A DNA stretch of 41,734 nucleotides from Spirochaetota bacterium (GTDB lineage: Bacteria; Spirochaetota; UBA4802; UBA5550): contig QKCL01000084.1 of the NCBI GenBank assembly GCA_003246895.1, positions 1 to 41,734 on the forward strand, in the 5' to 3' direction. The stretch's first letter is position 1; each line of letters begins with the position of its first letter. A program made the position numbers and the translations under genes. The notes below the pieces were generated by a model that saw only the letters and a list, made by a program, of their open reading frames with translations, ran no database searches and was not told the origin of the DNA. Shown in pieces: positions 1 to 41,734 of this stretch.

Positions 1-32
1 GTACGGGCTCCGCCAATAAATTCAATTTTCAT
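1..32 (-). CDS. MBL-fold metallohydrolase, N-terminal fragment
   Basis: Only the first ten codons and part of the eleventh lie in the window; the gene runs off its left edge. The translation MKIEFIGGAR resembles the opening beta strand of metallo-beta-lactamase/beta-CASP hydrolases, which often begin MKIxFxGaaRxVTGS. A GGAG ribosome binding site sits about 8 bases upstream of the ATG, and the gene starts 15 bases after the ABC ATPase stop, so the two are probably co-transcribed. The family call rests on ten residues and is tentative. Confidence 0.45.
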   Translation of the reverse strand, partial: MKIEFIGGAR

Positions 33-47
33 CAAATTTCTCCATTA

Positions 48-785
48 TTAAGCTTGTAATATTTTGTCTAAAAATTCTTTTGTTCTTGGATGAGCTGGGT
101 TTGAAAATATATCTTCAGGTGTTCCTGTTTCTATAATTTCAGCATTATCCATATATACTACTTTTTTTGCAGCAGCTCTTGCAAAACCCATTTCATGTGA
201 AGCAACAATCATGGTCATGCCGTCTTCAGCAAGTGATTTCATTACATCAAGAACCTCTCTGGTCATTTCAGGATCCAGGGCGGAAGTGGGTTCGTCAAAT
301 AGCATCACTTTCGGATTCATGGCGAGAGATCTGGCAATGGCAACTCTCTGCTGTTGCCCGCCCGAAAGCTGATTTGGGTATGATGACTCTCTGCCTGATA
401 GCCCTACCCTCCTAAGAAGTTCTAATGAAATTTTATTTGCCTCTTTCTTTTCTATTTTTCTGACCTTATTTGGTGCTATTGAAATATTCTCCAGCACTGT
501 GAGGTGTGGGAAAAGATTGAATGACTGAAAAACCATTCCGGTCTCTTCTCTAATTTTTCGTAAATTGATATTACTTCCGGTGATATGGTCATGGCCAATC
601 CATATATCTCCTTCAGAAACCATTTCAAGACCGTTTATGCATCTAAGGAGAGTGCTTTTCCCTGCACCTGAAGAACCTATTATAAATATAACTTCTCCCT
701 TGTTTACTGTGAGAGATATGTTTTTCAGGGCAACGGTATCACCAAAAGATTTACTGACATTTTTTATGATTAACCAGGGATTCAT
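48..785 (-). CDS. Polar amino acid ABC transporter ATP-binding protein (GlnQ/HisP type)
   Basis: At 245 aa this is a full-length ATPase of the polar amino acid uptake family. It shows a Walker [10 protein letters not shown] near residue 37, a Q-loop ([19 protein letters not shown]), the ABC signature LSGGQQQR, Walker [14 protein letters not shown] and the H-loop ASHEMGFAR. The phrase [12 protein letters not shown] and the Thr-Ser-Ala after the Walker B Glu are typical of GlnQ, HisP and ArtP. It would power import of an amino acid together with a membrane permease and a periplasmic binding protein, neither of which is in the window. The ATG is preceded by AGGAGG, which fixes the start. Substrate cannot be told. 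Confidence 0.93.
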
Positions 786-986
786 TTTCCTCCTGTAAGT
801 TAAACTAATAAATTAGTATTCCATTGAACAGTTAAATACAAGAAAAATCAGTAAATTTATGTATTAAAATTAATAATATTTAAATTTTTAAAAATTTTTC
901 TAAGGGATAAAAATCAATCCCCCGAAAATGAAAATAAGGGAAAATATGCATAAAAAAAAGAATTATAGTCATTTTGATATCATATT

Positions 987-1016
987 TTGCAATATTTGAT
1001 TATAATTGTTTATAAT
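987..1016 (+). promoter_or_regulatory. Putative sigma70-type promoter of flaB1
   Basis: TTGCAA (987-992) and a perfect TATAAT (1011-1016) are separated by 18 bases. This is the best promoter match upstream of the first flagellin and would give a leader of roughly 125 bases. No sigma28 element with correct spacing was found. Confidence 0.5.
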
Positions 1017-1096
1017 GTCTAATATATTCCCATAATCGCGGTTATATAAAGTGGTTCTGTACCCGAATTAATAAGAGTCAGGATAAAAAGACTGAC

Positions 1097-1118
1097 ACCC
1101 CAGGCAAGGAAGCCGGGT
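1097..1118 (+). promoter_or_regulatory. flaB1 leader hairpin with AAGGAA loop
   Basis: ACCC pairs with GGGT and GGC with GCC, giving 7 base pairs with a two-base bulge (CA, 1101-1102) and a six-base loop AAGGAA (1106-1111). The loop carries the ANGGA core recognised by CsrA-family regulators. A second GGA lies in the ribosome binding site (AGGGAGGA, 1133-1140). A matching hairpin precedes flaB2. Confidence 0.55.
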
Positions 1119-1146
1119 TACATAAATGATTCAGGGAGGAATCGAT

Positions 1147-1992
1147 ATGATTATTAACCACAATATGTCCGCTATTAATACCAACAGAGTATTAAAATTT
1201 CAACACTGGAACGTAAACAAAAACATGGAAGCGCTGTCTTCAGGTATGAGGATTAATAAGGCTGGCGATGATGCTTCTGGTCTGGCTGTTTCCGAAAAGA
1301 TGAGAACTCAGGTTCAGGGTCTAAGACAGGCAGAGAGAAATACTGAAGACGGTATGTCTCTGATTCAGACAACTGAAGGATATCTTGAAGAAGTAACAAG
1401 TATCATTCAGAGAATGAGGGTTCTGGCTATTCAGTCTTCAAATGGTATTTATACTCAGGAAGACAGGCAGCTTATTCAGGTTGAAGTTTCTCAGCTGGTA
1501 GATGAAGTAGACAGGATAGCTTCACAGGCCGAGTTTAACAAAATGAACCTGTTACAGGGAGATTTTGCAAGGGTTAGTACTACTGGATCAATGTGGATTC
1601 ATATGGGTGCTAACATGCATCAGAGAGAAAGAATCTATGTTCAGACAATGACAGCAAGAGCTCTGGGATTGAAAAACATGATAGGTAATCCTGTCACTCT
1701 TTCAACAGCAGCAGAAGCTAACAGAAACATAGGTGTATTTGACAATGCTCTTCATATTCTTGCTAAACAGAGAGCAGACCTTGGTGCATACTATAACAGG
1801 ATGGAACATGCTGCAAAAGGCCTCATGACAGCATATGAAAATGTTCAGGCTTCTGAAAGCCGGATCAGAGATGCTGACATGGCTGAAACTATGGTTGATT
1901 TCACAAAGAACAACATTCTTGTACAGAGTGGTACATCAATGCTTGCTCAGGCTAATGCTAAGCCTCAGGGAGTATTGCAGCTGCTCAGGTAA
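1147..1992 (+). CDS. flaB: Flagellin FlaB (core filament protein), first copy
   Basis: This 281-residue flagellin begins [14 protein letters not shown], the classic spirochaete FlaB N-terminus, and ends with the conserved helix containing [22 protein letters not shown]. Like other FlaB proteins it has conserved D0/D1 regions at both ends and a very short central domain. Polymerised in the periplasm, it forms the core of the endoflagellum. The ATG at 1147 is chosen over an in-frame ATG at 1126 because AGGGAGGA ends 6 bases before it and the conserved N-terminus begins there. A near-identical paralogue follows downstream. Confidence 0.96.
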
Positions 1993-2016
1993 AAATGGAT
2001 TTATTATCATTAGGCT

Positions 2017-2040
2017 CGGTGGATTTGGGAGAGTCCACCG
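2017..2040 (+). promoter_or_regulatory. Hairpin after flaB1
   Basis: CGGTGGA (2017-2023) pairs perfectly with TCCACCG (2034-2040) around a ten-base loop. No T run follows, so it is more likely an mRNA-stabilising or processing hairpin than a complete intrinsic terminator. Confidence 0.4.
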
Positions 2041-2127
2041 GGCATATTCCCTGCTTCATTGATCTTTGAAATTACGATTTAAGTTATTTGCAGTAAGTAT
2101 GATTTCTTAGTACCACAAAGAAATTAT

Positions 2128-2151
2128 AGTTACTGTAAGTTCTCAGTAACT
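2128..2151 (+). promoter_or_regulatory. Inverted repeat in flaB1-flaB2 spacer
   Basis: AGTTACTG (2128-2135) and CAGTAACT (2144-2151) form a perfect 8-bp stem with an eight-base loop. Five bases after it comes CCCCTTTTGTTTT, so it could be a weak terminator of flaB1 or part of the flaB2 leader structure. Confidence 0.4.
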
Positions 2152-2184
2152 GTATTCCCCTTTTGTTTTAACCTGGTATCAAAT

Positions 2185-2204
2185 GTCTGATAAGGAGATC
2201 AGAC
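2185..2204 (+). promoter_or_regulatory. flaB2 leader hairpin with AAGGAG loop
   Basis: GTCTGAT (2185-2191) pairs perfectly with ATCAGAC (2198-2204), leaving the six-base loop AAGGAG (2192-2197). The loop presents ANGGA, and a second GGA lies in the ribosome binding site (AAAGGAG, 2239-2245). Stem length, loop size and loop sequence mirror the hairpin upstream of flaB1, suggesting a shared translational regulator, most likely CsrA. Confidence 0.6.
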
Positions 2205-2205
2205 A

Positions 2206-2228
2206 GTTTCTGTCTCAATCGCAGAAAC
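2206..2228 (+). promoter_or_regulatory. Second hairpin in the flaB2 leader
   Basis: GTTTCTG (2206-2212) pairs perfectly with CAGAAAC (2222-2228) around a nine-base loop. It begins two bases after the AAGGAG hairpin and ends 10 bases before the ribosome binding site, so the flaB2 leader is two abutting 7-bp hairpins. Confidence 0.5.
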
Positions 2229-2253
2229 ATAATAAAACAAAGGAGTGTTTATT

Positions 2254-3105
2254 ATGATTATCAATCACAACATGAGTGCAATTAATGCGAACAAAGTGCT
2301 TAAGTTCAAGCACTGGGAAGTTGACAAGTCAATGGAAAGGTTATCCTCGGGTATGAGGATAAATAAATCTGGTGATGATGCTTCTGGACTTGCAGTATCT
2401 GAAAAAATGAGGACCCAGATTCAGGGTCTCAGACAGGCTGAGAGAAATACTGAAGATGGTATGTCTTTTGTACAGACCACCGAAGGTTATCTGAATCAGA
2501 CAACTGAGATTCTTCAGAGAATCAGAGTTCTCTCTGTTCAGTCTTCAAACGGTATTTATACCGATAAAGACAGACAGCTAATTCAGGTTGAAGTGTCAGC
2601 ACTGGTTGATGAAGTTGACAGAATAGCTTCACAGGCTGAATTTAACAAGTTCAAATTGCTCCTTGGGGATTTCGCTAAGTCCAATCCAAAGGCAAGTATG
2701 TGGTTTCATATGGGAGCCAATATGCACCAAAGGGAGAGAGTGTATATTGGAACAATGACATCACAGGGTCTTGGGCTTAAAGAAAAAAGTGGCGCATTCA
2801 TCGCTGATTTGGCTACAGCGGGAAGTGCAAATAAGACTATAGGCGTTATTGATGATGCTCTTCACAAGATTTCAAAACAGAGAGCAGACCTTGGCGCGTA
2901 TTACAACAGACTTGAATATGCTGCAAAAGGATTAATGACTGCCTATGAAAATATACAAGCATCCGAAAGCCGGATCAGAGATGCTGACATGGCTGAAACA
3001 ATGGTAGATTTAACCAAAAACAATGTTCTTGTTCAAAGTGGTACTTCGATGTTGGCTCAAGCTAATATGAAAACAAGATCTGTTCTTCAGCTAATAGGTG
3101 GCTAA
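2254..3105 (+). CDS. flaB: Flagellin FlaB (core filament protein), second copy
   Basis: This 283-residue tandem paralogue of the first flagellin begins [14 protein letters not shown] and keeps the same short centre and C-terminal [20 protein letters not shown] helix. The two proteins agree at most positions; the clearest differences lie in the central segment near residues 150-210. An AAAGGAG ribosome binding site 8 bases upstream fixes the start. Spirochaetes often carry several FlaB isoforms that co-assemble in the periplasmic filament. The gene is followed by a strong terminator. Confidence 0.96.
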
Positions 3106-3139
3106 AAAAGAAAAAATGGCGTTTTGGGGGAATACAAGG

Positions 3140-3167
3140 GCCCATCTCTAAGAGGTGGGCTTTTTTT
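3140..3167 (+). terminator. Intrinsic terminator after flaB2
   Basis: GCCCATCTC (3140-3148) pairs with GAGGTGGGC (3152-3160), a 9-bp stem with one G-T pair and a three-base loop, followed by seven T. It closes the flagellin unit. Confidence 0.92.
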
Positions 3168-3242
3168 AGAGTTCAAAATGTGATTATTTTTTTCTTGACT
3201 TTGCGAAGGTGCATAATTCGATGGTATGAAAATGCGATTTAA

Positions 3243-3686
3243 ATGGGTAAAAATAATATGTTAGTTTTTAAGCACCAAATAAATGGTATCATCAGTAAAG
3301 AGAAAGACAAAGTCAGAAAGAACTGTGAAAGGGATTATAACAAAAAAATATCTTCCCTCAGAAAGAATCTTCACAGTGATTATGAGAGATCTCTTAAAAA
3401 TCTGAAAAGTGAATATGAAGATCTTATTGATGAGAAAGAAAGAGAAATTGAAAAACTTCAGAGAATGATCGACAGAAACCACAAGAGGTATCAGCAGATC
3501 AGGCAAAGAGAAAAATATCTTGATGATCTTAGTTGTGAAATAGAAGACGTTGTTGATAATATGGTTGTCAAGGTACAGCAGTCTCTTCAGCCTTTTTACA
3601 GAACAAGAGCAAAGGTTATTACAAGCAAGAAAGAATCTGACAAGGGTCATGCTAAGGTTAAAAGCATACTAGCTGTTAACAAATAG
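3243..3686 (+). CDS. Coiled-coil protein of unknown function downstream of flaB
   Basis: This 147-residue protein is highly charged and predicted by eye to be one long coiled coil (about residues 15-100, rich in Lys, Glu and Arg heptads), followed by a short basic tail. There is no signal peptide or membrane segment, so it is probably cytoplasmic. I do not recognise the family. The ATG at 3243 lacks a clear ribosome binding site; ATG at 3258 is an alternative. It stands between two terminators and is therefore its own unit. Its position suggests, but does not show, a flagellar role. Codon use matches its neighbours. Confidence 0.7.
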   Translation: MGKNNMLVFKHQINGIISKEKDKVRKNCERDYNKKISSLRKNLHSDYERSLKNLKSEYEDLIDEKEREIEKLQRMIDRNHKRYQQIRQREKYLDDLSCEIEDVVDNMVVKVQQSLQPFYRTRAKVITSKKESDKGHAKVKSILAVNK

Positions 3687-3711
3687 CAGATAGAATATAT
3701 GCATCGAATAT

Positions 3712-3741
3712 AAATGCCGGAAATTTTCGGCATTTTTTTTT
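3712..3741 (+). terminator. Intrinsic terminator after the coiled-coil gene
   Basis: AAATGCCG (3712-3719) pairs with CGGCATTT (3728-3735) around an eight-base loop, and the T run continues to 3741. Confidence 0.9.
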
Positions 3742-3790
3742 AATTGCAGGTATTGTTTTTATATTATAGATATCATAATTTCTTATTGAA

Positions 3791-3820
3791 TTGACAGTAC
3801 CAATACAATTAAATCATATA
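3791..3820 (+). promoter_or_regulatory. Putative promoter of purE-guaA
   Basis: A perfect -35 TTGACA (3791-3796) is followed after 17-18 bases by TCATAT/CATATA (3814-3820). It sits about 30 bases upstream of the purE start. Confidence 0.6.
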
Positions 3821-3848
3821 AAACGCAATTTCTAAAACAGAGGTAACT

Positions 3849-4376
3849 ATGTCTGAAGTTGGAATCATACTCGGAAGTGATTCGGATCTGCCCAAAGTAA
3901 AAGATTGTTTTAAAATTCTTGCTGAATTTAATGTTGAATTTGAAGTAATCGTTTCATCTGCCCACAGAACACCGGAAAAAACAATGGAATGGGTAAAAAA
4001 TGCTAGATCATCGGGAAAGAAGGTTATAATTGCCGTTGCAGGCGGAGCGGCCCATCTTCCCGGAGTCGTTGCATCTCACACTACCCTGCCTGTAATAGGA
4101 GTGCCTGTTGAATCAAATATTGCAGGCGGACTCGATTCCATTTTATCCATACTGCAGATGCCGTCGGGTATACCCGTTGCGACAATGCCGGCAGGTAAGG
4201 CAGGCGGTGCAAATGCTGCTCTTTTTGCCGTAAATATTCTTTCCATAGGTAACTCGGAGATTGAGGATAAGCTCAGGTCTTACAGAGAGGATATGATGAA
4301 AAAGATCGAGAAAAAAAATTCAGAAATCCAGGAAATGGGTTTAAATAATTATATAAACAGGATTGAGGGTAAATAA
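3849..4376 (+). CDS. purE: N5-carboxyaminoimidazole ribonucleotide mutase (class I PurE)
   Basis: This 175-residue enzyme of de novo purine synthesis converts N5-CAIR to CAIR. It carries the nucleotide-binding GSDSDLP at residues 9-15, the class I SSAHRTPE motif with the catalytic His, AGGAAHLPGVVA and the MPSGIPVATM loop. These are features of the bacterial class I mutase, which works with PurK, rather than the class II AIR carboxylase reported for Treponema denticola. No purK is visible here. An AGAGG ribosome binding site precedes the ATG. The stop overlaps the guaA start by one base (TAATG), indicating translational coupling. Confidence 0.95.
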   Translation: MSEVGIILGSDSDLPKVKDCFKILAEFNVEFEVIVSSAHRTPEKTMEWVKNARSSGKKVIIAVAGGAAHLPGVVASHTTLPVIGVPVESNIAGGLDSILSILQMPSGIPVATMPAGKAGGANAALFAVNILSIGNSEIEDKLRSYREDMMKKIEKKNSEIQEMGLNNYINRIEGK

Positions 4377-5941
4377 TGATAGAACACAATATTGTAATAC
4401 CTGATGAAAGGATTCTTATTCTTGACTATGGTTCACAGTACACACAGCTTATCGCCAGAAAAATACGTGAACTTAATGTATATGCTGAAATCGTTCCATA
4501 TCATAAACCTATTGATGAGATTATTGCAGAGAAGCCTTCCGGGGTCATACTGTCCGGCGGGCCTTCATCTATTTATGACAAGGATGCACCAGAAGTTGAT
4601 AAAAAATTATTCACTATGGGTGTACCTGTACTTGGAATCTGTTATGGACTTTATCTTGTTGTTGATGCCTTTAAGGGAAAAATCGAGAAGGCTGATTCAA
4701 GGGAATATGGAAGGGCTGATATAAAACTTAACGGCAAGTCACAGATTCTCAAGGGACTGAAAAAGAAAGAAACTGTCTGGATGAGCCATGGAGACAAGGT
4801 CGTTTCGGTTCCTGAAAACTTTAAGATTGTTGCGTCATCTGAGAATGCTGAAATTTCAGCCATAGAAAACAAGGATGAAAGAGTCTATGGTGTGCAGTTT
4901 CACCCGGAAGTGTACCATTCAGTAAACGGTATTAAGGTTCTTGAAAATTTTGTATTTAAAATATGCAGGATTAAACCTACATGGACAATGGATTCTTTCA
5001 TTGAATCATCGGTTCAGTCAATAAGGGATGAGGTAGGAGAAGGTACTGTTCTGCTTGGGCTTTCAGGTGGAGTGGATTCCTCTGTTACAGCAATGCTCCT
5101 TCAAAAGGCAATTGGCGACCGGCTTTACTGTGTATTTGTCGACAATGGAGTGCTGAGAAAGAATGAGGCAAAAAAGGTAGTTGATAGATTTAAGAAACAT
5201 ATGAATCTTAATCTTATTCATGTGGATGCATCAAAAAGATTTCTCAAACTTCTGAAGGGAGTTGAAGATCCGGAAAAGAAAAGAAAGATAATTGGCAAGG
5301 AATTTGTAAAGGTTTTCATGGAAGAGGCAAAGAAAATCGGCAAGTTTGATTTCCTTGCCCAGGGTACACTTTATCCAGACGTAATCGAATCTGTTTCCAC
5401 AAAAGGGCCTTCTGATACCATAAAGAGCCACCATAACAGGGTTCCTGAAATTCTTAAACTCATAAAATCCGGAAAAGTGGTTGAACCATTGAAGGAACTT
5501 TTCAAGGATGAGGTGCGTGAAATCGGCCTTAAAATGGGAATGGCTGAAGAGCTTATACACCGACACCCCTTCCCCGGCCCCGGACTTGCAATACGTATTA
5601 TTGGAGAAGTTACTGATAAGCGTGTAAGCACACTTCAGGAAGCTGATGATATTCTCATAGAAGAGGTCAGAAAGTCCGGGCTCTACAGCCAGATGTGGCA
5701 GATATTTGCGGTATTTCTCCCTGTCAAATCAGTAGGAGTTATGGGTGACCAGAGAACATATGAGAACGTTATAGCAATTCGGGGTGTTTCATCTGTTGAT
5801 GCAATGACCGCAGACTGGGCTTACCTGCCTGAAGATTTTATGAGACGAGTATCAAACAGGATTATAAATGAAGTAAAAGGAATAAACCGTGTAGTTTATG
5901 ATATCTCCTCCAAACCACCTTCAACAATTGAATGGGAATAG
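4376..5941 (+). CDS. guaA: GMP synthase (glutamine-hydrolysing)
   Basis: This 521-residue enzyme aminates XMP to GMP using glutamine and ATP. The N-terminal class I amidotransferase domain has the nucleophile Cys89 in GICYG and the His176/Glu178 pair in QFHPEV; the ATP-pyrophosphatase domain carries the P-loop SGGVDSS (230-236); the C-terminal dimerisation domain ends KPPSTIEWE as usual. One oddity: the residue four after Cys89 is Tyr (CYGLY) where the family normally has Gln (CYGMQ). Coupled to purE by a one-base overlap, it forms a two-gene purine unit ended by a shared terminator. Confidence 0.97.
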   Translation: MIEHNIVIPDERILILDYGSQYTQLIARKIRELNVYAEIVPYHKPIDEIIAEKPSGVILSGGPSSIYDKDAPEVDKKLFTMGVPVLGICYGLYLVVDAFKGKIEKADSREYGRADIKLNGKSQILKGLKKKETVWMSHGDKVVSVPENFKIVASSENAEISAIENKDERVYGVQFHPEVYHSVNGIKVLENFVFKICRIKPTWTMDSFIESSVQSIRDEVGEGTVLLGLSGGVDSSVTAMLLQKAIGDRLYCVFVDNGVLRKNEAKKVVDRFKKHMNLNLIHVDASKRFLKLLKGVEDPEKKRKIIGKEFVKVFMEEAKKIGKFDFLAQGTLYPDVIESVSTKGPSDTIKSHHNRVPEILKLIKSGKVVEPLKELFKDEVREIGLKMGMAEELIHRHPFPGPGLAIRIIGEVTDKRVSTLQEADDILIEEVRKSGLYSQMWQIFAVFLPVKSVGVMGDQRTYENVIAIRGVSSVDAMTADWAYLPEDFMRRVSNRIINEVKGINRVVYDISSKPPSTIEWE

Positions 5942-5956
5942 AAGTTATATATAGAT

Positions 5957-5988
5957 AAAAAAAGGGCTATTTGGTAGCCCTTTTTTTT
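5957..5988. terminator. Bidirectional terminator between guaA and manC
   Basis: GGGCTA (5964-5969) and TAGCCC (5975-5980) form the stem, flanked by seven A on the left and eight T on the right, so it works for both convergent genes. The manC stop codon (5967-5969 on the minus strand) lies inside the stem, and its last lysine codons form the T/A flank. Confidence 0.9.
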
Positions 5989-7028
5989 ATAATATCTACA
6001 ACGTCCCGTACAGCCTGTGAGCAGTCTTTGCTGATCACAAGAATGTTATTCCCCTCCTGCACAACCGTTATGTTTTCTACGCCCACAAGTGCGATGTTTG
6101 CCTTTTCTGTAAAAACAGAAGAGTTTGATGATTTCACAAAGATTGAGTTGTCGTTGTTGGAGCGGTTATCATCCTTATCAGGCTCAATAATATCATCAAT
6201 TGATTTCCAGCTTCCCAGGTCTCCCCATCCAAAATCTCCAGGTATGACCATTCTTTTATGGGCATTTTCAAGAATACCATAATCAATGGAGATTGATTCG
6301 ATTTCACTGAAGATCTTCTCCTTCAAAGCCCAGACTTCAGGTGTATCGGAAGCAATTTTCTCGTGGGACATTTCGATCAAAGGTGCAAAAGAGCTGTAGA
6401 GTGCAGGCATCTGATTTTTAAATTCTTCAAGAATTGTATCTACATTCCAGGTGAAGACACCGCTGTTCCAATAGAAATCACCGGATCTGAAATATGTTTC
6501 AGCTGTGGCAATGTCAGGCTTCTCAACAAACTTTTCCACATCAAATGAATCTTTTGAAAGAGCTTTGATATAGCCGTAACCGGTTTCCGGATAAGACGGA
6601 ATGACACCTATGGTAACAAGAGAATTCTGTGAAGCAAGCTCAACAGATTTTTCTAAAAGGTCTGTAAAGACATCCGGTTTCTTTATGTAATGATCCGCGG
6701 GGAGCATTATCATTGTGGGGTTGCTGTATTTTTTGCTGAGATATATGGCTGAATACAGCACAGCTGCAGATGTATTTTTGGGCTGAGGTTCAGAAAGAAC
6801 TGTCCCTTTCAGCTTTGAATCCCTTATCTCGGTTTTTGAGAGTTCTTCATAGCGTTTGGAAGTTACAATGAGAATCTCTTCAGGGGAGAGAGGTTTAAGT
6901 CTTTCAATGGTTTCATTAAGGAGAGTCCCCCTGCCTGAAAGATTGTGAAACTGCTTGGGCTTTTCTTCATTGCTCATGGGCCAGAGCCGTGTCCCTGCCC
7001 CGCCTGCCATAATTACCGGAATTATCAT
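5967..7028 (-). CDS. manC: Mannose-1-phosphate guanylyltransferase
   Basis: This 353-residue nucleotidyltransferase makes GDP-mannose from mannose-1-phosphate and GTP, for surface polysaccharide or protein glycosylation. The signature GGAGTRLWP lies at residues 9-17, followed by KPKQF, the substrate motif FVEKPD and YWNSGVFTW. Length fits the single-domain form without the C-terminal phosphomannose isomerase/cupin domain of bifunctional ManC. A GGAG ribosome binding site precedes the ATG. It stands alone, convergent with guaA, with its stop codon in the shared terminator stem. Confidence 0.92.
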   Translation of the reverse strand: MIIPVIMAGGAGTRLWPMSNEEKPKQFHNLSGRGTLLNETIERLKPLSPEEILIVTSKRYEELSKTEIRDSKLKGTVLSEPQPKNTSAAVLYSAIYLSKKYSNPTMIMLPADHYIKKPDVFTDLLEKSVELASQNSLVTIGVIPSYPETGYGYIKALSKDSFDVEKFVEKPDIATAETYFRSGDFYWNSGVFTWNVDTILEEFKNQMPALYSSFAPLIEMSHEKIASDTPEVWALKEKIFSEIESISIDYGILENAHKRMVIPGDFGWGDLGSWKSIDDIIEPDKDDNRSNNDNSIFVKSSNSSVFTEKANIALVGVENITVVQEGNNILVISKDCSQAVRDVVDIIKKRATK

Positions 7029-7343
7029 GCGAAATCTCCATTATTGTACTGGAAGATATAAGAGCCGGAGTTTATACCGGTGTCGAGTACTTTTCAAAAA
7101 TGAGTTTCTGTATGCTGACTTTAAGAGATTGTGGTTTGAAAATTAAGAAATATTTTTTTTAAATCAGGAAGAGGAAGCGGCATTTTTAGTAATATATCCC
7201 TTATAAAAAATGCAAGTTCATGCAAAATTTCTTATTTTGTAAAGGTTCGAATTCAATAGGTTGAGGTGGAAAATAATAATTTTATGAAAAATAGTCACCG
7301 GTTATTGCTCTAAAAGTATTGGAAACTTAAGGACTGAAGTATT
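7029..7343. other. Intergenic region between manC and receiver-PAS gene
   Basis: This 315-base AT-rich stretch separates divergent genes. I see no credible ORF, RNA gene or strong promoter. A GGTTCGAATTC at 7244-7254 resembles a tRNA T-loop, but no cloverleaf can be drawn around it. Confidence 0.6.
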
Positions 7344-8183
7344 ATGGAAAAAACCAGGAAAATTATGATTGTTGAGGATGACAGAACTACAGCAGTATAT
7401 GAAAAGAAAGTACTTCAAAATAATGGATATGATGTAGTGATTGCTCACAGCGGAGAAAGTGCAATTGAACTTGTCAGTGGAAAAGACAGAGTGGATCTGA
7501 TTCTCATGGATATTGATCTGGGAAGTGGTATTGATGGGAAAGAAACTGCAAATATTATATTGAAAGAAAAAGACATTCCAATTGTTTTTCTTACCTCCCA
7601 TTGTGAGAAGGAAATGGTCGATCGGGTACATCAGATTACCAGGTATGGATATATTCTGAAAAATTCCGGAGAATTTGTACTTCTCTCCTCCATTAAAATG
7701 GCCTTTGAGCTTTTTAAGGCCTTAAAAATAGCCTGGAACCAAAAAGAAAATTTTCGGACCCTTTATGAGAGTATTGCGGGAGGAGTTCTCGTTGTAAATG
7801 AAGATTATATAATTGAAGATGTAAATGATATAACATGTGAGCTTACCGGGTTTCATAGAGAGGAACTGGTAGGTCAATTATGTGACAAGCTTTGTCCCAA
7901 GGGTTCTGAATCAAAAAAATGCCCAATATGGGCAGATGGACTGGATGGATTTACCGGAATGGATACAAAGATAAAATGCAACGGAAAGAATATGACTCCC
8001 ATATTAAAAAATGCAAGGAGAATGGCAATCAGCGGGAAACGTATGATTTTTGAGAATTTTCAGGATATTACAAGTCATAAAGATTCAGAAATGGAGATAC
8101 TAAGAGTGCTGAAAGAAAAAGAAGATAGAATTAAATATCTGGAAGAAAAGATTAAATGCAACATGGGAAATAATCCCGAATAA
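7344..8183 (+). CDS. Response regulator receiver-PAS protein, no catalytic output
   Basis: Of 279 residues, about 1-125 form a CheY-like receiver: acidic pair Asp12/Asp13, phosphoacceptor Asp56 (LILMDIDLG), Thr84 (FLTSH) and Lys106. Residues about 134-250 are a PAS domain with a cysteine cluster, Cys180-x3-Cys184-x8-Cys193, a pattern seen in PAS domains of sensor kinases. A short coiled coil ends the protein; no histidine kinase, cyclase or DNA-binding domain follows. It probably relays a phosphorelay and small-molecule or redox signal through protein contacts. AAGGA sits 10 bases before the ATG. No partner kinase is adjacent. Confidence 0.85.
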   Translation: MEKTRKIMIVEDDRTTAVYEKKVLQNNGYDVVIAHSGESAIELVSGKDRVDLILMDIDLGSGIDGKETANIILKEKDIPIVFLTSHCEKEMVDRVHQITRYGYILKNSGEFVLLSSIKMAFELFKALKIAWNQKENFRTLYESIAGGVLVVNEDYIIEDVNDITCELTGFHREELVGQLCDKLCPKGSESKKCPIWADGLDGFTGMDTKIKCNGKNMTPILKNARRMAISGKRMIFENFQDITSHKDSEMEILRVLKEKEDRIKYLEEKIKCNMGNNPE

Positions 8184-8194
8184 TATTTTTTACT

Positions 8195-8713
8195 TTATTT
8201 CTTCCAGTGTTCCTCAATAAATTTCTCCCTGCCGGAACCTTTTTTATAATTAAGATATTTTACCGGTTCTTTTATGAAATACTTATGGTGATATTCTTCT
8301 GCAGGGTAGAACTGTTTTTCCGGCAGAATTTCTGTTTCAATGGTGCTGCTGAATATTCCACTTCTATTCATTTCATCTCTGGATTCTGTTGCGGTAAGTA
8401 AATCTTCATCACTATTGTAAAATATTGCTGTTCTGTACTGTGAACCACGGTCTGCAAACTGCCCATATTTATCTGTGGGGTCGATCTGTCTCCAGAAGAT
8501 ATCAAGAATCTCTTTTAGTGTTATTGTCTTTTCATCATAAAGAATTTTTATGGATTCATAGTGCCCTGTTTTACCTGTTGCAATATCATAATATGTTGGA
8601 TTCTCTGTCTTCCCGCCTGAATAACCGGGAATCGTCTCAATTATTCCGTCTATGTTGTGATACGGAGACTCCATGCACCAGAAACATCCTCCTGCTAGTA
8701 TAACAGACTTCAT
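8195..8713 (-). CDS. msrA: Peptide-methionine (S)-S-oxide reductase MsrA
   Basis: This 172-residue enzyme repairs oxidised methionine (S-sulfoxide). The active-site GCFWCME begins at residue 9, with catalytic Cys10; family motifs GYSGG, PTYYD, GHYE(S) and the DPTDKYGQFADRGSQYR block are all present. Length is normal for a stand-alone MsrA without an MsrB fusion. The ATG has a strong GGGGAGGA ribosome binding site. It converges on the receiver-PAS gene with an 11-base gap and no obvious terminator. Confidence 0.95.
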   Translation of the reverse strand: MKSVILAGGCFWCMESPYHNIDGIIETIPGYSGGKTENPTYYDIATGKTGHYESIKILYDEKTITLKEILDIFWRQIDPTDKYGQFADRGSQYRTAIFYNSDEDLLTATESRDEMNRSGIFSSTIETEILPEKQFYPAEEYHHKYFIKEPVKYLNYKKGSGREKFIEEHWKK

Positions 8714-8869
8714 TTTATCCTCCCCTACCCCTGCAATTACGGATATTTATTTTAGTTTAAGTCTAATTTAACTAATTTCGATAATAAATGGGATATTCAT
8801 TTTTAATTAATGAAATTAATATGATTAATTCCGAAAAAGTCATTAATTTTATTGACAGGAAATAAGGTA

Positions 8870-8875
8870 TATAAT
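8870..8875 (+). promoter_or_regulatory. Candidate -10 element of the rplM-rpsI promoter
   Basis: A perfect TATAAT lies 68 bases upstream of rplM. A perfect TTGACA occurs at 8852-8857 but only 12 bases away, too close for a standard sigma70 pair, so the true -35 is unclear. Confidence 0.35.
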
Positions 8876-8943
8876 GTGTTATACACTTATTGAACTGAAT
8901 AATTGAATAAAGATTATCAATATATATTCGTGAGGGATTTGTG

Positions 8944-9384
8944 ATGAAGAATATCCAAAAGACATATTCTATAAAGGCATCTGAAATTGAGAAAAAATGG
9001 TTCGTAGTTGATGCTGAAAACAAAGTACTGGGAAGACTGGCAACTGAAATTGCTACAGTTCTCAGGGGAAAAAACAAACCTGAATTTACACCTCATATGG
9101 ATATGGGAGATAACGTAATTGTTATCAATGCTGATAAAATCATCCTTACTGGTATGAAAGCAGAGGATAAGAGTTATTTTACGCATTCACAGTATCCCGG
9201 CGGTAAAAAATTCATAAGCATTAAAAAGGTAATGGAAGAAACTCCAGAATTTGTTCTTACAAATGCTGTTAAAGGAATGCTTCCAAAAAACAGACTTGGG
9301 AAAGCAGTTATTAAAAATCTTAAGGTCTACGCAGGATCAGAGCATCCGCATGCGGCGCAGAAACCTGAAACTATCAATCTATAA
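8944..9384 (+). CDS. rplM: 50S ribosomal protein L13
   Basis: This 146-residue large-subunit protein carries the family hallmarks KKWFVVDAENKVLGRLA, the LRGKNKPEFTPHMDMGD block, NADKIILTG, a YFTHSQYPGG stretch and the GMLPKNRLG motif, ending with HPHAAQKPE. An in-frame GTG lies directly before the ATG at 8944; AGGGA at 8933-8937 is better spaced for the ATG. It is followed 24 bases later by rpsI, the universal L13-S9 pair. No autoregulatory L13 leader structure is obvious. Confidence 0.97.
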   Translation: MKNIQKTYSIKASEIEKKWFVVDAENKVLGRLATEIATVLRGKNKPEFTPHMDMGDNVIVINADKIILTGMKAEDKSYFTHSQYPGGKKFISIKKVMEETPEFVLTNAVKGMLPKNRLGKAVIKNLKVYAGSEHPHAAQKPETINL

Positions 9385-9408
9385 GAGCGGATTTAAGGAG
9401 AATATAAA

Positions 9409-9798
9409 ATGGCAGATATGGCATACGCAACAGGCAGAAGAAAAACATCTGTGGCCAGAGTTTGGCTTAAGCCAGGTAATGGAAATATTATCATAAATAA
9501 GCAGCCAATTAATGAATACTTCAGAAGAGAGACTCTTGGACTAGTTGTAAGACAGCCTCTTGAAGAAGTCGGAGTACTTCAGAATTTTGACGTAATGGCA
9601 ACAGTTTCAGGCGGCGGCTGGACAGGCCAGGCCGGTGCAGTGAAAATGGGAATTGCACGTTGTCTTGTTGAAGTAGATGAAAAGAACAAAAAACCTCTCA
9701 GGGCCTCAGGATTCCTTACAAGGGATGCAAGAGAAGTTGAGAGAAAGAAGTCCGGTCAGAAAAAAGCGAGAAAGAGATTCCAGTTCTCAAAACGTTAA
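9409..9798 (+). CDS. rpsI: 30S ribosomal protein S9
   Basis: At 129 residues this is a complete S9. It shows [15 protein letters not shown] near the N-terminus, the [10 protein letters not shown] loop, GIARCLVE and the basic C-terminal tail ending FSKR, which reaches the ribosomal P site. AAGGAG precedes the ATG. It is the second gene of the rplM-rpsI operon, closed by a strong terminator 22 bases after the stop. Confidence 0.98.
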
Positions 9799-9820
9799 GA
9801 AATATTTTTCAAGTTATTTC

Positions 9821-9852
9821 AAAAAAGGGGATGCAATTGCATCTCCTTTTTT
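9821..9852 (+). terminator. Intrinsic terminator after rpsI
   Basis: GGGGATGC (9827-9834) pairs with GCATCTCC (9839-9846), with one G-T pair and loop AATT, flanked by six A and six T. It separates the ribosomal operon from recX. Confidence 0.92.
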
Positions 9853-9867
9853 ATTATAAAACTTCCT

Positions 9868-10506
9868 ATGGCTACCGTTGAAAAGCTTATATTTAATGAA
9901 AACAGTGTACAGCTGATACTTGATACTTCAGAAATACTGAATATATCATATGATGCGTATATGAAGTATTCTCCTGCAAGCGGTGATGAACTTGATTCGG
10001 ACAGGTATTTTGTCTTATTCAATGAATCCGAAAAGTTCAGGTGCATTTCTCTCTCCTTCAGATATCTTTCAATAAGAAGCCGTTCTGTCTTTGAAATAAA
10101 AACATATCTGAAAAAGAAAAAATTCAGTCAGGAAATAATTGATGAAGTAATCGATTATTTGAATTCAAGGAATTATATTGATGATGAAGCCTTTGCTGAA
10201 CTGTATGTTACTTCCAAGCAAAAAAGCGGTAAATTTGGCAGGGATCTTATAATTAAGGGGCTCTATGAAAAGGGTGTAAAAAAACCTGTTATTGAAAGTG
10301 TAATTGCCAGAATGGGGGCAGACAGGGCAGAAATCAATAGTCTCATTGAACTTGCAAAAAAGAAATATGAGCAGGTGAAGGAGAAAAAAGATCCGCTCAT
10401 TAAAGTTTCACAGTATCTACGAAGCAGGGGTTTTGTTTATGAAGATATAAAACGGGCGCTTAAGTCAATTGATGGGGCAGGAGAAGATGGTCTGATTCAG
10501 GAATAA
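9868..10506 (+). CDS. recX: Regulatory protein RecX
   Basis: This 212-residue helical-repeat protein modulates RecA filaments. The RecX pattern is visible: a SFRYLSIRSRSVFEI helix, YLKKKKFSQEIIDEVIDYL, then RNYIDDEAFAELYV with the conserved YIDDE.FA, a second repeat around RDLIIKGLYEKGV, and a third ending LRSRGFVYEDIKRAL. About 55 N-terminal residues precede the first repeat. The ATG at 9868 has no clear ribosome binding site and begins 16 bases after the rpsI terminator, so expression may depend on read-through or a promoter within it. recA is not in the window. Confidence 0.88.
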   Translation: MATVEKLIFNENSVQLILDTSEILNISYDAYMKYSPASGDELDSDRYFVLFNESEKFRCISLSFRYLSIRSRSVFEIKTYLKKKKFSQEIIDEVIDYLNSRNYIDDEAFAELYVTSKQKSGKFGRDLIIKGLYEKGVKKPVIESVIARMGADRAEINSLIELAKKKYEQVKEKKDPLIKVSQYLRSRGFVYEDIKRALKSIDGAGEDGLIQE

Positions 10507-10529
10507 AAGTTCACATTCCTAAATTTATG

Positions 10530-10557
10530 TTGACAAACTGTCTATTTGCAATAGTTA
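10530..10557 (+). promoter_or_regulatory. Putative promoter of the acetate transporter gene
   Basis: A perfect TTGACA (10530-10535) is followed after 16 bases by TAGTTA (10552-10557), a moderate -10. It lies about 70 bases upstream of the coding start. Confidence 0.45.
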
Positions 10558-10629
10558 CTTTTTAATTTTACTTGAAGGCACTGCAGCTTTCAGAAAATTA
10601 ACAATCAACATATCTTAAGGAGTTTATTT

Positions 10630-11229
10630 ATGAGCGATCATGGACAAAAGCTGGGTAATCCAGCTGTAGTTGGCCTAGCCGGTTTTGGAGTGACTACACT
10701 GTTGCTTCAGCTTCACAATCTTGGACTTGCAGGTACAGGTGTTGTTTTCTGTGCAGCATTGATGTTTGGAGGACTTGCGCAGATGATAGCAGGTTACCTT
10801 GAATTTAAAGTGGGAAACAACTTCGGATTCAGTGCGTTTGTATCTTACGGAGCTTTCTGGCTTGGACTTGGAACAATCTGGCTGATAGCGGATCTTCAGC
10901 ATGCTGGTGTATCCTGGATTGGCGGGCACCTGAAAGTATCAGGACATGACATCGGAATTTTCCTGGTAGGGTACACTGTCTATACAGTAATTATGTTTAT
11001 CGGTTCTTTAAGAGTGCACAAAGCAATGGCTTTTACATTCTTTACACTTCTCATTGGGTTCATCGGGCTTGATATTGTTTTCCTATCAGGAGATAAGAGT
11101 GTTCTAACAATTACAGCTATTGATCTTCTGCTTTGTGCAGGCGGTGCACTTTACATGATGGCTGGAATCATTTATAATGACCTTGCCGGCAGAACTATTC
11201 TTCCAATGGGAAAACCTATTCTTAAATAA
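10630..11229 (+). CDS. satP: Acetate/succinate uptake transporter, GPR1/FUN34/SatP family
   Basis: This 199-residue inner-membrane protein has six hydrophobic helices. The family N-terminal motif NPAxxGL is present as NPAVVGL at residues 10-16, followed by MFGGLAQMIAGYLEFKVGNNFG and SYGAFWLG, hallmarks of acetate permeases such as E. coli SatP. It would carry acetate or succinate with protons across the cytoplasmic membrane. AAGGAG precedes the ATG. The gene has its own promoter candidate and a terminator, so is probably monocistronic. The gene symbol is by family, not proven substrate. Confidence 0.9.
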   Translation: MSDHGQKLGNPAVVGLAGFGVTTLLLQLHNLGLAGTGVVFCAALMFGGLAQMIAGYLEFKVGNNFGFSAFVSYGAFWLGLGTIWLIADLQHAGVSWIGGHLKVSGHDIGIFLVGYTVYTVIMFIGSLRVHKAMAFTFFTLLIGFIGLDIVFLSGDKSVLTITAIDLLLCAGGALYMMAGIIYNDLAGRTILPMGKPILK

Positions 11230-11238
11230 TAATAAAAT

Positions 11239-11272
11239 AAAAGTGTATAAATACATGTAAAAACACTTTTTT
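11239..11272 (+). terminator. Probable terminator after the acetate transporter
   Basis: AAAAGTGT (11239-11246) pairs with ACACTTTT (11263-11270); the T run continues to 11272. The loop is 16 bases and AT-rich, so the hairpin is weaker than others here. Confidence 0.65.
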
Positions 11273-11273
11273 C

Positions 11274-11300
11274 TTGACTCAAATTTTAAATTCGTATAGG
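11274..11300 (+). promoter_or_regulatory. Possible promoter for the small membrane protein
   Basis: TTGACT (11274-11279) and TATAGG (11295-11300) are separated by 15 bases. If used, transcription would begin inside the hairpin at 11296-11323 and leave its left arm out of the mRNA. Weak match. Confidence 0.3.
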
Positions 11301-11323
11301 GTTTCTCTTATAGAGGACCCTAT
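11296..11323 (+). promoter_or_regulatory. Hairpin burying ribosome binding site and start codon
   Basis: ATAGGGT (11296-11302) pairs with ACCCTAT (11317-11323), and TCTCT (11304-11308) with AGAGG (11312-11316), leaving a one-base bulge and the loop TAT: 12 base pairs in all. The right arm contains the ribosome binding site AGAGGA (11312-11317) and the first two bases of the ATG at 11322. Any transcript with both arms should be poorly translated. Confidence 0.6.
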
Positions 11324-11498
11324 GAATTTTGAGAAAAACAAACAGTCTAAAAAGAAGCAAAGTTGTGACAAATTTTTAAAACATAAGTTTTGGTCTTTGC
11401 AACATTTTTCAGGGGAATCAATCCTGCCATATATTCTGGGTTCAATTTTTTTTATGGTAGTCTGCTTTATTTTAATAAATCTTTTCGGAAAATATTAA
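11322..11498 (+). CDS. Small single-pass membrane protein, unknown function
   Basis: This 58-residue protein has a very basic N-terminal half (runs such as KNKQSKKKQS) and one C-terminal hydrophobic helix, about residues 35-55 (PYILGSIFFMVVCFILINLF), followed by GKY. It would sit in the inner membrane with the basic part in the cytoplasm. The ATG at 11322 is 5 bases after AGAGG; a TTG in the same frame at 11274 is less likely. The 3' end overlaps the convergent cupin gene by 32 bases. I do not recognise a family; size and buried start recall type I toxins, but no antitoxin RNA can be shown. Confidence 0.5.
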   Translation: MNFEKNKQSKKKQSCDKFLKHKFWSLQHFSGESILPYILGSIFFMVVCFILINLFGKY

Positions 11499-11820
11499 TT
11501 GTTAACAGTGTGACTGTTTCATCGGTGGTATTTCTGTAACCGTGAATTTGCCCTTCTCTGATATTAAGTATCTGTCCTGATGTGATTTCAAATTCCTTAT
11601 TATCTACATTAAACAGCAATTTGCCATATGTTATAAAAAAAATATGATCGTAATTATCAGTATGTAGTCTGAATATTCCATTTTGTTCTACTTCTGAGTA
11701 TATGATTTTTAAATCATAAATTCCATTTAGACCATTCAGTATGCTAAAACCTGTGATCAGTTCTGTGACATCAGGTCTCTGCTTTGTTTTTTCAGGCACA
11801 ATAAGTTCTTGATAATTCAT
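11467..11820 (-). CDS. Cupin-domain protein
   Basis: This 117-residue protein is a single small cupin barrel. Possible metal ligands are His53 and His59 (HTDNYDHIFF) and His93 in the second motif (IREGQIHGYRN); the usual Glu of motif 1 is not evident. GKLLFNVDNKEFEITSGQIL is a typical cupin strand pair. It may bind a small molecule or sense one; no DNA-binding domain is present. The ribosome binding site is weak. It is divergent from the secreted hydrolase with only 46 bases between, so they may share a control region. Confidence 0.75.
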   Translation of the reverse strand: MNYQELIVPEKTKQRPDVTELITGFSILNGLNGIYDLKIIYSEVEQNGIFRLHTDNYDHIFFITYGKLLFNVDNKEFEITSGQILNIREGQIHGYRNTTDETVTLLTINIFRKDLLK

Positions 11821-11866
11821 AATATCTGTTCCGGTATCCTATATAATATTTTTTGAGGTTCTTTTC

Positions 11867-12706
11867 ATGTATAAAATGAGACTTGGTATATTATTAATAA
11901 TAATTTTGATGTCTGTAAAATTATTTTCCATGGAATTCTATAGTATGGAAATATCAGAGGGTGTTACAATGCTTTATAAAACTCCTGATAAAATAAACAG
12001 AAAAACCAGGCTGCTTATAGTTATACCTGGAGTCAAGAGAGATGCAGATAATTACTTGAAAAACTGGAGCAGGGAATCTAATAAAGAAAATATTGTTGTA
12101 GCGTCATTAAAATTTGCAACTGAACAATTCAAAGGAAGTCAAGGGTATAATCAGGGGAATCTATTAGATGTAGAAGGCAGGCCCAACAGATACGAGAATA
12201 CAGTTTTTGGAATTATTGATCGGACATATATTATTGCAAAGAAAAAGTTTAACCTGGGAATAAATGGATTTTATCTTTTCGGCCATTCTGCAGGGGCGCA
12301 GATAGTGCATAGGTATGTCCTGTTTTCTAAATCTGATAAACTTATAAAAGCTGCAGCGGCAAATGCGGGCTGGTATACATATCCGGTGGATATTGAGTAT
12401 CCATATGGAATTAAAGGTGTTTCCGTGAATGGATGCTCACCAGTTAAGACTTTTAACAGGAGATTGGGAATTCTTCTTGGTAACAGAGATACAGATGAAA
12501 ATCATAAGTATCTGAACAGAAGTACAGAAGTGATGAAACAGGGGAAAAACCGTTTTGAAAGGGGAGAGCGATTCTACAGGGAATCTTTAAGAATATCACG
12601 GCAAAAGGGTCTAAAATTACAGTGGAGTATGGTTGTGGTAAATGGAGTAGGACACAATGGAAGAAAGATGATACCTTCAGCAATTAATTATCTTTTTAGA
12701 GATTAG
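11867..12706 (+). CDS. Secreted alpha/beta hydrolase (esterase-like)
   Basis: This 279-residue protein begins with a hydrophobic signal sequence (about residues 5-21) and so is exported, possibly anchored. The nucleophile elbow GHSAG (Ser141), the acid candidates Asp208/Asp210 in LLGNRDTDENH and His263 in GVGHNG make a plausible catalytic triad. LLIVIPGVKRDADNYLKNW gives the oxyanion strand. It resembles the feruloyl esterase/polyhydroxybutyrate depolymerase-like group; the substrate is unknown. GAGG precedes the ATG at 11867; ATG 11876 is an alternative. Confidence 0.75.
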   Translation: MYKMRLGILLIIILMSVKLFSMEFYSMEISEGVTMLYKTPDKINRKTRLLIVIPGVKRDADNYLKNWSRESNKENIVVASLKFATEQFKGSQGYNQGNLLDVEGRPNRYENTVFGIIDRTYIIAKKKFNLGINGFYLFGHSAGAQIVHRYVLFSKSDKLIKAAAANAGWYTYPVDIEYPYGIKGVSVNGCSPVKTFNRRLGILLGNRDTDENHKYLNRSTEVMKQGKNRFERGERFYRESLRISRQKGLKLQWSMVVVNGVGHNGRKMIPSAINYLFRD

Positions 12707-12711
12707 CATTA

Positions 12712-13371
12712 TCAGCGTCGTTTTGCATCCCAGATATGTTTTTCGCCAAGGTCGTTTCTGAAGAAACCATCAATTTTTTTCCCATTATTGTTGTATTCCC
12801 CAGAAAATTTCTGAGTAAAGAAACGGTTTGCGCCAAGACGGGTCATTTCCTTAGCGGTATTTGCAGATCTGACGAAAAATATTCTGCCATTTTTTATTGA
12901 TAATGACTTGAGATATTCATATGCACCCTTTCCCCAGGAAGGGAATTTTACATATCCATATAATTTATTATCCTTTATATAAAGCATGAGAGTACCACGG
13001 TGCCCCTGTACTGTTATTGTATATTTACCCAGGTATTTTTTGTTTGTATTGAGATCAGCATCTGGAATATTATCTTTAAAAGTTATACTCTGAATAGTGT
13101 CCAATGATGAAACTGCAAATGAATACTCTATATCGTCAGGAATAAAGTTGCCTGTTTTTTTACCGGATATGGTTTCTGAAGAAAAAGAAATCATGGAGTT
13201 GCCGATTACAAGAATTTTCTTTGCATAAAAATATTTTCCATCCGATTTCCTTACTAACGCATATTTATCGGCAGTGAAGAGATGCAGGCAAATGGGAAGG
13301 ATAATTAAAAGCGTGGCAACATAAAGTGCTGCATTTTTTTTTTGAGGTATTAAAGATTTCAGCTTTTTCAT
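12712..13371 (-). CDS. Membrane-anchored protein of unknown function
   Basis: This 219-residue protein has a basic N-terminus and one hydrophobic helix at about residues 15-33, which should act as an uncleaved anchor or signal. The remainder is rich in beta-type patterns and Gly/Tyr/Phe, with the paired lines GTLMLYIKDNKLYGYVKFPSWG and FSGEYNNNGKKIDGFF suggesting a beta-barrel or lipocalin-like fold facing the periplasm. I do not recognise a family. The ATG lacks a clear ribosome binding site. It converges on the hydrolase gene with a 5-base gap. Confidence 0.65.
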   Translation of the reverse strand: MKKLKSLIPQKKNAALYVATLLIILPICLHLFTADKYALVRKSDGKYFYAKKILVIGNSMISFSSETISGKKTGNFIPDDIEYSFAVSSLDTIQSITFKDNIPDADLNTNKKYLGKYTITVQGHRGTLMLYIKDNKLYGYVKFPSWGKGAYEYLKSLSIKNGRIFFVRSANTAKEMTRLGANRFFTQKFSGEYNNNGKKIDGFFRNDLGEKHIWDAKRR

Positions 13372-13463
13372 AACAATAATATATATTGAAGATTTTTTTT
13401 GTCCATATATTATTGTTATGAAGGTAAAACTTTATTAATAGAAGAATGCGTATTATAAAGGGG

Positions 13464-13817
13464 TTATTTTCCCTTTACACTAACATTGTCCATTTTCAGC
13501 ACAATAGTTTCAAGAGCCTTAAATGATGCAGATTGCCATGAAGAACTTCTGTTGTAAAAAATTTCGGTCTTTGTACTGCTTTCATTAAGTTTTTTTGCCA
13601 TGTGAATAATTGGAGGCACCGTGGATGAATTCATATATTCAAGAGGTGAAAAATCAACCTCAAGTTTACCGCCCTTTATTCCGTCTATGACTTCATCAAG
13701 GTAGGGTTTAAGAGTTGCTGATGGATCTCTGTCAATACTCTTTCCTTTCCATATAAGCCTGTTAAGATCTCCCGCCTCAAAACATATTTCCATGTTGTCA
13801 TTTTTGTAGTCTTTCAT
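13464..13817 (-). CDS. STAS-like regulator (slr1659 type)
   Basis: This 117-residue protein resembles single-domain STAS anti-sigma-antagonist-like regulators of the slr1659 type: LEVDFSPLEYMNSSTVPPII carries the Ser/Thr cluster (residues 64-66) where STAS switches are phosphorylated, followed by KTEIFYNRSSSWQSASFKALE. The ATG at 13817 is chosen because GGAG lies 7-8 bases upstream; a TTG at 13829 in the same frame would overlap that site. It is the last gene of an operon with an HATPase protein and a PP2C phosphatase, which would be its kinase-like partner and dephosphorylating enzyme. Confidence 0.8.
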   Translation of the reverse strand: MKDYKNDNMEICFEAGDLNRLIWKGKSIDRDPSATLKPYLDEVIDGIKGGKLEVDFSPLEYMNSSTVPPIIHMAKKLNESSTKTEIFYNRSSSWQSASFKALETIVLKMDNVSVKGK

Positions 13818-13841
13818 TGTATTCTCCAACTAATAATTAGA

Positions 13842-14318
13842 TTAAAATACCTTTTCAGCATTTATTTTAAGGACTTTTCCTTCATAAGCGTATCTAAGAT
13901 TAAACTGCCCTTCATAGGCAATGCGGTACAGGCCGAGTTGAGTTGCGCCTGGCCGGTCACATTCAAGCAGTTCAAGTAGACGTTGTGTATAAAGTTCCTT
14001 GGGGTTATCGGATTCATTGATCCTGGTTATATGATCAATGACTATCTTTGCGTGTTCTTCTTCTTTCACTCCATTTGCGGTGGACATCTGGATTGAATTA
14101 TCACTTATTTCAAGGTTAAACTCGATACTTGACCCGTCTGGTTGTGAAATCCCATATTTCACAGCATTTTCAATGAGCTCCGTTGCAACCATCATGGCAG
14201 ACTCTTTAACATCTGCGGATGCACCCTGGTCATTCATTACTCTAATGGTTTTATCATGTACATCTTTCACAATATCCCAGGTTGGCTTTATTGTAAGGTT
14301 CATATTAAAATTGTTCAT
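13842..14318 (-). CDS. GHKL-type ATP-binding protein (slr1658 type switch partner)
   Basis: This 158-residue protein has a GHKL N-box ELIENAVKYG (residues 47-56) and a late GATQLGLYRI that could serve as the lid glycine motif, but the usual DxGxG box is replaced by a SDNSIQMSTANG stretch. It matches the slr1658-type family found beside slr1659-type STAS proteins. By analogy with RsbW/SpoIIAB it may bind or phosphorylate the STAS partner. It starts 7 bases before the end of the phosphatase gene's downstream spacer and 24 bases precede the STAS gene, a tight operon. Whether it is an active kinase is uncertain. Confidence 0.75.
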   Translation of the reverse strand: MNNFNMNLTIKPTWDIVKDVHDKTIRVMNDQGASADVKESAMMVATELIENAVKYGISQPDGSSIEFNLEISDNSIQMSTANGVKEEEHAKIVIDHITRINESDNPKELYTQRLLELLECDRPGATQLGLYRIAYEGQFNLRYAYEGKVLKINAEKVF

Positions 14319-14325
14319 GTGAAAA

Positions 14326-15558
14326 TTATCCTTTATAATCTATTATAATAAAAGTCATATCATCGAAAGCGGGCTGGCCGTTTCTGAAATTTTTTATATC
14401 ATCAACAATGATATTTTTTAATTCAAGGAGATCATTCTTCTGGTTTGCCATTACTATGGCTTCAAGCTTTTCAACATCATAGCCCTCTCCGTTTTCATTG
14501 AACTGGTCATGAAGCCCGTCGGAGCAGAGTATTATTCGGTCTCCGCCCTTCAGTTTCAGTACATCGCTATTTACATCAATTTCAGGCTCAAGTCCGATTG
14601 GAATATTGAAATTCTGGTTTTTAATTTTATGAAATCTGCCTTCCCTTACAAGGTAAAGGTTTCCCTCTGCCATACAGTGGCCAAGATCAATAATTTTAAG
14701 TTTATCCTCATTTCCATTAAGGCTGAGAATAGCAGAAGTAATATACTTATCCATTTTAAATGTATTGTATATATAGCGATTCATTTTCTTTAAGAATTTC
14801 TTCATGCCGTCCTTGATGTTAAGGGTATCGAACATTCCTCCTATAATACCGGTAACGATTGCCGCGGAGATACCTTTACCGGAAACATCACAGAGCACAA
14901 ACAGGCATCTGTTTGAATCATACTTAAACATGTTGTAGTAATCTCCTCCAATGCCCTGAGCCATTTTGGAGTAACCCACAGCACTGAACTTTTCATCTTC
15001 AACAAGCATTGAATTTTTTATGATGTTAAACTGAATTTTTTCAGCCATTTCCATCTCTTTCTGTGTTATGGAGGAGAGGAAAACCAGCATATCCTTTGAA
15101 GAAAAAATTCCGTAAAAGGAGCCGTTATCATTTTTCAGTATGTAATAAAGATTAGAACTTGCGCTCAGTTCATTTTCAATTTTGGTTGCTACTGAGAATA
15201 TATTTTTATTCTTTTTAAAATCGCGGGCGTTTGTCATCATGGAGGAAATCTTGTGTTTTTTGTATAGATCTCTTCCAAAACGGGTTCCCAGTTTGTCAAA
15301 AAAATCCCGTTTCGTTACAATTCCCATGCATTTGCCATTGTCGTCTGTTACACCCAGTATGAATATTTCGGGGTGCTTTTCCATATGGATTGCAATATCA
15401 TCAACGAGGGTATTTTCATTTGTGTAGTGAAAGCTGCTTGCCAGGCTTCCTATGAGGTCCCCTGAAATCTGAATTTTTTCACCTTCAACAATTATATCTG
15501 TTATGGCTGGGGTATTTTCTCCGGGCATTTCCTCTGTTATTGATATATCATGATTCAT
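14326..15558 (-). CDS. CBS-domain PP2C (SpoIIE/RsbU-type) phosphatase
   Basis: This 410-residue cytoplasmic protein joins a CBS pair (about residues 34-165; IMGIVTKRDFF-like and YGIFSSKDML edges) to a PPM/SpoIIE serine phosphatase domain (about 170-408). Metal-binding motifs are intact: GGDYY (204-208), CDVSGKG with Asp224, CSDGL (345-349) and FDDMT (398-402). The linker helix TQKEMEMAEKIQ is the type that transmits signals in RsbU-like enzymes. The CBS part probably senses an adenine nucleotide or similar. First gene of the operon with the HATPase and STAS proteins; it likely dephosphorylates the STAS partner. Confidence 0.9.
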   Translation of the reverse strand: MNHDISITEEMPGENTPAITDIIVEGEKIQISGDLIGSLASSFHYTNENTLVDDIAIHMEKHPEIFILGVTDDNGKCMGIVTKRDFFDKLGTRFGRDLYKKHKISSMMTNARDFKKNKNIFSVATKIENELSASSNLYYILKNDNGSFYGIFSSKDMLVFLSSITQKEMEMAEKIQFNIIKNSMLVEDEKFSAVGYSKMAQGIGGDYYNMFKYDSNRCLFVLCDVSGKGISAAIVTGIIGGMFDTLNIKDGMKKFLKKMNRYIYNTFKMDKYITSAILSLNGNEDKLKIIDLGHCMAEGNLYLVREGRFHKIKNQNFNIPIGLEPEIDVNSDVLKLKGGDRIILCSDGLHDQFNENGEGYDVEKLEAIVMANQKNDLLELKNIIVDDIKNFRNGQPAFDDMTFIIIDYKG

Positions 15559-15743
15559 CAGACTTCCTCTCTTTTGAGAGTAAGGTGGAGTGAAATGATT
15601 TATTTATTATAAAAAATATATGAAAAAAAAGTAAGTATTCCTTTTTCATGGATTTGAAATTATTAATTCAAATATTTCTTGAAAAAATACTGTGACTTTT
15701 AAAAAAATACATAATGGAAATTGATATTTGAGGATAAACTGTA

Positions 15744-18371
15744 ATGCTAAAGGTAAGAGACTTAAGAAATTCATTCATAGATTATTTTAAGAGCAAGGAT
15801 CATAAGATTGTTCCGTCAAGCTCACTTGTTCCAAAAGATGACCCGACTCTGCTGTTTACAACTGCGGGAATGGTTCAGTTTAAGCCGATGTTTGCAGGGA
15901 CAGTGGATCTTGAATACACAAGGGCGGCCTCCATTCAGAAATGTCTCAGAACAAGTGACCTGGAGCAGGTTGGACGTACAAAGAGGCATTTGACTCTTTT
16001 TGAAATGCTTGGAAATTTTTCATTCGGGGACTATTTCAAAAATGAAGCAATTGAATTCGCCTGGGAATACTCGACAAATGTAATCGGATTTGATCCGAAG
16101 AATATATGGGCCAGTATTTATCTTGACGATGATGAGGCCTTTGAAATCTGGAACAAAAAAATAGGCATTCCGGAAGAGAGAATTGTAAGACTGGGAAAAG
16201 AAGATAATTTCTGGGGGCCTGCAGGAGAAACCGGTGCCTGCGGACCATGTTCTGAGCTTTATTATGACAGGGGGGCTGAGCATGGATGCGGTTCTCCGGA
16301 CTGTAAGCCAGGCTGTGACTGTGACAGATACCTTGAATTCTGGAATCTTGTATTCAATCAGTTCAATCAGGATGAAAAAAAAATTCTTAATCCTCTTCCG
16401 CGAACAGGTATTGATACAGGCATGGGCCTTGAGAGACTTGCAACTCTTGTTCAGGGAGTTGACTCTGTATATGAGACTGACGAACTCAAGGGACTCATAG
16501 ATTTTGTAAGCAGGGAATCCGGTAGGGCCTATGAGGGGAAAAACATGCTTCCCATAAAGGTAATCGTTGAACACGGAAGAACACTTACCTTTGCAATGTC
16601 AGATGGTATCTATCCATCAAATGATGGAAGAGGATATGTACTGAGAAGGGTGCTGAGAAGAGCACTCAGGTATAGCAGGCTCCTTGGTCTTAAAGAACCA
16701 TTTGTTTATAAAATGGTAGATCCAATTGTAAACATTATGGGGCAGTACTATCCGGAAATAACAGAAAGTGTTGCCAATGTCAAAAAGGTTATTGAGTCTG
16801 AAGAGATCAGATTCCTTGAAACAATAGAGAATGGAATGGACAGAATTGAGGAACTCATGAAGGGCCTCAAGGCCAGGGGGGAGAAAATTCTTCCAGGGAA
16901 GGAAGCCTTTACTCTTTACGATACTTTCGGTTTTCCCCTTGAGATGACAACGGAGATGGCCATTGAGCAGGGTGTTGAGGTGGATACCGAAGGTTTCAAT
17001 GTTTCAATGGAGGAGCAGAGAGCAAGGGGCAAACAGAGCTGGAAGGGAGCTGATGTCAGCCTGGAAAAGGCATTTGATGAGATATCCCGTGATTTCGGCG
17101 CAACAGAGTTTATTGGTTATGAAAATGAAAAGAATGATGCAGTTGTAAAGGCTGTTTATGCAGGAGCTGACAAAGCAGATTGTATAAAAGAAGGAGAGTC
17201 GGGTCTCGTTGTTCTGGACAGGACATCATTTTACGGAGAATCAGGCGGTCAGGTAGGAGATAAAGGTGTAATCCTGGCAAACGGTTCAGTTTTTGTCGTT
17301 GAAGATACAAAAAAGGTGAACAAAGCAATTATTCATATTGGAAGAGTCGAAAAGGGTGAAATTCAGAAAGGGGATTCTGTTTCTGCGGAAATAGATATCG
17401 TAAACAGAAATCTCATAAGAGCAAATCATTCTGTTACACACCTTCTTCAAGCGGCCCTTCGAAAGACTCTGGGAGAACATGTCAAACAGGCTGGTTCAAT
17501 CGTCGAAGCAGATAAAATGAGATTTGATTTTTCACATTTCAATGCCATGACTAAAGAAGAAATTGAAACTGTGGAAAATATGGTTAACCAGAAGATATGG
17601 GAAAACATCGATGTAACTACTGAGGTAATGAATATAGATGAGGCAGTCAAAAAAGGTGCAATGGCTGTTTTTGATGAAAAATATGAAGACGTTGTACGGG
17701 TGGTAAATGTTCCCGGGTTCAGCATGGAGCTCTGCGGCGGAACTCATGTGAGCAATACAGGAAAGATCGGTCTCTTCAAAATTGTTCGTGAAGCTTCTCC
17801 AGGTGCGGGAATAAGAAGAATTGAGGCCGTAACCCTTAGAGGTCTCATGGACAGGTATAACAGGCAGGAGGATATAGTAGACAGACTGGTTGAAACTGTC
17901 AATACCACAGATGACGGGCTTGTTAAAAAGGTAGAAGATCTCCTGCATAAAAACAAACAGCTTGAGAAAGAGATTGAAAAAGTAAAAAAAGAAAGTCTCA
18001 CATCTGATGTGGACAGCATAATTTCCGGCGCTGAAGAAAAAAACGGAATCAAAATTATTTCAAAGGTTCTCAGCGGAGTTGACGTGAATGGGTTGCGGGA
18101 TCTTTCTGACAAGATAAGGGAAATGGACCAGAATGTGGTAGTGCTTCTTGGAACTGAAACCGGCGGCAAAGCAATGCTTCTTTATGCCGGCACTAAAAAT
18201 TCTGTAGATAGGGGTATTGACTGCGGAAAACTTGTCAAGGAAACTGTGACCATTGTCGGCGGCGGTGGCGGCGGGCGAAAGGATATGGCACAGGCCGGAG
18301 GCAAAACTCCTGAAAAGCTCGGTGAAGCAATAGAAAAGGCCAGGGAAATGGCATTTGAAATGATAAACTGA
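15744..18371 (+). CDS. alaS: Alanyl-tRNA synthetase
   Basis: This 875-residue class II synthetase charges tRNA-Ala. The catalytic core spans about 1-400 with the motif 2 region SIQKCLRTSDLEQVG and motif 3 TGMGLERLA; ACGPCSELYYDRG is present. The editing domain has its zinc-site HSVTHLL and ELCGGTHV. The C-terminal oligomerisation domain ends with the family's GGGGGGRKDMAQAGG. A Cys-rich insertion (GCGSPDCKPGCDCDR) follows the YYDRG motif, as in many bacterial AlaRS. GAGGA lies 9 bases before the ATG. Monocistronic, closed by a bidirectional terminator. Confidence 0.98.
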   Translation: MLKVRDLRNSFIDYFKSKDHKIVPSSSLVPKDDPTLLFTTAGMVQFKPMFAGTVDLEYTRAASIQKCLRTSDLEQVGRTKRHLTLFEMLGNFSFGDYFKNEAIEFAWEYSTNVIGFDPKNIWASIYLDDDEAFEIWNKKIGIPEERIVRLGKEDNFWGPAGETGACGPCSELYYDRGAEHGCGSPDCKPGCDCDRYLEFWNLVFNQFNQDEKKILNPLPRTGIDTGMGLERLATLVQGVDSVYETDELKGLIDFVSRESGRAYEGKNMLPIKVIVEHGRTLTFAMSDGIYPSNDGRGYVLRRVLRRALRYSRLLGLKEPFVYKMVDPIVNIMGQYYPEITESVANVKKVIESEEIRFLETIENGMDRIEELMKGLKARGEKILPGKEAFTLYDTFGFPLEMTTEMAIEQGVEVDTEGFNVSMEEQRARGKQSWKGADVSLEKAFDEISRDFGATEFIGYENEKNDAVVKAVYAGADKADCIKEGESGLVVLDRTSFYGESGGQVGDKGVILANGSVFVVEDTKKVNKAIIHIGRVEKGEIQKGDSVSAEIDIVNRNLIRANHSVTHLLQAALRKTLGEHVKQAGSIVEADKMRFDFSHFNAMTKEEIETVENMVNQKIWENIDVTTEVMNIDEAVKKGAMAVFDEKYEDVVRVVNVPGFSMELCGGTHVSNTGKIGLFKIVREASPGAGIRRIEAVTLRGLMDRYNRQEDIVDRLVETVNTTDDGLVKKVEDLLHKNKQLEKEIEKVKKESLTSDVDSIISGAEEKNGIKIISKVLSGVDVNGLRDLSDKIREMDQNVVVLLGTETGGKAMLLYAGTKNSVDRGIDCGKLVKETVTIVGGGGGGRKDMAQAGGKTPEKLGEAIEKAREMAFEMIN

Positions 18372-18376
18372 ATATG

Positions 18377-18406
18377 AAAAAGCTCCCTTAAACGGGAGCT
18401 TTTTTT
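18377..18406. terminator. Bidirectional terminator between alaS and a membrane protein gene
   Basis: AGCTCCC (18381-18387) and GGGAGCT (18394-18400) form a 7-bp stem with a six-base loop, flanked by four A and seven T. The stop codon of the convergent minus-strand gene (18405-18407) lies in the T flank. Confidence 0.9.
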
Positions 18407-18782
18407 ATCTGAGGTTAAAGAAAATAATTCCACCAAGAGAAATGACTGCAAAAAGTATGAGTGAAAAATGGAATCTGTCACTCTTTCGCTTTGATCTCAT
18501 CCAGTTTATGATTATTCCCGCTACTGATAATATAAGCTGAAATATCATGAGATAATAGGCATAGGCGAGGAGTTGAACATTCCAGTCATAGCCGGCGGGA
18601 AGATTGTATGTTCTGAAAAACTGAATACGGCCGGAGGTCATGGGCATTAGCGCAACAACAATCATGAGAAACATTATTGCGAAAGAAATAACGACAATTA
18701 TGTTGAGACCTTTCACAAGGGGGTCTACATGTTTTCTCCTCTCATCATATTTTCTTTGTATCAATTTCTTTGTCGCTCTCAT
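18405..18782 (-). CDS. Small three-helix membrane protein, unknown function
   Basis: This 125-residue protein has a basic N-terminus (MRATKKLIQRKYDERRKHVD) and three hydrophobic helices, around residues 28-48, 70-93 and 103-122. I do not recognise a family. The ATG at 18782 is favoured over ATG 18797 because GGAG lies 9 bases upstream of it. It follows the K+ channel gene by about 125 bases on the same strand with no terminator between, so it may be the last gene of the long minus-strand run, ending at the shared terminator. Confidence 0.65.
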   Translation of the reverse strand: MRATKKLIQRKYDERRKHVDPLVKGLNIIVVISFAIMFLMIVVALMPMTSGRIQFFRTYNLPAGYDWNVQLLAYAYYLMIFQLILSVAGIIINWMRSKRKSDRFHFSLILFAVISLGGIIFFNLR

Positions 18783-18907
18783 AATAATCTTCTCCATTTT
18801 AAGATTATCACTCCATTAATAATATAATATTATAAATTATATTTTCAATATCTTATTGCTAACTTGAGAGTACAGTGTGGAGATATTGCAGAATTACGGA
18901 CTGATTT

Positions 18908-19768
18908 TCAGTTATCTGAAACAGAATTCAGTTCATTCCCGCAATATTTACAGAATAGGGCATCTTTGTCGTGTCCTTCGGCCAGGCAGTGAGGACATGA
19001 CTGAGTGGTAATTTTCTCCTGGTCCTTGATCTTTGCAAGTTCGGCAGTGACTATACCCGTTGGCACAGCAATTATTCCATAACCTATTATCATTACAAAT
19101 GATGCAAGAGTCTGGCCGGCTACTGTATGTGGTGCTATGTCTCCATAACCGACGGTGGTAAGGGTAACTATGGCCCAGTAAATACTTCTTGGTATACTTG
19201 TGAAACCGTTTTCAGGCCCTTCTATGAGATACATGATTGTACCCAGTATTATTACAAGGACCAGAACAACTTCCAGAAATACAGTAACTTTATATCGGCT
19301 TGCACGCATGGCCTTCATTAAAATATCGGCTTCACCAAGATACCTTGCGAGTTTGAAAATTCTGAAAATACGAAGGAGCCTCACAATACGTATGACCACA
19401 AGGAAATGGGAACCGGTAAAAAAAAGGCTCAGGTATGTTGGAATCACAGCGAGAAAATCAATAATTCCGAAGAAACTGAATATGTACTTTGTGGGCTTTA
19501 AAACACTGAATATTCTTGCAAGATATTCAATTGAAAAAATAACAGTAAAAAACCATTCCAGCCTTTTCAGCAGAATAGCGTGTTTCGAGACAATTTCTTC
19601 AACACTTTCAAACATGACAGCCATTATACTGGAAAGTATAATTACAAGAAGTGCTACATCGAAAAATTTTCCCCAGAAGGTGTCGGCTTCGAATATTATT
19701 TCATGCATCCTGAACCGGATGGAGCCGAGCTTTTTCTCTGCTATTAATGTTTTTTCATCTGCTGTCAT
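18908..19768 (-). CDS. Voltage-gated potassium channel with C-terminal zinc ribbon
   Basis: This 286-residue inner-membrane protein has six helices. S4 carries positive charges every third residue (Arg127, 130, 133, 136, Lys139, Arg142) and the pore loop has the K+ selectivity filter TVGYGD (205-210), so it is a Kv/KvAP-like channel. Instead of a RCK domain, the cytoplasmic tail (about 257-278) is a zinc ribbon with Cys258, 261, 273 and 276. Downstream of the nitroreductase gene with a 5-base gap, it appears to be part of the same operon. The tail may sense metal or redox state or assist assembly. Confidence 0.92.
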   Translation of the reverse strand: MTADEKTLIAEKKLGSIRFRMHEIIFEADTFWGKFFDVALLVIILSSIMAVMFESVEEIVSKHAILLKRLEWFFTVIFSIEYLARIFSVLKPTKYIFSFFGIIDFLAVIPTYLSLFFTGSHFLVVIRIVRLLRIFRIFKLARYLGEADILMKAMRASRYKVTVFLEVVLVLVIILGTIMYLIEGPENGFTSIPRSIYWAIVTLTTVGYGDIAPHTVAGQTLASFVMIIGYGIIAVPTGIVTAELAKIKDQEKITTQSCPHCLAEGHDKDALFCKYCGNELNSVSDN

Positions 19769-19773
19769 CTGGA

Positions 19774-20313
19774 TCAGAACCTGTTCAGGTGCTTAATGTC
19801 AGAAATTTCTCTGCGTGAAGGGCCCGATGGGGCAGTTTCAGGTTTACCAACGGGAATAACTGTCACAAGACTGTAGGGGCTCTTTACATTGAGGATTTCT
19901 TCACATTTCCGGTGATCCATTGAACCGACTATTACAGTACCGAGGCCCATGTCATGGGCGCGTAAAGATATGTTTTGAACTGCTATTCCAAGATCAAACA
20001 TGAACCATGAATCGTAAATTGTTGATGGTTCACTTTTTTTGTATCCGGCTTTCTTTGTATCAGCGCATACTGCAATTAGAAGGGAAGCAGATTCAGAGCA
20101 TTTTCTTGCAGGGTTTGTGGACGAATATGTATCGGTGACTTCTTTTATCAGTTCTCTGTCCTGTATAATTATGAATTCCCAGCACTGTGTATTTGCCCAA
20201 GACGGGGACCATCTTGCTGCATCTAGAAGTTCATCAATTTCAGCTTCAGTTACTGTGTAATCGGTGAATTTTCTTACACTTCTTCTTGTGAGTATTGCAT
20301 CTTTGAGTTCCAT
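19774..20313 (-). CDS. Nitroreductase-family FMN oxidoreductase
   Basis: This 179-residue protein carries the FMN-binding RRSVRKF motif (residues 10-16), the WSPSWANTQCWEF segment, and GLGTVIVGSMDHRKCEEIL, typical of NAD(P)H-dependent flavin nitroreductases. Substrate is unknown; such enzymes also act on quinones or in cofactor and sugar tailoring. It lies 12 bases after the PseG-like gene in the same run, but its link to glycan synthesis is only positional. Confidence 0.88.
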   Translation of the reverse strand: MELKDAILTRRSVRKFTDYTVTEAEIDELLDAARWSPSWANTQCWEFIIIQDRELIKEVTDTYSSTNPARKCSESASLLIAVCADTKKAGYKKSEPSTIYDSWFMFDLGIAVQNISLRAHDMGLGTVIVGSMDHRKCEEILNVKSPYSLVTVIPVGKPETAPSGPSRREISDIKHLNRF

Positions 20314-20325
20314 AAATACCTCTTT

Positions 20326-21210
20326 TCAGATAAGATTCAGACTTCTGGAAAATTCAAACAGGTTGCTGTATATTCTATCTCTTATTTCTGAAGTGTCAAC
20401 AGATAATGAAAATTCATCGTCAGGTATATTTTTAAAAATATCCGGAAGAGTTTGAGGCGATACGTCAGAAAAACTCATATTGTTTATAACAGGAAGATAG
20501 TTCATTACAGACTCAGCGAGCTTGAAGTGGTAAGCGGTTGGATTAAGAGTAATTATCCTGCATCTGCACAGGCATGCTTCAAAGAGTGATATTCCGAAAT
20601 AAGTTATAAAAAATCTGCTGCGGCACAGAATTTCACTGAAACCTGAGGCAGATAGAGAAGGAATGTTTGATTCAAAATTACCGTGACCCTTTATTAAAAC
20701 ATATCTGAATTTTCTGTTTAACAAACCGGACAAAATTTCTGAAAGACCGCTGTCAGGGGTATTGCCCAGGTAGACGGCAATGTCTATATCCTTGGATATT
20801 ACTTTATCGAGATTATCCAGTGATTTCCTGAAGTTGTAGCCGTAGATAAAAGTACCGAATTTATATTCATATGAAAGGTTAGGCAGGAGATCAATGGCCA
20901 TGTCCGCATGGCTCCGTCCTTCTCCTACATCATCAATTACAATTAGCTTTCCATGCCTTTTTAATTCATTAACTGTCTCCCTGTCTGAATCACGTTTGTC
21001 ACGCATTATCAGATCCGAAGCAGGGGAATTATTCCATATAAGTTTTGCAAGATGGGACGGGATGAATGGAAGAGATTCATTGTTAACGGATAGTTTTGCC
21101 TCAGTTCCATGATCTGAAAGAAGGTAATCAGCAAGGCTCATCATTCTTTGGACGTGCCCTGTGCCGAGCTCTCCGCCTGCACCTGTTATGATAGTGAGAG
21201 TTTCAGCCAT
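20326..21210 (-). CDS. PseG/SpsG-like nucleotide-sugar hydrolase or glycosyltransferase
   Basis: This 294-residue protein has the GT-B-type N-terminal motif GTGHVQRMMSLA (residues 16-27), which in PseG holds the catalytic His of UDP-2,4-diacetamido-trideoxy-altrose hydrolase, and a later FFITYGISLFEACLCRCR segment like the C-terminal nucleotide-binding half. It overlaps the end of the cytidylyltransferase gene by 8 bases. PseG and SpsG act in nonulosonate or spore-coat type sugar pathways. The exact reaction cannot be told; other pathway genes (PseB, PseC, PseH, PseI) are not in the window. Confidence 0.75.
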   Translation of the reverse strand: MAETLTIITGAGGELGTGHVQRMMSLADYLLSDHGTEAKLSVNNESLPFIPSHLAKLIWNNSPASDLIMRDKRDSDRETVNELKRHGKLIVIDDVGEGRSHADMAIDLLPNLSYEYKFGTFIYGYNFRKSLDNLDKVISKDIDIAVYLGNTPDSGLSEILSGLLNRKFRYVLIKGHGNFESNIPSLSASGFSEILCRSRFFITYFGISLFEACLCRCRIITLNPTAYHFKLAESVMNYLPVINNMSFSDVSPQTLPDIFKNIPDDEFSLSVDTSEIRDRIYSNLFEFSRSLNLI

Positions 21211-21949
21211 TCAGGGAACTGTGTGTCATTGGTCTCTGTTCTATATGACGGTTCAGAGCGGCAATTTCAGGATTCCTGTCTAGAAACTCAATGGCATCAT
21301 CAAGCTCTATGGGAGATCCGGTATAAAGTGCATCATAGATTGCCGCCATGACATCATAGTCCTCTTTTGTGTCAACTGTGAGCCGGTAGTCATATTTCGA
21401 AAATTTTTTAACAGTATAAACTTCCATTTTAAAAATTTCCGGATTCTCCTTTATGTATGGAGTAACATGTTCAAAGTGATGATTTTCAACGGCACTATGG
21501 AAAGCCCTTTCAAGGGCGCTTCTGCTGATCACTTCGATCCCGGTTCCTACAGGGATTCCTGAAACATAACAGTGATCACAGGCTGTCTTTTCCGCATGGA
21601 TTACAGCCTCTCCGGCAGATTTGAAATCAGTGAGGGGATTATCTCCGGTAATTCTTACATAGAAGTCCGAGTCATGGATGAGTGAAGCGTGGTAGAAACG
21701 GTTCAGGACATTGTCAGGCTCTCCTTCAAAAAAATCCACAGAAAGCTTTTCTGCTATGACTTTGAGAGGGGAGTTGTCTGTATCATCTGTACATTTCCCC
21801 GTGGCAAGAATTACATTGCTCACATTATCGATGGCTTTTGCGCGCTCGATTACATGTTCAATCATGGGCCTTCCGGCAAGGGGCAGCAGAGCCTTTGATT
21901 TCAGTCTGGTGGATTGAAGCCTTACCTGGATTATGGCAGTTGCATTCAT
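21203..21949 (-). CDS. SpsF/NeuA-type cytidylyltransferase family protein
   Basis: This 248-residue GT-A enzyme has the family signature QVRLQSTRLKSKALLPLAGR near the N-terminus, ITGDNPLTD for metal and sugar binding, and the typical C-terminal DYRLTVDTKEDYDVM. Such proteins activate acidic sugars (sialic, pseudaminic, KDO-like) as CMP-sugars, or belong to the SpsF branch of spore-coat and glycan clusters. The gene lies 17 bases after the radical SAM gene and overlaps the PseG-like gene. It probably supplies an activated sugar for surface or flagellar glycan; the sugar is unknown. Confidence 0.82.
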   Translation of the reverse strand: MNATAIIQVRLQSTRLKSKALLPLAGRPMIEHVIERAKAIDNVSNVILATGKCTDDTDNSPLKVIAEKLSVDFFEGEPDNVLNRFYHASLIHDSDFYVRITGDNPLTDFKSAGEAVIHAEKTACDHCYVSGIPVGTGIEVISRSALERAFHSAVENHHFEHVTPYIKENPEIFKMEVYTVKKFSKYDYRLTVDTKEDYDVMAAIYDALYTGSPIELDDAIEFLDRNPEIAALNRHIEQRPMTHSSLNG

Positions 21950-21966
21950 ATTTTTACCGGTATTTA

Positions 21967-23484
21967 CTAAAAATTAAAAGTGTACCATTCGTCACACTTC
22001 GAACAGTCAGGGTTTGTGCAGAGTTTCCCGCTGTAGTCGCTGAGGAAATACTCCTTCTGCCTGTTCAGTATGCTGTTTATATCGTCTTTAATAATATTAC
22101 CATGGCCTGTTTTTCCGTCAATATCCTGTTTGCAGAAGGCAACAGTCCCATCGGAAAGTATGTAGAGGTCACGCTGCAGATGCCAGCAGGGAGTTCTTTT
22201 TATGGGAGAAAGGTCTGAATATGTCCTGTCCTCAATACGGCCCATGTAGGTATTCTGTTTTTGTAGAATGATGGGAATCTTTGTCTGCTCCCAGAAATCA
22301 TAATACCTGTCCAGGAAGGATTTCTGGTCACCCGTATTTTCAAAGGTATCAGTTTCATTTATCTTTATGACCTGAACGTATACTCTGTCATGGTCAGTGT
22401 CTGATTCAGCGGTTTTTATGATGTTTTCATGTACTGCATCAAAATTATCAGTGCCGTGAAGATCCGAATATGTCTTCGCATCATAACCGTTTATATTGAA
22501 TATTACGGTAAGTTTATGGCGGTACTTTTTGAAAAAGTTTCTGAAATTCTGGTCTGCGCTGATTCCGTTTGTTTCTATTATTACTCTTTCAGCAAGTTCT
22601 TCGAGAATTGCCATTTCAGCAATGGTGTAGAAATTCGGGTGATCCAGCGGTTCACCCGACCCTGTCAGGGAAATTGTGTATCTGTTTCCAATTTCTTTGA
22701 GACTGGAAAGCAAAGTTTTAAATGTTTCAGTTTCCATATGCCCATGGACCGATTCGAGTGATTTTCTGTAACAGAAAAGACAGTCCAGGGAACAGCTCCC
22801 GTTTAATTCCACTTCAACATATGACGGGCCTAGGAAGAGTGCTTCCGGGTTATCATTGATGAGTTTTTCAATATCCGAGTATTTCGGTATGGAAGAATTG
22901 ATTTTATACAGGTTGTCCATTATTCTTCTGTCTCTTTCAGAGTTGTTTCTGAAGGAGAGTCTTTTTTCCCGTATGTCAGGAGATTTATAGTAGAGTTCCA
23001 CGTCAAACTGGTTGATATTTTTTTTAATTACCTGGCTAAGCGGGAGAGTGTCCTCCTCAAAATCCGGAAGCTGCTCAACAAGTCTGGATGAGATAATCTC
23101 ACAGGCAAAACCCTCCGGCAGATTTTCAGAGAAGGTAAATTCAGAAATAAATTCATTATGGAGATCAAAAATTTCATCAACAAGAGATGCATCAAAGAAA
23201 GGTGAATCTCCGTGTATAAAGGCAATATTCCCAGATGAAGTACATGAGAATACATCCTTCCAGAACTTTATGTTGTCAGAACTTTGTCGTGGAATTATAT
23301 TTTCAAATTCGCTGTATTTATCAAGTTCATCCCCGTGAACAGAAATAAAAATTTCTGAATTCTTAAAGGTCTCGGACAATTGAGCCTTTATTAATTCAGG
23401 AATGAATTTATCGTTAAAAAAGTAGTGTTTTTTATCAGTATTTTTATCCAGATAAAAAAGGAAATTAAGTTTATTGCTTTCCAA
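21967..23484 (-). CDS. Spiro-SPASM radical SAM protein with N-terminal nucleotidyltransferase-like domain
   Basis: This 505-residue protein has a radical SAM core (about 220-430) with the cluster motif Cys231-x3-Cys235-x2-Cys238 and a C-terminal SPASM-like region with Cys489, 494 and 497. It matches the spirochaete-restricted spiro-SPASM type. Residues 1-195 align by eye with the neighbouring cytidylyltransferase: FIHGDSPFFD against ITGDNPLTD, LPEGFACEIIS against IPVGTGIEVIS, and a matching end, but without the catalytic RLxSxRL motif, so the domain is probably inactive. Translation starts at TTG 23484 with AAGGG upstream; the gene begins 4 bases after the foldase stop. Function unknown; a sugar-modifying role is inferred. 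Confidence 0.82.
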   Translation of the reverse strand: MESNKLNFLFYLDKNTDKKHYFFNDKFIPELIKAQLSETFKNSEIFISVHGDELDKYSEFENIIPRQSSDNIKFWKDVFSCTSSGNIAFIHGDSPFFDASLVDEIFDLHNEFISEFTFSENLPEGFACEIISSRLVEQLPDFEEDTLPLSQVIKKNINQFDVELYYKSPDIREKRLSFRNNSERDRRIMDNLYKINSSIPKYSDIEKLINDNPEALFLGPSYVEVELNGSCSLDCLFCYRKSLESVHGHMETETFKTLLSSLKEIGNRYTISLTGSGEPLDHPNFYTIAEMAILEELAERVIIETNGISADQNFRNFFKKYRHKLTVIFNINGYDAKTYSDLHGTDNFDAVHENIIKTAESDTDHDRVYVQVIKINETDTFENTGDQKSFLDRYYDFWEQTKIPIILQKQNTYMGRIEDRTYSDLSPIKRTPCWHLQRDLYILSDGTVAFCKQDIDGKTGHGNIIKDDINSILNRQKEYFLSDYSGKLCTNPDCSKCDEWYTFNF

Positions 23485-23488
23485 ATTT

Positions 23489-24532
23489 TCAGCCCTTAAT
23501 ATAATCTTTCATATATATTTTTATATCGGATTTCTTCTTCTCCTGGGCTATCCATTTTTTATACTGCTCCTCCATTCCTTCAGTATAGAGTCTGTAAAGA
23601 ATCATCTTTTCGACCTTGTCATATGAAACAGGACGCTTTGCCATAAATTTTGCGATATGGTAACCAAATCTTGACTTGAAAACATTTGAGATCTGTCCTT
23701 TCCGGGACATCCTGTATACATTGCCTGCGAAATATGGATCAAGCTGGGCCAGTATCTGCCATCCCATGTCTCCTCCATTCTGGGCGCTTGCCCTGTCCTG
23801 TGAAAACTGGCGGGCCAGGGATTCAAAGGATTCTCCTGCAATAACTCTTTTTCTGAGTTTTGCAATCTTGTCATTTGCCTCTTTTTCGCTGGAGAGCGAC
23901 CCGCCTTTGGGTATAATGAGAATATGTTTTGCCCAGACTTCATATCCCAGTTTGGCTCTGTTTCTTCTGTACCATTCCTTTGCCTTTTTCTGGGAAGGAG
24001 GTGTTGCCCCGATTGCAACAGACATTACCTGTTCACGACGTAGACGGGTTCTCAGCTCCTCGAAGAATTCACGAAATGACTTGTTTTCCTTGCGTTCAAT
24101 ATAATCAGCAAATTTTTTGAAATCAGATGATGTTTTTATATCATCTCCGAGTTCTGAGGATATAAACCTGTTCATATCTTCAGACACAGTATCTACAGCC
24201 TCTTTCAGCTTTTTTTCAGACTTATGATATGAACCCATGAATTTCATCAAAAAAGGATTAAGCTGTGTTATGATTCGTTCATTGGTGATTGTTATCGCTT
24301 CTTTCTGGGCAGTGAGGAAAACAATCTGGTCTTCAATGAGACGGTCAAGAACCCGGCTCCTGTTCGCTGCGTTGTCCTTTTTTTTGGAAAATTTCATCAT
24401 CTGGTTTACTTCACTTTCAACAACGGGTTTGTTGTTTACCAGGGCAAGAACCTTGTCATATTTTTCCCAGGAGAATGCATTGATTCCCGGGCATAGAAGT
24501 AATATAAGTATTACAAAATTAGCGATTTTCAT
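23489..24532 (-). CDS. SurA-like periplasmic peptidyl-prolyl isomerase
   Basis: This 347-residue protein has a cleavable signal peptide (about 1-20, ending INAFS), a SurA-type helical N-terminal chaperone domain (VLALVNNKPVVESEVNQMMKF) and one parvulin/PpiC domain (about 195-295) with VWAKHILI, QFSQDRASAQNGGDMGW and FKSRFGYHIAKF. It would aid outer-membrane or periplasmic protein folding; only one rotamase domain is present where E. coli SurA has two. It lies 14 bases after cimA and 4 bases before the spiro-SPASM gene. Confidence 0.9.
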   Translation of the reverse strand: MKIANFVILILLLCPGINAFSWEKYDKVLALVNNKPVVESEVNQMMKFSKKKDNAANRSRVLDRLIEDQIVFLTAQKEAITITNERIITQLNPFLMKFMGSYHKSEKKLKEAVDTVSEDMNRFISSELGDDIKTSSDFKKFADYIERKENKSFREFFEELRTRLRREQVMSVAIGATPPSQKKAKEWYRRNRAKLGYEVWAKHILIIPKGGSLSSEKEANDKIAKLRKRVIAGESFESLARQFSQDRASAQNGGDMGWQILAQLDPYFAGNVYRMSRKGQISNVFKSRFGYHIAKFMAKRPVSYDKVEKMILYRLYTEGMEEQYKKWIAQEKKKSDIKIYMKDYIKG

Positions 24533-24546
24533 CAGTACTCCACCAT

Positions 24547-26121
24547 TTATTTGTTTCTGTTTTTAAACAGCATGAATTCAATACCATCGACCAGAGCCAT
24601 CCATGATGCTTCAATTATATTCTGGGAAACGCCCACTGTGCCCCAGTGGCGTTTTGAATCTGTCTGGTCTATTAGAACCCGTACACTTGAGCCGGTTCCT
24701 TCCCCTTCATTTAAAACCCTTACCTTGTAGTCAGAAAGGTGCATATTCTGTATTTCCGGGTAGAATTTTGTCAGGGCCTTGCGCAGGGCATTGTCCATTG
24801 CCTCAACAGGACCTGCTCCGTTTGCGGCAGTATGCTCGATCTGGCCGTTTACTTCAATCTTTATTGTCGCTTCACATTCAAGATGTCCCTGACCGAACAT
24901 TTCTGTAATCAGTCTGAAACTTATAAATTTGAAGAAAGGTTTGTATTCACCGGTAGATGCACGGATTATTAGTTCAAATGATCCTTCCGCTGCTTCGAAC
25001 TGAAATCCTTTCTCCTCAAGATCCTTTATTTTTTTAAGAACATCCTTTGAAATATTAAGTTCCTTGTCTATTTCTATTCCTAATTCTTTGGCTTTGAATT
25101 CAACATTGCTTTTTCCGGAAAGTTCAGATATGATAACCTTTCTGTGGTTTCCGACAAGTTTGGGTTCAACGTGTTCGTATGTTCTTGTGTCTTTCTGGAG
25201 AGCGGAAACATGAATTCCACCCTTGTGGGCAAATGCATATGCTCCGGCATAGGGCCTGTGTTCATTATGGGGCAGATTGGATATCTCACTTACAAACCGG
25301 CTCACTTCGGTGATATGCTCCAGGGATTGAGCTGATGAACAGTCGAATCCCATTTTAAGGACAGCGTTTGGAATAAATGTTATGAGATCACAGTTTCCGC
25401 ATCTTTCACCATAGCCGTTTATTGTTCCCTGCACGGAAACCGCTCCAGCTTCAACGGCAGCCATTGAATTTGCCACTGCAACTCCGGTGTCATTGTGAAA
25501 GTGAACTCCAACAGGTATATCAACAAGTGAAGTAACCTTTTGAGTAATTAAAGATACTTCATTTGGAAGAGTTCCTCCGTTGGTGTCGCAGAGAACGAGC
25601 ATGTCAGCCCCGGCCTGTTCGGCAGCCTTAAGGCATTTCAGCGCATAATCCGCATTTTCCTTATATCCGTCATAGAAGTGCTCGGCATCGAGATATACTT
25701 CAAATGCCTTACTCTTAAGGTATGACACAGTATCACTGATCAGTTCAAGGTTTTCATCAAGAGACATGTTCAGGGCCTTGGTTACCTGAAAGTCCCATGT
25801 TTTTGCAACTATGGTAATAATATCAGCATTGGATTTAACAAGTGACTGAATAATCTGGTCGTCATCGCATGTTACTCCTTTCCGCCGTGTTGAACCGAAT
25901 GCGGCAATGCGCGAATGCTTAAGATCAGTTTTACTGATATCTTCAAAGAACTGGTCATCTTTGGGATTTGAGCCGGGCCATCCGCCTTCAATTACATCAA
26001 TTTTTAACCAGTCCAGTATTTTGCTTATGTTGATTTTATCCTGGATTGAGAGTGAAATTCCGGCTGTCTGAGATCCGTCACGTAGTGTTGTATCATAAAT
26101 TGTGATCGTCTTTTTCTGCAT
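24547..26121 (-). CDS. cimA: (R)-citramalate synthase
   Basis: This 524-residue enzyme condenses pyruvate and acetyl-CoA to citramalate, the first step of the threonine-independent isoleucine route. The catalytic TIM barrel shows YDTTLRDGSQTAGISLS, EGGWPGSNPKD, AAFGSTRRKG and VHFHNDTGVAVANS (metal-binding His pair), and AHKGGIHVSAL; the C-terminal third is the LeuA allosteric dimerisation domain. EGGWPGSNPKD and FGSTRR favour citramalate over isopropylmalate synthase. The ATG at 26121 follows AGAGAG; ATG 26160 lacks a ribosome binding site. First gene of the minus-strand run to 18405. Confidence 0.92.
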   Translation of the reverse strand: MQKKTITIYDTTLRDGSQTAGISLSIQDKINISKILDWLKIDVIEGGWPGSNPKDDQFFEDISKTDLKHSRIAAFGSTRRKGVTCDDDQIIQSLVKSNADIITIVAKTWDFQVTKALNMSLDENLELISDTVSYLKSKAFEVYLDAEHFYDGYKENADYALKCLKAAEQAGADMLVLCDTNGGTLPNEVSLITQKVTSLVDIPVGVHFHNDTGVAVANSMAAVEAGAVSVQGTINGYGERCGNCDLITFIPNAVLKMGFDCSSAQSLEHITEVSRFVSEISNLPHNEHRPYAGAYAFAHKGGIHVSALQKDTRTYEHVEPKLVGNHRKVIISELSGKSNVEFKAKELGIEIDKELNISKDVLKKIKDLEEKGFQFEAAEGSFELIIRASTGEYKPFFKFISFRLITEMFGQGHLECEATIKIEVNGQIEHTAANGAGPVEAMDNALRKALTKFYPEIQNMHLSDYKVRVLNEGEGTGSSVRVLIDQTDSKRHWGTVGVSQNIIEASWMALVDGIEFMLFKNRNK

Positions 26122-26283
26122 TATTCTCTCTTTATCAAGTAATTTCTGCATATTTCTCATCTAGTACAGGCATATTTCAAGTAATTTTTATTCATTAATT
26201 ATAGCCTTTCTAAAGGGGTTACTTTTATAATTGACTTTATTATACAGTATAGTTACAAGTATTTGTCAGTTTTCCGGAAAATT

Positions 26284-27639
26284 ATGAACTATATTATATT
26301 TATATTTACATTCGTTGCAATTGTGTTGCTCATAATGGTTTTAAAAACCCTGAGACTGCCGATGACCCTTCGCAAGGTTGAAGAATATCTTGCAGGGGGA
26401 GATCTTCCTAAAGCCAGTGAACTCATCAGGCGGCTTTCACTTAAAAGGAAGGATTATCCTCCAGTCAGGTACCTTAGAGCAAGACTCCTGATGCTGCAGG
26501 GACAGTATATTCTTTCCATTTCAGAATATAACACTATTCTTTCCCAGGGAGGCTTTGATAAATTTTTTCCTGAACTGGATATTCATTATAAACTTGCTGA
26601 ACTTTACGGCCTGACAAAGAATTATTCCAAGGAAATTGATGAATACAAAGCCATTCTGATATTTAATTCTGATGATATAGTTGCCAATCAGCGTCTTGGA
26701 TATGCCTTCTATCAACAGGGAAATTTTAAAAATGCAAGGGATAATCTGCTGAAAGCGGTTCTCCTCAGACCGGAACTTACTGAACTGTACCAGCCCCTTG
26801 GTGTATCCTGTTTTCATGCTTCTGACTACCAGAAGGCGGAACTGTATCTGCTTAAAAGTCTGGAATATGGCGGAAGCAGAACGGAAGCAGAATACTATCT
26901 TGGGTTGATATACAGCATGAAGAAGGATAATGAAAACGCCATATCCATGCTTGAAAAGGCGAAAGAGGATAGGCGTTTTCTTCTGGGGAGCCTGCATGCT
27001 CTGGGACAGATACGTTTTGATATGGAAGATTATTCAGGAGCAATTGAATACCTGGAAAGGGGGCTGAATAATCTTAAAAGGAATGATGAAGAGTCTCTTG
27101 CGTACAGGTATCTTCTTGCTGAATGCTTTGAGCTTGAAAACAAGATTGTGGAAGCAGTTCATCATTGGAGTAAAATTGAAGAAGAAAACCCCAATTATCG
27201 CAGTACAAAATTAAAACTTGATTCATACAGACAAATTCTTGATAATGCCAATATTATGGCATTTTTTCAGGCCTCCATGGAGGAAATGCAGCCGTATATT
27301 ACAGATATTATTGCCGGCTTGAATTTTAACATAGTAAGCAATGACAGAATATCTGTAAACGAGTATCAGTACAGGGCCTATAATATAAAGAGAATTAATG
27401 ACCCGCCAGTACTTGTTTATTTTAACAGAACAACGAGAGAGATATCTGAAGGACAGATAATAGATTTTTATAAAAGAATAAATAATGAAAAATGTAAAAG
27501 CGGAATCTATATAACAACCTCGAAGTTCAGCCTGAGGGCAAAATCCAGCGCCTCATCTAAAATGATAGATCTCTATGATTTTGAATTTGTAAACAGGTCT
27601 ATGGAAAAAATAAAATCCAGGAAGAAGAATAATAAATGA
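26284..27639 (+). CDS. Membrane-anchored TPR protein with degenerate Mrr-like C-terminal domain
   Basis: The 451 residues start with an N-terminal hydrophobic anchor (about 2-23), then tandem TPR repeats (about 35-320), e.g. LGYAFYQQGNFKNARDNLLKAV and LGLIYSMKKDNENAISMLEKA. The last 100 residues resemble the core of Mrr/PD-(D/E)xK domains: PVLVYFNRTTREISEGQI, then SGIYITTSKFSLRAK and IDLYDFEFV, the GxxITTSxFSxxA pattern of Mrr. The usual (Q/E)xK catalytic pair reads YFNR, so nuclease activity is doubtful. ATG 26284 is preferred over TTG 26263; the ribosome binding site is weak. It overlaps the lipoprotein gene by ATGA. Confidence 0.8.
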   Translation: MNYIIFIFTFVAIVLLIMVLKTLRLPMTLRKVEEYLAGGDLPKASELIRRLSLKRKDYPPVRYLRARLLMLQGQYILSISEYNTILSQGGFDKFFPELDIHYKLAELYGLTKNYSKEIDEYKAILIFNSDDIVANQRLGYAFYQQGNFKNARDNLLKAVLLRPELTELYQPLGVSCFHASDYQKAELYLLKSLEYGGSRTEAEYYLGLIYSMKKDNENAISMLEKAKEDRRFLLGSLHALGQIRFDMEDYSGAIEYLERGLNNLKRNDEESLAYRYLLAECFELENKIVEAVHHWSKIEEENPNYRSTKLKLDSYRQILDNANIMAFFQASMEEMQPYITDIIAGLNFNIVSNDRISVNEYQYRAYNIKRINDPPVLVYFNRTTREISEGQIIDFYKRINNEKCKSGIYITTSKFSLRAKSSASSKMIDLYDFEFVNRSMEKIKSRKKNNK

Positions 27640-28652
27640 GCAATAAGTCTTATACAGCAGTAACCGCGAGTGTGGTTACTGCTATGTTTTTTTGCATTCA
27701 GACAGTATTCTGGGGATGTTCAAAAAGCCCCGAAGAAAAATACAGACATCTCCTGCAGAAACAGCAGGCAGGGGAGAATATAAGTGGAGATGACCTGTGG
27801 AATGCCTATTTTAAGGCATTTGCGTCTGTGTCATTTTCAGAGAAGGTCACTTTTGTGGGAGATAATTTTGTCATTGCAGCAAATGACGGAGCATTGGAAA
27901 TTATTTCTCCAAAATGGAAATACCCTGTTGCAGAAGCAGGGGGAAAAGGAATCAGTCATGGAAGTGTAAATGACAGGTTTATACTTCTTGGGAACAGAAA
28001 AGGTTTCAGCATCTATAATCCGGAAGGAGAAAAAAAGGCCTCCTTTGCAGGCGGCAAAGAGGAAATCGATGCCATGACTCTTTATTTTGATGAAGTTATC
28101 TTTATGCAGGATAATGCAGTCAAAGTCTATGATATAAAGACTGAGTCTGTAACCGGGCTTGGAGTTGAAAAATTTTCATCTCCATACAAGAAATTTTTTA
28201 ACAGTCATCTCCTGGCAAATAATGGTAAACTTGGCGTTCTGTGCGGCATTGGTGGTTCATATTATCTTAGTGTTCTTGATCTTGAAACAGGCAAGATCCT
28301 TATTAAAGATGTAACAGTTTCTTCATCATCCTTTTATATAAAAGGAAACAGTCTTTTTTGTGTAAAGGGCGGATCCGGTAGCTGGGATATTTATGAATAC
28401 GATTTGCAGACGAAAAATAAAAATAAAATTTTATCCATGAAAGAAGTGGATAATATGTATTTCAATGATTCTTTTATTGTCCTGAAAAAAGGTGCTGATG
28501 CTGAATTCAGGGACTATGGAGGAAAAAAGCTGGAATTGGGAATAAAACCGGATTTTTATGGTATTATAAGGGATGGATTAATTCTGAGGCACAATAGTAA
28601 GCTCCATATTGTTTTAAATTCTTCTCTTCTAAAAAAAGACAGCAACTTATAA
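27636..28652 (+). CDS. Putative lipoprotein with beta-propeller-like repeats
   Basis: This 338-residue protein has an N-terminal signal with lipobox FWGC, the lipidated Cys being residue 28, followed by SKSPEE. The body contains repeated short beta motifs (FVGDNFVIAANDGALEIIS, RFILLGNRKGFSIYN, FDEVIFMQDNAVKVYD, SYYLSVLDLETGKIL), consistent with a WD40/PQQ-like propeller in the periplasm. No enzyme motif is seen. It overlaps the TPR gene by four bases (ATGA), so the two are translationally coupled and may act in one envelope complex. Confidence 0.75.
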   Translation: MSNKSYTAVTASVVTAMFFCIQTVFWGCSKSPEEKYRHLLQKQQAGENISGDDLWNAYFKAFASVSFSEKVTFVGDNFVIAANDGALEIISPKWKYPVAEAGGKGISHGSVNDRFILLGNRKGFSIYNPEGEKKASFAGGKEEIDAMTLYFDEVIFMQDNAVKVYDIKTESVTGLGVEKFSSPYKKFFNSHLLANNGKLGVLCGIGGSYYLSVLDLETGKILIKDVTVSSSSFYIKGNSLFCVKGGSGSWDIYEYDLQTKNKNKILSMKEVDNMYFNDSFIVLKKGADAEFRDYGGKKLELGIKPDFYGIIRDGLILRHNSKLHIVLNSSLLKKDSNL

Positions 28653-28765
28653 TACAAGAGCGAACAGCAAAAAAAGAATCAATTGCAGGTATGAGAACAA
28701 AAAATTCTTGCAGAGAGTAATAATTGCGGTTCTATAAAGTGTAATATTTTCCAAAGAGTAATGAT

Positions 28766-29629
28766 ATGATGATTTCAAGAAATGATGCCTGCTGGTGCGG
28801 CAGCGGGAAAAAATATAAAAAATGCCACATGGATTCGGATATCGAATCCGGCAAATATGTCCCCGGCAATGTAAAGGTTCCGAGGGGGGTGATCATAAAA
28901 AATGAAAAGCAGATAGAAGGCATAAGAAAATGCTGTAAGCTTACAAGTGAAATCCTCGATCTGGTTGTTCCAATGGCAGTTGAAGGTGTGGCAACAGATG
29001 AACTTAATGATTTTATTCATGAATATACCATAAAACATGGCGCAATCCCTGCTCCGCTGGATTATTATGGATATCCCAAAAGCACATGTACATCAATAAA
29101 TGAAGTGATATGCCATGGAATACCTGACAAAAGAAAACTGAAAAATGGTGATATAATAAATATAGATGTAACATGCATTCTGGACGGATATTACGGAGAT
29201 GCAAGCAGGATGGTTACAATAGGGAAGGTTTCTCCCGTTGCACAGAAACTTGTCAATGTTGCAAAGGAGTGTCTTGATCTGGCAATTGATGAGGTAAAGC
29301 CCTACAAAGATTTTGGTATAATAGGCCAGGTAATTGAAAAACATGCCAGGGATAACGGATTCTCTGTTGTAAGAGACTATGGCGGGCACGGTACAGGAGT
29401 AAAATTTCATGAGGAGCCCCATGTGCATCATTATGATGTCGGAGACAGGGGTATCCCCATGCTTCCTGGTATGATTTTTACTATCGAACCAATGATAAAT
29501 GAAGGTAAATGTGATACTGTTCTTCTAAGCGATGAGTGGACTGCCGTTACAAAAGATGGTTCTCTTTCAGCTCAATGGGAGCATACAGTTCTTGTAACAG
29601 AAAACGGTTGTGAAATTCTTACAGCTTAA
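28766..29629 (+). CDS. map: Methionine aminopeptidase type I with SEC-C zinc motif
   Basis: This 287-residue enzyme removes the initiator Met from nascent proteins. The pita-bread catalytic domain (about 42-287) shows INEVICHGIPD, the metal ligands in NIDVTCILDGYYGDASRM, the catalytic His in GGHGTGVKFHEEPHV, FTIEPMIN and SAQWEHTVLV. The N-terminal 40 residues are a SEC-C motif with Cys9, Cys11, Cys20 and His21 (CWCGSGKKYKKCH), which binds zinc and may dock on the ribosome. AGAG lies upstream of adjacent ATGs at 28766 and 28769. Followed 22 bases later by the rhomboid gene. Confidence 0.96.
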   Translation: MMISRNDACWCGSGKKYKKCHMDSDIESGKYVPGNVKVPRGVIIKNEKQIEGIRKCCKLTSEILDLVVPMAVEGVATDELNDFIHEYTIKHGAIPAPLDYYGYPKSTCTSINEVICHGIPDKRKLKNGDIINIDVTCILDGYYGDASRMVTIGKVSPVAQKLVNVAKECLDLAIDEVKPYKDFGIIGQVIEKHARDNGFSVVRDYGGHGTGVKFHEEPHVHHYDVGDRGIPMLPGMIFTIEPMINEGKCDTVLLSDEWTAVTKDGSLSAQWEHTVLVTENGCEILTA

Positions 29630-29651
29630 TTATAATAGGGCAGGTTTATAA

Positions 29652-30623
29652 ATGTTAGGATCGTCGGGGAATGCATCAGGAAGCTGGGTAAACAGGCTTA
29701 TTTTTTTAAATGTAATAATGTTTTTATTGCAGATAATTTTTGAAAAGTATCAGATAACCAAACTCATCCAGGTAGATGGAGTGGTATATTCTCAGCCTAT
29801 GTCAATAATGACATATTATCTCGGTCTTACTCCTGCCAATGTTGTTTCAGAAGGATATGTCTGGCAGATATTTTCATACATGTTTCTTCATTCTACTCAT
29901 TCATTCATGCATATTTTTTTCAATATGTATGCACTGCTCCTTTTCGGCTCACCTGTTGAACATCTCTGGGGAGGGAAAAGATTTCTCAAATATTATCTTT
30001 TTACAGGTGTTGGGGCAGGCATAGTAATTTTTATCATAAATCTTGTGGCAGGGGGAGTTTCTTCTCACATTCCTACCATAGGGGCATCTGGAGCTGTCTT
30101 TGGTCTCCTTCTGGCATTTGGACTGCTTTTCCCCGAGGCTGAGCTTCTCATGTTCTTTTTTATTCCAATGAAAGCCAAGTATCTGGTTTTCCTGTATGGA
30201 TTTATCGAAATGTATATGCTCATAACATCCGGAAGCAGCAGCAGTGTTTCGCATGTCGGACACCTTGGAGGACTTTTCTTCGGGATAATCTATTTTGTTA
30301 TCATGAGAAAAAATCTTATTAAATTCAAGGTGAAGCAGGTCAAGGCTAGAACTACCAGAGAACACAAGGTTAGAGAAGAAAACTATATCAGAAATAAATT
30401 TGAGAAAAATGAGCGTTTATTTGATATATTGATGAAGATCAGGGATAAGGGAATAGATGCGATTTCTGATGATGAATATCAGTTTATAAGAGAACTTGAT
30501 ATTATGGCAGAACACAATGGAAAAATTTGTCACAATCTGGAAATTAACGCAAATGATAGATCTGTAGTCGAGAATGAAAGTTTTGACATATGTGCCATTG
30601 AGGAGCTGAGAAAGTATTTATGA
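29652..30623 (+). CDS. Rhomboid-family intramembrane serine protease
   Basis: This 323-residue inner-membrane protein has about six helices. The catalytic Ser146 is in GASGAVFG, the His in SHVGHLGG (His201 or His204), and the helix-2 HIFFNMYALLLFG supplies His87 and Asn91 of the rhomboid fold. A 100-residue charged cytoplasmic tail with a small helical domain follows the last helix. It cleaves membrane protein substrates within the bilayer; substrates here are unknown. It overlaps dut by four bases (ATGA). Confidence 0.93.
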   Translation: MLGSSGNASGSWVNRLIFLNVIMFLLQIIFEKYQITKLIQVDGVVYSQPMSIMTYYLGLTPANVVSEGYVWQIFSYMFLHSTHSFMHIFFNMYALLLFGSPVEHLWGGKRFLKYYLFTGVGAGIVIFIINLVAGGVSSHIPTIGASGAVFGLLLAFGLLFPEAELLMFFFIPMKAKYLVFLYGFIEMYMLITSGSSSSVSHVGHLGGLFFGIIYFVIMRKNLIKFKVKQVKARTTREHKVREENYIRNKFEKNERLFDILMKIRDKGIDAISDDEYQFIRELDIMAEHNGKICHNLEINANDRSVVENESFDICAIEELRKYL

Positions 30624-31054
30624 TTCCTGTGAGAATTAGATTAAAGAATGGTGCTGTTCTTCCGGAATATGGAAGTAAGGGAGCTGCCGGAGCGGATATT
30701 TCAGCTTTTCTTGAAGAACCGGTTGTTCTTAAACCTGGAGAAACGGCTCTGGTAGATACCGGTGTTTTCATGGAGATTCCCGGAGGATATGAAGCCCAGA
30801 TTCGGCCAAGAAGCGGGCTGGCCTTAAAGCATGGTATTACTTTTTTAAATTCTCCCGGCACCATTGACGCAGATTACAGAGGTGAAGTAAAGATTATAGT
30901 GACCAATCTCGGAAAAGAGGATTTCAGGATAGAAAACGGTATGAGAATTGGGCAGATTATTTTTGCCAAAGTTTACAGAGGTGATTTTCTGAAAACCGAA
31001 TTACTTGAAGAGACTGAAAGAAATGACGGAGGTTTCGGTCATACCGGTTTATGA
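30620..31054 (+). CDS. dut: dUTP diphosphatase
   Basis: This 144-residue trimeric dUTPase hydrolyses dUTP to dUMP, keeping uracil out of DNA and feeding thymidylate synthesis. The five motifs are clear: AAGADISAF, PRSGLALKHGI, the GTIDADYRGEVKI uracil/Asp motif, RIGQIIF, and the C-terminal Gly-rich arm RNDGGFGHTG. It overlaps both neighbours by four bases (ATGA on each side), so rhomboid, dut and RNase J are translated as a coupled series. Confidence 0.97.
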   Translation: MIPVRIRLKNGAVLPEYGSKGAAGADISAFLEEPVVLKPGETALVDTGVFMEIPGGYEAQIRPRSGLALKHGITFLNSPGTIDADYRGEVKIIVTNLGKEDFRIENGMRIGQIIFAKVYRGDFLKTELLEETERNDGGFGHTGL

Positions 31055-32718
31055 AAAAGAAAAGTTTTATAGATAACAGTGAAGTTAAAATAATTCCACT
31101 GGGCGGTCTCGGCGCCATAGGTAAAAATATTACACTGTTTGAACAGAATGATGAAATAGTCATTGTTGACTGCGGAATCATGTTTCCAAGGGATGAAATG
31201 CCCGGGATCGATTTTATCATTCCTGATTTTGAATATCTCAGGAAAAACAGAAGCAGGGTAAAAGGTATTGTTCTTACTCACGGGCATGAAGATCATATAG
31301 GGGCAATTTCTTTTCTCCTTCAGGAGGTTAAAGCCCCTGTTTATGCAACAAAGCTTACAATAGGTCTGGTGCAGAGCAGGTTAGAGGAGAGGCCTCTGGG
31401 GTATCATCCACAGTTTATTGAAGTTAAGGCAAGACAGATTGAAAAGATAGGCCCCTTCTCCATAGAGTTTATCAGGGTAAATCACTCCATCATTGGCGGA
31501 GTAGGGCTTGCAATAGAGACAGCTGCAGGAACCATCATCCATACAGGGGATTTTAAAATCGATTTTTCGCCTCTTGATGGAGAGGTGACAGACATTTATA
31601 GATTTGCCTTCCATGGAGAAAAGGGAGTGCTCCTTCTTATGTCAGACAGTACAAATGCTGAAAAAGAGGGCTTTACAAAATCAGAATCCATACTCACTGA
31701 TAAGCTGGCGGAGATTTTTTCAACCTCCAAGGGAAGAATTATCATAGCCTCATTTGCCTCAAATATTCAGCGTCTTCAGCAGGTTTTTGATATTGCAGTG
31801 AAATATAACAGAAGGGTCGCTATCTCCGGATTAACAATGCAGAAGAATATAGAGATAGCATCTAATCTTGGATTTCTCAACATCAAGGATGATCTGGTAA
31901 TTAATATTGAAGAAGCAAATAAACTGCCGAATAAAAAACTTGTAATAATAGGAACAGGAACCCAGGGAGAACCGATGTCGGCTCTTGCGAGGATGGCATT
32001 CGGTACACACAGACACTTTATTGCTGAAAAAGGTGATACAGTGGTTATCACAGCATCAGTTATCCCGGGTAATGAGCGAATGGTTACCAATATTGTAAAT
32101 GCCCTGATGGAGGCTGGTGTAAATGTATATTATGACAAGGTTCAGGATATACATGTGTCCGGGCATGGCTCATCAAAGGAACTCAAACTTATGATGACCA
32201 TAACAAGGCCCAGATTCTTCATGCCCATACATGGTGAGTTCAAGCATCTCAAAAAGCACGCAGAAATCGCTTCTCAGCTCAACATTAAGGAATCAAGGAT
32301 TATAATCGCCAAAAATGGCGATGTACTTTCTCTTACCAAAAAGAATTTTAAAAAAATTGATGAAATAAAAATTTCGGAGATGTATGTTGATGGTACAGAT
32401 GTAGGAGATGTTGCAAGTGATGTAATAAAGGAGAGGCATGAAATGTCAGTGGGAGGTACAATATTTGTGACTACTGTACTGTCCCAGGGAATGCTTCTTT
32501 CTCACCCTGAAATTGAAACCAGAGGGTTTGTAGATCGTGAAAATTACAAAATACACGGTATAATAAAAAAAGATATTGAAAGCCGCATAAACAAACTGGC
32601 CGCTGATGGCCTTAATGCGGGTGAAATTGAATTTCATCTGAAAAAGGGACTCGGAAACTTCATTTTCAAAATTACCAAAAGAAATCCTTTAATAATAGTA
32701 AAGGTTCTGGAAGTATAA
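31051..32718 (+). CDS. rnj: Ribonuclease J
   Basis: This 555-residue MBL/beta-CASP nuclease matures and degrades RNA with 5'-exo and endonuclease activity. It has LGGLGAIGKN, the zinc motif HGHEDH (residues 77-82), HTGDFKID, SDSTNAE, the beta-CASP motif TGTQGEPMSAL and the later HVSGHG and PIHGE motifs. The C-terminal domain is present. Length is standard. The start overlaps dut by four bases. It is the last gene of the rhomboid-dut-rnj unit; a GC-rich hairpin lies just after the stop. Confidence 0.96.
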   Translation: MKKKSFIDNSEVKIIPLGGLGAIGKNITLFEQNDEIVIVDCGIMFPRDEMPGIDFIIPDFEYLRKNRSRVKGIVLTHGHEDHIGAISFLLQEVKAPVYATKLTIGLVQSRLEERPLGYHPQFIEVKARQIEKIGPFSIEFIRVNHSIIGGVGLAIETAAGTIIHTGDFKIDFSPLDGEVTDIYRFAFHGEKGVLLLMSDSTNAEKEGFTKSESILTDKLAEIFSTSKGRIIIASFASNIQRLQQVFDIAVKYNRRVAISGLTMQKNIEIASNLGFLNIKDDLVINIEEANKLPNKKLVIIGTGTQGEPMSALARMAFGTHRHFIAEKGDTVVITASVIPGNERMVTNIVNALMEAGVNVYYDKVQDIHVSGHGSSKELKLMMTITRPRFFMPIHGEFKHLKKHAEIASQLNIKESRIIIAKNGDVLSLTKKNFKKIDEIKISEMYVDGTDVGDVASDVIKERHEMSVGGTIFVTTVLSQGMLLSHPEIETRGFVDRENYKIHGIIKKDIESRINKLAADGLNAGEIEFHLKKGLGNFIFKITKRNPLIIVKVLEV

Positions 32719-32725
32719 CTTCGAT

Positions 32726-32749
32726 GATCCGGGAACTAAAACCCGGATC
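32726..32749 (+). terminator. Hairpin after RNase J, possible terminator
   Basis: GATCCGGG (32726-32733) pairs perfectly with CCCGGATC (32742-32749) around an eight-base loop. The following TTCC is a poor T run, so termination may be incomplete or the hairpin may protect the mRNA 3' end. Confidence 0.55.
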
Positions 32750-32896
32750 TTCCATTAATCGCCATATATCTGCTAAGAAAAATACTCGAAACAGCCGAAG
32801 ATAAAAAAAGACAGGGATATTTATCATCATCATTTAAGAATTAAACAGGGTACTTCTGTCTTTTCATTTATTAGTCAGATTTGTAGGGATAATTAC

Positions 32897-35059
32897 GTGG
32901 GAAAAAATTTAAATAAGTTTTTTGATTGGATTTCGGTAAAAAAATACAGTGACCAGATTCCATATACCTATATTGAAGAGGAACTGAAAAAAAATAAACG
33001 TATCCCGTGGATTGTTAAAAGGAAAGTTCTGATAAATGGTGGTGATAGTGGGAAAAGAGAAAAAGTAAAATATATCGAATTAAGGGTTCCTGAAAAATAT
33101 GACCAGCCTTTCTTTTCAAAAAAACCAGACAGAACGGATATAGTTCATCCCGTGGATGATTTTAATGTTATAAAGGGGTCTGATATTAATTATGATAAGG
33201 TAATGGATGTCTTTTTTGATGATGATCCGTTAAAAAATGGACAGTTTAATGATAACTTTGAAGAGAAAAGTTATTTATCGGAAACAGAAGAGATTATGGG
33301 CTTCCCCGAAGAAGCGTTTGAAAATGAATTCATCAGCAACGCAGATTCTTATGATAATTTAGAGTCAAATGATGAAGAGACATATAATGCTGAAGATTTT
33401 ACAGTCAGGTACACGGTGGATGAAATCCGGCAAAACAGAATTTATGACATAAGCGGAGATAGTATTCATTCCCCTGAAAGTTCAGTCGCTGTTAATCGGG
33501 ATGAAAAGGCAGCAGAATATGACCTTGGTGAAATAAAAAATGAGGTTTCAGAAAAGGAATCTCCTGCACAACAGCTTTTGAAAAAACCGTTTTCAGAGGT
33601 CAGGACAGAGCCGGAAGTAGTAGATCTGCGGGATGATAAGGTGTTCACTGAATTAAGGATAAACCAGGAATACATTATACCCACAGGTTTTCTCAACGCA
33701 TCAAAACCCATTGACAGCAATACAATGGCAAGCGAAATAAAAAGAAACTCAGAACTGCTGGTAAGGACGCTGGCAGATTTCGGAATTGAATCCAGAGTAA
33801 TAAATGTCAACAGAGGCCCTGTAATTACTTTATATGAGATGCAGATAGCAGCTGGAATTAAAATTACAAAGGTAGTCGGTCTTTCAGATGACATCGCAAT
33901 GGCCCTTGCGGCATACAGGGTGAGAATAGTTGCGCCAATACCAGGAAAGTCGGCCATAGGTGTTGAGCTCCCGAATAAAGCCAGAGAAATGGTAACACTG
34001 GGAGATATTATTAAAAGTGATGAATACCAGGACAAAAAAGGCAGTCTTAAGGTAGGTTTAGGGAAAGATATTCTCGGTAAGCCAATTACTCTTGATTTGA
34101 AGAAACAGCCTCATCTTCTTATTGCTGGTTCAACAGGTTCAGGTAAATCTGTGTGTGTAAATTCAATAATCACAAGTATTGTTTATAATTATGATCCGAA
34201 CTACGTACGTTTTCTAATGGTAGACCCGAAGATGGTAGAGCTGCAGCTATATAACGGCATGCCCCATCTTTTAACCCCTGTAATCACGGAACCCCATGTT
34301 GCTCCAAGTGTACTGAAATGGGCAATTTATGAAATGGAAAGAAGATACAGGCTTCTTGCTTCCAAAAATACGAGAGATATTGAAACCTATAATTCAAAGG
34401 TGGAATGCGCGAGGCGAGGAGAAGAAAAACTGCCCTTTATCGTGATTATCATTGATGAGCTGGCTGATCTTATGATGGTTGCTTCAAAGGAGATAGAAGG
34501 ATATATTACAAGACTGGCACAGAAAGCCAGGGCCATAGGAATCCATCTGGTTCTTGCAACCCAGAGGCCTTCCGTGGATGTAATTACCGGTGTAATCAAG
34601 GCCAACTTCCCCGCGAGGATTGCCTTCCAGGTTGCACAAAAAACAGATTCCAGAACGATTCTGGATCAGAACGGAGCAGAAAAGCTTCTCGGTAAAGGGG
34701 ATATGCTCTATCAGTCACCGCTCACATCCTATCCTGTTCGAATACAGGGAGCCTTTATTTCAGAAGATGAAACTGTTCAGGTTGTTGAACATCTCAGAAT
34801 ACTTGGGAAGCCTCAATATATCGATATAGAAGATGCTCTTAGAGAAAATGAAACCGATACTGATCTTGGTGAAGACGGTGATGAAATGTTTGTCGAAGCA
34901 TTAAAGATTATTGAGGAGACACGCAAGGCTTCCGCATCATATCTGCAGAGAAGACTGAGTATCGGCTATAACCGCGCCGCAAGGATGATAGAGCGCATGG
35001 AGGAGATGGGATATATAGGACCCCAGCAGGGAAGCAAACCAAGGGAAGTTTTTATTTAA
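32897..35059 (+). CDS. ftsK: FtsK/SpoIIIE-family DNA translocase lacking membrane domain
   Basis: This 720-residue protein has the alpha/beta motor (about 245-640) with FNVNRGPVITLYE-type entry motif, Walker A GSTGSGKS (411-418), LMVDPKMVEL, Walker B IIIDELADL (Asp520, Glu521), TRLAQKARAIGIHLVLATQRPS and a C-terminal gamma winged helix (about 662-720, RRLSIGYNRAARMIERMEE) that reads orientation sequences. It pumps chromosome dimers apart at division. The first 240 residues are soluble and acidic, with no transmembrane helices, where FtsK normally has four. Translation starts at GTG 32897 after AGGGA. It converges on the methyltransferase gene with an 8-base overlap. Confidence 0.93.
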   Translation: MGKNLNKFFDWISVKKYSDQIPYTYIEEELKKNKRIPWIVKRKVLINGGDSGKREKVKYIELRVPEKYDQPFFSKKPDRTDIVHPVDDFNVIKGSDINYDKVMDVFFDDDPLKNGQFNDNFEEKSYLSETEEIMGFPEEAFENEFISNADSYDNLESNDEETYNAEDFTVRYTVDEIRQNRIYDISGDSIHSPESSVAVNRDEKAAEYDLGEIKNEVSEKESPAQQLLKKPFSEVRTEPEVVDLRDDKVFTELRINQEYIIPTGFLNASKPIDSNTMASEIKRNSELLVRTLADFGIESRVINVNRGPVITLYEMQIAAGIKITKVVGLSDDIAMALAAYRVRIVAPIPGKSAIGVELPNKAREMVTLGDIIKSDEYQDKKGSLKVGLGKDILGKPITLDLKKQPHLLIAGSTGSGKSVCVNSIITSIVYNYDPNYVRFLMVDPKMVELQLYNGMPHLLTPVITEPHVAPSVLKWAIYEMERRYRLLASKNTRDIETYNSKVECARRGEEKLPFIVIIIDELADLMMVASKEIEGYITRLAQKARAIGIHLVLATQRPSVDVITGVIKANFPARIAFQVAQKTDSRTILDQNGAEKLLGKGDMLYQSPLTSYPVRIQGAFISEDETVQVVEHLRILGKPQYIDIEDALRENETDTDLGEDGDEMFVEALKIIEETRKASASYLQRRLSIGYNRAARMIERMEEMGYIGPQQGSKPREVFI

Positions 35060-35864
35060 TGGCGTAAACTTCTATTGTGTCGGAGAATGCAGAAATATCT
35101 GTATATATTCTATAAAGTTTTGAAAAAATGCTGTAGAAAACTGAACTGCTGTCCAGAATCCTTTCCGGATGAAAACCGCTTTTAATGACCTTAACTTTTC
35201 GGAATCCGATTTCGTTTAAAATACTTTTTGCAGCATATGGAGATATGTCTACCATGTGATCTGAAGGATGGGTCTTTTTCCATTCCTGCCTGTTGAAAAG
35301 ATACATGGGTCCGAAGCATGAAGGCATTGATAATGCAAGGACCCCTCCGTGGTTTAGCATTTTGTACAGTCTTTTAAAGATATAATTCGGATCTTCACAG
35401 TGCTCAATAAAAAACCATGAAGAAATAATATCAAACTTTTCATCAATTGTGATGTTGTCGAATGAATCCTGAATAACAGGTATGCTGAATGTATTACGGC
35501 AGTAATCCGCTGCAAATGCTGAAACTTCAATACCAAGAAGTTTTCCTATGCCCATGTCACCGGCAGCCTTCAAAAAAAAACCTGCAGCAGAACCAATATC
35601 AAGAAGGGATGTAGTGTTATTAATGGCTGAGTGTTTTGAAATTACTTCAAGTCGCCTGAGAGCATTACTGTAGATATTCTGAAAATCATCAATGTATGTT
35701 CTGCCATACTGCTTTTCATAATCATCCATAAAATAATCTCTATCGTAAGATGTTTTACGGTAGAGATTATTGATTACGGATTTACAGTTCTGGCAATAAA
35801 TGAAAGAGGAGTTGTTCTTAAACCTGATTGTGTCTTTACAAAGCGGACAGCGCTTAAGGGTCAT
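35052..35864 (-). CDS. Class I SAM methyltransferase with N-terminal zinc ribbon
   Basis: This 270-residue protein starts with a zinc ribbon, Cys6, Cys9, Cys24 and Cys27 (RCPLC ... YCQNC), then a Rossmann methyltransferase domain: LLDIGSAAGFFLKAA (SAM motif I), GIEVS, and WFFIEHCEDP, with LNHGGVLALSMP (motif III region). This layout is typical of small-molecule or glycan methyltransferases. The substrate is unknown. The start overlaps the DbpA-domain gene by four bases (ATGA), and the 3' end overlaps ftsK by 8 bases. Confidence 0.85.
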   Translation of the reverse strand: MTLKRCPLCKDTIRFKNNSSFIYCQNCKSVINNLYRKTSYDRDYFMDDYEKQYGRTYIDDFQNIYSNALRRLEVISKHSAINNTTSLLDIGSAAGFFLKAAGDMGIGKLLGIEVSAFAADYCRNTFSIPVIQDSFDNITIDEKFDIISSWFFIEHCEDPNYIFKRLYKMLNHGGVLALSMPSCFGPMYLFNRQEWKKTHPSDHMVDISPYAAKSILNEIGFRKVKVIKSGFHPERILDSSSVFYSIFSKLYRIYTDISAFSDTIEVYAIK

Positions 35865-36349
35865 TTACTTTTTCTTTTTTTTGCCGGCTCTACTACGACT
35901 GAAATTCCCTTTATCTTTGCTCCGTCAAATGAATGCAAAACCAGTTCAGCAAAGTTCTCAGGTACTTCAAAAAAAGAATATGCTGAGTGTACATCAATTT
36001 TTCCAATAAGTTTACCGTCTATTGCAGAACGTTTTACAATTTCTCTTATAAGGTCACCGGGATTCACTCTCTGGTTTTTTCCGACATTTATGAAAAGTCT
36101 TGCTCTTCCGTCTTTAATGTCTTCAAATACTATCTGGCCGGTTTCTTCTTTGTTAAAGAGGCTATGGATATCCATGTCGAGTTTTGAAATATCACCAAGC
36201 TGTTCTTTTAAAAGAGCGGCAGCCAGTCTCTTTGTACCCCCGAAAAAAGGTAATTTCTTTTTTAATTGTTTAACAAGATCGACATACATGGAAAGGTCAT
36301 CTGTCACAGCAGATTCAAGGATTTTTTCTACCTTTTTTTTCTGATTCAT
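35861..36349 (-). CDS. Stand-alone DbpA-type RNA-binding domain protein
   Basis: This 162-residue protein has a helical N-terminal part (about 1-75) and a DbpA C-terminal RNA-binding domain (about 79-158): ARLFINVGKNQRVNPGDLIREIV, then GKIDVHSAYSFFEVPENFAE and a basic tail KKRKSK. In DbpA this RRM-like domain directs a DEAD-box helicase to 23S rRNA; here the helicase is missing. The N-terminal segment LAAALLKEQLGDISK resembles the linker before this domain in DEAD-box proteins, so it may derive from one. It is translationally coupled to the methyltransferase gene. Confidence 0.82.
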   Translation of the reverse strand: MNQKKKVEKILESAVTDDLSMYVDLVKQLKKKLPFFGGTKRLAAALLKEQLGDISKLDMDIHSLFNKEETGQIVFEDIKDGRARLFINVGKNQRVNPGDLIREIVKRSAIDGKLIGKIDVHSAYSFFEVPENFAELVLHSFDGAKIKGISVVVEPAKKRKSK

Positions 36350-36486
36350 TTAAGTCCTCGCAGGAAATGTTGCGCAATAAAAAAATGATTGCATCTTTTT
36401 AAATTAACATTTAAATATTCATACTCAAAAATAGCAAGTAATTTTCAGACAGTCTTAAATGACCAGCAGGGATCAGCATCAGCAAA

Positions 36487-36876
36487 ATGATTGTTAAACT
36501 GATAATAAAAGTAATTATTATGGTATTTGCCTACAGTACGGTATATGGTGAATTTAAGCCATGGAAGAGTGATGTTCTGGTGGGAGATGAAATAAATAAA
36601 GTCCATAATGAAAGGCCCCGTGAATCAGTTAATTTTGGTGTTACAAACGGCGTTCAGGGCGGAGCTTATTTTATGGTTAGATTTTTTCAGATAGTAATTT
36701 CCCCTCAGGACGGGCCCAACTGCCGTCATGTCCCTGTATGCAGTGTCTATTGCCGGCATGCAGTGAAAATCCATGGTGCATTGCTGGGATCATTTCTGGC
36801 TGGAGACAGACTGCTTCGCTGTAACCCCTTTTATCCGCCGGAAAAACTGGATGTACCTGCCAGGGTATTTAAATAA
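36487..36876 (+). CDS. yidD: YidD family protein with signal-like N-terminal extension
   Basis: Of 129 residues, the last 70 form a YidD (membrane protein insertion efficiency factor) domain: FFQIVISPQDGPNCRHVPVCS, YCRHAVKIHGALLG, and RLLRCNPF with its conserved cysteines. YidD is normally about 70-90 residues and cytoplasmic-face membrane-associated. Here about 55 residues precede it, beginning with a hydrophobic stretch (IVKLIIKVIIMVFAYSTVYG) like a signal peptide, so it may be exported or anchored. No strong ribosome binding site is close to the ATG. The next gene starts immediately after its stop. Confidence 0.82.
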   Translation: MIVKLIIKVIIMVFAYSTVYGEFKPWKSDVLVGDEINKVHNERPRESVNFGVTNGVQGGAYFMVRFFQIVISPQDGPNCRHVPVCSVYCRHAVKIHGALLGSFLAGDRLLRCNPFYPPEKLDVPARVFK

Positions 36877-37758
36877 ATGTTCAAAGTTTTTTACTTTTTA
36901 TGCATCCTCCTTATGTGTCTTGTAGGTAAACCTGAAGTTTATTCATATAATTATCCTCCTAAGAAAATAGAGTTCATTGAAAATCTTTTCAGAGATAAGA
37001 GATATTTTGATGCAATATCTGAAGCGGGTAAGCTCAATTTTGAACGTAGCAGTATCAGGCTGAAATTTTTTATTAACAGCTGTTATTTTCTGGGAGAGCA
37101 GTATCATACAGTAATAAGTAATCTGGAAGAAGCTTCATTCAACGGCATTCTCGGTTTCGAGATGAAGGAACTTCTGTCATTCTCCTATATAAATACAGGC
37201 AGATATGATCTGTCATATAAAAATGCTCTGGCAATTGATTATAATTCAGTACATTCGGCAGAACTGAAGAGAAAGCTTTTCAGAATGAGAATATTGCCGG
37301 CGGTAAAGTCATATCGAACTGAAATAATAAAACAGGAAATTAAAGATGCTTCAAAATATCTGGGAGGTGATCAGTACTATATTTCATTGAAGGATGAGCT
37401 TCTGGAATTTACTCATTTGCGTAGAAAGTCACCATTTATGTCATCCCTTTCTTCATCGTTAGTCCCGGGTTCAGGCCAGATCTATTGCGGAAGGATTGCA
37501 GACGGTATTATTTCATTTCTATCAGTTGCATCAACTTTTGCAGGGGGTCTTTATTTAAAGGAAAAAGGAATGGATGGATACTCAAATACACTTTTCTTTT
37601 TTTCGGGTTTGTTTTATGCAGGGAATATTTATGGCGCTTATAATTCAGCACATAACTATAACAAAACGGGACTCATGAAAATGGAGAAAAACATAATAAA
37701 TAGTGCGGGATTATATAGTCCTGAAAGAGATATTAATTTGCGAGAAATATTGAAATGA
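36877..37758 (+). CDS. Signal-peptide protein with TPR-like region and C-terminal membrane domain
   Basis: This 293-residue protein has a signal peptide (about 1-22), a helical TPR-like middle, and a C-terminal domain starting KSPFMSSLSSSLVPGSGQIYCGR with two hydrophobic helices. The same domain, KSPFLAGLSSALIPGTGYFYSGK, recurs in the next gene, so the two are paralogues. Gly-rich PGxGxxY segments before membrane helices are known from DUF5683-like proteins. Function is unknown. The ATG directly follows the yidD stop, and the 3' end overlaps the next gene by ATGA. Confidence 0.78.
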   Translation: MFKVFYFLCILLMCLVGKPEVYSYNYPPKKIEFIENLFRDKRYFDAISEAGKLNFERSSIRLKFFINSCYFLGEQYHTVISNLEEASFNGILGFEMKELLSFSYINTGRYDLSYKNALAIDYNSVHSAELKRKLFRMRILPAVKSYRTEIIKQEIKDASKYLGGDQYYISLKDELLEFTHLRRKSPFMSSLSSSLVPGSGQIYCGRIADGIISFLSVASTFAGGLYLKEKGMDGYSNTLFFFSGLFYAGNIYGAYNSAHNYNKTGLMKMEKNIINSAGLYSPERDINLREILK

Positions 37759-38600
37759 GAATTTTATTTTTCATAATGATGATCTTTATCAGTTCACTAT
37801 TGCTGGCGGATAATAAAAAAGGTCTCATTGAACTGTCCGGGTATTATTATGAAAAGGGGGAATACTATAATGCTATTACGGAGTTAATGAGATTTCAGCA
37901 TCTGAATCCGGCAGACAAAAGAATCCCCGAAAGCATTTTCCTCATGGCAAGGTCTTATTACATGGGGGGGAACATCGAAAAGTCACAACTTCTGTTTAAA
38001 AAATGCTATTATGAATACCCCAAGACTCCATACGGGGGAATGGGGTTATATTATTCAGGTGTAGTGAGACTGCTGAACGGGGCTCCCTATTTTGCCATGC
38101 GTGATTTTCAGGAATACATCTATGTTTACAAAGGTCATGAATACTATGAAGATGCAATTTTTAACTTATGCGCTGCCTATGGTTTAACCGAAAATTATAA
38201 CAGATCTCTTAAAGGTTATAGTAATTATAAAGACCTTTTTCCTGATGGGAAATACAGTCATATGATAGACAGTCGTTTGAAGTATATCAGTGGAATTGAA
38301 AACAGAGAAAAAAAGAGCCCGTTTCTTGCAGGATTAAGTTCTGCATTAATACCGGGGACTGGATATTTTTATTCCGGTAAATATGAACTTGGTCTGTTTT
38401 CGATGTTAACAAACGGTGCCCTTATATATCTAGTATATGACAGTTATAAAAAGAAGAAAAATCTTAATCTGATTTTGTTTACCCTTGCAGAAATATCATT
38501 CTATAATTATTCAATTGTAGGGTCAGTAAGAAGTGCAAGGGAATATAACAGTTCATTTGAAAATAGTGAATTTTTAATGGGTATAAGAAAAGAGTTTTAA
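37755..38600 (+). CDS. TPR protein with C-terminal membrane domain, paralogue of the preceding gene
   Basis: This 281-residue protein has a signal peptide (about 1-18, ending LLLADN), TPR repeats (YYEKGEYYNAITELMRFQ, MARSYYMGGNIEKSQLLFKKC, YYSGVVRLLNGAPYFAMRDF, FNLCAAYGLTENYNRSLKGY) and a C-terminal KSPFLAGLSSALIPGTG domain with hydrophobic helices ending in EYNSS. It would sit in the envelope. Translationally coupled to its paralogue by a four-base overlap. With YidD it forms a small envelope operon; the role is unknown, perhaps membrane-protein assembly by association. Confidence 0.78.
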   Translation: MRILFFIMMIFISSLLLADNKKGLIELSGYYYEKGEYYNAITELMRFQHLNPADKRIPESIFLMARSYYMGGNIEKSQLLFKKCYYEYPKTPYGGMGLYYSGVVRLLNGAPYFAMRDFQEYIYVYKGHEYYEDAIFNLCAAYGLTENYNRSLKGYSNYKDLFPDGKYSHMIDSRLKYISGIENREKKSPFLAGLSSALIPGTGYFYSGKYELGLFSMLTNGALIYLVYDSYKKKKNLNLILFTLAEISFYNYSIVGSVRSAREYNSSFENSEFLMGIRKEF

Positions 38601-38603
38601 TAA

Positions 38604-39257
38604 ATGTACAGACAGAAATTAAAATACAATAATCTGCAGGACCTTAATCCGGAGAAGAGTCAGCTGATAAATTTTGAAAAGATTATTCTTAATGAAGATC
38701 TTTCTGAAGTTGCTGATAAGTTTATTGAATCAACATTTTTTGAAGACCACTTCATGAGGAAGGATGCAATTGACAGGCTCCTGGATTTTACTTTTTTTAA
38801 AGTTCAGACCGGCATTTATGATATTTTTCACCTTGCATATCCTGTAAAGAGGATGCATGACAAAATACTTGAAGAAAGAATAATTAAACTGATAAATGAG
38901 CTGATGTATCCTGAAATAGTATTGAGATTGTTGAAGTTTTTTACGAGGAATATCCATGATTCAGACACAAATTTACATCTTGCCAACCTTATAACATCTG
39001 AATCAATAATAAGATCAATCTATGAAACATTCATTCTTTTCAGGAAAGATATTTTTATCTATGATATTGAAAAAAAATGTCTCAATGTAAAAAGGATTCA
39101 GCAGTTTTCCTCACAGTCTGATTATAATCTGTCCCTTCCACTTGATGCCTGTGCAAGAATGAAATATATACTGGAATTTTTTGATGTGAAATATGACATG
39201 CGTCATATTTATACTGCAGAGGATATTCAGATGGTGAAGATTGAAGCAGCTGGTTAG
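38604..39257 (+). CDS. Hypothetical helical protein
   Basis: This 217-residue protein has no signal peptide or membrane helix and is predicted by eye to be mostly alpha-helical, with paired helices such as IIKLINELMYPEIVLRLLKFF that could form HEAT-like repeats. I do not recognise a family. It starts 3 bases after the previous stop, so it belongs to the yidD operon, and its last four bases overlap the convergent gene. It is presumably the cytoplasmic member of the set. Confidence 0.7.
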   Translation: MYRQKLKYNNLQDLNPEKSQLINFEKIILNEDLSEVADKFIESTFFEDHFMRKDAIDRLLDFTFFKVQTGIYDIFHLAYPVKRMHDKILEERIIKLINELMYPEIVLRLLKFFTRNIHDSDTNLHLANLITSESIIRSIYETFILFRKDIFIYDIEKKCLNVKRIQQFSSQSDYNLSLPLDACARMKYILEFFDVKYDMRHIYTAEDIQMVKIEAAG

Positions 39258-39679
39258 TCTTCAAAGTATTCATTTATATAGATACTTTTAAACCTTCCTG
39301 AATCGCGGTAATTTTCATGGTCATTAAGATGCGGTTTATATTCCTTAATTAACCAGTACATGATATCATTCATGTCTTTTGCAGAGGTATCAACGACAGA
39401 ATATCTGTAATAAACATCATCCTGAAGTATTTCATCTCTAAGTTTGGGGTGCTTGCATATGAATTCATCAAGAAGTTTTTTCAGGCCCACTCTGCAGCCG
39501 TCTCTCCAGCATGCAAAAAAAAGAATGGGAACATATGATTTTTTTTCTTTTCTAAGGATAGATATTATACCGGATAGTTCAGGCAGGATCCTTGTTGCAC
39601 TGATTCTGTCATATTCAAAAACCCTGGACCACTCAATTTTATAATAGACTTCCCGGTCATTGAATATTTTCTTTTCCAT
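39254..39679 (-). CDS. Hypothetical protein
   Basis: This 141-residue soluble protein (MEKKIFNDREVYYKIEWSR...) has no recognised motif; FFACWRDGCRVGLKKLLDEF contains two cysteines five residues apart. The ATG at 39679 has AAGGA 7 bases upstream, which decides the start; an in-frame start at 39814 would overlap the upstream gene by 158 bases. It overlaps the Lon-N-domain gene by 23 bases, suggesting a two-gene unit, and converges on the yidD operon. Confidence 0.68.
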   Translation of the reverse strand: MEKKIFNDREVYYKIEWSRVFEYDRISATRILPELSGIISILRKEKKSYVPILFFACWRDGCRVGLKKLLDEFICKHPKLRDEILQDDVYYRYSVVDTSAKDMNDIMYWLIKEYKPHLNDHENYRDSGRFKSIYINEYFED

Positions 39680-40277
39680 TGCTGTTCCTTGAATTGTCGA
39701 TTCTCTTGATGAGGAAATCAATTTTATCCATAAGCATTCTGGACCTTTCCTCAGGATCTGTTTCTTTATATATCGACAGCCTGCTTTTGAAGTCAAGGAT
39801 AAAGTAATTTGCAATAAAATCGGTTATCTGACTGGAGTCTATGAGATAATTGATGAGTTCGATGAGCCTGTCCGATTCATTCACATTAATTAAAAAAATC
39901 AGCTGCTGAGCTTTCAGTTTCAGGTCTTTAATATTTTCGGTTAATATGGCACTAGTATCTGTAATTTCACCATATTCAACTTTATGAAATTTTTTTGCCT
40001 TTTGAATTTTTACTCTTGAAATCCCCTTAAGTCTCATCTTTGTGGATTTCTCCTGGTCTTCAATTGATACAACTTCAGCAAGTGTGGCTATTCTGGACTT
40101 TAGAAACAAAAAATCGAAAAAGTTTTTCACAGGCAGGGCCAGCAGTGTTGAACCTGTCTTAAGGCTTGAAGAAATTTCGGACTTCTTTAAGGTCACATCA
40201 AGTGTACAATGGGGGAATAGAACTTTCTTTTTCAGAAAAAATAATCTTGAATTATCACTCATCTGGATTCTGCCCAT
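39657..40277 (-). CDS. LON substrate-binding-domain protein, no protease
   Basis: This 206-residue protein resembles the N-terminal (PUA-like plus helical) domain of Lon protease: FFLKKKVLFPHCTLDV at the start, ATLAEVVSIEDQEKSTKMRLKGISRVKI, and helices ending FKSRLSIYKETDPEERSRMLMDKIDFL. The AAA and Ser-Lys protease domains are missing, as in other stand-alone LonN proteins, which may bind substrates or adaptors. ATG 40277 or ATG 40262 may start it; neither has a clear ribosome binding site. It leads a unit with the downstream hypothetical. Confidence 0.78.
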   Translation of the reverse strand: MGRIQMSDNSRLFFLKKKVLFPHCTLDVTLKKSEISSSLKTGSTLLALPVKNFFDFLFLKSRIATLAEVVSIEDQEKSTKMRLKGISRVKIQKAKKFHKVEYGEITDTSAILTENIKDLKLKAQQLIFLINVNESDRLIELINYLIDSSQITDFIANYFILDFKSRLSIYKETDPEERSRMLMDKIDFLIKRIDNSRNSNGKENIQ

Positions 40278-40393
40278 ATCAATACTATCTGCATTACATA
40301 GTTAAAAAAAAGATTGTAAAATTTGTCAATTCGTATATATTTTATCATGTTATATATATAAGTAATTATTCAAAATAAAACGAGGTTTTTTCC

Positions 40394-40708
40394 ATGACTG
40401 ATAAAAGAAAGTCAGAGAGAGTGAACAGAAACATTAAATCAGAAGTATCAACAAATGATCATTTAACATTCAGTTCATCGGTAGATGTCAGCAAAGGTGG
40501 TGTTTTTATATCAACACCGGATCCTCTCGCAAACGGTTCAGAAGTAACTTTGTCGATAAAGCTCTCTTCTGATGAGGAACTGGAAGTAAAAGGAATTGTT
40601 AAATGGGTTCGTGCTAATGAGTCAGACAGCGGAAGAGCAGGAATGGGAATTGAATTTACTGACCTCGATTCTGAAAAAGAGGAAAAGATAAATAAAATTA
40701 TCAAGTAG
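40394..40708 (+). CDS. PilZ-domain protein, probable c-di-GMP receptor
   Basis: This 104-residue protein is a single PilZ domain. The c-di-GMP-binding RxxxR lies at Arg5-Arg9 (RKSER) and the DxSxxG motif is DVSKGG; GIVKWVRANE and MGIEFTDLD complete the fold. It could tune motility or envelope traits in response to c-di-GMP by contacting a partner. GAGG lies 9 bases before the ATG. No cyclase or phosphodiesterase is adjacent. Confidence 0.88.
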   Translation: MTDKRKSERVNRNIKSEVSTNDHLTFSSSVDVSKGGVFISTPDPLANGSEVTLSIKLSSDEELEVKGIVKWVRANESDSGRAGMGIEFTDLDSEKEEKINKIIK

Positions 40709-40751
40709 TATTCATGGCGGGCAGCTCCCTCCTTCACTTAGAATATGGTTT

Positions 40752-41102
40752 TTGATCCATTTTTTTGCAGATTTTATCTTTGCATTTCCAATGATGTTTT
40801 TCCCTGTTCACTTTTTAAAATTCTGGGATTTTAATTCAGGGGAGACTTTGACAGTAAGGCTTGTTGCTGCAGCACTGTTTGGGATTGGCGGCAATTCACT
40901 CCTTATGAGCAGAGGCGGGATCGAGAAATATATAACAATGCTCAATTTAAAGATTATATGGTCTCTAGCCGCTATATCAGGTATTTTTTTGACGATACTT
41001 GAAGGCGGACCGGTTTCTCTTTATTTTTTTCTTTCAATTTTTGTTTTATTCTTTTTTATTTGGTTTTTTTACAGAATAAAATTAAAGAACGCTGTTTATT
41101 GA
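40752..41102 (+). CDS. Small membrane protein, unknown function
   Basis: This reading frame gives up to 116 residues with about four hydrophobic helices (FADFIFAFPMMFFPVHFL, VRLVAAALFGIGGNSLL, IIWSLAAISGIFLTI and a Phe-rich last helix). I do not recognise a family. The start is unclear: TTG 40752 has no ribosome binding site; ATG 40794 is an in-frame alternative. The last 21 bases overlap the convergent SGNH hydrolase gene. It lies 43 bases after the PilZ gene. Confidence 0.55.
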   Translation: MIHFFADFIFAFPMMFFPVHFLKFWDFNSGETLTVRLVAAALFGIGGNSLLMSRGGIEKYITMLNLKIIWSLAAISGIFLTILEGGPVSLYFFLSIFVLFFFIWFFYRIKLKNAVY

Positions 41103-41669
41103 TTCTGCCATTAATGTGTGCCCTGCGGTATTTGGGTGTACTCCATCTGTCTGCAGCAGTGATGTAATTTTTATTCCCTCCCTGATTTTTTTGTTCCAGT
41201 AATCATGAACTTTAACCACGGGTATGTTGAGTTCATTTCCGCAGTTTTCGATAATGTTATAATATTTCTCGACATACCTGTTGTCCTCGGAATTCAATAC
41301 AATTGAGGAAGTCATCATAACAGGGATTGCACTGGTTTTGTTTATAATTTCCTCAACAATGCTTTTGATATTATTTTTGAATTCATCGATAGATACCTCA
41401 TTGAAAGCATCATTCAGGGCAAATTGTACTAAAACAATATCCGGATTATGCCTGATTACATCGTTTGTTAGCCTGTAAAGTCCACACCGGGCTGTATCTC
41501 CCGGGTTGCCGGAGTTTATTATATTAAATTTTTTATCAGGGTATTCTTTGGTAAGTATTTCCCTTAACTGACAGAGATATCCCTTGGAAACCATCCATCC
41601 ATAGGTTAATGAATCTCCAAGGGCTACGATTGTGAGCTCACTCTTGTTGATTTTTTCAATTATCTTCAA
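41082..41669 (-). CDS. SGNH/GDSL-type hydrolase
   Basis: This 195-residue enzyme has the four SGNH blocks: GDSLTYG with nucleophile Ser20, NSGNPGDTA (block II Gly), FALND with Asn86, and the DGVHPN motif with Asp175 and His178. No signal peptide is seen, so it is probably cytoplasmic or translated as a small lipase/esterase or carbohydrate deacetylase. It starts at TTG 41669 with a strong GGGAGGA ribosome binding site 7-8 bases upstream, so the TTG is convincing. The 3' end overlaps the convergent membrane protein. Confidence 0.9.
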   Translation of the reverse strand: MKIIEKINKSELTIVALGDSLTYGWMVSKGYLCQLREILTKEYPDKKFNIINSGNPGDTARCGLYRLTNDVIRHNPDIVLVQFALNDAFNEVSIDEFKNNIKSIVEEIINKTSAIPVMMTSSIVLNSEDNRYVEKYYNIIENCGNELNIPVVKVHDYWNKKIREGIKITSLLQTDGVHPNTAGHTLMAESINSVL

Positions 41670-41734
41670 TGAAAGATCCTCCCTAATAAGAATTTAATAT
41701 TTAAAAAAAAATGTTTAAAAATGAATATTTTTTA

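Follow-up and report, generated by a model that had tools for sequence, protein, structure and literature searches.

What does the compact three-gene cluster in this piece of Spirochaetota DNA sense, and what does it switch? The window, by which we mean the whole stretch of 41,734 nucleotides that was analysed, lies on contig C25 of a 3.57-Mb genome in 95 contigs. The initial annotation read the cluster as a partner-switching operon of a CBS-PP2C phosphatase, an ATP-binding GHKL protein and a STAS-like protein. The ORF list and profile searches bear out both the trio and its anatomy: the three minus-strand genes follow each other in this order as a tight operon, with the corresponding profile matches and motifs (Table 1). 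Phosphatase and GHKL genes are separated by 7 nt, and the ribosome-binding site of the GHKL gene lies just beyond the phosphatase stop. The TTG from which the STAS ORF was called sits within GTTGGAG, a Shine-Dalgarno-like sequence for the ATG at 13817. We prefer this ATG since GTTGGAG reads as its ribosome-binding site and STAS homologues begin near it in the alignment; the STAS protein is thus probably 117 aa long and the gap to the GHKL gene 24 nt.

Table 1. Features of the three-gene cluster, in coordinates of the window.
Feature	Coordinates	Strand	Details
CBS-PP2C (SpoIIE-type) phosphatase	14326..15558	-	410 aa, first gene; Pfam SpoIIE 1.2e-30, CBS 5.6e-8
CBS pair, phosphatase residues 28-165	15064..15477	-	GIVTKRD (79-85), GIFSSKD (150-156)
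PP2C catalytic domain, phosphatase residues 199-410	14326..14964	-	D206, D224, D347, D399, D400 each 21/21
GHKL protein, SiaB-like putative STAS kinase	13842..14318	-	158 aa; profile matches and AlphaFold model
GHKL N-box ELIENAVKY, residues 47-55	14154..14180	-	5 residues invariant in 23 sequences
STAS protein, SiaC-like (probable start)	13464..13817	-	117 aa from ATG 13817
STAS ORF as called	13464..13829	-	121 aa from TTG 13829
Predicted phospho-acceptor Ser of STAS	13626..13628	-	S68 (121-aa numbering) = S64 from ATG; site of SiaC Thr68

The SpoIIE and CBS matches of the phosphatase both exceed the curated Pfam cut-offs. Its catalytic motifs are complete, as had been noted (GGD, DVSGKG, SDG and DDM), and the five metal-binding aspartates are invariant in all 21 aligned CBS-PP2C proteins. 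Both CBS halves carry the sequence G-h-x-S/T-x-x-D, a motif which in CBS domains contacts the ribose of adenine nucleotides. In the CBS-PP2C alignment G79 is found in 21/21 proteins, G150 and S153 in 20/21 each and D156 in 19/21, so that the second motif is kept across the family; the Thr of the first is variable. On this motif reading only, the CBS pair of the phosphatase would bind a ligand.

The GHKL protein matches the NCBIfam profile slr1658_superfam (3.3e-13, 49.5 bits, cut-off 100) and Pfam DUF6272 (PF19788; 24.1 bits, below the cut-off of 26.6), and DUF6272 is also hit by 16 of the 23 GHKL relatives (E <= 0.01). The N-box claimed for it is present, with E47, E50, N51, K54 and Y55 invariant in 23 sequences, as are the later residues G129, R132, Y135 and E136. 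The AlphaFold2 model (pLDDT 90.6) has a SiaB-type GHKL kinase fold: VIA-align ranks SiaB (6kko_B) first with Z 16.3 and an rmsd of 2.5 over 141 aligned residues, a lead of 1.2 Z over SpoIIAB, which comes second (Z 15.1).

The STAS protein matches slr1659_superfam (1.4e-4, 22.1 bits, cut-off 100) and Pfam SiaC (PF09345; E 0.0014, 18.7 bits, below the cut-off of 24.5); the latter profile also matches 13 of the 22 STAS relatives at E <= 0.01. Searched against PDB sequences, the protein alone returned no relative, and the family profile gave TM1442 as best match; in the PDB comparison the likeness to SiaC emerges by fold only. With the AlphaFold2 model (pLDDT 93.2), the SiaC chain 6kko_D is the top VIA-align match (Z 14.1), and four SiaC entries lead (6kko_D, 6k4f, 6kkp and 7e6g_D, Z 14.1-13.4), the next family reaching 11.6. 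The reported Ser/Ser/Thr cluster is the motif NSST, whose two serines are invariant in 22 of 22 STAS proteins and occupy the place of T68 and S69 in the acceptor stretch N67/T68/S69 described for SiaC (PMC8457831). Model and alignment together thus give this protein the SiaC fold with an N-T/S-S acceptor motif.

The known system closest in layout is SiaA/SiaB/SiaC/SiaD of Pseudomonas aeruginosa, a switch in biofilm signalling. Both loci have the order PP2C, GHKL kinase, STAS-like protein (siaA-siaB-siaC), SiaB and SiaC are the best structural matches of the window proteins by VIA-align, and an N-(S/T)-S phospho-acceptor site is common to SiaC and our STAS protein. In contrast to the CBS-type phosphatase of the window, SiaA is a predicted membrane protein (PMC7278518), and the Sia operon includes the cyclase SiaD, whereas the window holds no SiaD gene. 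The initial annotation had likened the cluster to the cyanobacterial slr1658/slr1659 pair. That superfamily (NF047703, NF047705) does supply the best NCBIfam matches of both proteins, but neither reaches its cut-off, and the closest structures are SiaB and SiaC, which are not cyanobacterial. Because the cut-offs for SiaC and DUF6272 are also missed and a linked SiaD is absent, we describe the trio as SiaABC-like and file it neither as a member of SiaABC nor of slr1658/slr1659. HsbR-HsbA-HsbD and BgrU/V/W-BgrR, also STAS switches acting on a diguanylate cyclase, are likened here by their description in PMC7647112 alone. The unusual feature is the CBS-type phosphatase on a SiaABC-like pair. We found no account of a CBS-PP2C/GHKL/STAS trio in open-licence PMC literature, and nothing there on CBS with SpoIIE or on spirochete partner switching with c-di-GMP.

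SiaC activates SiaD unless it is phosphorylated by SiaB (PMC7278518), and it does so by binding the SiaD stalk (PMC8457831). On balance we lean slightly towards a SiaABC-like switch in which a ligand gates the removal of phosphate from the STAS protein, and this dephosphorylation in turn controls a c-di-GMP enzyme whose gene lies elsewhere. Gene content, motifs, the layout of the operon, the folds as predicted and the counts of neighbouring genes are observations; from these we infer the biochemistry at each step, the identity of ligand and target and the direction of control, as follows. The GHKL protein would phosphorylate the STAS protein at the first Ser of NSST and keep it phosphorylated. 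The CBS-PP2C phosphatase would remove this phosphate at a rate set by the ligand of the CBS pair, most likely an adenine nucleotide, with the signal travelling along the helix between CBS and PP2C. For RsbU, signal transfer from a dimeric sensor to PP2C by way of a helical linker has been demonstrated, and this route has been proposed to be general (PMC12143880); the available part of that linker account makes no mention of CBS. Unphosphorylated STAS protein would then leave the kinase and bind the helical stalk of its target, most likely a diguanylate cyclase or an HD-GYP phosphodiesterase.

Gene neighbours in related loci bear on the nature of this target. GHKL matches were found in 15 of 58 relatives, own genome aside, and the closest GHKL relatives among named records are Spirochaetota. 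We compared 79 named GHKL loci from Spirochaetota, Myxococcota, Thermodesulfobacteriota and other phyla, and counted same-strand genes beside the pair in 89 loci, the window among them. STAS adjoins GHKL in 82 of the 89, a recurrence which argues that the pairing is not due to chance. A PP2C gene lies directly beside the pair in 11 loci (the window and ten others with a different PP2C) and somewhat further away in 6; a methyltransferase-like gene followed by PP2C is found in 17, a GGDEF or HD-GYP gene in 8 and an MCP gene in 3. Under the labelling rule used, 44/89 loci have no PP2C, c-di-GMP enzyme, methyltransferase or MCP gene beside the pair. Given these 44 loci and those with methyltransferase-like or MCP genes, outputs of GHKL-STAS pairs vary.

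Taken together, same-strand GGDEF, HD-GYP or PilZ genes stand beside the pair in 13/89 loci. The arrangements include GGDEF-PilZ-GHKL-STAS in L073, with L072 alike up to a contig end that cuts STAS; PilZ-GHKL-STAS-GGDEF in L131 and L132; GHKL-STAS-HD-GYP in L121 and L063; GHKL-STAS-GGDEF/HD-GYP in L127; and GHKL-GGDEF in L134. Two lineages (L072/L073 and L131/L132) thus hold cyclase, PilZ, kinase and STAS together. PilZ genes, sought with a profile built from three sequences, lie directly upstream of GHKL in seven loci (L067, L072, L073, L120, L122, L131 and L132), directly 3' of STAS in L070, and convergent just past STAS in L066 and L068. Seven of 18 PilZ matches fall within 4 kb of a GHKL match against 0.05 expected under random placement; one of the seven is the query's own locus, picked for its adjacency, so that 6/17 is the fair figure, and G012 and G017-G019 represent one genus; the P value calculated for this adjacency is accordingly too low. 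In a quick tree of 82 loci the window groups with L067, L073, L079, L075/L077 and L065-L069 (SH-aLRT 90, not starred), its nearest row being the PilZ-GHKL-STAS locus L067 at 47% identity. Loci L067, L073, L131 and L050 have GHKL and STAS families as in the window, but PilZ where the window has its phosphatase, and no CBS-PP2C. These neighbours and the analogy to SiaC-SiaD favour c-di-GMP signalling over a sigma factor as the target.

One member of the window's GHKL family, in L050 (7846-8718), carries a PilZ domain at its N-terminus, a fusion which would place a c-di-GMP receptor and a partner-switch kinase in one protein. PilZ neighbours and this fusion raise the question whether c-di-GMP controls a partner-switch kinase, and in open-licence PMC literature on partner switches we found no PilZ link. 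A wider reading, which we offer tentatively and with some doubt, is that GHKL-STAS pairs form a large, apparently undescribed family of c-di-GMP-wired switches, in which PilZ would feed the c-di-GMP level back to the kinase and cyclases or HD-GYP proteins would be the outputs; in the lineage of the window the CBS-PP2C would be the input instead, and adenylate energy charge would set the switch. If the SiaABC-like reading is true, spirochaetes would also use the SiaABC logic, which has until now been studied in Pseudomonas, and a nucleotide-type sensor would tie the energy state of the cell to c-di-GMP. The most interesting outcome of this comparison, the c-di-GMP wiring of related pairs, lies outside the coordinates of the trio itself.

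Searches with local profiles found no GGDEF, HD-GYP, MCP or methyltransferase domain in the window, in agreement with the earlier statement that no target is encoded nearby. The genome has 34 GGDEF domains, all possible targets, and 16 SpoIIE-type domains, 15 of them besides the phosphatase studied here. We attempted to name a target through own-genome homologues of proteins linked to related loci and dropped the attempt. The N-terminus of the L073 cyclase has no close homologue there (best E 0.09), an EAL-CBS-GGDEF protein has none at 1e-30, the linked PilZ subfamily has no match at 1e-6, and a family of 408-aa helical proteins is absent. No target could thus be named.

The pair could act on a helical target of another kind: a soluble protein resembling MCPs, one resembling methyltransferases, or the helical protein of 408 aa that follows STAS in L075 and L077. 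This is consistent with the MCP signalling-domain genes directly 3' of STAS in L116 (3261-4364), L125 (4223-5269) and L140 (8872-10044) and with the 17 methyltransferase-type loci. We consider it unlikely for the window, given that the 408-aa family is missing from this genome and that the methyltransferase and MCP labels represent one tree change each, on branches apart from the window. The methyltransferase-type loci (L054, L055, L056, L059, L092, L094, L096-L102, L104, L117, L124 and L136), from Spirochaetota and Myxococcota, have in a row GHKL, in most cases STAS, a methyltransferase-like 465-aa protein and PP2C; the 463-aa protein of this kind in L056 matches no NCBIfam family. A second GHKL match follows the MCP gene in L116 and L125.

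A classical RsbU-RsbW-RsbV switch, with the GHKL protein as anti-sigma factor, the STAS protein as its antagonist and transcription as output, has the fold and three-part logic of RsbU-RsbV-RsbW and SpoIIAA-SpoIIAB in common with the window trio. Foldseek E-values rank SpoIIAB and SpoIIAA first, with SiaB and SiaC also listed, and the genome has 10 matches to sigma-70 region 2. However, none of the ten lies on contig C25, which leaves the trio without the linked sigma factor of RsbUVW-type switches, and VIA-align puts SiaB and SiaC first, with Z of at most 11.6 for these STAS proteins against 14.1 for SiaC. Candidates for the canonical role are found elsewhere, with HATPase_c_2 and STAS on contig C11 and STAS near a sigma match on contig C79, and we regard a sigma-directed function of the trio as improbable. 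On C11 of G000, at about 16.5-20.7 kb, SpoIIE, HATPase_c_2 and STAS domains are clustered, the last two directly adjacent; on C79 of G000, at about 18.5-20.6 kb, a STAS domain and the sigma-70 region 2 match are about 1.5 kb apart. Both clusters are likely canonical switches.

Does the phosphatase belong with the pair at all? At least 18 of the 58 relatives have full-length CBS-PP2C homologues, and the own genome has 3 further copies, counting among the matches listed those that run from about residue 12-36 to 406-410 with no stop. The proteins of the 18 relatives share 39-28% identity across about 380 residues (CBS pair, linker and PP2C), and this full-length similarity places the window phosphatase in a Spirochaetota CBS-PP2C family. 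Among 20 CBS-PP2C regions of relatives taken for neighbourhood comparison, one, L176, has adjoining STAS and GHKL genes, of the general SpoIIAA/SpoIIAB kind; in two of those scanned, L188 and L192, an HATPase_c_2 protein adjoins. Conversely, a profile search found the CBS-PP2C N-terminus in 0 of 79 named GHKL loci. CBS input is therefore exceptional for the GHKL-STAS pair and ordinary for the phosphatases of the phylum, so that its description as unusual holds for the former only. Among the loci examined, the window alone joins a CBS-PP2C to a GHKL-STAS pair of this kind.

In another reading, a CBS-PP2C landed upstream of a GHKL-STAS pair that relies on a different phosphatase: in most relatives the CBS-PP2C adjoins other genes, and the closest GHKL-STAS relatives have no adjoining PP2C. 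The 7-nt gap and the position of the GHKL ribosome-binding site speak against this, as do the ten loci in which a different PP2C stands directly beside GHKL-STAS, and we give it little credence. The cognate, SiaABC-like arrangement remains our preferred reading.

EAL-CBS-GGDEF genes adjoin the CBS-PP2C in L174, L176, L178 and L180, and in L200 such a gene lies beside a CBS-PP2C with a frameshifted reading frame. For five of eight EAL-CBS-GGDEF genes a CBS-PP2C lies no more than 700 bp away; one of the five is the query's own, one is next to the frameshifted copy, and G036 and G027 represent one genus. Of the four EAL-CBS-GGDEF proteins in the 20 regions, two are matched by a profile built on 21 CBS-PP2C N-termini (9e-9 and 4e-8), as is that of L200 (1e-8). 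The idea that both proteins carry the same CBS module was dropped because the profile misses the other two of the four, and the similarity is treated as general CBS homology; that the two genes lie side by side stands on firmer ground.

The "altered" DxGxG motif claimed for the GHKL protein is there in so far as Asn N82 stands in place of the Asp, but it is not degenerate: in a profile alignment this Asn aligns with an Asn of chain 6kko_A, from the entry named SiaB-SiaC complex. A pseudo-kinase that merely sequesters the STAS protein, as the missing Asp might suggest, is very unlikely, since SiaB is a proven kinase that phosphorylates SiaC on Thr68 (PMC7278518) and has Asn at this place, which is therefore no argument against GHKL activity, and since the N-box is invariant in 23/23 sequences.

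The trio is flanked on one side by a divergent 875-aa ORF, which from its sequence we read as alaS, and on the other by a LIC20036-family gene (12712-13371; 75.1 bits against a cut-off of 250) on the trio's strand. A small PilZ-like ORF (E 3.5e-6 with the local profile) is found at 40394-40708 of the window, 25 kb from the trio. After the trio, at 13367-13422, two 18-nt arms form a perfect inverted repeat around a 20-nt loop; no other perfect inverted repeat in the window reaches 16 nt with a loop of about 40 nt or less. The 18-nt repeat may be a terminator or a regulator site, and the start codon of the LIC20036-family gene falls inside one of its arms.
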